Source: a virus. From it: a DNA stretch of 35,112 bases. The stretch spans positions 1 through 35,112 of IMG/VR virus record IMGVR_UViG_3300048927_000181. One strand, given 5' to 3'. The translations under genes were made by a program, and so were the position numbers. The number at the start of each line of letters is the position of its first letter. Position 1 is the stretch's first letter. The notes under the pieces were generated by a model. That model searched no databases, was not told the DNA's origin, and saw nothing but the letters and a program-made list of their open reading frames with translations. Of this stretch, positions 1-35,112 are shown piece after piece.

Positions 1-153
1 GCTTCCCAACCCCTAAAGAGGGAGCTGGTTGAGCGAACACTTGATCTTGTGGCATCCGAGCCGGACTTATTTCTCCATCCGAACATTGAGGATAAACTTT
101 TTGCGGTGCTCCATGAGGTCGCTAGGCGGGAGCTAGGCGGGCCAACAAGCTAA
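1..153 (+). CDS. C-terminal end of an unidentified protein
   Basis: An open frame runs from the first base of the window to TAA at 151-153, giving the last 50 residues of a protein that starts outside the window. The fragment is charged and looks alpha-helical (ELVERTLDLVASEPD, then KLFAVLHEVARREL), without a recognisable motif. It is followed 87 bases later by a rho-independent terminator, which supports plus-strand transcription. It could be a host gene at the phage junction or a phage gene. No function can be given. Confidence 0.4.
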   Translation, partial: ASQPLKRELVERTLDLVASEPDLFLHPNIEDKLFAVLHEVARRELGGPTS

Positions 154-239
154 GTTTGGACTGGGAACTTTTCTCAAGTAGAATAGTTGAGCAAGCGGAC
201 GCATTTCCCCCTCGTCCGTTTTAATCAGCGCAATTTAGA

Positions 240-268
240 AAACCCTCCAAAAGGAGGGTTTCTTTTTG
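240..268 (+). terminator. Rho-independent terminator
   Basis: Perfect 9-bp stem (240-248 with 253-261, arm AAACCCTCC) with an AAAA loop, followed by CTTTTTG. It would end the transcript of the partial plus-strand gene at the window start. Confidence 0.75.
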
Positions 269-352
269 CCTTCTGTCAAAAACTGGAACCGGGGAAATCC
301 CTACTGCGTTCTTATCGTCGCAAAACCAGCCATCAGTGTTTTTGGAGGGTGT

Positions 353-544
353 ATGAAGACGAACAAGGTGGAATACGAGGAGCTTGTCGACGCCGACGAG
401 CTGGATCTGCTAACCGACCTGCTCATTCTCTGGTGCGAGAGAAATGGTCGTAATCCAGAGGATCTTCTGCCGAAGTGCGGTATTATTCTCCAACGATATC
501 GCAGTGGTGAATGCAACGCTGATAAGTTGTTCGCCGGGCTTTAA
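353..544 (+). CDS. Small acidic protein of unknown function (63 aa)
   Basis: The frame is open further upstream, but ATG at 353 is chosen because GGAGGG at 344-349 lies just before it. The product is acidic and mostly helical (ELVDADELDLLTDLLILW), with two cysteines and no signal peptide or membrane segment. It lies between two rho-independent terminators and faces the minus-strand phage late operon, so it forms its own unit. It may be an orphan gene at the phage end, such as a late moron, or a host gene. I do not recognise the family. Confidence 0.5.
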   Translation: MKTNKVEYEELVDADELDLLTDLLILWCERNGRNPEDLLPKCGIILQRYRSGECNADKLFAGL

Positions 545-566
545 TAACGCGTTGGCGACGCAATTT

Positions 567-600
567 AAAAAGCCGCCCGGATCGCGCCGAGCGGCTTTTT
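567..600. terminator. Bidirectional terminator at the end of the late operon
   Basis: Ten-base stem AAAAAGCCGC / GCGGCTTTTT (567-576 with 591-600) and a 14-base loop. T-runs occur on both strands, so it can stop the plus-strand gene at 353 and the minus-strand tail/lysis operon that converges on it. Confidence 0.8.
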
Positions 601-638
601 ACTTTGACCCCACCATTTGATGATGGGGCGGTGGTGGC

Positions 639-2534
639 TTAAGCTGCTGCAGGATCGAAGCCCAACAACGCTGGCAATACAGGCCGCAATGCTGCCGCTG
701 CTGCTACCTGCTTCGCAAGTGCCGCGTGTGTGCCATCTGGGGTGAAGTAGCTTGTCACCGCGTCTCCCACCGCATTGCTCGAACTGGTTGTTGGCGTAGC
801 GGTATTCAGATTAACGGTGTACGGTCCCGAACCACTCACGCTATCGATAACCATCCCGAAGTTGCTGCCGGTACTTTGAATGCGCAGCGTGTCGCCAACT
901 GCTGGTGGCGACGCGGCAGCGATTGAGATCGATGTTGCGCCAGACGCGAAGGTCGCCGAAAGCGTGCCGCCAGCCCATCCAGTTACAGGCCATTTACCGT
1001 CAGCCGTCCCACCCACAGCAGCATATGCATCAAATGCTGCATCAGGGTCTCCATTCGCAGGCACAAAAGGCATACCTGCGTAGTCATTACGCCGCATCAG
1101 CCAGTCATTGACCGTACCTTGTGTACCAGGCACCGCGTCATCCGACTGCACGAACGACTGATTTGCTGTCGTTTGAAAGTTGTCCGTGCTGGTGGTGTGC
1201 GGGAAGAGCGTTACTCGAACCAATCGTTTCAAACCGTTGGTTTTCGTCATGAGAGATCTCATGAACGTGCCGTGCGATTGTATCTTTCCTATAAGCGTTG
1301 CCGCTCCGCTATTGCCTCGGTCATTGTTTCCGTGATTGGTCAGAACAGCATCGGCATATGGATGGTATCTGCGCCGAACATTGTAGTTCGCAGGATTGTT
1401 GATCATGTCGCCCATCCCCGAACCCGGAATAGACACGTTGAAAAAGGGATATCCTGCCGCCAGCAGCGCACGCGCACCAAATGCGACAGTGCCGCGCAAT
1501 CCAATTCGGTCCGCATTTTCTGCAATGATGCTATCGCCATCGATCACAACGGTTTTAACACCAGCTGGCGCCTTAACCCTCACGCCAATAGGCCCAGCGA
1601 TGGCAGCAATAGACAGAGCGCCACTAGTCCAGTTGAGCGTATTCACGTTTTCGTTCTGAGCGGATGAAGACCTTATGGCATCCCCGATGGCAGACACAGC
1701 TCTGGTGAAAATAGGCCGCTGGCTTGCATTGGCTCGGAAATCTTCCGTGTGAATGAAATAACCACCGACAGGGAGCGTCAGAGCATCATTCGGATCGCTA
1801 CTGAATACATAGTTAGCTGGCACTGTGATCGAGAAGCCGTCACTTGAAACAGACCCGCCAGCCGCTACGAACGCGGCATCATTCAACATTTCGAAGAATG
1901 TCAGTTTCGTTAGCGTTGCACCTGTCTGGTTGAGGCCGGATCCGACGATATTGGTAACGATAGCCGCCCGATACGTAGCAACGCCGACGAGGCTCCCAGA
2001 AGGGTTTTCCGGATTTGACCCGCCACCGTTTGAGGCGTAGCCATTCCAAAAATCGACACCAAGCAAGGTCGCGTTTGGCACGACATTGTCATGATAAGTT
2101 CTGGCACAGACGTACGTCGTTGATGCCGCGACGCTGCTTTGTAGTGTATTGATGCGGGCGCGGGATGATCCAGATGAAACGTTAATCGCTGGAGCACCCT
2201 CGATGACAACATCCATTGCGAGTGTGCGACCGGCACTCGTGGTCAGCGTTGCCGCGATTGTTCCAGCGGCGATGGCTGACAAGCCAACGAGCAAGTTTCT
2301 ACGTGTACCGTCCAAAGCAAGCCTTCCATCATTCGGGACAACGGTAGAGATTTCTTCTCCCGTTGCCAGACCTGTAATGGCTGCGATTAATGTCCCAGGT
2401 GTGGCGCTGGAGGATATTGTGGCGGTGGTTGGGCCGAGGGGCAGCGCCCCACCGCCCTGCACTACGTAGCCACCCAAAGAAATAAGGGACGTCATAGACG
2501 TCCCCATTTTCAACCTTGTTTGAAGGCCTGCCAT
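639..2534 (-). CDS. Tail-associated SGNH (GDSL-like) hydrolase, large
   Basis: The start is ATG at 2534, which overlaps the stop of the upstream gene as TAATG; the frame is open five codons further up. The 631-residue product has a Gly/Ala/Ser/Thr-rich N-terminal half of about 330 residues, likely a beta-rich virion-attachment or stalk region. An SGNH hydrolase domain fills the C-terminal half: GDS with the nucleophile at about S335, HGNND at about N404, and a final DGTH at about D600/H603. SGNH enzymes are esterases or deacetylases, often of surface polysaccharides. It is the last gene of the late operon, after the lysis cassette. I infer a virion protein that modifies host capsule, lipopolysaccharide or exopolysaccharide; the substrate is unknown. 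A second SGNH gene lies at 4996-5994. Confidence 0.8.
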   Translation of the reverse strand: MAGLQTRLKMGTSMTSLISLGGYVVQGGGALPLGPTTATISSSATPGTLIAAITGLATGEEISTVVPNDGRLALDGTRRNLLVGLSAIAAGTIAATLTTSAGRTLAMDVVIEGAPAINVSSGSSRARINTLQSSVAASTTYVCARTYHDNVVPNATLLGVDFWNGYASNGGGSNPENPSGSLVGVATYRAAIVTNIVGSGLNQTGATLTKLTFFEMLNDAAFVAAGGSVSSDGFSITVPANYVFSSDPNDALTLPVGGYFIHTEDFRANASQRPIFTRAVSAIGDAIRSSSAQNENVNTLNWTSGALSIAAIAGPIGVRVKAPAGVKTVVIDGDSIIAENADRIGLRGTVAFGARALLAAGYPFFNVSIPGSGMGDMINNPANYNVRRRYHPYADAVLTNHGNNDRGNSGAATLIGKIQSHGTFMRSLMTKTNGLKRLVRVTLFPHTTSTDNFQTTANQSFVQSDDAVPGTQGTVNDWLMRRNDYAGMPFVPANGDPDAAFDAYAAVGGTADGKWPVTGWAGGTLSATFASGATSISIAAASPPAVGDTLRIQSTGSNFGMVIDSVSGSGPYTVNLNTATPTTSSSNAVGDAVTSYFTPDGTHAALAKQVAAAAALRPVLPALLGFDPAAA

Positions 2535-2848
2535 TACGCGGCCTGCCACATGAATGCATCGCCGGCATCTGGATAGACATCGATGTCAGTGTTGGCTGGG
2601 ATGGCGACACGAACGGCGCCCGCAGAGTTCGGTGCCCGTCCATAGGACAGCCAAGAGTCGGCAGAAGCACGAACGCGGAATACCGCCTGCCCTGCGCCGT
2701 CGCTGATTGGCGGCGCGACGTTGGTAGATACTACGCCAGTCAACGGTGCTTCCTGCCAGACGAGTTTGCCAAGAAGGGACTGGGATTTATCGCGTGCGAC
2801 GAGCGAGCCTGCATATGCGGCGGTAACTGTGAAGGCTGGAAAAGCCAT
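2534..2848 (-). CDS. Small virion-associated protein, unknown (104 aa)
   Basis: It starts at ATG 2848 with GGAG about nine bases upstream and ends in a TAATG overlap with the large SGNH hydrolase gene. The two are therefore translationally coupled and probably act together. The sequence is soluble, rich in Ala, Val and Ser, and looks beta-stranded (AVFRVRASADSWLSYG, then DIDVYPDAGDAFMW). There is no signal peptide or transmembrane segment. A plausible role is a small tail or head fibre, or an adaptor that carries the hydrolase. That is inference from position only. Confidence 0.6.
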   Translation of the reverse strand: MAFPAFTVTAAYAGSLVARDKSQSLLGKLVWQEAPLTGVVSTNVAPPISDGAGQAVFRVRASADSWLSYGRAPNSAGAVRVAIPANTDIDVYPDAGDAFMWQAA

Positions 2849-2872
2849 GGGAATACTCCGGGAATTTTAGGG

Positions 2873-3217
2873 TTAGTTTGCGCGGGTGGCCCGAGCCTTG
2901 GGCTGGCCTTCAACGACGCGGTCGATGCGGAGCGTCATGGCATCAACAGCGCTCTTTACGCCGCTGATTGCTTCCATGATTTGCTCGGTCTGTTCGCGAA
3001 GTCCGGACTTTGAGACATAGGTTTCTGCTACGTGCAGTCGGTGGGCCGCTAGCTCTTCTCTAGCGAGAGATGCCATGGCAACTGCCGATGCAGCAGCGCC
3101 TGCCGCCTCTGTCTTTGCTGCGCCAATCTTTGCGTCAATGTATTTCCACAGACCGAAGAAGAACCCGAACAGCATCACAAAGAAGCCGACGGCGCCCATG
3201 ATTTCGGCGCCGGTCAT
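2873..3217 (-). CDS. Small membrane protein with coiled-coil tail, lysis cassette
   Basis: ATG at 3217 overlaps the o-spanin stop (ATGA), so it belongs to the lysis operon. The 114-residue product has one strongly hydrophobic segment at about residues 8-26 (GAVGFFVMLFGFFFGLW). A long Ala- and Glu-rich helix likely to form a coiled coil follows (about 30-100). It has no lipobox. Proteins of this shape are frequent in rhizobial phage lysis regions. It may be a second holin, an antiholin, or a membrane anchor for the downstream tail proteins; the sequence does not decide between them. Confidence 0.65.
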   Translation of the reverse strand: MTGAEIMGAVGFFVMLFGFFFGLWKYIDAKIGAAKTEAAGAAASAVAMASLAREELAAHRLHVAETYVSKSGLREQTEQIMEAISGVKSAVDAMTLRIDRVVEGQPKARATRAN

Positions 3218-3513
3218 TTCGTGCCTCGCAGAGCGTTGTCGCGTTGTTCGTAGTAATCACGCAACGCCAGGTGCTTCCGTAAGCAGGACACCAGCCGCTC
3301 GCGGTCGGTGATCCAGAGCTTTTCGAGACGCGCCTGCGGCAGTGTCCCATTGCCCAGATCAACCGGGCTTTTGCATTGCTCCAGCAGAACGCTGTCTGGC
3401 CTCGTTAGGTGCGGCGGTGGAGGAACCGCGATTTTATCGGATCTTGTTAATGCGCTGCACGCTGGGAGCACCAAGCACAACGCGACCAGCATTAGGATCT
3501 TGGTCAGCTTCAC
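3214..3513 (-). CDS. o-spanin (Rz1-like outer-membrane lipoprotein)
   Basis: The start is GTG at 3513, chosen because AGGAG lies about eight bases upstream and the resulting 99-residue protein begins with a proper lipoprotein signal peptide. A charged start (VKLTK) is followed by a hydrophobic stretch and the lipobox LPAC, with the lipidated cysteine at residue 19. The mature part is proline-rich at first (AVPPPPH), as in Rz1 proteins. The gene begins inside the i-spanin gene in another frame, the classic embedded Rz/Rz1 arrangement. The pair spans the periplasm and disrupts the outer membrane at the end of lysis. Its stop overlaps the next gene as ATGA. Confidence 0.85.
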   Translation of the reverse strand: MKLTKILMLVALCLVLPACSALTRSDKIAVPPPPHLTRPDSVLLEQCKSPVDLGNGTLPQARLEKLWITDRERLVSCLRKHLALRDYYEQRDNALRGTK

Positions 3514-3802
3514 GCCCCAGCTCCTCGATTTGAGATTGAAGTAGTTCGTTTTCGGCCTGCATCTCCGCGATGCGTTGTGCCTCGCGTACCTTCGCGGCAT
3601 TGTTGGCGGCGTCTTGCCGCTCAACTTCGGCGTTGCGGGCTTCTGTTGCTGCCCTTTTCAGTTCGGCGATCTCTGCGTCCTTCACAAGGACGGCATCGTC
3701 AAAGCCGCTGTTGTAGACGTGCGTATGTACGGCCCACAGAAGCAGCACGGCGGCGATGACTGCGTAAATGTAAAAGGCTGGCTTGCTGAGGAAGATGCTC
3801 AT
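3434..3802 (-). CDS. i-spanin (Rz-like inner-membrane protein)
   Basis: The 122-residue product has an N-terminal transmembrane segment (about residues 9-26, YIYAVIAAVLLLWAV). A long Glu/Ala/Arg-rich periplasmic coiled coil follows (about 38-100), the typical form of an Rz i-spanin. ATG at 3802 overlaps the endolysin stop (ATGA). The o-spanin gene starts within it in another frame. With the o-spanin it would form the complex that fuses inner and outer membranes after the cell wall is cut. The assignment rests on topology and the embedded partner, since Rz proteins share little sequence. Confidence 0.85.
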   Translation of the reverse strand: MSIFLSKPAFYIYAVIAAVLLLWAVHTHVYNSGFDDAVLVKDAEIAELKRAATEARNAEVERQDAANNAAKVREAQRIAEMQAENELLQSQIEELGREADQDPNAGRVVLGAPSVQRINKIR

Positions 3803-4410
3803 TGCTGACCACCCTTGAGGCCGGACACGCAGATCTCGGCCTCGCCCTTTCGCTGCGCGTCGCCCATTTCACGCCTTTTCACCAAGCCCTGCACCACTTG
3901 GCCGCCTGCCTTGTTCCACGCCGTCTGGGCTTCGCAGCCCTTCCAGTGCTGGCCTTGGCGGTGGAGGCTTGCCGCCCTGCTGCCGACCATGCCAGCTACC
4001 CCGAAGTTATACGCGCCTGACAGCATTGCAGCCTGCACGCCAACGGGGAACGTCGTGTATCCGGGTATTTGGCGAACAAGCGGCAAGTAATAGTCGTTGT
4101 AGATCTGCTCGCGGGTCATTTCCTCGCACTGAGCGCGGGTGAAGCGCATGTTCGGCCTGACAGGCTTGCCGTTGATCCGAGTAATGCCAGCGCAGATATC
4201 GTAGATCTTGGCGAACCGGTCCCAGTGGGATGTCAGCACCATGCCTTCCCAAGGAAGGATTAGCGCGTCTGTGGCGAGAATGACGGCCGGTGGTAGCACG
4301 TGCTCGCTGGTGTCCTTGTAGGACTGCCAGCCGCCAGCTGCCGCAGCGATTAAAGCGGCTGCAATAGCCGCCTTCCCGCGCTTCGTCGCGACGATTTTAT
4401 TGATTGGCAT
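3799..4410 (-). CDS. Endolysin, GH24 lysozyme with N-terminal signal-anchor
   Basis: ATG at 4410 is preferred over the upstream ATG because AAAGGAGGG lies just before it. The 203-residue muramidase carries the GH24 catalytic pattern Glu55 (LPWEG), Asp64 (HWDR) and Thr77 (CAGIT). The usual GHT is here GIT. The N-terminus is basic, then weakly hydrophobic and rich in Ala and Gly (about residues 12-28), like the signal-anchor-release (SAR) segments of P21 and P1 lysozymes. It would then be exported by the host Sec system and wait tethered in the membrane. It overlaps the holin stop by 14 bases and leads into the spanin genes. Confidence 0.88.
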   Translation of the reverse strand: MPINKIVATKRGKAAIAAALIAAAAGGWQSYKDTSEHVLPPAVILATDALILPWEGMVLTSHWDRFAKIYDICAGITRINGKPVRPNMRFTRAQCEEMTREQIYNDYYLPLVRQIPGYTTFPVGVQAAMLSGAYNFGVAGMVGSRAASLHRQGQHWKGCEAQTAWNKAGGQVVQGLVKRREMGDAQRKGEAEICVSGLKGGQQ

Positions 4411-4660
4411 CACTGCCCTCCTTTTGAGCAAGGAAGCGCGCCACGAATGCCCCTGTGGTCACGGCAAGCGTGAGCCAAGCAAACAGCCCCGGCGGAACCG
4501 GTAGCGCGATAAATGGAAGCATTGCCTCGACGCCGGTCAGTACCGCGGCGAGCACAATGAGGCGGACAGACCAGGCGCGTTTCAGCACCTGCCGCCAGTT
4601 GTGGATGAGCATTCCACGCACGAATGCGATCACCGCATGTAACCATGCGAATGCTTTCAT
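4397..4660 (-). CDS. Holin (small multi-pass membrane protein)
   Basis: The start is ATG 4660, with AGGA about eight bases upstream; the longer frame adds an unlikely hydrophilic leader. The product of 87 residues has two or three hydrophobic segments: about 32-48 (LIVLAAVLTGVEAMLPFI), 53-75, and possibly a weak one at 3-17. It resembles small membrane proteins next to endolysins in alphaproteobacterial phages. It is the first gene of the lysis cassette and overlaps the endolysin gene. If the endolysin has a true SAR anchor, this could be a pinholin that only depolarises the membrane. The holin call rests on topology and position. Confidence 0.7.
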   Translation of the reverse strand: MKAFAWLHAVIAFVRGMLIHNWRQVLKRAWSVRLIVLAAVLTGVEAMLPFIALPVPPGLFAWLTLAVTTGAFVARFLAQKEGSDANQ

Positions 4661-4753
4661 AGTGATGTCCTGATTGTTGGATTTACGTTTGCAGCGCGCC
4701 AAAACTCCCGCTATCAAACTGGAAAAACCGCTCTATATCCAAGGTCGTGAAAT

Positions 4754-4999
4754 ATGAGTTTTTCAGGTCTAACTAGCGACGAATACCTTGCTATCGCCGA
4801 GAATGAGCTGCGCCGCCAAAGAGCCGCCGTTGCTCTAGCTCGCAAGGCGTTACAACAAGCTAGAGACGACGGTTGGAGTGGAGCAAATCAAGCAATAGCC
4901 GACATGAACATTGCTCTCTACGGCGAGCCTAAGAGCCACGGCATTCAGACAGTTGTTACGTGGCTGCGCAACACGCTGGCAAAGAACAAGTCTTCTTAA
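4754..4999 (+). CDS. Small plus-strand protein of unknown function (81 aa)
   Basis: This frame is opposite in direction to the surrounding late operon and fills the gap between the holin and the second SGNH hydrolase, overlapping the latter's end by four bases. The product is soluble and helical, rich in Ala, Arg and Glu (ENELRRQRAAVALARKALQQ), without signal peptide or membrane segment. No strong Shine-Dalgarno is visible; a weak promoter-like pair, TTGCAG at 4689 and TATCAA at 4712, lies upstream. It has the layout of a moron expressed in the lysogen. I do not recognise the family. Confidence 0.6.
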   Translation: MSFSGLTSDEYLAIAENELRRQRAAVALARKALQQARDDGWSGANQAIADMNIALYGEPKSHGIQTVVTWLRNTLAKNKSS

Positions 5000-5994
5000 G
5001 CAGCTGCTGTCAATCTTGACCCAATCCTGTAAGACCTTTGGTAAGGCACAAACGGCGTCACGGGGACAAGATACTTGATTACCGAAGCCGCTATCTTTGC
5101 GTGCCCTGCCGCGTTGATGTGCAAGCCATCAGTAAACAGATCGCTTGAGTTTATCTCAGATGCGATATCAACGAGAACGACATTACGGCCATCTGCGACA
5201 AACTCAGAAGCAAGATCACTAAGGGCTTGATTATACCCTGTACGCCACGCTGGGTCGCCGGTTCTGGTTGGGATATTGAGCAGGAATATCTGGGGATTTT
5301 GCTCCTGGTCACTCCCTGCGATACTCTCCAAAAGCGTTGCCTTAGAAGCAAGTGTATTCCGGACCTCTACAGAATGCCCCCCATTTCCCAGATTAGGAAT
5401 CCGTACACACTGTGGCCCGTAAGTGCGACCGTGATAATTGGGATTACTAGTGCTGCTTCCTAAAGTAGTTGGCCCGACAGCTACACCGTTCCCCTGCCTA
5501 GTGGCTTTCAGTACACCATCGACACGTATTTCGCTCACACCTTCGCTATCGGCGCTAACCTGATTTCGGAAACCGACATACAGCGACGAACCCTGCGACG
5601 AACCTGATCCATTCCCCCCGACATCAAAGGTATATGACCCGATAGGGGCGAATGGCGACCAAGAGCCGGCCTTAGCCATCGCAGCTCCAGCTGTCCGAGC
5701 TGGGAGGGACAACCATGCAACAAGCGCACGCATATGATCTTTAAATGCCTGCCGCTTGACGGTGTTGTCACCATAAACAGTAACATCGTTGACGCCTAGC
5801 ATGACCCCGTAGATGTTCTGGTCAGTCGGAGTGTGACCTTGGGCAACGTAAGCCTGATCGGACGCTTGGCTCGATGAAATCGCATAATTCACAAGGTTCG
5901 TGCCCAGGTAGTCAGCGACCAGTTTCGCCCATATTTGCGATGATGTGACGGGGTAGCCGTTGGTAATACTATCCCCAAAGGTTATGAAGCTCAC
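4996..5994 (-). CDS. Tail-associated SGNH (GDSL-like) hydrolase, small
   Basis: The start is GTG at 5994, overlapping the tail fibre stop as GTGA, with GGAGG further upstream; the frame also opens at TTG 6012. The 332-residue product has the full SGNH set: GDS with Ser9 (ITFGDSITNGYP), GVND with Asn69, and DGLH with Asp289/His292. Between them, at about residues 110-210, lies a beta-rich insertion (FDVGGNGSGSSQGSSLYVGF). SGNH enzymes cleave ester or acetyl groups. Its coupling to the tail fibre gene suggests that it sits at the tail tip and de-esterifies the host surface polysaccharide. It is not a close copy of the larger SGNH gene. Confidence 0.85.
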   Translation of the reverse strand: MSFITFGDSITNGYPVTSSQIWAKLVADYLGTNLVNYAISSSQASDQAYVAQGHTPTDQNIYGVMLGVNDVTVYGDNTVKRQAFKDHMRALVAWLSLPARTAGAAMAKAGSWSPFAPIGSYTFDVGGNGSGSSQGSSLYVGFRNQVSADSEGVSEIRVDGVLKATRQGNGVAVGPTTLGSSTSNPNYHGRTYGPQCVRIPNLGNGGHSVEVRNTLASKATLLESIAGSDQEQNPQIFLLNIPTRTGDPAWRTGYNQALSDLASEFVADGRNVVLVDIASEINSSDLFTDGLHINAAGHAKIAASVIKYLVPVTPFVPYQRSYRIGSRLTAAA

Positions 5995-7583
5995 AGTCCC
6001 AAATCCCTCCAACCAAGTACCGTAAGAGTAGATGGTGTTGACCCCAGCGGAGCACCGGTGACGGCAAACTGAATCTGCCCGCTTAAGTCTGTCTTTTGTC
6101 TGGCAACTCGTTTACTTTGACCTGTGCCGCCGCTGTCATACATCTGCTCAACAACAACAGCTGTAGGATTTGCTCCGTCATACATCTGGAACTCAACGTT
6201 CGAATCGCCGTTACTTTTGACCATGTTCAGCTGCATAACAACTTCGCAACGCACCCCTGTCGGCACAGGCAAGGCAAGAGCAGCCTTCGCACGCGTGCTT
6301 GAACTGGAATAACTGGGAGACGGTGGGGTGGTGTAAGTGTATTCATTGCCGTCTTGGAAGACCCTGACAATGTTTGCCGACCCATCGGTAAGGATGCATC
6401 CAACCCTTGCAATGCGAGACCAACCAGCGGGAACCGTTGGGGCTGTCGGTGACAGTGACGCAAGCACATCATCCAAACCGTCTGAGTCTCTTCTGATGAT
6501 GTGGATATGATACGACTTGCTGGCGGACTTAGCACCAACATCTAGCGATCCCGCGCCATCGCCGACAGCCCAAAGAGCGTTTAGCAACTTTACCTTTTTA
6601 ACTGATGAAACTACCCACGCTCCCGCTCTCTGCGCCTTTCCAGGGTTTACCTCGAAAGCATTGTTAGGGTCGCCAGGATTATTGGCCTGTTCGTACCCCT
6701 GATAGAAGTCCAGCATGGACGCGAATGCCTCTCGCGTCCGCTGCGGCGTCATCAACGTATTCGAATTTGTATATGCCTGAGCCTGCGCTTTGGTAGCGAT
6801 AGCCGATGATGCAAGTTTCACGAAAGTGATTGAGCCATCAGCAGTCGTAGATGCGACCAAGATCAGAAGCCAATTGCCAGATCCACCTGAAACAGGGTCA
6901 TCTCCGATCGCGCTCTCTGTCTTTAACTGATACCAGTTGCCATCAGAGGCGCTGACTACCTGACCCTCAGTATACGTCGTGCCAGCAGAGTAATTGCCTT
7001 GATGGTCCAACGATGGCGCAGTTGAAGCGGGATAAATCTGACGCCATTCGTCTTCAAATCTGAAAAAAGCGGTAGCAACGGCCTCAAGGATATCTCCAGC
7101 AGCAAGCGGTCCACCATTGGCAGCCTTGATCTGCTGTGCCGGAGCCCCGTTAATAGAGATGGTAACAGTACCTGCGGAATTGCTCGCTATAGGCGACGGA
7201 AGAATGAGAAGCTGCGCATCTGCCGGGTCAATCCCTGAATCGGTGTTAGCAACGATGGCGTTGCCAGTGCCGGTGACATTGACAAGAGACGCAAGCGTAT
7301 CCGGGAAACCTCGGTCGAACACCCACTCTCCGCCATTCCAAGTGTACCAGCCGTTTCTTGATTTTACCGGGTCATTAAGCACTTCCCCTCTCGGAAACTC
7401 ACCAGCCTCTGGGGTCACCGACGTCAATGATGCTAAAGTAGCTCTCGATACTGCGGCACCACTGTTGTTCTGCATTTGAACAAGAAGCTGAACGATTTCG
7501 TGCTTGTCTGGCATATGAAAGCCAGAGGAAGGAACGCCATCCACTGAAAAATCGCGGTAAACATACTTTGGCGTAAGTGCCAT
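5991..7583 (-). CDS. Tail fibre / receptor-binding protein
   Basis: ATG at 7583 has TTGGAG about eight bases upstream. The 530-residue product follows the tip protein and precedes the SGNH hydrolase, the normal place for a tail fibre. The N-terminal part (1-100) is probably the virion attachment. A short module around residues 190-240 (YSAGTTYTEGQVVSASDGNW) resembles carbohydrate-binding repeats seen in phage fibres. The C-terminal half is rich in Ser, Thr, Gly and Ala and looks beta-structured. It should bind the host surface. Fibres diverge quickly, so this call rests on position and composition. Confidence 0.75.
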   Translation of the reverse strand: MALTPKYVYRDFSVDGVPSSGFHMPDKHEIVQLLVQMQNNSGAAVSRATLASLTSVTPEAGEFPRGEVLNDPVKSRNGWYTWNGGEWVFDRGFPDTLASLVNVTGTGNAIVANTDSGIDPADAQLLILPSPIASNSAGTVTISINGAPAQQIKAANGGPLAAGDILEAVATAFFRFEDEWRQIYPASTAPSLDHQGNYSAGTTYTEGQVVSASDGNWYQLKTESAIGDDPVSGGSGNWLLILVASTTADGSITFVKLASSAIATKAQAQAYTNSNTLMTPQRTREAFASMLDFYQGYEQANNPGDPNNAFEVNPGKAQRAGAWVVSSVKKVKLLNALWAVGDGAGSLDVGAKSASKSYHIHIIRRDSDGLDDVLASLSPTAPTVPAGWSRIARVGCILTDGSANIVRVFQDGNEYTYTTPPSPSYSSSSTRAKAALALPVPTGVRCEVVMQLNMVKSNGDSNVEFQMYDGANPTAVVVEQMYDSGGTGQSKRVARQKTDLSGQIQFAVTGAPLGSTPSTLTVLGWRDLGL

Positions 7584-7601
7584 GGGTAAACTCCAATAGA
7601 A

Positions 7602-9656
7602 TTATGAGATCGTGAAGGCGCCGGTCGCTGTTGCAGTCGCGGGCACTCCGGATGCGTTGATGGCAATGAGCCAGCCGTATCGGACTCCGGCCGCGAGCCC
7701 TAAAATGGCTCGATTATCAACTGCGCTTGGCGGGCCATATTCCGTCGCCATCAGGGTGGCTGTGTTGATATTATTCGTTGAGCTGATGTAGATCCGGCAC
7801 GCGAAATAATTGGAACTATTTGGTGCCGTCCATTCGAACAGCGCCTGACCAACACCTTCCGTCACCGTTACACCGGTAACTGCGCCAGGAGACACAGGAT
7901 CAGCCGTCGCCGTCACAGTGATGTAGTCTGTCCACAGTGACTGGGTGCCCCCACCCCAAGCCCGAAGCCGCAAGCGATACTGCCCACCGTCAACAAGGTA
8001 CTGAGAACGAACCTCAGACTGCCCAGCGGTTGATGTAGCGCTACGCACGGACTCTGTGACGTCAGTTCGTTCCCATTCCAACTCATACGTCAGAGCATCC
8101 GAGATCGTCGTCCATGATGCCAAAGCATAAGCAGCCGTTGCCCCGCCCGAAACGACCTCAGTCTTCAGGATAACGGTAAATCCTGTCGGCGTTGGAACGC
8201 CGGATGGATCAACCTTGTCAGGCCGTGATGGTGGTGATCCTTCTTCAACCGAGGCCACAAAACCATAGAGAGAAGCTGGCACGATGATGCCGGAGAACTC
8301 GATGGTCATATTTTTAAGTGACAATCTTGGAGTGGCTGTGATTTCGACAATCGCTTCCTCCATTTTTGGAGGGAGGTGTACCCGCACAAAACGCCGGTAA
8401 GGAACGTTTTCGGCCGCCTCATAGTGGGCAATGATAGATACCCGCTTGGCGTTGGCTCTAATGTAAGTGATCTTTTGCAGTCGCTGCACGTGGTTGTGCG
8501 ACTGGATCAATGAGTTTTCCAGCGTCTTGGTGCGCTCTGTGTCGTCATCATCTTGATACGGATTGCCGTATATCGCGGCATCTGAGGTCACAAAGTCCGC
8601 AGCGGTATCGACAAATCGACCACGCATCGCGAGCACAGTGCTCGCGTCTCGGGTGTTGGCGTCGAACTGGATGCTGAGTATATCATCACGCGTCAGCCGT
8701 ATGTCAGGCTCAACAAACCGACCCGGATGTACCCCGATCTTGCCGTCTGGCCGCTCGAAGACAACAAGCTCGCCAGCCTGGTCCATCATGCGTCCAACTT
8801 CCGTGGGGTCATTGTTTGCCCGAAACCAGAACCCGCCCTGGTATCGTTTTTCGACACTGCCTGAACGGTTGGTGACGTTTTCGTCGCAGACGTTAGCCGC
8901 AGCAATCCAGTCCGGAAGATACATGTCATCTAGCGACATCCTGCCGCCGACAGGGTGCGTCAGGTGCCACAGGCGAAACAAAGCGATGTTTGTTGTGAAG
9001 TCATAGGCAAGGCTGCGAGGATCGTAGATCGCAGAATGACCATCGATCACAGATGAAAGTTGCGGCATCTGGTTCGGAAAGATAGTGAGGAAGTCTCGCT
9101 GATCTCCGCTTGCACAAAACATGGACACAGAAGCCAGGCCATCGCCCCTGTGGTTCACAGTCCAAACACTGGGGAATGCGGCTGCTATCTCCGCGTAATG
9201 CGTCTCAGCAGGTAGTCCTCTGCGAGAAACGATTTTGACGAATTTGTTGGCTCCCTTCACAAAACGTGTGGGAACAGACACAAACCCTGTGCCATCCAGA
9301 GTAACCTTTTCATCGTGCAGGTAATGCTGAACGTATCCTTTGATGGGATGCGCGGCCTGCACAATCACATGGTAAGCGGCGGCGTTGAACTCCTCCAGAA
9401 AAGTGTAGTCTCCACCCTTCTTGACGCGACCAAGCACGTAAGGGAGTGACGGAACGTTTTGCTTCAGGTTGTAGCTGCCGTCTTCAGGCTTTGGCACTGC
9501 CGGTTTGTTGACAAACATGCCCTGAAGAGCACCCAGACCGAACGCAAGGCCACCATATGCGAGAGCAAGCGTTCCGAGATATAAGGCGTTTGCAGCGGCT
9601 ACCGTTGTGCCAAACGACGACACGATAAGGGCGCCCAGACTAATAAGGTCAGGCAT
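7602..9656 (-). CDS. Tail tip / central fibre protein (J-like) with fibronectin III-like domains
   Basis: ATG at 9656 overlaps the stop of the upstream gene (TAATG). The 684-residue product begins with a hydrophobic Ala/Gly-rich region (about 10-50), as in other host-specificity J homologues. The central hub domain follows (about 60-450, with PSLPYVLGRVKKGGDY and HPVGGRMSLDDMYLPDWI). Two fibronectin III-like modules lie at about 490-590 and 595-684 (YELEW, RLRLRAWG). In lambda-like tails this protein closes the tail tip and carries receptor specificity. Its place after the K-like gene and before the fibre supports the call. It is shorter than lambda J, the fibre being a separate gene. Confidence 0.85.
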   Translation of the reverse strand: MPDLISLGALIVSSFGTTVAAANALYLGTLALAYGGLAFGLGALQGMFVNKPAVPKPEDGSYNLKQNVPSLPYVLGRVKKGGDYTFLEEFNAAAYHVIVQAAHPIKGYVQHYLHDEKVTLDGTGFVSVPTRFVKGANKFVKIVSRRGLPAETHYAEIAAAFPSVWTVNHRGDGLASVSMFCASGDQRDFLTIFPNQMPQLSSVIDGHSAIYDPRSLAYDFTTNIALFRLWHLTHPVGGRMSLDDMYLPDWIAAANVCDENVTNRSGSVEKRYQGGFWFRANNDPTEVGRMMDQAGELVVFERPDGKIGVHPGRFVEPDIRLTRDDILSIQFDANTRDASTVLAMRGRFVDTAADFVTSDAAIYGNPYQDDDDTERTKTLENSLIQSHNHVQRLQKITYIRANAKRVSIIAHYEAAENVPYRRFVRVHLPPKMEEAIVEITATPRLSLKNMTIEFSGIIVPASLYGFVASVEEGSPPSRPDKVDPSGVPTPTGFTVILKTEVVSGGATAAYALASWTTISDALTYELEWERTDVTESVRSATSTAGQSEVRSQYLVDGGQYRLRLRAWGGGTQSLWTDYITVTATADPVSPGAVTGVTVTEGVGQALFEWTAPNSSNYFACRIYISSTNNINTATLMATEYGPPSAVDNRAILGLAAGVRYGWLIAINASGVPATATATGAFTIS

Positions 9657-10051
9657 TAAATTCTCCAGATCGCTAAGGGGGTAGCGGCCATTGGGCCTAT
9701 CTTGTCGACGAACCGCACGTTCCATCGTGCGCCGTCGAAGATCGCGCCGAATTGACGGTCAATGTTGGTCGCGCTTCCGATAACGGCAGCGTCGCCAGCT
9801 ATCGGTTTAGCCACGCGCTTTGCATTGATGGACAGCGCGCACTCTTCAATCAGTGGGACAACGCCACCGGCTTTCTGAATGATGGCTCGAAAGCCATCTT
9901 CGCTATCGTATGTGCCTCGCCAAGCCCTTGCCGGGTCTGGATAACCGAGCCAGACGGCCCACGACGCCATAAAAAGGCAGCAGTCCACCTGCCCCGGTCG
10001 CCATGGCTTTCGCTCATAGGCGCGGAAAAAATCCGATAAAGTTGTTTCCAT
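9656..10051 (-). CDS. Tail tip assembly protein, NlpC/P60-like fold (DUF6950-type)
   Basis: The 131-residue protein sits in the lambda K position between the L-like and J-like genes. PGQVDCCLFMASWAVWLG (about residues 19-36) is the aspartate-cysteine motif of NlpC/P60-type tail proteins and of the DUF6950 group. The sequence contains no histidine at all, so the usual Cys-His pair is incomplete and peptidase activity is doubtful; it may be purely structural. It ends in a TAATG overlap with the tip protein gene, indicating translational coupling. Confidence 0.75.
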   Translation of the reverse strand: METTLSDFFRAYERKPWRPGQVDCCLFMASWAVWLGYPDPARAWRGTYDSEDGFRAIIQKAGGVVPLIEECALSINAKRVAKPIAGDAAVIGSATNIDRQFGAIFDGARWNVRFVDKIGPMAATPLAIWRI

Positions 10052-10054
10052 TGG

Positions 10055-10627
10055 CTACCAGTTGGGCCAGCGAACCGTTTTATCGCGCATCAAAGGTACG
10101 CGCTCGCAGAACCTGTCAGGCGGTGCGCCTGGGTTGAGAATAGCCGAGCGGGCCTTCTGGTCAGTGTCCGAAAGGACTGCGCCGCTAGTCAGCGTTCTCA
10201 TCGTAAAACGGTTGGTGATCTCGATCGTGATATTCGACCTGATCTGTTCGCCATCCACACCATCGTTCCAAACCAAATTATCAATCCTACCAGTGAACTT
10301 AATTTGTGGTTGGCCCAACGGCTGCTCAAACTCGTCGAGCTTCTGGATCATGATACGGAAGCGAGACCCCTTAACGGTTCCAGCCTGATAATCCGCCCAG
10401 ATTGAGTTAGATGTTTTTTCATCGATGCCGTTAACGACCAGCGATAGCGTGAATGCCTCCGCGTTTATCGCCATCTCGATAGTATCGAGCGCGTCATCCG
10501 TCAGAATGCAGGATCGGTAAATGTTTCCGTCAGCATCGGTAAAAGGACCGCTTGAGCCATCCCACATGCGTATTGGGCCAGATGGCAAGTCCACCTGACA
10601 CAACACCTTCAATGCTTTCAATGCCAT
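10055..10627 (-). CDS. Tail tip protein (L-like position)
   Basis: The 190-residue protein overlaps its upstream neighbour by one base at 10627 and is followed after three bases by the K-like gene. It looks mostly beta-stranded (PIRMWDGSSGPFTDADG, FTLSLVVNGIDEKT, IKFTGRIDNLVW, ITIEITNRFTMRTL). That pattern fits proteins that build the tail-tip hub between tape measure and J. Position and the tip-protein order support the call. I could not assign a named domain with certainty. Confidence 0.7.
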   Translation of the reverse strand: MALKALKVLCQVDLPSGPIRMWDGSSGPFTDADGNIYRSCILTDDALDTIEMAINAEAFTLSLVVNGIDEKTSNSIWADYQAGTVKGSRFRIMIQKLDEFEQPLGQPQIKFTGRIDNLVWNDGVDGEQIRSNITIEITNRFTMRTLTSGAVLSDTDQKARSAILNPGAPPDRFCERVPLMRDKTVRWPNW

Positions 10628-11349
10628 TAGATTAGTCCCAATGCCAACTGGTTCCAGTAGTCAGTCGCCTCTGTGAACAAAACGGATGGGTAAGATGATC
10701 GAGACGTTCGGTCTTCCTGAATGTCCATCGCGCGATCCTCGGCCAGATGGCAAAGACATGTTGGATTATCAAACTCCAAATCAGCATCAGCCGGGATTGG
10801 TGCTCTAAGCGAAGGAGACACTTGGATTGTCCAAACATCACCATTTATCTCAATCGCAGATGCGATTTCATAAAGCGCATGTTGGTAAGAAAATCTGGAT
10901 CCTACAATATCCTCGCCTGCATTGATCACGCGTACAGAGATTACCGTGGCGGCGATGGGCGCGTCGGCATCGGCCACGATAGACACAGCGCCCTGACGAT
11001 ATTCTGTGTCGTCAGAAAATGGCGTATCGTCATCATGCGGAACAAAGATTGGTGGTTCAAAACGGCCAGAAGCGTAAGGCGTGGTTCTTGAAGATGATAC
11101 TCCAACAGCAACCAACCCTGAGCGACCGCCTAGTATTGATCTAACAGCGTTCCATGTTCGCCACTCGGCCGTTTGTCTCGGCCTCATCACGACGTTGGAA
11201 TATTGGATGGACCAATATCCCAGATCTGTTCGGACAGCGTAATCAACGCCACCCAACGACTTGCCGCCAGACCGAGTAAACGGAACTACGTTGGCAGATA
11301 TCTGCTGTGGCCGCAGAACGCACCGCGGCCACTCTATGATGCTAACCAT
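10627..11349 (-). CDS. Distal tail / tip protein (M-like position)
   Basis: The 240-residue protein follows the tape measure with one base between TGA and ATG. Its N-terminal half looks like a distal-tail protein (residues 1-100: a beta-rich start, then YWSIQYSNVVMRPRQTAEW). The C-terminal half has a CLCH motif at about residues 200-203 that might bind metal. In lambda-like tails the gene after the tape measure makes the first ring of the tip. The call rests on order and general appearance. Confidence 0.7.
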   Translation of the reverse strand: MVSIIEWPRCVLRPQQISANVVPFTRSGGKSLGGVDYAVRTDLGYWSIQYSNVVMRPRQTAEWRTWNAVRSILGGRSGLVAVGVSSSRTTPYASGRFEPPIFVPHDDDTPFSDDTEYRQGAVSIVADADAPIAATVISVRVINAGEDIVGSRFSYQHALYEIASAIEINGDVWTIQVSPSLRAPIPADADLEFDNPTCLCHLAEDRAMDIQEDRTSRSSYPSVLFTEATDYWNQLALGLI

Positions 11350-11350
11350 G

Positions 11351-14023
11351 TCAGTTCCTATAATCGCCGCCGGCAGTCTTTTGCTGATATTGAGCCATGG
11401 CTGCAGGTGCCGACTTGTTGGCTTGCGTCACTGCAACTTTGACAATAGCGCCGCTTGCGGTCTTAATCTGTTGATCGGCAATTGAAGCCATGCGTCCGCT
11501 GTCGTCCTGAAGGATGACGGTCACGACATCCTTGCTTGAGCCGGCGAATGATGACTTGTTCATGGTTGGCAAGGTAGGTGCGGATGGATTTGCATACCCA
11601 CCATTTGCGAGCCTAATTGCCTTCCCGCCATTGATGGCTTCCAGCAAACCGGCGTATTTCTTCGTCGCCGCTGCATTGACCACAAACTCTCCGTTGGAAA
11701 GCATCGCGGGGATGCTGTCGCTGCGTCCAGTTCCTGGCCCTTGGATGCGCCCACCGGTTGCGGCGTGGACAATCCCGCCATCCTTCAAGCCAAATACCTT
11801 GAGCAACCCACCAAACAACCCACCGCCACCGCCGCCACCTAAGCCGAAGATACTGTTCAGGCCTATATCGATAACTTTATCGAGTACCTTACCGAGTGCG
11901 TTTGAAAGGGCTTCTGCGGCTGTGGCTCCTCCGCGAATATCGGAGATAAAGCCACTGGTTATGTCTTTAGCGCTGCTTTTGAAATCATCGGCAGCCTGCT
12001 TGAGCTTGTCTTGGCTCTCTGCCAATCGTTCAGATTCAACAACAGCGTTGCCGTACGCCATTGCCAATTTGTCTATATTGGCTTCAAGTTCAGGCGTAAT
12101 GGCCAGGCCTGCCTCTTGGGCGGCCGTGAGCAAATCATGCTTGGCTGCGGCGTATTCCACCGCATAGCCATAGTCATTGATCAGCGGGTTTATCGCAGAC
12201 TGAGCCAGCGTTTCCGCCTGAAGGGCAGCAGTCCGTTTTTGGATTTGCTCTATCTCGCGCTGGTAGTCATTTTGTTTGGAACCGCGTCCTTTTTTGCCAG
12301 ATCCTCCGGAAGATCCGTCACCGGCGCCGCCTATTCCACCGCCAAAGCCAGTTGTGTTGGTGACCCCAGATTCGACAGGACCACCGAGGCCCGCATCCTT
12401 GATCAGTTCACGACGAGCGCGGGCAATCTCATTTGCCTTCGCGGTAACAGCCCCTACAGCCTTGTCGACTGTGCTTGTGATGGCATCACCGGCTGCGCCT
12501 ACGTAGTCTTTGGCCTCACGCGTAACCGCATCATTGAATGCCACAGCCGCCTTCTTACCCGCGCCTTCGTACTCATTGACAATGCGATCAAGATCGATCG
12601 GACCGACCTGACCAATTGGCGAAACGCCAGCATACTCGCTCAGGGAATTTATCGAAGCCACGGCGGAATTTACAGCAGAGATAACCCTGTTAATACCGGC
12701 CTCGACCCCGGCGATCATGGCATTCATCGCGCCAACCACAGCCTCGCCTATAGCCGAAGGCACAATTGTGAATGTTGCGACAATGATGTCCTTCATCCGG
12801 ACGAAGTTCTCGATCGTGTTATTCACGAAGAATTTCACGATGTCGCCAAGTCCACTAAAGGAAACTCCAGTGCCTTCGAGCACCCCATTGATCGTAGATA
12901 AGACCTGATCGAAGGCGGATGTTATTGATGCTTTTGCAGACTCAGCACCAGCCGACAGCATCTGCCACATAGCGTTCGCGTAATCGCCAAGAGTCGCAAA
13001 GCTACCCTGAAGTGGGACGATTTCATCCCACAGCTGGGTGACTGCAAAAGCAGCGGCTCCAACGGCCGCAGCCAACGCAACAAATGGATTAGCCAAAGCC
13101 GCGATCGAAGCGAAGGCTGCTCCACGTCCGAAGGTAGCAAGCAGGACTGCGCCAGCAGCCGCTGCGGCATTGGCAACAGACGAAATGTTGCCGGCCAGCG
13201 CACCCATGATCTGGCCTATAGTCTGGGTAATGCCATAAGCCTCAGACGTCTGACCGATGTATTGAGTTAGGTTGTTCTTTAGTTTGGTGAAGCTATCGCT
13301 GATCGTAGCGTTCGTCTTTGCGAACTGCGCTTCAATAGGCGCCTGAGCATTTAGGATTGCTTTAAATACGCGGTCGGAAGTTAACTTGCCTTCCGAACCC
13401 AACTTCTTGAGGCCAGCGATCGTTACGCCGAATTCTTTTGCAATGGCGTCGGCTATAACCGGAGCGTTTTCACGCAGGGACCGAAGTTCGTCGCCCTGTA
13501 GCACGCCAGAACCAAGCGCTTGTCCAAGCTGCAAAATGCCAGCAGCCTGTTCCTGAACCGCAGCGCCGCCTGCCTTAAAGGCTTTTGCAACTGTATTTGT
13601 GGCAGTGGCAATTTCTTGCTCATTTTTCGCCACGCCTGAAGCGGAGCGAATAAGACGCGCATACAGGTCGGCATAGTCCGTCAAAGAGGCTCTGGCGTCG
13701 TTAGCTCCCTTTGTAAGATCTTCAAGCGAACGGGCCTGCACACCAGCCGACTGAGCGGCCGCGTTGATCTTGTTGCCTGCCTCAGTCCACGCGTCGGCAT
13801 AGCGAGTAATCTCGGCAACACCTAGCGCACCACCAATGGCAGCAACAGAGCTAGAAAGGGTATTTTGAAACGAAGACGAAATGTTCGAATTCATTTTCTT
13901 AAACCGGCTCTCGATGGCCCTAGCCTGCCGGTTCGTAAGGCCCTGTGCGCGGTTGAGCGCGTTTTGGTATCCCTTCACGTCAGCCGAAAGCTGAACGACA
14001 AGGCGCTCCAAGTCTGTTGCCAT
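11351..14023 (-). CDS. Tail length tape measure protein
   Basis: ATG at 14023 (MATDLERLVVQL) is preferred over the upstream start because AGGA lies in front and the extra leader would overlap the plus-strand lipoprotein gene. The 890-residue product has the tape-measure N-terminal domain (about residues 60-260), with the conserved stretch around GSGVLQGDELRSLRENAP. Ala/Gly-rich hydrophobic segments follow at about 300-350. A Gly/Ser/Lys linker lies near 610-640, and a GGGGGGLFGGL patch with DGGIVHAATGG near the C-terminus. It sets tail length, here about 130 nm by the usual rule, and helps DNA entry. It is the longest gene of the window. Confidence 0.95.
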   Translation of the reverse strand: MATDLERLVVQLSADVKGYQNALNRAQGLTNRQARAIESRFKKMNSNISSSFQNTLSSSVAAIGGALGVAEITRYADAWTEAGNKINAAAQSAGVQARSLEDLTKGANDARASLTDYADLYARLIRSASGVAKNEQEIATATNTVAKAFKAGGAAVQEQAAGILQLGQALGSGVLQGDELRSLRENAPVIADAIAKEFGVTIAGLKKLGSEGKLTSDRVFKAILNAQAPIEAQFAKTNATISDSFTKLKNNLTQYIGQTSEAYGITQTIGQIMGALAGNISSVANAAAAAGAVLLATFGRGAAFASIAALANPFVALAAAVGAAAFAVTQLWDEIVPLQGSFATLGDYANAMWQMLSAGAESAKASITSAFDQVLSTINGVLEGTGVSFSGLGDIVKFFVNNTIENFVRMKDIIVATFTIVPSAIGEAVVGAMNAMIAGVEAGINRVISAVNSAVASINSLSEYAGVSPIGQVGPIDLDRIVNEYEGAGKKAAVAFNDAVTREAKDYVGAAGDAITSTVDKAVGAVTAKANEIARARRELIKDAGLGGPVESGVTNTTGFGGGIGGAGDGSSGGSGKKGRGSKQNDYQREIEQIQKRTAALQAETLAQSAINPLINDYGYAVEYAAAKHDLLTAAQEAGLAITPELEANIDKLAMAYGNAVVESERLAESQDKLKQAADDFKSSAKDITSGFISDIRGGATAAEALSNALGKVLDKVIDIGLNSIFGLGGGGGGGLFGGLLKVFGLKDGGIVHAATGGRIQGPGTGRSDSIPAMLSNGEFVVNAAATKKYAGLLEAINGGKAIRLANGGYANPSAPTLPTMNKSSFAGSSKDVVTVILQDDSGRMASIADQQIKTASGAIVKVAVTQANKSAPAAMAQYQQKTAGGDYRN

Positions 14024-14071
14024 GTTTTGGATTTTCCTGATAAGCAAACACCAACCAAAGGTGGTGTGTCC

Positions 14072-14635
14072 ATGAGCATTCAACAGACTTTAATTGTAGT
14101 GACGGCGGGAATACTTCTGATCGGTTGCCAATCGGAATATCAACGCACAGTCAACGACATTGAGGCCTCCCAATTCGCGAGTGAGTTGGAAAAGCTGAAC
14201 GCTGTATCATCTGCCGACATGGAAACGTCAGAGGCTCGCGGCACAAAAACTTGCCATGTGAAGCAATACACAAGTGCATATTTGGCTAAGCAGAGGATCA
14301 ATGTCACTACACGTACTGTGAGCCACTACGCCACTGATATGAGTGACGTCTTTGTTAGAGTCTACAAGAATGGCAGTGCTGGAATCGCGGTGTCAGAAGA
14401 CACTTATCCTGGCACAAACGCATTCTTTCTCATTGATGGAAAGCGGTACGTCGCAGATGGTGACAGTTACGCCTCACTTGATAAACAAGGCATCGACGCC
14501 CTCAAGAAAGACAGCATTATAAAATTTTCATGGACCAATTGGCCGTACCGCAACGAGGTCAATAGAGAAGACATCATAGCTGGATTTGAAAAGTCCTATA
14601 ACGACTGTGTCAACTTCCTAAACAGCAGGACATGA
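14072..14635 (+). CDS. Plus-strand lipoprotein inside the tail operon (moron candidate)
   Basis: ATG at 14072 has AAGGTGG about nine bases upstream. The 187-residue product starts with a lipoprotein signal peptide (MSIQQTLIVVTAGILLIGC), with the lipidated Cys at residue 19. The mature domain of about 168 residues is soluble, with two further cysteines (about 64 and 180). It is transcribed against the tail operon, between tape measure and chaperone genes, so it needs its own promoter and is not a virion assembly gene. Phage lipoproteins in such positions often act in the lysogen, for example in superinfection exclusion; HK97 gp15 is a membrane exclusion protein encoded in the tail region. Function here is inferred, not shown. 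Confidence 0.8.
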   Translation: MSIQQTLIVVTAGILLIGCQSEYQRTVNDIEASQFASELEKLNAVSSADMETSEARGTKTCHVKQYTSAYLAKQRINVTTRTVSHYATDMSDVFVRVYKNGSAGIAVSEDTYPGTNAFFLIDGKRYVADGDSYASLDKQGIDALKKDSIIKFSWTNWPYRNEVNREDIIAGFEKSYNDCVNFLNSRT

Positions 14636-14639
14636 AGCT

Positions 14640-14882
14640 CTACCCCTGCACCCAATCCCAAAGCTCATCGATTTCCTTGGCGGTCAAAGATCCATCGTCA
14701 GGAGTGTTGGCGTCCACGTAGCCGTCAACGGCTGCCATGAATTGCCAGACTGACATTTCATTGACCTGCTGCGGCGTGTAACCAATCACCGCAGCTGTCC
14801 CGTACAGCGCAGCAAATCTCAGCTTTCCGTTTGGGAGTTCGTCGAGCTGCTTTCCGTTTGACTTGCTGCGTCGTCCTCCCCC
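14640..14882 (-). CDS. Tail assembly chaperone, downstream (GT-like) frame reached by -1 frameshift
   Basis: In the -1 frame relative to the chaperone gene at 14819-15199, a conserved-looking frame runs to TAG at 14640 (ELPNGKLRFAALYG, TPQQVNEMSVWQFMAAVDGY, TAKEIDELWDWVQG). It has no ATG, GTG or TTG in a useful position before this block, so it is probably made only as a fusion by programmed -1 frameshifting, as with lambda G/GT and many tailed phages. The overlap contains a run of five G residues (minus strand, 14878-14882), a possible slip site, but no canonical heptamer is seen. The fusion product would chaperone the tape measure protein, whose gene lies downstream. Confidence 0.65.
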   Translation of the reverse strand, partial: GGGRRSKSNGKQLDELPNGKLRFAALYGTAAVIGYTPQQVNEMSVWQFMAAVDGYVDANTPDDGSLTAKEIDELWDWVQG

Positions 14883-15199
14883 ACCTTCTCCTCCGGTGCG
14901 CCGGTGAGCGCGGCAGACAAGATGACTTGCCCAGGGATGAGGTTTTCCATCGGTGGTCGGGCCTCAACGTACGCCCTCACCAACTTTAACGCCGCTACTG
15001 GTTCCATACCGCCACCGATCAGGCCGAGCCTGATGATGTTAGAAATATCCTCAATGCGCCATGCGCCGGTATGAAGACGTTGGAGAACTACGTAAGGTCC
15101 AGCATCGGTCTTCTCCTGAAGCTCTGCTAATCCGCCCCATCCGAGACGGAACGAATGCGTCCCGTCCCCCCAGTCGAATTCAACACGCGCGTCGCGCAT
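14819..15199 (-). CDS. Tail assembly chaperone, upstream (G-like; GTA-gp10/TAC_11-like)
   Basis: The 126-residue protein starts at ATG 15199, overlapping the tail tube stop as TAATG. Its N-terminal part (VEFDWGDGTHSFRLGWGGLAELQEK, then RLHTGAWRIEDISNIIRLGLIGGG) matches the small tail protein of rhizobial phages and gene transfer agents (Phage_TAC_11 / GTA gp10 group). The C-terminal tail is hydrophilic (Ser, Thr, Glu) and overlaps the -1 frame described at 14640-14882. By analogy it binds the tape measure during tail assembly and is not in the finished virion. Confidence 0.85.
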   Translation of the reverse strand: MRDARVEFDWGDGTHSFRLGWGGLAELQEKTDAGPYVVLQRLHTGAWRIEDISNIIRLGLIGGGMEPVAALKLVRAYVEARPPMENLIPGQVILSAALTGAPEEKVGEDDAASQTESSSTNSQTES

Positions 15200-15648
15200 T
15201 ATGGTGTAGCCGGAGTGGTAACACGAACCATTTCGCCATCGCTCTGGAGTGAGACGTTGTTGGTTGCGCGCTGGCCGTTGTTGGCGCCGACTTCCATGCT
15301 TTCAATGTGCATACGTCCAGTCCAAGTGATCGTTTTAGCGGGGAATTCCCACTCAACCTTGGCTGGGATGCTATCGATGCTTTCAAATCCCTCGATCCAG
15401 GCATCAACGCTTTCCGAAGCAAGAACTCCTTCGCCCGAAATCGCCATGGAGAGGGATGTCGCATCACGACCAACCCAATCCACCTTGTCCGGATCAAGAC
15501 AGTCGGGAATATTTACTTCCTCGAGCGACTTGCTGAGGGTGATCGATCGCTGCGTAAAACCGCACGGTGAACTGTAAACCACAGGGTCTGCGTCGTTACC
15601 GAGCAGCACACGGATTTTGCCGCCCTTGATGGTGGTAGCCTGAGCCAT
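15199..15648 (-). CDS. Major tail tube protein
   Basis: ATG at 15648 has AGGAGG just upstream. The 149-residue product is of the size and beta-rich character of siphovirus tail tube proteins (SLSMAISGEGVL, WEFPAKTITWTGRMHIESMEV, NVSLQSDGEMV). It lies directly before the two chaperone frames and the tape measure, the invariable order in siphoviruses. It would polymerise as stacked rings around the tape measure. A hairpin with a T-run lies just before it, and the very strong ribosome site fits a protein needed in many copies. Confidence 0.9.
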   Translation of the reverse strand: MAQATTIKGGKIRVLLGNDADPVVYSSPCGFTQRSITLSKSLEEVNIPDCLDPDKVDWVGRDATSLSMAISGEGVLASESVDAWIEGFESIDSIPAKVEWEFPAKTITWTGRMHIESMEVGANNGQRATNNVSLQSDGEMVRVTTPATP

Positions 15649-15664
15649 AACGGCCTCCTGATAA

Positions 15665-15688
15665 AGAAAAAGCCGCTCTATGGCGGCT
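15665..15688 (-). terminator. Hairpin with T-run between connector and tail tube genes
   Basis: On the minus strand, stem AGCCGC/GCGGCT (15671-15676 with 15683-15688, loop of six) is followed by TTTTC. It lies inside the late operon, so it probably works as a partial terminator or RNA-processing and stability hairpin that sets tail tube gene levels. Confidence 0.5.
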
Positions 15689-15715
15689 GGTGTTGGGAAA
15701 ATTTGTTAGGTGGCG

Positions 15716-16114
15716 CTATGGCTCTTCGACGATGGCCGTGTAGCGCAGGGATGCTTGCTTGATCGCACCATCCCTAATGTAGTCAGTGCGCCATGGGTCG
15801 AATGTCACGATGGCATTCGTGGCCAGTGTTGGCTCCCAATTGCGAAGTGCTCGACGAACCGCGTCAGCGATGTCGCGGATTTCCTTCATAGTCGTGAATT
15901 CTGACCAGCAATCGATTTGGATCATCACTTCTCCACCGTCGATGCAATCAACGAGTTCGGCAACGTAATTTGACGGACCAATGCTGATGTATGGCTTAAC
16001 CCACGTCGATTGAGGAATGTCAGCGATGCGATTAGCCACGAGCGCGGTAACGCTTGCTGTCGCCCTCAGTCGCGCGATGATGGCGCCTTGTAGCTCTAGA
16101 ACTGGATCAGCCAC
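15716..16114 (-). CDS. Tail completion / head-tail joining protein (DUF3168 family)
   Basis: The start is GTG at 16114 because a perfect AAGGAGGT lies eight bases upstream, inside the end of the preceding gene; the frame is open further upstream but that part overlaps the neighbour. The 132-residue product (VADPVLELQGAIIARLRATA, then ADIPQSTWVKPYISIG and EVMIQIDCWSE) has the typical start and core of DUF3168 proteins. These sit between the HK97 gp10-like protein and the tail tube and finish the head-to-tail joint. Confidence 0.85.
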   Translation of the reverse strand: MADPVLELQGAIIARLRATASVTALVANRIADIPQSTWVKPYISIGPSNYVAELVDCIDGGEVMIQIDCWSEFTTMKEIRDIADAVRRALRNWEPTLATNAIVTFDPWRTDYIRDGAIKQASLRYTAIVEEP

Positions 16115-16565
16115 CTGCCGCCACCTCCTTCGCAGATTTATTGATAGCACGCGTAATGCGCGACTTGGTGCGTCTGCGTAGTGCCCTGTAAGAGACAAAG
16201 AAAAACGGCTGGGCCTGCGTGCCAGGATGTTGGGTGCCTGGAAACTGACCGCCGTTCTGGTGGGCCTTGGTAGCAAACTCGACAAGGTGAGCGTATCGGA
16301 CCTTGTTGTTACCGGCGTAGATCGTGATAATCAGCTTGCCGTCGCCAGACTTCACCGTGGCGATTTTCTGGCTATACTTCGGAGCGTCGCCCCAAGTCCA
16401 ACCTATGGATTCGCGAAGATCTCCGCTCTCCACTGCAACAAGCGACTTCATGAGCGCGACAATCTCGTCGGCACCCTGCCCCATGGCTTCCTTGATACGC
16501 TTTTCAGCAGCAGCAGGGAGTTTCGCCAATTTTCGGTTCAGTTTTTCGAGGCCGAGAATTTTCAT
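16107..16565 (-). CDS. HK97 gp10-like head-tail joining protein
   Basis: The 152-residue protein shows the gp10 family features. These are an N-terminal helix with regular basic residues (LEKLNRKLAKLPAAAEKRIK), the central motif VAVESGDLRESIGW, and the C-terminal core YAHLVEFATKAHQNGG with PGTQAQPFFFVSYRA. Its start overlaps the head closure gene stop (ATGA). It lies between head closure and DUF3168 genes, as in HK97. The function is completion of the tail terminus. Confidence 0.9.
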   Translation of the reverse strand: MKILGLEKLNRKLAKLPAAAEKRIKEAMGQGADEIVALMKSLVAVESGDLRESIGWTWGDAPKYSQKIATVKSGDGKLIITIYAGNNKVRYAHLVEFATKAHQNGGQFPGTQHPGTQAQPFFFVSYRALRRRTKSRITRAINKSAKEVAAGG

Positions 16566-16918
16566 CCAGCCTCACCTTCCACCACCATTAGCTCAATCCA
16601 TTGATTTCGCTCGTCGATGTTCACGGCAGTCTTGATGGCATAAACAACGCCTGTCCGCTTATTGCGAGCCCGCCAAGCAGTAGTGATTGTTCGCGTCCTG
16701 GCATTGCTGCGAATAGTCATGGTGAATGGCTGGATGCCTTGGAGACGACTGGCAATCACAGGCTCGCTGCCCGTACGTGGCTGCAACCTCGCGGGCTCAA
16801 TGAATTGCTCAGCAAAACCGATAATCACGCCGCCGTAACCATCGTCGCCCTCTACCTCAGCCTCGAAGCCGACGAGCGCATTAAGCGCGCCTGCGCCAGC
16901 TCTTTTGCGCGGTGTCAT
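16562..16918 (-). CDS. Phage head closure / head-tail adaptor protein
   Basis: ATG at 16918 (MTPRKRAGAGALN) is chosen because AAAGGA lies about nine bases upstream; the longer frame overlaps the neighbouring gene further. The 118-residue product is basic and beta-rich, with FAEQFIEPARLQPRTGSEP and MTIRSNARTRTITTAWRARN, then a last segment ending IELMVVEGEAG. This matches head-tail joining proteins (SPP1 gp16 / HK97 gp7 type) that plug the connector. Its stop overlaps the gp10-like gene. Confidence 0.85.
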   Translation of the reverse strand: MTPRKRAGAGALNALVGFEAEVEGDDGYGGVIIGFAEQFIEPARLQPRTGSEPVIASRLQGIQPFTMTIRSNARTRTITTAWRARNKRTGVVYAIKTAVNIDERNQWIELMVVEGEAG

Positions 16919-17063
16919 CTGGTCTGTCCTTTGTGGGCTCAGCCGCTTTGGCCGCAATGGCAGCATCAGCACATGCGCGGGTCACGTTTGAAATGCCCGG
17001 TTGGTAAGCAACGGTAAAACCCGGCTGGCGCCAGTCGAATGGCTTGTTGAAACGCAACCACAT
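16881..17063 (-). CDS. Small connector-region protein (60 aa)
   Basis: ATG at 17063 follows the stop of the connector gene by two bases. The 60-residue product (MWLRFNKPFDWRQPGFTVAY, then PGISNVTRACADAAIAAKAA) resembles the short proteins often found at this place in alphaproteobacterial phages, where a single strand-turn-helix domain ends in an Ala-rich helix and a hydrophilic tail. It overlaps the head closure gene by 38 bases. The function is unknown; the position suggests a minor head or connector component. Confidence 0.75.
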   Translation of the reverse strand: MWLRFNKPFDWRQPGFTVAYQPGISNVTRACADAAIAAKAAEPTKDRPDDTAQKSWRRRA

Positions 17064-17065
17064 GA

Positions 17066-17653
17066 TCAGCCTCGCCAGTTTCGGTGAGGCATCAGCAGCG
17101 ATTGAGATGCCAGCGGCACTTCGATCATATTGCCTTCTGAGATATCCTCGCGATGCTCGTACCAATGGCCGACCATCAGAAGAATTGCGTGCTTGATGCC
17201 TGCTGGCACGGTCTCGTATCCAGCTGTGAACGTGATCCGGATGCTCTCCGGTTCACGGAGGATGCTTGGCCATGAGTTACCAACGGCTGGCATGATATAT
17301 GCAGGCTGCGTTGATCCTGCGCCAAAGGTGCGAAAGCCAGCCAGCACGGTAATCGTGCCGTCGCTGGCCGTGTATTCAACGCTGTCGACGGATTTCAGCG
17401 GAGCCAATGGAATATAAACTCTTCCTGCGCGTCCGTGCTCGTCAGAGCATGGGAACCGGTCGAGATTATACTGCCATTCCTGCTCTCGGATGGCCCTGCC
17501 GAGCCATCCGTCCGTACCGTCGATTAGACCGGTTGCGGTTCGCACCAAGCCTTCCACATAATCATCTTCGTCATCATGGAAGACACGCAAATGAGACTTA
17601 GCTTCGGCCAGTGACACGACTGGCTCTGCCGGAGGCGTCACTAACCTTAGCAT
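17066..17653 (-). CDS. Head-tail connector protein (gp6-like)
   Basis: The 195-residue protein begins MLRLVTPPAEPVVSLAEAKS, the standard opening of gp6/gp8-type connector proteins. It continues with HLRVFHDDEDDYVEGLVRTA, a middle part with GWLGRAIREQEWQYNLDRFP, and a C-terminal IRITFTAGYETVPAGIKHAI followed by MVGHWYEHRED. It would form the ring under the portal to which head closure proteins attach. It lies four bases from the adjacent genes and belongs to the head operon. Confidence 0.92.
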   Translation of the reverse strand: MLRLVTPPAEPVVSLAEAKSHLRVFHDDEDDYVEGLVRTATGLIDGTDGWLGRAIREQEWQYNLDRFPCSDEHGRAGRVYIPLAPLKSVDSVEYTASDGTITVLAGFRTFGAGSTQPAYIMPAVGNSWPSILREPESIRITFTAGYETVPAGIKHAILLMVGHWYEHREDISEGNMIEVPLASQSLLMPHRNWRG

Positions 17654-17655
17654 GA

Positions 17656-17970
17656 TTACTTGCCCCGCTTCTTGACCGGCTCGACCGGCAGTAGATCCTG
17701 CGTAACAGGTTCAACGACTGGCTCTGGCTCTACGACCGGTTCTGGAGTTGGTTCAATCACCGGTTCTGGTGTTGGCGCTGGTTCTGGTACCGGCGTGGGC
17801 TCAGGCTCTGGGACTGGCTCAGCCGCAGGCTCTACAGGATCAAGATCCACAAAACCTTCATTCACCAGCCCAGCGGTCGATGCGCCGAATTCACGGTTGT
17901 CACCTGGTGCCAAACTCTCAACCGTGAAACCGTCCGACGCGAAGTAGAACGGCTTGAGAACGACCGGCAT
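17656..17970 (-). CDS. Head-region protein with Pro/Glu repeat tail
   Basis: The 104-residue protein has a folded N-terminal part (MPVVLKPFYFASDGFTVES; residues 1-45). After it comes a low-complexity region of about 45 residues built from short Pro-Glu-Pro-Thr/Val units (EPVPEPEPTPVPEPAPTPEP), then a basic end (PVKKRGK). The repeat is also visible in the DNA as a run of GGTTCTGG/GGCTCTGG words. It overlaps the preceding gene by one base. Such extended tails could reach out from the capsid or bind DNA through the basic end; the role is unknown. Confidence 0.7.
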   Translation of the reverse strand: MPVVLKPFYFASDGFTVESLAPGDNREFGASTAGLVNEGFVDLDPVEPAAEPVPEPEPTPVPEPAPTPEPVIEPTPEPVVEPEPVVEPVTQDLLPVEPVKKRGK

Positions 17971-18356
17971 TAGGCCACCGGCGCGAGGTTCGCGTGACCG
18001 CCGATTACGACAGCGTCAGCCGCGATGGATGTGCCAGAAATCAGCGTCAGCACTGGGCGAATGTATCGCTTCGTGCCCTTATAGCCGATCTTGATGGCGG
18101 AAGTTGCTGCGAGTGCTGTCGGGAACGTGCCAAGCAGGTCACCAGCAGCTACATCAGTCCACGTTGCGTTGTCGTCAGATTCCTGCAGCTTCGGTGTGAA
18201 GTTGCCAGAGCCTGCAATCGCACCGGTGTTGATTACCACAGTGGCGGAATTGTATGGGCGCAGGTCAGCACCGGTGCCATTGGTAGTTGCCGTGAGAACG
18301 GCGGGAGCAATCGACGCAATAACGCCGATATTAGAATAGAGATCTCGTTTAGCCAT
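17970..18356 (-). CDS. Head decoration-like protein
   Basis: The 128-residue protein follows the major capsid gene, where decoration proteins are usually found. It is beta-rich with many Thr, Ala and Gly (GTGADLRPYNSATVVINTGA, then KLQESDDNATWTDVAAGDLL and TKRYIRPVLTLISGT). Small phage proteins of this form occur next to capsid genes in many alphaproteobacterial phages. It has no membrane segment. The role as a capsid surface protein is inferred. Confidence 0.65.
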   Translation of the reverse strand: MAKRDLYSNIGVIASIAPAVLTATTNGTGADLRPYNSATVVINTGAIAGSGNFTPKLQESDDNATWTDVAAGDLLGTFPTALAATSAIKIGYKGTKRYIRPVLTLISGTSIAADAVVIGGHANLAPVA

Positions 18357-18384
18357 ATGGCCTAACTCCTATCGTAGAGGGAAA

Positions 18385-18405
18385 TGGGGCGCGCTTGGCG
18401 CCCCA
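18385..18405 (-). terminator. Strong GC hairpin after the major capsid gene
   Basis: Eight-base stem TGGGGCGC/GCGCCCCA (18385-18392 with 18398-18405), with TTTCCC following on the minus strand. It likely acts as a partial terminator or 3'-end stabiliser, so that capsid mRNA is more abundant than downstream messages. Confidence 0.5.
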
Positions 18406-18411
18406 GAATGA

Positions 18412-19764
18412 TTAGGCCGAAGTGACCAGCAGCTTGACTGCCTCGAAGTTCACAACATCACCACCAACGCGACGACGGTTGTAGAACTTCACATATGGCT
18501 TGGCGGTCAGGTTGTCGCGCAGGAGCGTCAGGCCGAGGCGATCAACGATCGTGTAAGCAGCCTTGAAGTCACCGAATGCAACAGACAGCGAGCTCGCAGC
18601 AACGGCCGGCATGTCTTCGCAGCGATTGACCGGGAAGCTGAGGATTGTCGCAGGCTGGCCGCCCTTGATGTCGCCCATCTGCCAGAGGTAGTTGCCCTGA
18701 CCATCCTTGAGTTTCATGATGTCGCGAACAGTGGTGCGCTTCATCAGGAAGTTGGCGTTCTGGGTGTAGTAGTCCTTGAGCTGGAATACCAGGTTATACA
18801 GTGCGTCCGACGTGATTGATGTCGCACCGCCAGAAACAACCTGCTCAATCTGGCCGTTGGAAGTACCTGCGCCGTAGCTCAGAAGACCGCGGGGCTTATT
18901 CACGCCGTCACCGGTGAAGAATGCGGACGCTTCGATCCGACCCATGCGCTCGCCAACTTTGTTGGCAACCCATGCCTCAATATCAAGACCTGCATCTTCC
19001 AGCATGTTCTGCGTAACGCGAGGTTCGGCGAACATCTCGTGAGCGAAGATCTTCGAAACGCCAACCTGCGAAGTTGATGTCTCAGATGGTGCCTGAGTTT
19101 CACCTACCCAGCCGCCGAAGCCGAACTCGCCTTCATCGCGGGGAATTTCGAGCTCCTTACCGCCGATGGTCTCGACAGTCGCGAGAGCGCGGAGGTTGGA
19201 CGTCTCATAGATGCGCGTGATGATACGGCTGGAAACCGTCTTTGGAACCAGATAGCCGCCATCAGGGTCAGAACCGGTCTGCATTGCGGCCTGGACATTT
19301 GCTGGCATCGCAGCGTCGGAGCGGGCACGCATGTAAGGGGCAAAGGATGCTGCGTATTCAGCATATGCCTCTTCGTCGGCAACGATCTCGGTGTTGATGC
19401 CGAGCTTGCCTGCGTTGGCCAGCTTTGCCTTGGCAAACTCAAATGCTGCCTTTGCATCAGCCGCGCCTTCGTCACCAGCCCAACCGCCAGCATTTGGACG
19501 CTTCAGCACCGCATCGATCTTCTCGATGTTGTCGTTGACGGCCTGCAGGCCTTTTTCGAGAGCGAGGTGCTTGGTCTCAACAGAGGCAGCATACTTTTCG
19601 ATCTTCTCGGCGACGAGTGGATCAACCTTCTTGCCGGATGCGTCGATCTCGTCGCGCATGGCCTTCAGTTCACGCTGTGTATTGTCGTTCAGCGCCTTTA
19701 CGTCGTCGCCGAACTTCTTGATGTCAGCCGTAATCTGTTCGGCGACCTGTGCAGTAATGGTCAT
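18412..19764 (-). CDS. Major capsid protein (HK97 fold)
   Basis: The 450-residue protein has an N-terminal helical delta/scaffold region (about 1-110, VAEQITADIKKFGDDVKALN with long heptads). The HK97-fold capsid part follows, with SDPDGGYLVPKTVSSRIITR, LEIPRDEGEFGFGGWVGETQ, FAEPRVTQNMLEDAGLDIEA and FFTGDGVNKPRGLLSYG. Such delta domains are normally removed by the head protease encoded just upstream; cleavage would be near residues 100-150. Its start overlaps the protease stop (ATGA). Confidence 0.97.
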   Translation of the reverse strand: MTITAQVAEQITADIKKFGDDVKALNDNTQRELKAMRDEIDASGKKVDPLVAEKIEKYAASVETKHLALEKGLQAVNDNIEKIDAVLKRPNAGGWAGDEGAADAKAAFEFAKAKLANAGKLGINTEIVADEEAYAEYAASFAPYMRARSDAAMPANVQAAMQTGSDPDGGYLVPKTVSSRIITRIYETSNLRALATVETIGGKELEIPRDEGEFGFGGWVGETQAPSETSTSQVGVSKIFAHEMFAEPRVTQNMLEDAGLDIEAWVANKVGERMGRIEASAFFTGDGVNKPRGLLSYGAGTSNGQIEQVVSGGATSITSDALYNLVFQLKDYYTQNANFLMKRTTVRDIMKLKDGQGNYLWQMGDIKGGQPATILSFPVNRCEDMPAVAASSLSVAFGDFKAAYTIVDRLGLTLLRDNLTAKPYVKFYNRRRVGGDVVNFEAVKLLVTSA

Positions 19765-20627
19765 TTGACCTCCTGATTGAATGAAGCCGATACGGCACGA
19801 ACGGCCTCGGCAAGTGCTGTGAAATCGACTTTGTCGCCAGCGTCCTGCTTGGTCGGTTCGTCGCTTGTTTCAACCGCGCGCAAAGCTGCGCGGGCCTTGG
19901 ATCTCGACCACCCAGCGTCCTGCGTGAGTGCTCGCTCCATGTCTCGTTTGGTGGGTGCTTCGTCGTTGCCGTCGTCACGCCATTTCAGCGCGTCTGGGAC
20001 GGAACCGAAGACGGATAGGTCAAACCGGGCCTTAGGGTCGGCCGTGGCCGCTTCTGCAGTGGCAAAACCAGCATCAACAGCTTCCTTTGCAGTGAGCCAT
20101 GTTTCGTCATCCATCCAAGTCTTGATCTGGCGGATACCGGTGTTTGTGCGGGCCGCATAAGTGCGGGCCAATGCATCATCGATCTTGGTGAGCGTACCGA
20201 CGACATCAGCAAAGTCGTGCCGGTTGCCAACGCCGATGGTCCAAGCGTTGTGGATCATGAAGAACGCGTTCTCAGCGATCGTGATCTCGTCGCCGGCCAT
20301 TGCGATGATGGACGCGATAGACGCTGCCAAGCCGACAACCTCGACCTTTACCTTGCCGTCATAGGCAAGCAGGTCGTTGTAGATCGCGATACCATCGAAC
20401 ACGTCACCGCCCGGTGAGTTGATGCGAAGCGTGATGTCACCAGTCGCGTCTCTCAGACGGCTGCGGAACGATCTGGCATTGGTGCCCCAGTATCCAATCT
20501 CGTCGTAGAGATCGATAATGGTACCGTTGCCCTCTGTTTTAGCCTCAAACTTTGTGCCGACGGCGCGCGCAAAAAAGCGATCGCGACGCTCGCCACTAAG
20601 TGGCGAACCGACGTCAATTTTATCCAT
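19761..20627 (-). CDS. Head maturation protease (ClpP-like serine protease)
   Basis: The 288-residue protein has a ClpP-fold domain at about residues 35-195. Conserved features are the RINSPGGDVFDGIAIYN loop, the nucleophile region GLAASIASIIAMAG (Ser103), MIHNAW (His126) and DDETWLTAKEAVDAGF (Asp173 or 174). The last 80 residues are a charged, likely helical tail. It lies between portal and capsid genes, as in HK97-like heads, and would cut the capsid delta domain during prohead maturation. Confidence 0.95.
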   Translation of the reverse strand: MDKIDVGSPLSGERRDRFFARAVGTKFEAKTEGNGTIIDLYDEIGYWGTNARSFRSRLRDATGDITLRINSPGGDVFDGIAIYNDLLAYDGKVKVEVVGLAASIASIIAMAGDEITIAENAFFMIHNAWTIGVGNRHDFADVVGTLTKIDDALARTYAARTNTGIRQIKTWMDDETWLTAKEAVDAGFATAEAATADPKARFDLSVFGSVPDALKWRDDGNDEAPTKRDMERALTQDAGWSRSKARAALRAVETSDEPTKQDAGDKVDFTALAEAVRAVSASFNQEVK

Positions 20628-20638
20628 TATGGAGCTTT

Positions 20639-21874
20639 CTATTTCGCAGCGTTGTCGTTAGCTGGCGAAGGCACCGCATCGACTTGAATGGCTGGATTTT
20701 CGAACACGTCGCCGCCTTCACGCGGGTTCATGTTTTCCTTGATGCGCGCCTCGTTAGCGTTCATCCATTTGTTTTGGATGGCCGAGCTGTAGGCTTCGTA
20801 ACGTGCCTTGGTGTCACCACGCAGCATCGCGTCCATCAAGAACTCGCAGAAGTAGCCATCGGCCCTATCCTGCTCGGTGAGCAGATCGCGATTGGCTGCC
20901 TGCTCCCATCGGACCAGCCATGGCCGCAAACTGTAGATGACGAAGTCCAGCGACTGGTGCTCGATATTCGAGAACGTCGCCTTTTCCAGGTCATTCACAA
21001 GATGCGCTGGCACGCGGAAAATACCGGCGATCTCAGATCGCTGAAACTTTCGGCCGGCAATAAACTCCGCATCCTTGGGCGCGATGTTCATCGACACCCA
21101 ATCCATGCCTTCCTCAAGCAGCAATGGTTTGCCGCTGTTCTCAAGTCCTGCATATCGGTCTGCGAATTGCTGTCGTAGGTTCTCGGTAGCTTCTTGGCCG
21201 ATCTGTTTTGGGTGCCTTAGTACGCCTGTCGGCTTCACGCCGTTGCGGTACATGTTGGAACCAAACGATTCCGCCGCCATTCCGAGGCCGATAGCCTCAC
21301 GCGCCAGAGAAATCATCGACTGTCCGACATAACCCTTTGGGAGCGGGCCGCGGATATGGTGCATGTCCTTCGTGGACAGCTTTGCCCGCTTGTTGTCGGG
21401 CATGGTGACTTCGTACTTCGGAGACCAGTCAAAAGCCTGGCTGATACTGACACCATCAGGATTGAGCGGCACAAGGCCAATCGTCTGGCCTTTTCGGTTG
21501 CGCTCAACGTAGGCGTAACCGTTACCCCGCGTGGCGAGGTTAGTCATCGTGCCTTCCGTGTACTCAAACGCTGTGTTCCAGCTGTTCGCCTGATCGTGTA
21601 GCACTTTGTACAGCGGATGCTCTGTAGCCCGATCCTTGCCGCCGTCTGCCCTGCGCTTGTAGAGAATGCAGGGCAAACTCGCGACGCTCTCCGCAAGCAC
21701 TCGCACGCAAATAAGGACGGTGGTATATTTCAGTGCCGTTTCGGCTGATACATAAACACCGGTCTTGGACAGTGTGCCGCCTCCTGCAAGGCGGCTCCAT
21801 TCTTCCATCGTCAAGCTGCGATGTTCATTGGTGGCGGCCTTAGGTCGCGCTAACGCTCCAAACAATCCCGCCAT
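20639..21874 (-). CDS. Portal protein (HK97 family)
   Basis: ATG at 21874 (MAGLFGALARPK) overlaps the stop of the preceding small gene as TGATG, so this start is chosen over the upstream one. The 411-residue product matches HK97-type portals. It has YTTVLICVRVLAESVASLPC near the N-terminus, HPLYKVLHDQANSWNTAFEY, and the helical stem region FQRSEIAGIFRVPAHLVNDL with FSNIEHQSLDFVIYSLRPWL. The C-terminus ends ANDNAAK. It forms the dodecameric ring through which DNA enters and leaves the head. Confidence 0.95.
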   Translation of the reverse strand: MAGLFGALARPKAATNEHRSLTMEEWSRLAGGGTLSKTGVYVSAETALKYTTVLICVRVLAESVASLPCILYKRRADGGKDRATEHPLYKVLHDQANSWNTAFEYTEGTMTNLATRGNGYAYVERNRKGQTIGLVPLNPDGVSISQAFDWSPKYEVTMPDNKRAKLSTKDMHHIRGPLPKGYVGQSMISLAREAIGLGMAAESFGSNMYRNGVKPTGVLRHPKQIGQEATENLRQQFADRYAGLENSGKPLLLEEGMDWVSMNIAPKDAEFIAGRKFQRSEIAGIFRVPAHLVNDLEKATFSNIEHQSLDFVIYSLRPWLVRWEQAANRDLLTEQDRADGYFCEFLMDAMLRGDTKARYEAYSSAIQNKWMNANEARIKENMNPREGGDVFENPAIQVDAVPSPANDNAAK

Positions 21875-22047
21875 CAGTTGCTGCCTCGCGCCGCTGCGAT
21901 GACACCAGCCAAGATTAGAACACCGCCAACGATAAACCCTGCGGGTGGATAGATAAGCCAAGCGCCGTAAGCAATTGAAGCAACCGCGGAAACGCCGAGT
22001 GCGTCCCTAACGATCACGGCAACGCGTGCCATGTTCGATATGATCAT
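21874..22047 (-). CDS. Small two-segment membrane protein between terminase and portal (57 aa)
   Basis: This short gene starts at ATG 22047 in an ATGA overlap with the terminase stop and ends in a TGATG overlap with the portal start. That is strong evidence that it is translated. The 57-residue product has two hydrophobic segments separated by a turn (DALGVSAVASIAYGAWLIY, then PPAGFIVGGVLILAGVIAA) and ends in ARGSN. A second possible start is ATG 22032. A membrane protein at this position is unusual for head genes but recurs in some HK97-like phages. The function is unknown. Confidence 0.75.
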   Translation of the reverse strand: MIISNMARVAVIVRDALGVSAVASIAYGAWLIYPPAGFIVGGVLILAGVIAAARGSN

Positions 22048-23699
22048 ATCTCGACGAAACCTCGGGTTTTATAGATCGACGGGCCTGAATTGCCACTCTC
22101 GTAACTACCGGCCATAGCCGTTGCCATTGTCAGAGCAACCGCGCCGTCGATGCGACGTTCACGGTTGTGCTTGATCAGTTTTCTGTTGCCTGCCGGATCT
22201 GATTTGACGGTGGCATTCATCATACACATCGTCAGGACAGGATGATCGCCGTGGGCAAGATTGCCATTGAGGATAATGCCTTCGAGCTCGCGCAATGCCG
22301 GTGACATGGATGCGAACCCCTGCCCGAACGGCTGGAATATAGCGTCGTCACCTTCCAGTTGATCATCGGTAAAGCCAGCCTTTTGCAGCCACGGCTTGAG
22401 GTGCCTGAAGTTCCATCGGTCAAACGCGATCTTGCGAATGTCCATGTCTTCGAATGCATCGCGCAGATGATTGGCGACAAACTCATAATCGACTGTCTTG
22501 CCAGGCGCCGCTTCCAACTGACCGGCGTTGTGCCAGATGTCGTAAGGAACGCGATCCGCCTTGGCCTTTGCCCTGATGCCGTCACCCGGCAGCCAGAATG
22601 TCGGCTTCACATGCCAGATGGTTTTGCCGTCCTGCTCTTTCGGTGCCATCAGCACCAGAGCAGTCAAATCGCTCACCTCAGAAAGGTCGAGCCCACCAAA
22701 GACAGGGAGACCATCAAAGTCCATAACTCCAGCGTTACACGCTCGCCAAATAGCCGGCGACACAAACGGTGCATTGGTATCGATCCTTTGATTGAGGTGC
22801 AACCAGCGAAAACTGGCTTCTTCTGTCGGCATGCGCGCTGCGCGTTCAGCGTCATCGCGAACCGATGAAACAGACTTGAAGAAACCAAGCGCCGGGTTAG
22901 CGGCTTTCCACGCTTCCTCGTCCATCACATCGCAGTCGGCTTCTGCCGTATAGAGATGCGATACAGTGCGCGGTGCCTTGGATGTTTCAGCGTCATCAAG
23001 CCAACGCGAGAACAAATCACCGTCGGTGGCAGCCTGTGTCGAGATGGCGAAGATCATCGCCTTGTCGCCGTACGCGCCTTGCGATGTGACGATTGCCTCT
23101 ACGAAGTCGTCGTGCGGGCCTTTGATCTGGCCAACCTCGTCGAGGATAGCGACCAACGGGGATCCACCGTGCGCACTCTTAGCCTCAGCCGAGCTGGCCT
23201 GATATTCAACGGCCTTGCTCAAACCAACAATGGTCTTGCTGGACGGGACCAGGCGATATTTCTTATTCAGCAGCTGCGATAGCAACAGCATCTTGCTGGC
23301 GTAGTTATAGACCTCAGCCGCCTGCTTGCGCGATCTGGCGCCAGACATCATGCGGCTGTTCGGATACGCCTCCGGGCCTACGATGTGGGCCAGCAGAAGA
23401 CATGCGATTGTTGCAGTCTTTGAATTCTTACGTGCGATTGACAGGTATGCCCTGCCCGTTCCATGCGGATTGTCATAGACCGCGAGGATGAAGCACTCTT
23501 GGAACGCCAACAGTTTAATCTGCTGGCCGACCAGATCGCCCTCAGGGACAACCAGATAACCTTCGATAAATCGGCAGACCTTTTCGCCTCGAGTTAGCTC
23601 AGCGACAGGAAGGTTACGCCAGTCTCTCCTGACTGGTATCGGACCGCTCTTTATGGCCTCCAGCACATTGGGCGGCCAACTCAGGATTTGGCCGGTCAT
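22044..23699 (-). CDS. terL: Terminase large subunit (HK97-like, Terminase_1 family)
   Basis: The 551-residue protein has the N-terminal ATPase and C-terminal nuclease of large terminases. The Walker A region is the variant SIARKNSKTA, Walker B is LVAILDEVG, and the coupling motif region is AMIFAISTQAA. The nuclease has GGLDLSEVSDLTALV (first Asp), a central DMDIRKIAFDRWNFRHLKPW, and the last acidic site in RRIDGAVALTMATAM. It pumps and cuts phage DNA into the prohead through the portal. The small subunit lies just upstream. Confidence 0.96.
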   Translation of the reverse strand: MTGQILSWPPNVLEAIKSGPIPVRRDWRNLPVAELTRGEKVCRFIEGYLVVPEGDLVGQQIKLLAFQECFILAVYDNPHGTGRAYLSIARKNSKTATIACLLLAHIVGPEAYPNSRMMSGARSRKQAAEVYNYASKMLLLSQLLNKKYRLVPSSKTIVGLSKAVEYQASSAEAKSAHGGSPLVAILDEVGQIKGPHDDFVEAIVTSQGAYGDKAMIFAISTQAATDGDLFSRWLDDAETSKAPRTVSHLYTAEADCDVMDEEAWKAANPALGFFKSVSSVRDDAERAARMPTEEASFRWLHLNQRIDTNAPFVSPAIWRACNAGVMDFDGLPVFGGLDLSEVSDLTALVLMAPKEQDGKTIWHVKPTFWLPGDGIRAKAKADRVPYDIWHNAGQLEAAPGKTVDYEFVANHLRDAFEDMDIRKIAFDRWNFRHLKPWLQKAGFTDDQLEGDDAIFQPFGQGFASMSPALRELEGIILNGNLAHGDHPVLTMCMMNATVKSDPAGNRKLIKHNRERRIDGAVALTMATAMAGSYESGNSGPSIYKTRGFVEI

Positions 23700-23713
23700 G
23701 CACTAAGCTCCAA

Positions 23714-24169
23714 TCAGGCAAGCAGTTCGTCGTCCGATGTCGCACCCGCCTCGATATCTTTTGCTGCTTCACGTCTTTTCGCGGCATCGCGTGCCTCGCC
23801 CTGAACAGCGCGCGCATGCAGCGCCAGAGATCGACGGAACGACAGAATGGATGATGCGTGCATCTGCACGATTGCTTTGCGCGGGTTTGCGACCGGCGTG
23901 CCTTTTTCGCTGTAGGAAACGGCGCCCTCGGTGCGGAGCAAGCCTTGCTCCCTCACCAAGTCAGCCATCGTTCTTGCCAGCATCGCTGCGATTTCAAGCT
24001 GGTGTGCCGACCACTCGGCGCGGGCATATTCAGCAATGACGTTGTTGAAGAAAGGGATGTCCGTTTCATCGAGTGGCACATTTTCGGGGAGCGCGAACTC
24101 CTCCGTCGCAACAGAAGCAATTCGCACGGCTTCGGCCACGCTATCAACGCGGTTCTTCTTCTTAGGCAT
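23714..24169 (-). CDS. terS: Terminase small subunit
   Basis: ATG at 24169 (MPKKKNRVDSVAEAV) is chosen because GAGG lies about ten bases upstream and the longer frame reads an unlikely Arg/Cys-rich leader. The 151-residue product is helical (FFNNVIAEYARAEWSAHQLE, then AAMLARTMADLVREQG), with VANPRKAIVQMHASSILSFRR, typical of phage terminase small subunits (P27-like group). It should recognise the packaging site and load the large subunit. It is the first gene after the strong promoter at 24310-24338. Confidence 0.85.
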   Translation of the reverse strand: MPKKKNRVDSVAEAVRIASVATEEFALPENVPLDETDIPFFNNVIAEYARAEWSAHQLEIAAMLARTMADLVREQGLLRTEGAVSYSEKGTPVANPRKAIVQMHASSILSFRRSLALHARAVQGEARDAAKRREAAKDIEAGATSDDELLA

Positions 24170-24309
24170 GCCAAAATCCCTCGCGCACGCGCGCTTGCGC
24201 ACGCACTAGGCAAAAATCTGTGTTAGCGATTTCGTTGTGTTACCCCGGCGGTCCTGCGACCGGCCGCCCCAGAGATTCGGCCCACCCCTCCGGGTTGGCA
24301 AAACTCTCC

Positions 24310-24338
24310 ATAATATCAACTATTGGCACCTTAGTCAA
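24310..24338 (-). promoter_or_regulatory. Sigma70-type promoter of the packaging/structural operon
   Basis: On the minus strand, TTGACT (24333-24338), a 17-base spacer and TATTAT (24310-24315) form a near-consensus promoter reading into the terminase small subunit. About 140 bases of leader separate it from the start codon. Confidence 0.7.
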
Positions 24339-24341
24339 GCG

Positions 24342-24371
24342 CCAAAATCAAACAAAATCAAATTAAATCAA
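24342..24371. repeat. A-rich direct repeats upstream of the late promoter
   Basis: Three copies of the word AAATCAA (variants AAAATCAAA, AAAATCAAA, AAATCAAT) lie one helical turn apart just upstream of the -35 box. They may act as an UP element or an activator site for late transcription. Confidence 0.45.
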
Positions 24372-24709
24372 TCATTTTTCGATGTTTCTTCGTCTAAATT
24401 ATTAGGAGGAAACTGGAGATTGATGGCATCAACGAGCGCGTCAACACGCCTCATCAAGACGATATCTCTCGTCAACTCCCAGAAGGCATGATCAACATAC
24501 GTCCGCATCCCCAAACCATGGAGCCGATCGGCATCACGTTGGCTCTGCACGCAGATGATACGGCAGCGCTTCATCGTGTCCCTGCCACGAAGATCGAGGA
24601 TCATTCGCTCAACATAACGAACCATCGATGCGTTGTGGACTATGACGCATGCGCCTTCATCCGGTAACGCCATGACCACGGCTTTCGTCTCGCCAGTTCC
24701 TCGCGTCAT
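24368..24709 (-). CDS. Conserved-looking phage protein of unknown function (113 aa)
   Basis: ATG at 24709 overlaps the HNH nuclease stop (TGATG). The product alternates strands and helices in a Rossmann-like way: GETKAVVMALPDEGACVIVHN at the start, MVRYVERMILDLRGRD, then RCRIICVQSQRDADRLHG and MRTYVDHAFWEL. No nucleotide-binding loop of Walker type is complete. It lies between an HNH nuclease and the terminase, so a packaging or DNA-processing role is possible. I do not recognise the family. Confidence 0.65.
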   Translation of the reverse strand: MTRGTGETKAVVMALPDEGACVIVHNASMVRYVERMILDLRGRDTMKRCRIICVQSQRDADRLHGLGMRTYVDHAFWELTRDIVLMRRVDALVDAINLQFPPNNLDEETSKND

Positions 24710-25026
24710 CAGCCTACCTCTATTGGGTATCCATCAACGCCAAACACCACGGCCTGCTGACCTCGCTCAATGCGAGCCTTCAGACTGTCGTGGCATGGAG
24801 CGCAAAGTGATTGGAGATTGTTTGGATCGAAGAATAAAGCCTCGTCTCCTTTATGTGGCCTGACGTGGTCGCACACCGTGGCTTCCGTGACGTCCTCGAT
24901 AGCCAAGCAGAAGTGGCATAGCGGCTCAGCGGCAAGCTGGACAGCACGCAGTCGCTGCCATCTTGCTGTCTTGTACAGCCGACGATACTGCGCCGCCTCG
25001 GCTGATCTGCCGTATGGCTTGGGCAT
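24709..25026 (-). CDS. HNH endonuclease
   Basis: ATG at 25026 (MPKPYGRSAEAAQYR), with GAGGA just upstream, overlaps the stop of the small gene before it (TGATG). The 105-residue product holds an HNH motif with zinc-binding cysteines. It has CHFC, then VCDHVRPHKGDEALFFDPNN with the catalytic His, then LQSLCAPCHDSLKARIERG. Many HK97-like phages encode an HNH protein beside the terminase, and HK97 gp74 is known to be needed for terminase cutting. The same role is inferred here. Confidence 0.88.
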   Translation of the reverse strand: MPKPYGRSAEAAQYRRLYKTARWQRLRAVQLAAEPLCHFCLAIEDVTEATVCDHVRPHKGDEALFFDPNNLQSLCAPCHDSLKARIERGQQAVVFGVDGYPIEVG

Positions 25027-25196
25027 CAGTTCCTCTTCATAAGCTCTACAGCCTGGGCGATTGCCAAGGCAGCTTGAGCTTGGTGGAGAGACTTCTCGGT
25101 GTAGCCATTGTCGGCGGATCGCTTGGCCCAACCAATCAGCGTAAAGGCATGACGCTCGGCCGCGACTATCTCTGCGCTACGTTCCTTGGCGTCCAC
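25026..25196 (-). CDS. Small helical protein upstream of the HNH gene (56 aa)
   Basis: The start is taken as GTG at 25196, with GAGGA about seven bases upstream. A longer frame exists but would run through the tRNA-Pro gene. The product is helical (DAKERSAEIVAAERHAFTLI, then KSLHQAQAALAIAQAVELMK) and ends in a TGATG overlap with the HNH gene. This overlap is the main evidence that it is real. The function is unknown. Confidence 0.55.
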   Translation of the reverse strand: MDAKERSAEIVAAERHAFTLIGWAKRSADNGYTEKSLHQAQAALAIAQAVELMKRN

Positions 25197-25212
25197 GACA
25201 ATTCCTCGAAAT

Positions 25213-25290
25213 TGGTCTGCGTGGCTGGATTCGAACCAGCGGCTCCCGCAGTCCAAGTGCGGTACTCTGACCAGACTGAGCTACACACAG
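25213..25290 (-). tRNA. tRNA-Pro (UGG)
   Basis: The full cloverleaf is visible on the minus strand. It has acceptor CTGTGTG/CACGCAG, anticodon stem CCGCA/TGCGG with loop CTTGGAC (anticodon UGG), T arm GCTGG-TTCGAAT-CCAGC, discriminator A and an encoded CCA (25213-25215). It is the last of six tRNA genes in this cluster. Confidence 0.93.
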
Positions 25291-25295
25291 ATGAT

Positions 25296-25371
25296 TGGTG
25301 CCGACAGCAGGAATCGAACCCACGACATCCTCGTTACAAAGGAGGCGCTCTACCTACTGAGCTATGTCGGC
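25296..25371 (-). tRNA. tRNA-Thr (UGU)
   Basis: Acceptor GCCGACA/TGTCGGC is fully paired. The D arm is GCTC-AGTAGGTA-GAGC, the anticodon loop TTTGTAA gives UGU, the T loop is TTCGATT, the discriminator is A and CCA is encoded (25296-25298). The anticodon stem CCTCC/CGAGG has a C-C mismatch at pair 31-39, next to the loop. Confidence 0.9.
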
Positions 25372-25376
25372 GTGAA

Positions 25377-25450
25377 TGGTGGAGCGTGTCGGAATCGAAC
25401 CGACCGGCAGCAATCTTGCAAGGATTACCCGCTTACCCAGAGCACGTCCC
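25377..25450 (-). tRNA. tRNA-Ala (UGC), irregular
   Basis: Anticodon loop CTTGCAA on stem TAATC/GATTG gives UGC. The T arm is GTCGG-TTCGATT-CCGAC, with discriminator A and encoded CCA (25377-25379). The acceptor GGGACGT/ACGCTCC has one A-C mismatch and a G3-U70 wobble pair, the classical alanine identity element. The D region is short, about 16 bases between acceptor and anticodon stem. A GCA (Cys) reading of the loop is possible but pairs less well. Confidence 0.72.
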
Positions 25451-25460
25451 AATTGAATGA

Positions 25461-25546
25461 TGGCGGAAGACTGAGGAATCGAACCCCTGACCTTGCGGTC
25501 CCCTCGGTTTTCAAGACCGATTGCCAACCATTTAGCGGCGCCTTCC
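25461..25546 (-). tRNA. tRNA-Ser (UGA)
   Basis: Acceptor GGAAGGC/GTCTTCC, anticodon loop TTGAAAA on stem CGGTC/CCGAG-type pairing (anticodon UGA), a long variable arm as required for serine, T loop TTCGATT, the serine-type discriminator G, and encoded CCA (25461-25463). Confidence 0.9.
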
Positions 25547-25551
25547 ATAAT

Positions 25552-25639
25552 TGGCGGATAGTGTTGGGATTGAACCAACGAAACCTAGGAAGGCTCTACA
25601 GTTTAGCAAACTGCTGCATTACCGCTCTGCCAACTATCC
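25552..25639 (-). tRNA. tRNA-Ser (GCU)
   Basis: Acceptor GGATAGT/ACTATCC is fully paired. Anticodon stem GCAGT/ACTGT carries loop TTGCTAA (anticodon GCU), a long variable arm follows, the T loop is TTCAATC, the discriminator is G and CCA is encoded (25552-25554). Confidence 0.9.
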
Positions 25640-25648
25640 ATTAAGAGC

Positions 25649-25716
25649 AAAAGCGGCTGGGAGTGTGCACGACCTGCCAAGCTTTCGCTAACAGGGTCAC
25701 ACTACAACCAGCCGCA
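25649..25716 (-). ncRNA. Tightly folded tRNA-sized hairpin RNA in the tRNA cluster
   Basis: Read on the minus strand, outer arms GCGGCTGG/CCAGCCGC (25708-25715 with 25653-25660) enclose AGTGTG/CACACT, then ACC-CTG/CAGGT with a bulge. The inner stem has several G-U pairs and is closed by a GAAA tetraloop. TTTTG follows at the 3' side. It has no anticodon arm or T-loop, so it is not a normal tRNA. It lies between tRNA-fMet and tRNA-Ser(GCU) and may be a processing signal, terminator or independent small RNA. Confidence 0.6.
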
Positions 25717-25753
25717 CGATCACCATGCAAGCGGAGGAGAACGCGCATGGGAT

Positions 25754-25830
25754 TGGTTGCGGAGGTGAGATTTGAACTCACGGCCTCCAGCTTATGAGGC
25801 TGGCGAGCTACCGGGCTGCTCTACTCCACG
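25754..25830 (-). tRNA. Initiator tRNA-fMet (CAU)
   Basis: Anticodon loop CTCATAA gives CAU. Two bacterial initiator hallmarks are present: the C1-A72 mismatch at the acceptor end (CGTGGAG opposite CTCCGCA) and the A11-U24 pair in the D stem (GAGC/GCTC). The D loop AGCCCGGTA and T loop TTCAAAT also match bacterial fMet tRNAs, and CCA is encoded (25754-25756). The anticodon stem is CCAGC/GCTGG and therefore lacks the three consecutive G-C pairs of the usual initiator. It is the first tRNA of the cluster. Confidence 0.92.
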
Positions 25831-25971
25831 TGATAGTTACCCAAAGCTCAGAGGCTGCAACCAGTGCAGCATGGCGATGGGTCCGACGCATAGCGCTCGG
25901 AGTGATGTGGGGCTCGCAACTAGTTGCGCCACCCCTTCACACTACTCTCTCCGAGATTGAAGAAAGGGACT
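25831..25971 (-). other. Structured leader upstream of the tRNA cluster
   Basis: No gene is seen here. On the minus strand three hairpins follow each other. The first is GGGG...CCCC around the perfect 14-base palindrome CGCAACTAGTTGCG (25915-25928), the second is CCGA...TCGG near 25880-25900, and the third is CTGCA-CTGGT-TGCAG near 25854-25868. They may be part of the tRNA precursor or a regulator site. Confidence 0.4.
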
Positions 25972-26877
25972 TTACGAGGCAGCTTTTCGCAATGCGGCCA
26001 TCAGGTTGTCATTCGCAACGATCAATCGTCGCTTGCCTTGGCGTTCCGCATGCTTCCCTTGATAACCCGCCTTGGTTCCAAGCTCGGCCATGTTCTTGGC
26101 TGTCTTTGCTGCATCAAGCATCGCACGATCCTCTGATTTCAAATCATCCAAGGCATCGAACCATTCTTTGCGGTCTGACATGGCTGTCACAATGTCCTGC
26201 CACATCATAGATCCACCGCCAACGCATGTGGTCTTCTGCATGCCAAGGAAGCTATCCGCGATCTTTGATGACCCGCATGGTAGTCCATCTGGGCATTTTG
26301 TGAAGGTGACCTTACTCATGTCCGTATTGGCATACGCTTTGGCCAGTTCACTCTGCGCCTCGTCTGCAGTCATCTTGAGGCGTGGACCTTTGTGTTTTCT
26401 GCCGGTCAGATACCTGGCCTTTTTGGTATCTAGAAGAACGGCAAAATACTCATTGCTGTTCGTGACGTCCTGCGGGTTGTCGTCGCCACCTAACGCAACA
26501 TCAACCTTGTCACGAGATCCGAGCATTGCACCAGCTGGCATCCGTGCTGCGTATTCCTCAACGCCACCATCGACCGTCAGGCGATACGCTTTCTCGGTCT
26601 GGTTACCGTCACTGAACTTTAGCCTTCCGATGCGGACTATCTGACCAGCACCATTTCGTTCGATTTCGCCAGATGCAACGTTTTTCATGATCTCTGCGAC
26701 TGATGGCGTCACGAGGCGCTTGCGATCATGTTTGAGGTCTTCGACTTCATCAGCGTTGTTGTCATTGGCTGGGACAACAGACCAGTTTGTTTGCATCGGC
26801 TCCGGTTTGTGATCCGGAGTGGTGGCGTATCGGCGTACTGCCGCAAGTTGCTCTGCGAGTGATCCGTGTCTTGCCAT
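25972..26877 (-). CDS. Early phage protein of unknown function (301 aa)
   Basis: The soluble 301-residue protein has a hydrophilic N-terminus with the alphaproteobacterial signature PANDN. A middle part looks beta-rich (GQIVRIGRLKFSDGNQTEKA, then YRLTVDGGVEEYAARMPAGA). A Lys-rich section follows with FTKCPDGLPCGSSKIADSF, containing two of the protein's few cysteines. The helical C-terminus ends in a second VANDN motif. It follows the VRR-NUC gene after one base, so the two are co-expressed. The function is unknown; a DNA-transaction role is only suggested by the neighbour. Confidence 0.75.
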   Translation of the reverse strand: MARHGSLAEQLAAVRRYATTPDHKPEPMQTNWSVVPANDNNADEVEDLKHDRKRLVTPSVAEIMKNVASGEIERNGAGQIVRIGRLKFSDGNQTEKAYRLTVDGGVEEYAARMPAGAMLGSRDKVDVALGGDDNPQDVTNSNEYFAVLLDTKKARYLTGRKHKGPRLKMTADEAQSELAKAYANTDMSKVTFTKCPDGLPCGSSKIADSFLGMQKTTCVGGGSMMWQDIVTAMSDRKEWFDALDDLKSEDRAMLDAAKTAKNMAELGTKAGYQGKHAERQGKRRLIVANDNLMAALRKAAS

Positions 26878-26878
26878 A

Positions 26879-27361
26879 TCAATCGTCCTTCCGTGCTGGC
26901 TGGTTATCGTTATCGGCCAGCCATCGTCTTACGAGTGACACGGCTTGCGATGCAGCCTCATGTGTTGACGTGAAGCGCACGACCTCAACATGGTGGCCAA
27001 GCCTCGCCAATGATGTGTGGCGCTCAACCTGAGCCGGTGACAACCGGCCTTTGCCAACCTTGTTCTCGATCATTCTCAGCTTACCGCCCGCGATGTATAT
27101 TCGGAGATCAGCTTCGCCTGGCGTGAGGCCAGTGGCCACTGCATCTGCCTGTGCGCGTGGTCCGCGCTTGGCGCTGTTCATGTCGCCTGCCAGTAGAAAC
27201 CTGCGACCGTATTCTGGCAGTGCCCGCAATGCCCTCACTTGAGCCGCCTGCCCTTCGCTTTCCTTCATCGGCGCGTCGGCGACCGTAACCTTGCCGTTTG
27301 TGCTGGTACGGATGACAACACGCTTACCGTCAATGCGGGTGGTCTGCTGTGACTTGCGCAT
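26879..27361 (-). CDS. VRR-NUC domain nuclease
   Basis: ATG at 27361 has AAGGAGG five bases upstream. The 160-residue product has the VRR-NUC fold at about residues 75-150. It shows GLTPGEADLRIYIAGGKLRM with the first acidic residue, then IENKVGKGRLSPAQVERHTS with the Glu-x-Lys metal site, and LARLGHHVEVVRFT. The family is a PD-(D/E)XK-type nuclease common in phages and associated with replication or recombination. It ends with another ADNDN motif. A short upstream region with a terminator separates it from the previous gene. Confidence 0.88.
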   Translation of the reverse strand: MRKSQQTTRIDGKRVVIRTSTNGKVTVADAPMKESEGQAAQVRALRALPEYGRRFLLAGDMNSAKRGPRAQADAVATGLTPGEADLRIYIAGGKLRMIENKVGKGRLSPAQVERHTSLARLGHHVEVVRFTSTHEAASQAVSLVRRWLADNDNQPARKDD

Positions 27362-27443
27362 GAACCCTCCTTGGTTATGAGGGTAATATTAGGAAAGCGA
27401 AGCCAAACGTCTTGGTGTGTCGTGAAATAAATTTGGTCACGAA

Positions 27444-27467
27444 AAAGCCCCGCGACATGCAGGGCTT
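27444..27467 (-). terminator. Rho-independent terminator after the small early gene
   Basis: On the minus strand AAGCCC/GGGCTT arms (27445-27450 with 27462-27467) with a partly paired interior are followed by TTTCG. It would end the transcript of the gene at 27485-27664. Confidence 0.65.
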
Positions 27468-27484
27468 GTTCGTTGTGTGGGATA

Positions 27485-27664
27485 TCAGTTCTTCCCGGCG
27501 GCCATCGGCTTCGCTCTTTTCTGCGGCCACCGCTTCAAGAATTTATCAATTCTCGACCGGTCACCACCGAACTGCTCCATCACACCTACTGCGACCTGCA
27601 TGCTGACAGCATATTGCTGTTGCAACTGTTCGACGGTGTACGGCTCACTCTTGCTCTCGCGCAT
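27485..27664 (-). CDS. DUF3606-like small protein (59 aa)
   Basis: ATG at 27664 is chosen because AAGGAG lies seven bases upstream; another ATG two codons earlier is too close to it. The product (EPYTVEQLQQQYAVSMQVAV, then GVMEQFGGDRSRIDKFLKRW) resembles DUF3606-type proteins, where a short helix-turn-helix segment holds the pattern VGxDRxKLD. The C-terminus is basic. It lies at the start of a minus-strand unit, facing the repeat-rich region, so it may bind that DNA. That is inference only. Confidence 0.65.
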   Translation of the reverse strand: MRESKSEPYTVEQLQQQYAVSMQVAVGVMEQFGGDRSRIDKFLKRWPQKRAKPMAAGKN

Positions 27665-27813
27665 TTTCATTCTCCTTACGAGCAGAAAATGCGATTGGGT
27701 CGGTCCTGGTTCCGGGTTGTATTTCATATGCCCGTTTGCACGGTACACGGTGCCCGAATAAAAAACTCAATAACCGTGCAGCCAGCACACCGCCCTGCAC
27801 GGTTGCACGAGTA

Positions 27814-27841
27814 GGGTATATATTTAAAAATATATATACCC
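27814..27841. repeat. AT-rich palindrome
   Basis: Arms GGGTATATAT and ATATATACCC (27814-27823 with 27832-27841) enclose TTAAAAAT. It sits in the middle of the TGCACGG cluster and could be an easily melted element or a protein site. Confidence 0.7.
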
Positions 27842-27891
27842 CTAAACGTGCACTAACCGGGCAGAGCTGTGCAGGTGTGAACGCCCGGATG

Positions 27892-27931
27892 TGCACGGAT
27901 AGCGCACGGATAAAATTCCGCTATCCGTGCA
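27892..27931. repeat. 13-base inverted repeat in the repeat cluster
   Basis: TGCACGGATAGCG (27892-27904) and its exact inverse (27919-27931) are separated by 14 bases that hold one more CACGGATA copy. Each arm contains one TGCACGG box. Confidence 0.8.
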
Positions 27932-27990
27932 GTATTTAAAGTTGTATTTATGATTGCGTCAGGTTGTAATCACAAGCAGGGAAAGCAGTC

Positions 27991-28266
27991 ATGAAATACT
28001 ATGTATCGTTCCAAGAGTTCTCAAAAAAGAACGGCCGCCCAATCGACCATAACAGCGCGTCAGACTTCGAAACTGACGGTTTGGGAATGATACCAAACGT
28101 CGGCGATTACGTGCATCTCGAGCCTATGGGTAAGCCAGAGGCGCCGAGATATTCTGGGCGGGTTAAATCAAGGCTGTTCAGCTATTTCAACAACGAGACG
28201 TGCAGCATTAACATCGTTGTCGAAGCCAACGATGCCGATGACTGGGGTGCTGTGATCAAGGAATAA
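27991..28266 (+). CDS. Plus-strand protein of unknown function (91 aa)
   Basis: ATG at 27991 has AGGGA about nine bases upstream. The product is a small soluble beta-rich protein: MKYYVSFQEFSKKNGRPIDH, then VGDYVHLEPMGKPEAPRYSG, SGRVKSRLFSYFNNETC and INIVVEANDADDWGAVIKE. It is transcribed away from the TGCACGG repeat cluster, opposite to the early genes, so it could be regulated by or regulate that region. It has no helix-turn-helix that I can see. I do not recognise a named family. Confidence 0.7.
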   Translation: MKYYVSFQEFSKKNGRPIDHNSASDFETDGLGMIPNVGDYVHLEPMGKPEAPRYSGRVKSRLFSYFNNETCSINIVVEANDADDWGAVIKE

Positions 28267-28280
28267 TACCCGCCATTAGA

Positions 28281-28317
28281 TGCAAAAAAAGGCCGGAGCT
28301 AAAAGCCCCGACCTTTC
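28281..28317 (-). terminator. Terminator between convergent genes
   Basis: Imperfect stem AAAGG-CGG-GCT / AGC-CCG-CCTTT (28288-28316) with a run of seven T residues on the minus strand. It mainly ends the DUF3597 transcript and possibly also the plus-strand gene at 27991. Confidence 0.7.
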
Positions 28318-28393
28318 TAACGCTATTCATCTTCTGCTTTGCAGTGTGAAAGCTACTTGGCTGGATAATGCTTTTCGTCAGCCTTGGTTCCGC

Positions 28394-28870
28394 TCAATCG
28401 AGCAGTTCTGCAGGCACCTTGCCGCCATTTTCTGACAGCTTCTTCAGAAGCGCCTTGTGAAGCCATGTGTTCATTTCTGCAGACCCGTTTAGCTCGCCGG
28501 TGTAGCCAAGCTCCTGCGCCAGTTCTTTGCGCTCAGAGAGGCTCGCATCCATCCCAAGGGCTTTCATCAAGTCGACGATAGAATGCTTCCAGTCGAGCTT
28601 CTGACCGCTGCTCTTCACCGCCGCATCGAACTGAGCTGCCACATCTACAGGACTACTTGACGTCGGCGCGGATGACGCGGGCGCTGATGCACCAGAGGTT
28701 GGCGGGACCGCCTGGCCCGTTCCTCCGACTGAAGGAGCCGTTGTTGCAGCTGGTTCTGGGATGGACGATGGCGCAGGCGTTGGCTCAGCCGCAGTCGGTG
28801 ATGCCGGCGCCGTCTCTGCATGGGCCGATCGTCCAAAAATGGCGTCCTTGATTTTTCCGAAAATGCTCAT
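28394..28870 (-). CDS. DUF3597 family protein
   Basis: ATG at 28870 has AGGAG about seven bases upstream. The 158-residue protein starts with MSIFGKIKDAIFG, typical of DUF3597. It then has a flexible Pro/Ala/Ser-rich linker (about 20-75) and a helical C-terminal domain (SSPVDVAAQFDAAVKSSGQK, then SIVDLMKALGMDASLSERKE and WLHKALLKKLSENGGKVP). The family is common in bacterial chromosomes and its function is not known. It is arranged behind the CsbD gene in the same direction, which suggests stress-related cargo rather than a phage assembly gene. Confidence 0.88.
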   Translation of the reverse strand: MSIFGKIKDAIFGRSAHAETAPASPTAAEPTPAPSSIPEPAATTAPSVGGTGQAVPPTSGASAPASSAPTSSSPVDVAAQFDAAVKSSGQKLDWKHSIVDLMKALGMDASLSERKELAQELGYTGELNGSAEMNTWLHKALLKKLSENGGKVPAELLD

Positions 28871-28892
28871 GTGTTTCTCCTCATCGTTACAA

Positions 28893-28925
28893 ACGAAAGC
28901 CGCCGGCTATTGCTAACCAGCGGCT
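28893..28925 (-). terminator. Hairpin after the CsbD gene
   Basis: On the minus strand AGCCGC/GCGGCT (28898-28903 with 28920-28925), with some inner pairs, is followed by TTCGTTT. It is a weak rho-independent terminator between CsbD and DUF3597, so part of the transcription may read through. Confidence 0.55.
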
Positions 28926-28943
28926 CGATTTCATTTTAAGTAA

Positions 28944-29147
28944 TCACCACGTCTGGCGGCCATACCAGTCATCGATGTCTTTTTTGGTTTGGTCTTTTTC
29001 GTAGCCATATCGCTCTTGGATCTTGCCCTCGAGCTGGTCACGTTTGCCATTGATGACATCAAGATCATCATCAGTGAGTTTGCCCCACTGTTCCTTGATC
29101 TTGCCCTTCATCTGCTTCCAGTTACCTTCAACGCGGTTCCAGTCCAT
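28944..29147 (-). CDS. CsbD family stress protein
   Basis: ATG at 29147 has GAGGAG about six bases upstream. The 67-residue product is a standard CsbD protein: MDWNRVEGNWKQMKGKIKEQ at the start, WGKLTDDDLDVINGKRDQLE, then GKIQERYGYEKDQTKKDIDDW. CsbD proteins are small, helical and abundant under general stress; their biochemical role is unknown. An EcfG-like promoter lies just upstream, so expression is probably tied to the host general stress response. It is not a usual phage gene and is likely cargo. Confidence 0.93.
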   Translation of the reverse strand: MDWNRVEGNWKQMKGKIKEQWGKLTDDDLDVINGKRDQLEGKIQERYGYEKDQTKKDIDDWYGRQTW

Positions 29148-29177
29148 GGGTCACTCCTCTCAGTGTTGTGATTACCA

Positions 29178-29203
29178 AACGGACATTTGTAGCGATTGGT
29201 TCC
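29178..29203 (-). promoter_or_regulatory. EcfG-type (general stress sigma) promoter of csbD
   Basis: On the minus strand GGAAC (29199-29203), exactly 17 bases and CGTT (29178-29181) match the alphaproteobacterial EcfG consensus. It lies about 30 bases upstream of the CsbD start codon, with the ribosome site in between. Confidence 0.75.
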
Positions 29204-29383
29204 GCCGGGATTTGATGAATGGCAATGGGTAGGTTCTGAACCGATCGGATGTGGTTTTGGCATGTTGGCCGGCTAATCAGAGGGTAAGTTTAGTTGTAGG
29301 AGCGCAATCGCAGGAAGCGATTTGTGGCCAACGCTCTAGAACTTCTTGAGGCTTGGTGAAACAGTTTTCAGACTTGTGGCTGA

Positions 29384-29411
29384 TTGACGAATCGCGCGCA
29401 ATAATTACTAT
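29384..29411 (+). promoter_or_regulatory. Promoter of the riboswitch unit
   Basis: TTGACG (29384-29389), 16 bases, TACTAT (29406-29411). It would start RNA close to 29418, just before the first conserved base of the cobalamin riboswitch, which supports it. Confidence 0.55.
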
Positions 29412-29419
29412 ATGTAGCG

Positions 29420-29597
29420 TTCTAGGTTCTTTGCCGAATTTGTCGGCAGGATTAATAGGGAACACGATAGGGACTTATCCTCATTCGTGGCTGCCCCCGC
29501 AACTGTGAGCGGAGAGCGTTTGATCTTTTACCACTGATGCAAAATGCATCCGGAAGGCAGATCAGAAGCAATGACCCGCAAGCCAGGTTACCTGCCT
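29420..29597 (+). promoter_or_regulatory. Cobalamin (vitamin B12) riboswitch
   Basis: The conserved blocks occur in the right order. They are GGTTCTTTGCCG with its hairpin and AATAGGGAACACGA, then GTGGCTGCCCCCGCAACTGT with GAGCGG. CCACTG follows, then CCGGAAGGC, and finally ACCCGCAAGCCAGG with the closing ACCTGCC. It would bind a cobalamin and change expression of what follows. The only thing between it and a strong terminator is a 39-codon frame; no B12 transport or synthesis gene is near. Confidence 0.9.
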
Positions 29598-29633
29598 AGA
29601 ATTCAATCTCGTAACTCGAATTGTGGGGGCGCT

Positions 29634-29753
29634 ATGTCGTACTCAGATTTTTTGGACGCTATCAGTGCGTTTTTTTCTCATCCATTTGTCTTGATGGTCG
29701 GCAGTGCGTTGGTTAGTTGGCGACTTAAGGTCAAACAGAAGCATGAAAAATGA
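29634..29753 (+). CDS. 39-residue membrane peptide under the cobalamin riboswitch
   Basis: ATG at 29634 starts 37 bases after the riboswitch, with a G-rich stretch (GTGGGGG) as a weak ribosome site. The product MSYSDFLDAISAFFSHPFVL continues with MVGSALVSWRLKVKQKHEK. It has one likely transmembrane helix (about residues 9-28) and a basic tail of about 10 residues. It is not CbtB, the usual small B12-regulated membrane protein, because that family's His-rich end is missing. A perfect terminator follows 20 bases after the stop. The unit may make a peptide, or the RNA itself may be the product. Confidence 0.55.
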   Translation: MSYSDFLDAISAFFSHPFVLMVGSALVSWRLKVKQKHEK

Positions 29754-29773
29754 ACGAATGATTGATGACAACT

Positions 29774-29808
29774 AAGTAGCCAAGAATTCCTTGGCTACTT
29801 CCTTTTTG
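29774..29808 (+). terminator. Strong terminator of the riboswitch unit
   Basis: Perfect 11-base stem AAGTAGCCAAG/CTTGGCTACTT (29774-29784 with 29790-29800) followed by CCTTTTT. It closes the promoter-riboswitch-peptide unit. Confidence 0.88.
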
Positions 29809-30195
29809 GAAGCTGGTTGAGGCCGGTTGTTGTTCGCGGCTTCAATCGGCAGTTCCCGTTCGATTGAGCCAGCCTCGGGGGGGATATGGCCGGCAGTATG
29901 TCCACACGCTACGATCCCGTAGAGTCCTCGCGGACTTCGTTCTCAGCATACTGACCTTCACCGATGCTTGTGACGTTCACCCGCTGCACAAGAATGCGTG
30001 ACCAGCCAAGATGCTGAAGCGCTCGAATTCGGCGCTCCTCAATCTATGTTGCTGCAACTTTCGCAAGATCCGGTCGTTCAAATTTTCCAATTAATGCAAA
30101 TAGCCACGTTGCAACCGCGGGAAATCCCTACCGGTGGGTTGAAAATTGACGACCCATTCCCTGCATGCAAGATTTGCACCTTTAAGGAGAAATCG
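29809..30195. other. Stretch without a convincing gene
   Basis: A frame is open from 29998 into the next gene, but its upstream part has no ribosome site and poor coding character. Apart from AAGGAG just before the gene at 30196 and a short inverted repeat (GGGAAATCCC near 30120) I see nothing. Confidence 0.5.
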
Positions 30196-30351
30196 ATGAA
30201 CAACGACTACGTTAGGATTGGTATCAACAACGCGCTTCAATCCGAGGTGCCCGACATCAAAAAAGCGATTAAAGACGGCGATCTCGAAAGGGCGACCAAG
30301 AAAATCAACGATCTAGAACGGACGCTGCGCAATCTGGCGACACACCTTTAA
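30196..30351 (+). CDS. Small helical protein of unknown function (51 aa)
   Basis: ATG at 30196 is preceded by AAGGAGA at about six bases, a very good ribosome site, and is the best start in a longer frame. The product is charged and helical (NNDYVRIGINNALQSEVPDI, then KKAIKDGDLERATKKINDLE and RTLRNLATHL), probably a short coiled coil. It lies 400 bases before the TIR gene on the same strand. It could be a regulator or partner of that protein, but no link is shown. Confidence 0.6.
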   Translation: MNNDYVRIGINNALQSEVPDIKKAIKDGDLERATKKINDLERTLRNLATHL

Positions 30352-30755
30352 CGCTTGCCCCATTTCTGTGACTGGTCGCTTGCTGTTCTGCGTGAATGGC
30401 AGGGGCCGACCATACTGCGCAGGTTGGTCCATTCGAAAAATGGCCACGTTGGAACGCCTATGGAGAAAAGCTTTTTTGCTGATTCCTTCAAAAGTACAAC
30501 AGGATGTTGACCAAAGCCTGACCCCCACAAGTTGTGGCAAAGATTGCCACAACTCAGTTATTCGGAATTTTCTAGTAACTGCTTTTTTGCAGCGCCGGCC
30601 GGGTGCATTTCTGGCATCACGACATTTTCGTCGAGGCTCGGCTGACGTCTAAGTAAAAGTGGGGCAGCGGACTTTTTTTAGTGGAAGAGTATTTACGATA
30701 CAACTGGAGGATAAATAAGTGTGTAACATCCCCTTGAGCTACGTGAGGGAACGTT
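30352..30755. other. Non-coding stretch before the TIR gene
   Basis: About 400 bases with no convincing gene. A perfect 11-base inverted repeat, AGTTGTGGCAA/TTGCCACAACT, lies at 30530-30554 without a T-run, and is more like an operator than a terminator. A GGAGG followed at eight bases by GTG (30719) starts a 44-codon frame that overlaps the TIR gene start. Confidence 0.5.
30530..30554. repeat. Perfect 11-base inverted repeat upstream of the TIR gene
   Basis: AGTTGTGGCAA (30530-30540) and TTGCCACAACT (30544-30554) with a spacer of three. It is a candidate operator or an RNA hairpin. Confidence 0.65.
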
Positions 30756-31865
30756 ATGAAAGTATTCGTCGGTTACGCGAAAGAAGACGGTGTAGTTGCT
30801 GTCCAGATAGTCCAGTTTCTGGAAGCTCTCGGAATCGATGTCTGGTTCGATAAAAAATCGCTTGTAGGCGGCGATAATTGGGATGATGAGAGACTTGGCG
30901 CTCAACAATCTGCTGATCTAGTTATCCATATCTGCTCTGAGCAAATTATGACGCGCCCTGGCGTGGTCAATCGAGAAATCAGAGAGACGCTGCGCTTGGC
31001 AGAGGATAAGCCATTTGGAAGCAACTTCGTTATTTTCGTACGCATTAATGGGGTCCGTCTTCCCGGCTCCTTTCTTCGGTACCACTACATAGATTTCGAC
31101 GACAATTGGCGACAGTCGATTGCTCTCGCTGTTGGTAAAAAGGTAGGACAAATACGGCAGAACCCTGACGCGCAGCCCGTTTTCAATCGCGAAAACGTAA
31201 GCGTCGTGGACGGCATCTCAACACACCTGATTGAGGAGAAAACAGACACCTTTGAGCTTTCAGTGGAGTACTTTGAGTACACCTCTCATGAAAGATTTTG
31301 GCGATTGGTGTCCTCGCACATCGAAGCCAAAGCGCTCGATCAATATTACGGTTTTAAATCAAGTGCGGCAATCATTGACGACGAACAGATCAATAGTGGC
31401 TTCTTCCGAAGCTGGGAATTTCAGATCAACACTGAGGAATTCTATCGCGCGAACGATTTTGTATCCATAAGGTATTCCGTCTACATGGATACGGGAGGGG
31501 CACATGGTAACCATAGGACCATGACGTCAAACTTCTTCGGGGAATCCTTTGGTTTCCTTAGCATTCGCGATCTGCTTCAAAATGACGATGAGAAGGCTCA
31601 AAAAGTCATGGCCTATTGCCTCAAGGTCGTTGAGGCGGGCATGGATGAAACCGCCTCTTGGTTGATCGATATTGATGACACGGCGCAAGTTTGGGGCGCC
31701 CTGGAGGACTTCAGCTTCGACAACCGTGGGCTTACCTTCAATTTTAGTCCTTACGTGATATTAGCGTACGTCTTTGGTGATCACGAAGCTCATATGCCGT
31801 GGTCTGTGGCTTCGAGTTTCGTAGGCGAGCGATACATGGAACATTGGTACCGAAGCACGGTATGA
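30756..31865 (+). CDS. TIR domain fused to RsiV-like DUF4163/DUF3298 region
   Basis: ATG at 30756 has GAGGG about eight bases upstream. The N-terminal ~130 residues are a TIR domain: VFVGYAKEDGVVAVQIVQFL, then IDVWFDKKSLVGGDNWD, VIHICS and RPGVVNREIRETL. Glu74 is the likely NADase catalytic residue. Residues about 165-365 match DUF4163/DUF3298 as in Bacillus RsiV: a charged start, the hallmark TGGAHGN at 246-252, FLSIRDLLQ, and the end part GLTFNFSPYVILAYVFGD. There is no signal peptide or transmembrane helix, so the whole protein is cytosolic. Bacterial TIR proteins commonly kill or arrest cells by consuming NAD+ on phage infection; RsiV uses DUF3298 to bind lysozyme. I infer a sensor-effector defence protein carried by the prophage. 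Confidence 0.85.
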   Translation: MKVFVGYAKEDGVVAVQIVQFLEALGIDVWFDKKSLVGGDNWDDERLGAQQSADLVIHICSEQIMTRPGVVNREIRETLRLAEDKPFGSNFVIFVRINGVRLPGSFLRYHYIDFDDNWRQSIALAVGKKVGQIRQNPDAQPVFNRENVSVVDGISTHLIEEKTDTFELSVEYFEYTSHERFWRLVSSHIEAKALDQYYGFKSSAAIIDDEQINSGFFRSWEFQINTEEFYRANDFVSIRYSVYMDTGGAHGNHRTMTSNFFGESFGFLSIRDLLQNDDEKAQKVMAYCLKVVEAGMDETASWLIDIDDTAQVWGALEDFSFDNRGLTFNFSPYVILAYVFGDHEAHMPWSVASSFVGERYMEHWYRSTV

Positions 31866-31895
31866 GTGTTCGGCTGTCCGGAAATTCCAGACTAC

Positions 31896-32171
31896 TCACA
31901 TTTTGGGGGCTTCACACTGCTCACAGCGCCACGAGTGTTTGGCACCGTTAAAGCGTTTGCCGCATTCATTGCAGAAGCAGAAGTAATGACCAGGCGCAAA
32001 TCCTTTGATCTTGTCACTTGCAGCACGGAGGCCAGCGCTTTCATCGGCCATCCTTCGCATATCAGCTACAATATCGAGGATTTCCCTTCGGCATGGTTCA
32101 GGACCGCGAAGCCGTGTTGATAAACGCTCAAGCCGGTTTGCTACGGCATTGATCCGAGCAAAGTATTTCAT
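31896..32171 (-). CDS. Zinc-ribbon protein coupled to the initiator-like gene (91 aa)
   Basis: ATG at 32171 overlaps the stop of the initiator-like gene (ATGA). The N-terminal 55 residues are helical and charged (INAVANRLERLSTRLRG, then REILDIVADMRRMADESAG). The C-terminus is a zinc ribbon with two CxxC pairs (FCNECGKRF and WRCEQCEAP). Coupling to a replication gene suggests a helper of replication such as a loader or single-strand DNA protein. That is inference. Confidence 0.75.
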   Translation of the reverse strand: MKYFARINAVANRLERLSTRLRGPEPCRREILDIVADMRRMADESAGLRAASDKIKGFAPGHYFCFCNECGKRFNGAKHSWRCEQCEAPKM

Positions 32172-32977
32172 GCAGCCTCGAGCGGCTTGAAGTCGTCACT
32201 GGCCGTAAGGAGCAGCGGAATACCAGTGACGTCGCTTGGATCGACTATCCGGTCGATACCTAAAGCGATGCCCAACCTTTCAAGCCTCTTCATACCTCGC
32301 TCCTGCACGCCTTGATCGTCGCTTTGGACGCAGATTGCGTATGGCTCTGTTAGTCCATCATCGTCCTCAAGCTTCATATAAAGCCAATCCGAGCCGTCGA
32401 CATCATCGCGCTCTATGTGGCTGCTAATAATCTTTACAACGCGATCCACAGCCGCACGGGCCGGGGCGGCCGAAAGGCCCGACCCCGTGCCCGTTGCGGA
32501 TGTATTATTTACAGTAACCTCGCCTGTAGGCGGGTTATGTAAATGGTATTTGGTATTGCCTGCGATACCTCTAGAGGCTTTAGAGGTATTGTCTACAGGA
32601 CCACTAGAGGTATCGTCAGCGAAACCGCTGCTAGTGGTATCATCTACAATACCGCTAGAGGTATCGTCCGTAATACCGCTGCTAAACGTGAAGTTCGGTT
32701 TATACTCAGTTGGCCTGGTGCCCTTCCCTTCTCTGATAATAGTAAAGGCTCCGGCAACGGTCAGCCGTGCGAGTGAGGCAATGATGTTTGTACGTGTCGA
32801 AAGTGTCGCGCGCTCGAGATAGCGTAGGCTGACGCGAGCATTGCCGTGCTTCGACATGTAGCGTTCTAGGATCTCAGCCGCGATCTTGTGGTCTAGTTTT
32901 GTCGCCCATGTTGTGCGGATGATTTCAACCAACAGGATGTGCTTAGCGAGCAGACCGTCATTCTTTTCAGCGGCCAT
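32168..32977 (-). CDS. Winged-helix replication-initiator-like protein (O-like)
   Basis: ATG at 32977 is chosen because GGAGGG lies about nine bases upstream; the frame is open nine codons further. The 269-residue product has an N-terminal winged-helix region (about 5-100: LLVEIIRTTWATKLDHKIAA, LRYLERATLSTRTNIIASLA and IREGKGTRPTEYKPNF). It then has a repeat-rich linker with units like SSGIVDDT (about 100-145). A C-terminal part follows (about 180-269, SSHIERDDVDGSDWLYMKLE). In lambda the O initiator gene carries the origin in its middle; here the linker DNA is also repetitive. A transcriptional-regulator role is the main alternative. Confidence 0.7.
   Translation of the reverse strand: MAAEKNDGLLAKHILLVEIIRTTWATKLDHKIAAEILERYMSKHGNARVSLRYLERATLSTRTNIIASLARLTVAGAFTIIREGKGTRPTEYKPNFTFSSGITDDTSSGIVDDTTSSGFADDTSSGPVDNTSKASRGIAGNTKYHLHNPPTGEVTVNNTSATGTGSGLSAAPARAAVDRVVKIISSHIERDDVDGSDWLYMKLEDDDGLTEPYAICVQSDDQGVQERGMKRLERLGIALGIDRIVDPSDVTGIPLLLTASDDFKPLEAA
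32564..32668. repeat. Iteron-like repeats inside the initiator-like gene
   Basis: Copies of TAGAGGTATYGTC or close variants lie at 32581, 32605, 32632 (TAGTGGTATCATC) and 32656, spaced 24, 27 and 24 bases, with a further TAGAGG at 32572. Several are flanked by CCGCTAG or CCACTAG, giving small palindromes. They encode the repeated SSG..DDT peptide, but could also be origin iterons. Confidence 0.65.
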
Positions 32978-33179
32978 TGGCCCCGGCCCTCCAATCAGCG
33001 CCATACATTTTGATTTTCTTTATGGCAAACTTACCAGTCTGCTCACGAAGCCGAATTCCTGCCGACGGGGGCCGGCAGGGTGGCGTAGGCAACGTGTGGC
33101 GCCCGATGTACGACCGCACCGCCACGTCACTGATTGCATTGACTATTCTCGCCGTCCCCGGTTTCCCCAAGATGCGCAC
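32967..33179 (-). CDS. Possible small basic protein upstream of the initiator-like gene (70 aa)
   Basis: A frame from GTG 33179 runs to TGA at 32967, overlapping the initiator-like start. The product is basic (ILGKPGTARIVNAISDVAVR, then REQTGKFAIKKIKMYGADWR) with a Pro-rich middle. No clear ribosome site precedes the GTG, so it may be non-coding leader. If not a gene, this stretch is the untranslated region of the replication operon. Confidence 0.3.
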   Translation of the reverse strand: MRILGKPGTARIVNAISDVAVRSYIGRHTLPTPPCRPPSAGIRLREQTGKFAIKKIKMYGADWRAGANGR

Positions 33180-33306
33180 ACAATATCTTGTGGCTGGAGT
33201 AACGGTTGCAAAGTAAGGCTTGACCTAAAACCCGTAGGGTGGCCATATCGTCATATTGGTTCCGACGAATTCTCTTTCGAAAAGGAACCTGTGATTGAAA
33301 AACTTC

Positions 33307-33444
33307 ATGAAATTCAAACACGGTAAAACCGAGGGTGAAGCAAACAACACTGTGGGAATGCTGCTGCTCACCTTGATAGCTGTTACCTATCGGTTGTCAC
33401 CGTGGTTACTGGGAGCTGTTGGCGGCTACTGGTATGTGCGGTGA
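33307..33444 (+). CDS. Possible 45-residue membrane protein
   Basis: ATG at 33307 starts a frame to TGA at 33442-33444. The product has a basic start (MKFKHGKTEGE) and one or two hydrophobic segments (VGMLLLTLIAVTYRL, then WLLGAVGGYWYV). It is on the strand opposite to its neighbours and has no good ribosome site. The composition is protein-like, but the call is weak. Confidence 0.35.
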   Translation: MKFKHGKTEGEANNTVGMLLLTLIAVTYRLSPWLLGAVGGYWYVR

Positions 33445-33466
33445 TGCCGCTCAAAACACCCGTGGA

Positions 33467-33479
33467 CAACAGGCTGTTG
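33467..33479. repeat. Short perfect inverted repeat CAACAG-G-CTGTTG
   Basis: Thirteen-base symmetric site between the plus-strand frame and the gene at 33494. It could be an operator of phage regulation; no T-run follows on either strand. Confidence 0.4.
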
Positions 33480-33493
33480 CTGAGACAAGCAGC

Positions 33494-33889
33494 CTAGGGA
33501 TTATCTGCATTTTCGAGGCTCGCCACATATTCAACAGCTTCTTTGAGCTTTTTCGGCAACGTCTTTCCCCTTTTCTCGGCTCGGCGGAGTATCCCTGAAC
33601 ATGCTTTCGGGCTCCAAAAGAACCGCTGCGGGACTTCGCTAGAAGGATGAAGTACTTCATCGAGGTTTTTGACCGTGGCAGCATTTGGCCATTCAGACAC
33701 GTTAATCCGGCCAGCAAGACCTTCAGGCATCGACTTCTTGTCGAAAGACCAGACCTTAACAGCACCATCCTGTTGCGTATGCGTGGGGGGCGTGGCCCAA
33801 ATATCCACTGGTGTGAGATCGGTCTGGGCGAGTTGCTCATCTGTGAATAGTGAGCTTTCGGTCATACTGTCACTAGTATCCTTAGACAT
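33494..33889 (-). CDS. Phage protein of unknown function (131 aa)
   Basis: ATG at 33889 has AAGGAAAA about six bases upstream. The 131-residue product has a hydrophilic, probably disordered N-terminus (about 1-45) and a basic helical C-terminus (FFWSPKACSGILRRAEKRGK, then LPKKLKEAVEYVASLENA). That last pattern, SPKACxGILRRAxxRGKxLPxxLK, recurs in alphaproteobacterial phage proteins, sometimes next to DNA methyltransferase domains. Here it stands alone. A DNA-binding role is possible; the function is unknown. Confidence 0.7.
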   Translation of the reverse strand: MSKDTSDSMTESSLFTDEQLAQTDLTPVDIWATPPTHTQQDGAVKVWSFDKKSMPEGLAGRINVSEWPNAATVKNLDEVLHPSSEVPQRFFWSPKACSGILRRAEKRGKTLPKKLKEAVEYVASLENADNP

Positions 33890-33943
33890 AGCTTTTCCTT
33901 CGCCGGCAGCGCCGGACGTTGCGTGTGGTTGCTTCGGTCGTGG

Positions 33944-34126
33944 TTAAACGGTGGCGCTCATTGCATCAGCAACAGCGATTTCTTCTGCTATGGCGAACGC
34001 GCGCATGAATTCGTCGTGCGCAATAGTTGGGAAGCGGTCGCGAATGACGTTGATGCGGTCTTGTTCGGGAATATCCCTGTATTCGTCGACTAGGAACTTG
34101 GCGAATTCGGAACCTTGCTCGCTCAT
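33944..34126 (-). CDS. Small acidic protein after the AlpA-like gene (60 aa)
   Basis: ATG at 34126 overlaps the AlpA-like gene stop (ATGA), with GAGGG upstream, so the two are coupled. The product is helical and acidic (SEFAKFLVDEYRDIPEQDRI, then TIAHDEFMRAFAIAEEIAV). It may modulate the AlpA-like protein or act early in phage development. I do not recognise the family. Confidence 0.65.
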   Translation of the reverse strand: MSEQGSEFAKFLVDEYRDIPEQDRINVIRDRFPTIAHDEFMRAFAIAEEIAVADAMSATV

Positions 34127-34332
34127 GCCGCCGCCCTCGCGCTGATCTTGTCTTGTACCCATGCAGTGACTTCCGAGCGAACGAAGGCGATGCGCCGTTC
34201 GCCTAGTTCAACCGCAACCGGAAAGCGCCCCTCACTGCGATAGCGATTGAGCATGGTGCGGCTCATGGATGTGAGCTTACAAGCATCATTCAAAGAGATG
34301 AGCGCAGGCTCGTTATCATTATGGTGTGTCAT
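34123..34332 (-). CDS. AlpA-like DNA-binding protein / excisionase
   Basis: ATG at 34332 has AGGAGGT about five bases upstream. The 69-residue product has the AlpA/MerR-type winged helix: ALISLNDACKLTSMSRTMLN, then RYRSEGRFPVAVELGERRIA and FVRSEVTAWVQDKI. AlpA was found as an activator of a P4-like cryptic prophage integrase, and relatives work as excisionases. It lies just downstream of the integrase, which supports a role in excision. Confidence 0.9.
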   Translation of the reverse strand: MTHHNDNEPALISLNDACKLTSMSRTMLNRYRSEGRFPVAVELGERRIAFVRSEVTAWVQDKISARAAA

Positions 34333-34428
34333 GGGACCTCCTGTTTCGTAATGACCGGACGCTGGTGGTCGCAAACTCCGGTGGCAACAAAAAAACGCTG
34401 GCGGTTACATTAAGTGCGGTCAATATGG

Positions 34429-35112
34429 TTACGATGGCTTGTTTTGATCGCAATATGTTGCCCAGTCGCTCATCAGCGCCCTCCTCCGCTCTAAAGCGTC
34501 CGAGCGCGCATAGGACCGCTCGACCGCATCTCCGACGGCATGAGCAAGGCTGGCCTCTGCAATTTCGCGCGGGGCATGCGCTAATTCAGTCGCCCAGTCT
34601 CGGAAAGTGCTTCGAAACCCATGAACAGTGTACGCCCCTCCCCCGGCGGCTTTCAGCGCTTTCGCCAAGGACATATCCGATAAGGGTCGCTTATCTCGAA
34701 CGCCTGGAAATACCAGATCGTTGACCGACTGTGCCTTCATTGCCTTAAGCAACGTCATCGCCTTGTCGGAAAGCGGTACTCGGTGCAGCTTGCCGCCCTT
34801 CATTCGGACGGCCGGTATCGTCCAAACCTTTTCAGCGAAATCGAATTCCTCCCAAACAGCGCCGCGAGTTTCGCCAGATCGCGCAGCAGTAAGGATGGTT
34901 AACTCCAGGGCCCGGGCACTCACGCCTTTCACATCGGCCAGCTTCGTCATGAATGCCGAAACGTCCGCATGAGGCATTGCCGCATAGTGATTGCGGTTCG
35001 ACAACTCATTCGGTTTATGGAGCACGTGTTCTAAGGTGCCCTTCCAAGCTGCCGGATTGTCGCCGGATCGATGCTCTTCGACCTTCGCCGCATCAAGCAC
35101 CCGCTCAATTGC
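34429..35112 (-). CDS. Tyrosine integrase (P4-type), N-terminus outside the window
   Basis: The frame runs from the right window edge to TAA at 34429, giving the last 227 residues. It holds the catalytic part: TAARSGETRGAVWEEFD with the first Arg, the HGFRSTFRDWATE box with His-x-x-Arg, and VERSYARSDALERRRAL with the nucleophile Tyr. The order of motifs and the sequence IERVLDAAKVEEHRSGDNPA fit P4-type integrases, which usually use tRNA genes as attachment sites. The attachment site itself is probably beyond the right edge. Confidence 0.93.
   Translation of the reverse strand, partial: AIERVLDAAKVEEHRSGDNPAAWKGTLEHVLHKPNELSNRNHYAAMPHADVSAFMTKLADVKGVSARALELTILTAARSGETRGAVWEEFDFAEKVWTIPAVRMKGGKLHRVPLSDKAMTLLKAMKAQSVNDLVFPGVRDKRPLSDMSLAKALKAAGGGAYTVHGFRSTFRDWATELAHAPREIAEASLAHAVGDAVERSYARSDALERRRALMSDWATYCDQNKPS

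Follow-up and report, generated by a model that had tools for sequence, protein, structure and literature searches.

A cobalamin riboswitch related to rhizobial nrdHIEF leaders precedes a conserved frame for a predicted 39-residue membrane peptide in a phage genome

Rli55 of Listeria and EutX of Enterococcus are small RNAs under the control of B12 riboswitches, of a type in which paired hairpins are bound by an ANTAR protein in connection with the eut genes. In corrinoid riboswitches more generally, the ligand-bound form contains a kissing loop between L5 and L13 that usually shuts expression, and one activating corrinoid riboswitch is known (PMC10653944). Short upstream open reading frames (uORFs) are found behind the B12 riboswitches of metE and ppe2 in Mycobacterium tuberculosis (PMC11260477). 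Riboswitches of phages have been described as rare, and a glutamine riboswitch occurs in Melnitz-like phages (PMC9004378); no report of a phage whose own gene is under a B12 riboswitch was found in the open-access literature.

The DNA analysed here, referred to as the window, is the whole stretch of 35,112 bases at positions 1-35,112 of IMG/VR virus record IMGVR_UViG_3300048927_000181. A Pfam scan combined with open frames revealed terminase, portal, protease, capsid, tail, lysozyme and integrase-type genes, mostly on the minus strand, and the terminase matches that of Rhizobium phage 16-3 at 74.7%. The window is a tailed-phage genome whose host is a soil bacterium akin to Rhizobium and Agrobacterium. 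The minus strand carries a cluster of five tRNA genes (Pro, Thr, Ala, Ser, Met) at 25213-25830. The riboswitch unit is located on the plus strand, inside a stretch of accessory genes, and, in line with a first-pass annotation made from the sequence, no B12 gene was found in the window's open frames or among the neighbours scanned with Pfam. The same annotation had placed a promoter, a complete cobalamin riboswitch, a 39-codon frame and a terminator within 425 bases, and all of these elements were recovered:

29384-29413, plus strand: promoter of the alphaproteobacterial housekeeping type, with TTGACG at 29384-29389 and CTATAT at 29408-29413
29407-29613, plus strand: cobalamin riboswitch aptamer, RF00174, 99.5 bits, E 6.3e-24
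29489-29502, plus strand: conserved core with loop L5, GGCTGCCCCCGCAA, from the RF00174 alignment; L5 consensus UCCCG (PMC10653944)
29580-29596, plus strand: B12 box, from the RF00174 alignment, with J6/3 at 29588-29590
29620-29633, plus strand: ribosome-binding region and predicted L13/translation-off element, complementary to the L5 core and ending at the start codon
29634-29753, plus strand: gene for the predicted 39-residue membrane peptide MSYSDFLDAISAFFSHPFVLMVGSALVSWRLKVKQKHEK, ATG at 29634, TGA at 29753, 39 codons
29774-29808, plus strand: intrinsic terminator, 11-bp stem at 29774-29800 with a 5-nt loop, then CCTTTTT

Further copies of the unit were obtained by two routes. Scanning viral contigs for the core of the riboswitch identified the phage contig L005, where a 39-codon frame, MSYSEFSEAISAFFAHPFILALVPVLIGWYLNREKAKDK, comes after a cobalamin riboswitch of 112 bits, and a peptide search of viral contigs identified the phage contig L010, which carries a riboswitch of 103.9 bits, with two conserved bases next to L5 changed (CCCCCTAAAC), and the 39-residue relative MSYSEFSEAISAFFAHPFVLALVPVLLGWYLNREKAKDE. 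Each of these peptides is 49% identical to that of the window. In L003, the contig of a different-looking phage, the contig end falls inside a similar aptamer. Complete units were found in three phages only (the window, L005 and L010), two of them close relatives, and a pattern scan for further captured leaders returned L003, L005 and L010/L012 only, the other 22 stretches being without the aptamer core. A wide occurrence of the unit in this phage group was rejected: a complete aptamer, with RF00174 over the cut-off, was present in 2/50 fetched phage records, which are mostly terminase relatives of varying completeness, L003 being missed there with its aptamer cut by the contig end. A more distant relative of the peptide, MSAYDVVDAVAKFLAHPFVLMVASLLLGWWLRRLRPRR (45%), resides in a prophage of an Agrobacterium-family genome with no riboswitch, and this riboswitch-free form was also observed in an IMG/VR record.

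An AGA-type J6/3 in the B12 box is a common feature of RF00174, albeit not one that decides the score. The RF00174 match of the window is full-length and uncut (model positions 1-189) and lies well over the cut-off of 31.5 bits, which bears out the annotation of a complete riboswitch. Its model score is below that of the host copies described below, and 36 of the 51 consensus pairs are canonical, against 39-42 in the host leaders. In an alignment fitted to the RF00174 model, 6-9 compensatory changes relative to related copies were observed in P1 and other stems; the two-sided changes amount to nine against L005 and seven against L138, with P1 among them. J6/3 of the window reads TTA (UUA in the RNA), as compared with AGA in 34 other copies counted among the fetched loci and ATT in one further copy; L005 and L010 have AGA, and outside J6/3 the B12 box of the window is conserved. 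Score and structure place the window RNA in the cobalamin riboswitch family, with one deviating element, and ligand binding is predicted. With UUA at J6/3, this aptamer may be altered or decaying, and its choice of ligand or its activity has perhaps changed.

The first-pass annotation left two readings of the unit, as a B12-controlled membrane protein or as a B12-dependent regulatory RNA, and the comparison of frame and RNA conservation supports the former and disfavours the latter. The frame is conserved behind the riboswitch in three phages, with dN/dS values of 0.22 (window/L005) and 0.15 (L005/L010) and a third value of 0.25. There is an excess of synonymous over non-synonymous changes (Fisher p 0.0017 and 0.015), and the frame is consequently a gene under purifying selection, whose control by B12 is a prediction. 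Conversely, the 3' part of the window transcript, including its terminator, differs from those of L005 and L010. As two further phages carry the unit and the frame evolves as a protein, the arrangement is beyond chance. A terminator-like hairpin in the middle of the frame (29654-29672) was considered and dropped, the first half of its stem differing in L005 and L010.

The peptide is predicted to be a small single-span membrane protein with an N-terminal helix and a longer hydrophobic helix. The AlphaFold2 model places helices at residues 3-14 and 17-38, separated by a break at His-Pro (pLDDT 84), and the most hydrophobic 15 residues start at residue 13; the peptide has an acidic N-terminal half and a basic or neutral tail. 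No match was obtained against the Pfam, PHROGs and PADLOC models. Likewise, searches for relatives gave only a chance-level match among named phages, none in plasmids, none in genome contigs by alignment search and none in two further genera (148 and 146 genomes), whereas a genus of 26 genomes returned only the copy already known. The peptide family is rare, with one occurrence, the riboswitch-free prophage form, in 395 genomes of the family and none in 397 genomes of the order.

The closest host riboswitches, as determined by blastn, precede NrdH and NrdI frames at 6/6 plasmid loci examined, mostly with NrdE behind, and one of the NrdH frames was confirmed with NCBIfam TIGR02194. L005 displays up to about 79% identity to these nrdHIEF leaders across 200 bases. 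In a tree of 26 aptamers, the three phage copies and nine nrdHIEF leaders fall on one side of a branch with support of 94/89, a clade that is not starred, and an earlier FastTree run that included L003 gave the same grouping of phages and nrdHIEF leaders; the trees comprise 26-27 aptamers from few genomes. L005 and L010 are nested among the host leaders, with the window at the base. A single origin of the three phage aptamers was rejected (p-AU 0.008, on few and short sequences); repeated capture, or recombination with host leaders, could account for this. The promoter points in the same direction. Its elements, TTGACG at 29384 and TACTAT/CTATAT at 29406-29413, form a pattern that by itself occurs at chance level (two found vs 1.3 in shuffles); support is provided by related leaders and phages, the TTGAC...CTATAT layout recurring with similar placement in the nrdHIEF leaders of hosts and also in L003, L005 and L010. 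The sequence GTTCGAGGTTCTTCCGATT is common to the host leaders, L003, L005 and L010; of these features the window retains the promoter layout.

Promoter and aptamer were thus most likely captured together from a rhizobial nrdHIEF leader, as judged from these sequence relationships. No match to NrdH, NrdI or NrdE was found in the window, L005, L010 or L003. Remnants of nrd genes near the unit were sought and rejected, no nrd gene or fragment being found in the phages, and an origin of the frame as a relic of a leader ORF of nrdHIEF was likewise dismissed, the host leaders having no homologous frame. The suspicion that the riboswitch belonged to a disrupted B12 gene is relevant in part: the aptamer is closest to the leaders of another operon, but no remnant of that operon accompanies it and its expression platform looks rebuilt. 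On another viral contig, L008, a cobalamin riboswitch of 131 bits (3209-3412, minus strand) is located before a frame resembling an ATP-cone ribonucleotide reductase subunit; the 'nrdJ' label of this copy in the trees is uncertain, given the nature of the frame downstream.

This apparent rebuilding concerns the position of the sequence complementary to L5. In the host nrdHIEF leaders GGCGGGGTG complements L5; it follows the B12 box by about 20-35 nt and is distant from nrdH, which starts more than 240 nt from the box. In the phages 37-46 nt separate the B12 box from the ATG, and the stretch that best complements the L5 core runs up to the start codon (window 29620-29633, L005 7157-7169, L010 9986-10000), at nearly the same distance behind the box as L13 in the host leaders. 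From the fact that this complement ends at the start codon in three phages, the ribosome site seems to have replaced L13, and the platform appears to have been rebuilt for the new gene. The duplex between L5 and 29620-29633 in the window was calculated at -22.7 kcal/mol, compared to a mean of -11.0 for shuffled sequences, and complementarity as strong was reached in 0/500 shuffles for the window, 0/500 for L005 and 8/500 for L010, in which it is weaker. The complementary sequences in the window differ from those in L005 and L010. Around the ribosome site the phages showed no clear P13 stem. In minimum-energy folds without ligand, 29620-29633 is paired almost completely with 29489-29502, and the corresponding stretches of L005, folded to ATG+30, pair likewise. 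Ligand-free folding alone leaves the sign of the switch unfixed, the folding program being able to represent neither the kissing loop nor the ligand. The simplest reading is that B12 probably turns translation off, and starvation for B12 turns it on.

In combination, these observations make it probable that the unit is a phage moron encoding a single-span membrane protein with its own promoter, translation of which is switched by an nrdHIEF-derived cobalamin riboswitch. The unit would be transcribed from the promoter taken over with the aptamer from the rhizobial leader. With plentiful adenosylcobalamin the aptamer would fold, L5 would pair with the ribosome-binding region and the peptide would not be made; when B12 is scarce, and the B12-independent ribonucleotide reductase of the host is on, the ribosome site would be free and, we infer, the peptide would be made in the lysogen.

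The opposite sense, in which the ligand-free aptamer core hides the ribosome site and the ligand frees it, would agree with the unconstrained folds of the window and of L005, and an activating corrinoid riboswitch does exist (PMC10653944). Still, this reading is improbable: the pairing uses L5 in the manner of the repressing kissing loop and near the position of the host L13, the host relatives precede a B12-independent enzyme, which calls for an off-switch, and the folds derive from a program beyond whose reach kissing loop and ligand lie. A small but real chance attaches to the alternative that the leader was picked up by chance and is decaying, so that only the promoter matters and the switch of the window no longer senses B12. 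UUA at J6/3, the lower score and fewer canonical pairs of the window compared with the host copies, and the changes next to L5 in L010 are what such decay would produce; conversely, compensatory changes maintain P1 and other stems of the window, and complementarity between L5 and the start region is present in 3/3 phages, the window using other sequences than L005 and L010.

The remaining alternatives concern the product rather than the switch. That the transcript is a B12-dependent regulatory RNA as in Listeria and Enterococcus, with an incidental frame, would suit a short, self-contained unit with a terminator, yet is very improbable in view of the selection on codons, the peptide relative in another prophage without any riboswitch, and a 3' part and terminator not common to L005 and L010. 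Slightly less credible still is that the frame serves as a leader or upstream peptide for a longer operon. In this case, the interplay of uORFs with the M. tuberculosis B12 riboswitches (PMC11260477) would provide a model, and plus-strand frames do lie downstream in the window (30196 and 30756) and in L010 (10411). However, a strong terminator intervenes in the window, the next genes of L005 are convergent on the opposite strand, the downstream genes are different in each of the three phages and the peptide is conserved as a protein.

If the favoured reading, a B12-repressed membrane protein, is true, the phage reads the B12 state of its host via a host-derived sensor tied to ribonucleotide reduction, the step required for DNA synthesis in B12-dependent rhizobia. 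This would provide a concrete handle on a membrane microprotein and an example of a simple layout, with L5 pairing directly to the ribosome site. A further-reaching and rather doubtful proposal, drawn from the sequence comparisons, is that the nrdHIEF promoter-riboswitch was combined with this microprotein family on more than one occasion in phages. Selection would then favour making the membrane protein precisely in B12 starvation, and the ribosome site would itself act as L13. If so, a phage function would be wired to the ribonucleotide reductase switch of the host.

Superinfection exclusion is a frequent role of small single-span prophage proteins, and some phages use BtuB, the B12-repressed receptor for B12, as their own receptor. 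Sinorhizobium meliloti has a B12-dependent reductase, NrdJ, shortage of which leads to DNA stress (PMC4230183). Together these make a role in exclusion or in adjusting uptake plausible. As a tentative guess by analogy, the peptide could be an envelope protein of the superinfection-exclusion type or a modulator of uptake, which would matter when the B12-starvation programme of the host, including the B12 receptor, is on.

The unit occupies a variable spot next to conserved phage genes, and this spot also takes defence-type genes. Beside the unit in the window, a gene at 30756-31865 combines TIR, PdaC and DUF3298 domains and possibly encodes a defence protein. In L005 the unit is adjacent to a SIR2 and HerA pair (7572-10813), and near the unit of L010, which has another gene as a neighbour too, 11563-12564 gives a strong match to the defence candidate PDC-S05. 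A match to RF02346 (ar35 sRNA) in L010 at 11441-11577 is just at the cut-off. The intergenic regions behind the unit in L005 (7330-7560) and L010 (10140-10360) contain many copies of GGGAACG and its complement, perhaps operator sites. On the other side, window 28394-29147 carries DUF3597 and CsbD-like genes, host-type stress genes as phage cargo, and CsbD is 91-94% identical across several related prophages. Near the end of L011, a B12-riboswitch-like sequence (11318-11407, minus strand) lies directly before an integrase-like gene, as if this element were seated at a cobalamin riboswitch; a Vibrio cholerae island is inserted in the btuB riboswitch (PMC12409358).

Compared with the described systems, the phage unit resembles Rli55 and EutX in being a short terminated transcript with a B12 aptamer, but differs from them in encoding a conserved protein. 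With metE and ppe2 of M. tuberculosis it shares a short translated frame linked to a B12 riboswitch, whereas the phages have no common downstream gene and the short frame is the sole conserved product. The glutamine riboswitch of the Melnitz-like phages is likewise a metabolite riboswitch in a phage genome, with a different ligand and a different target. The full-length aptamer, the core, the B12 box and the complementarity of L5 to a downstream stretch are those of the RF00174 class with an L5-L13 kissing loop; unlike in that class, a phage microprotein takes the place of a B12 or B12-alternative gene as the target, L5 is predicted to pair with the ribosome site itself, and J6/3 of the window is UUA. 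Closest of all are the Rhizobiaceae leaders of nrdHIEF (class Ib ribonucleotide reductase), in aptamer sequence, in the tree and in promoter layout. As the phages are without the nrd operon, the unit is not itself an nrdHIEF leader, though it is a probable descendant of one.
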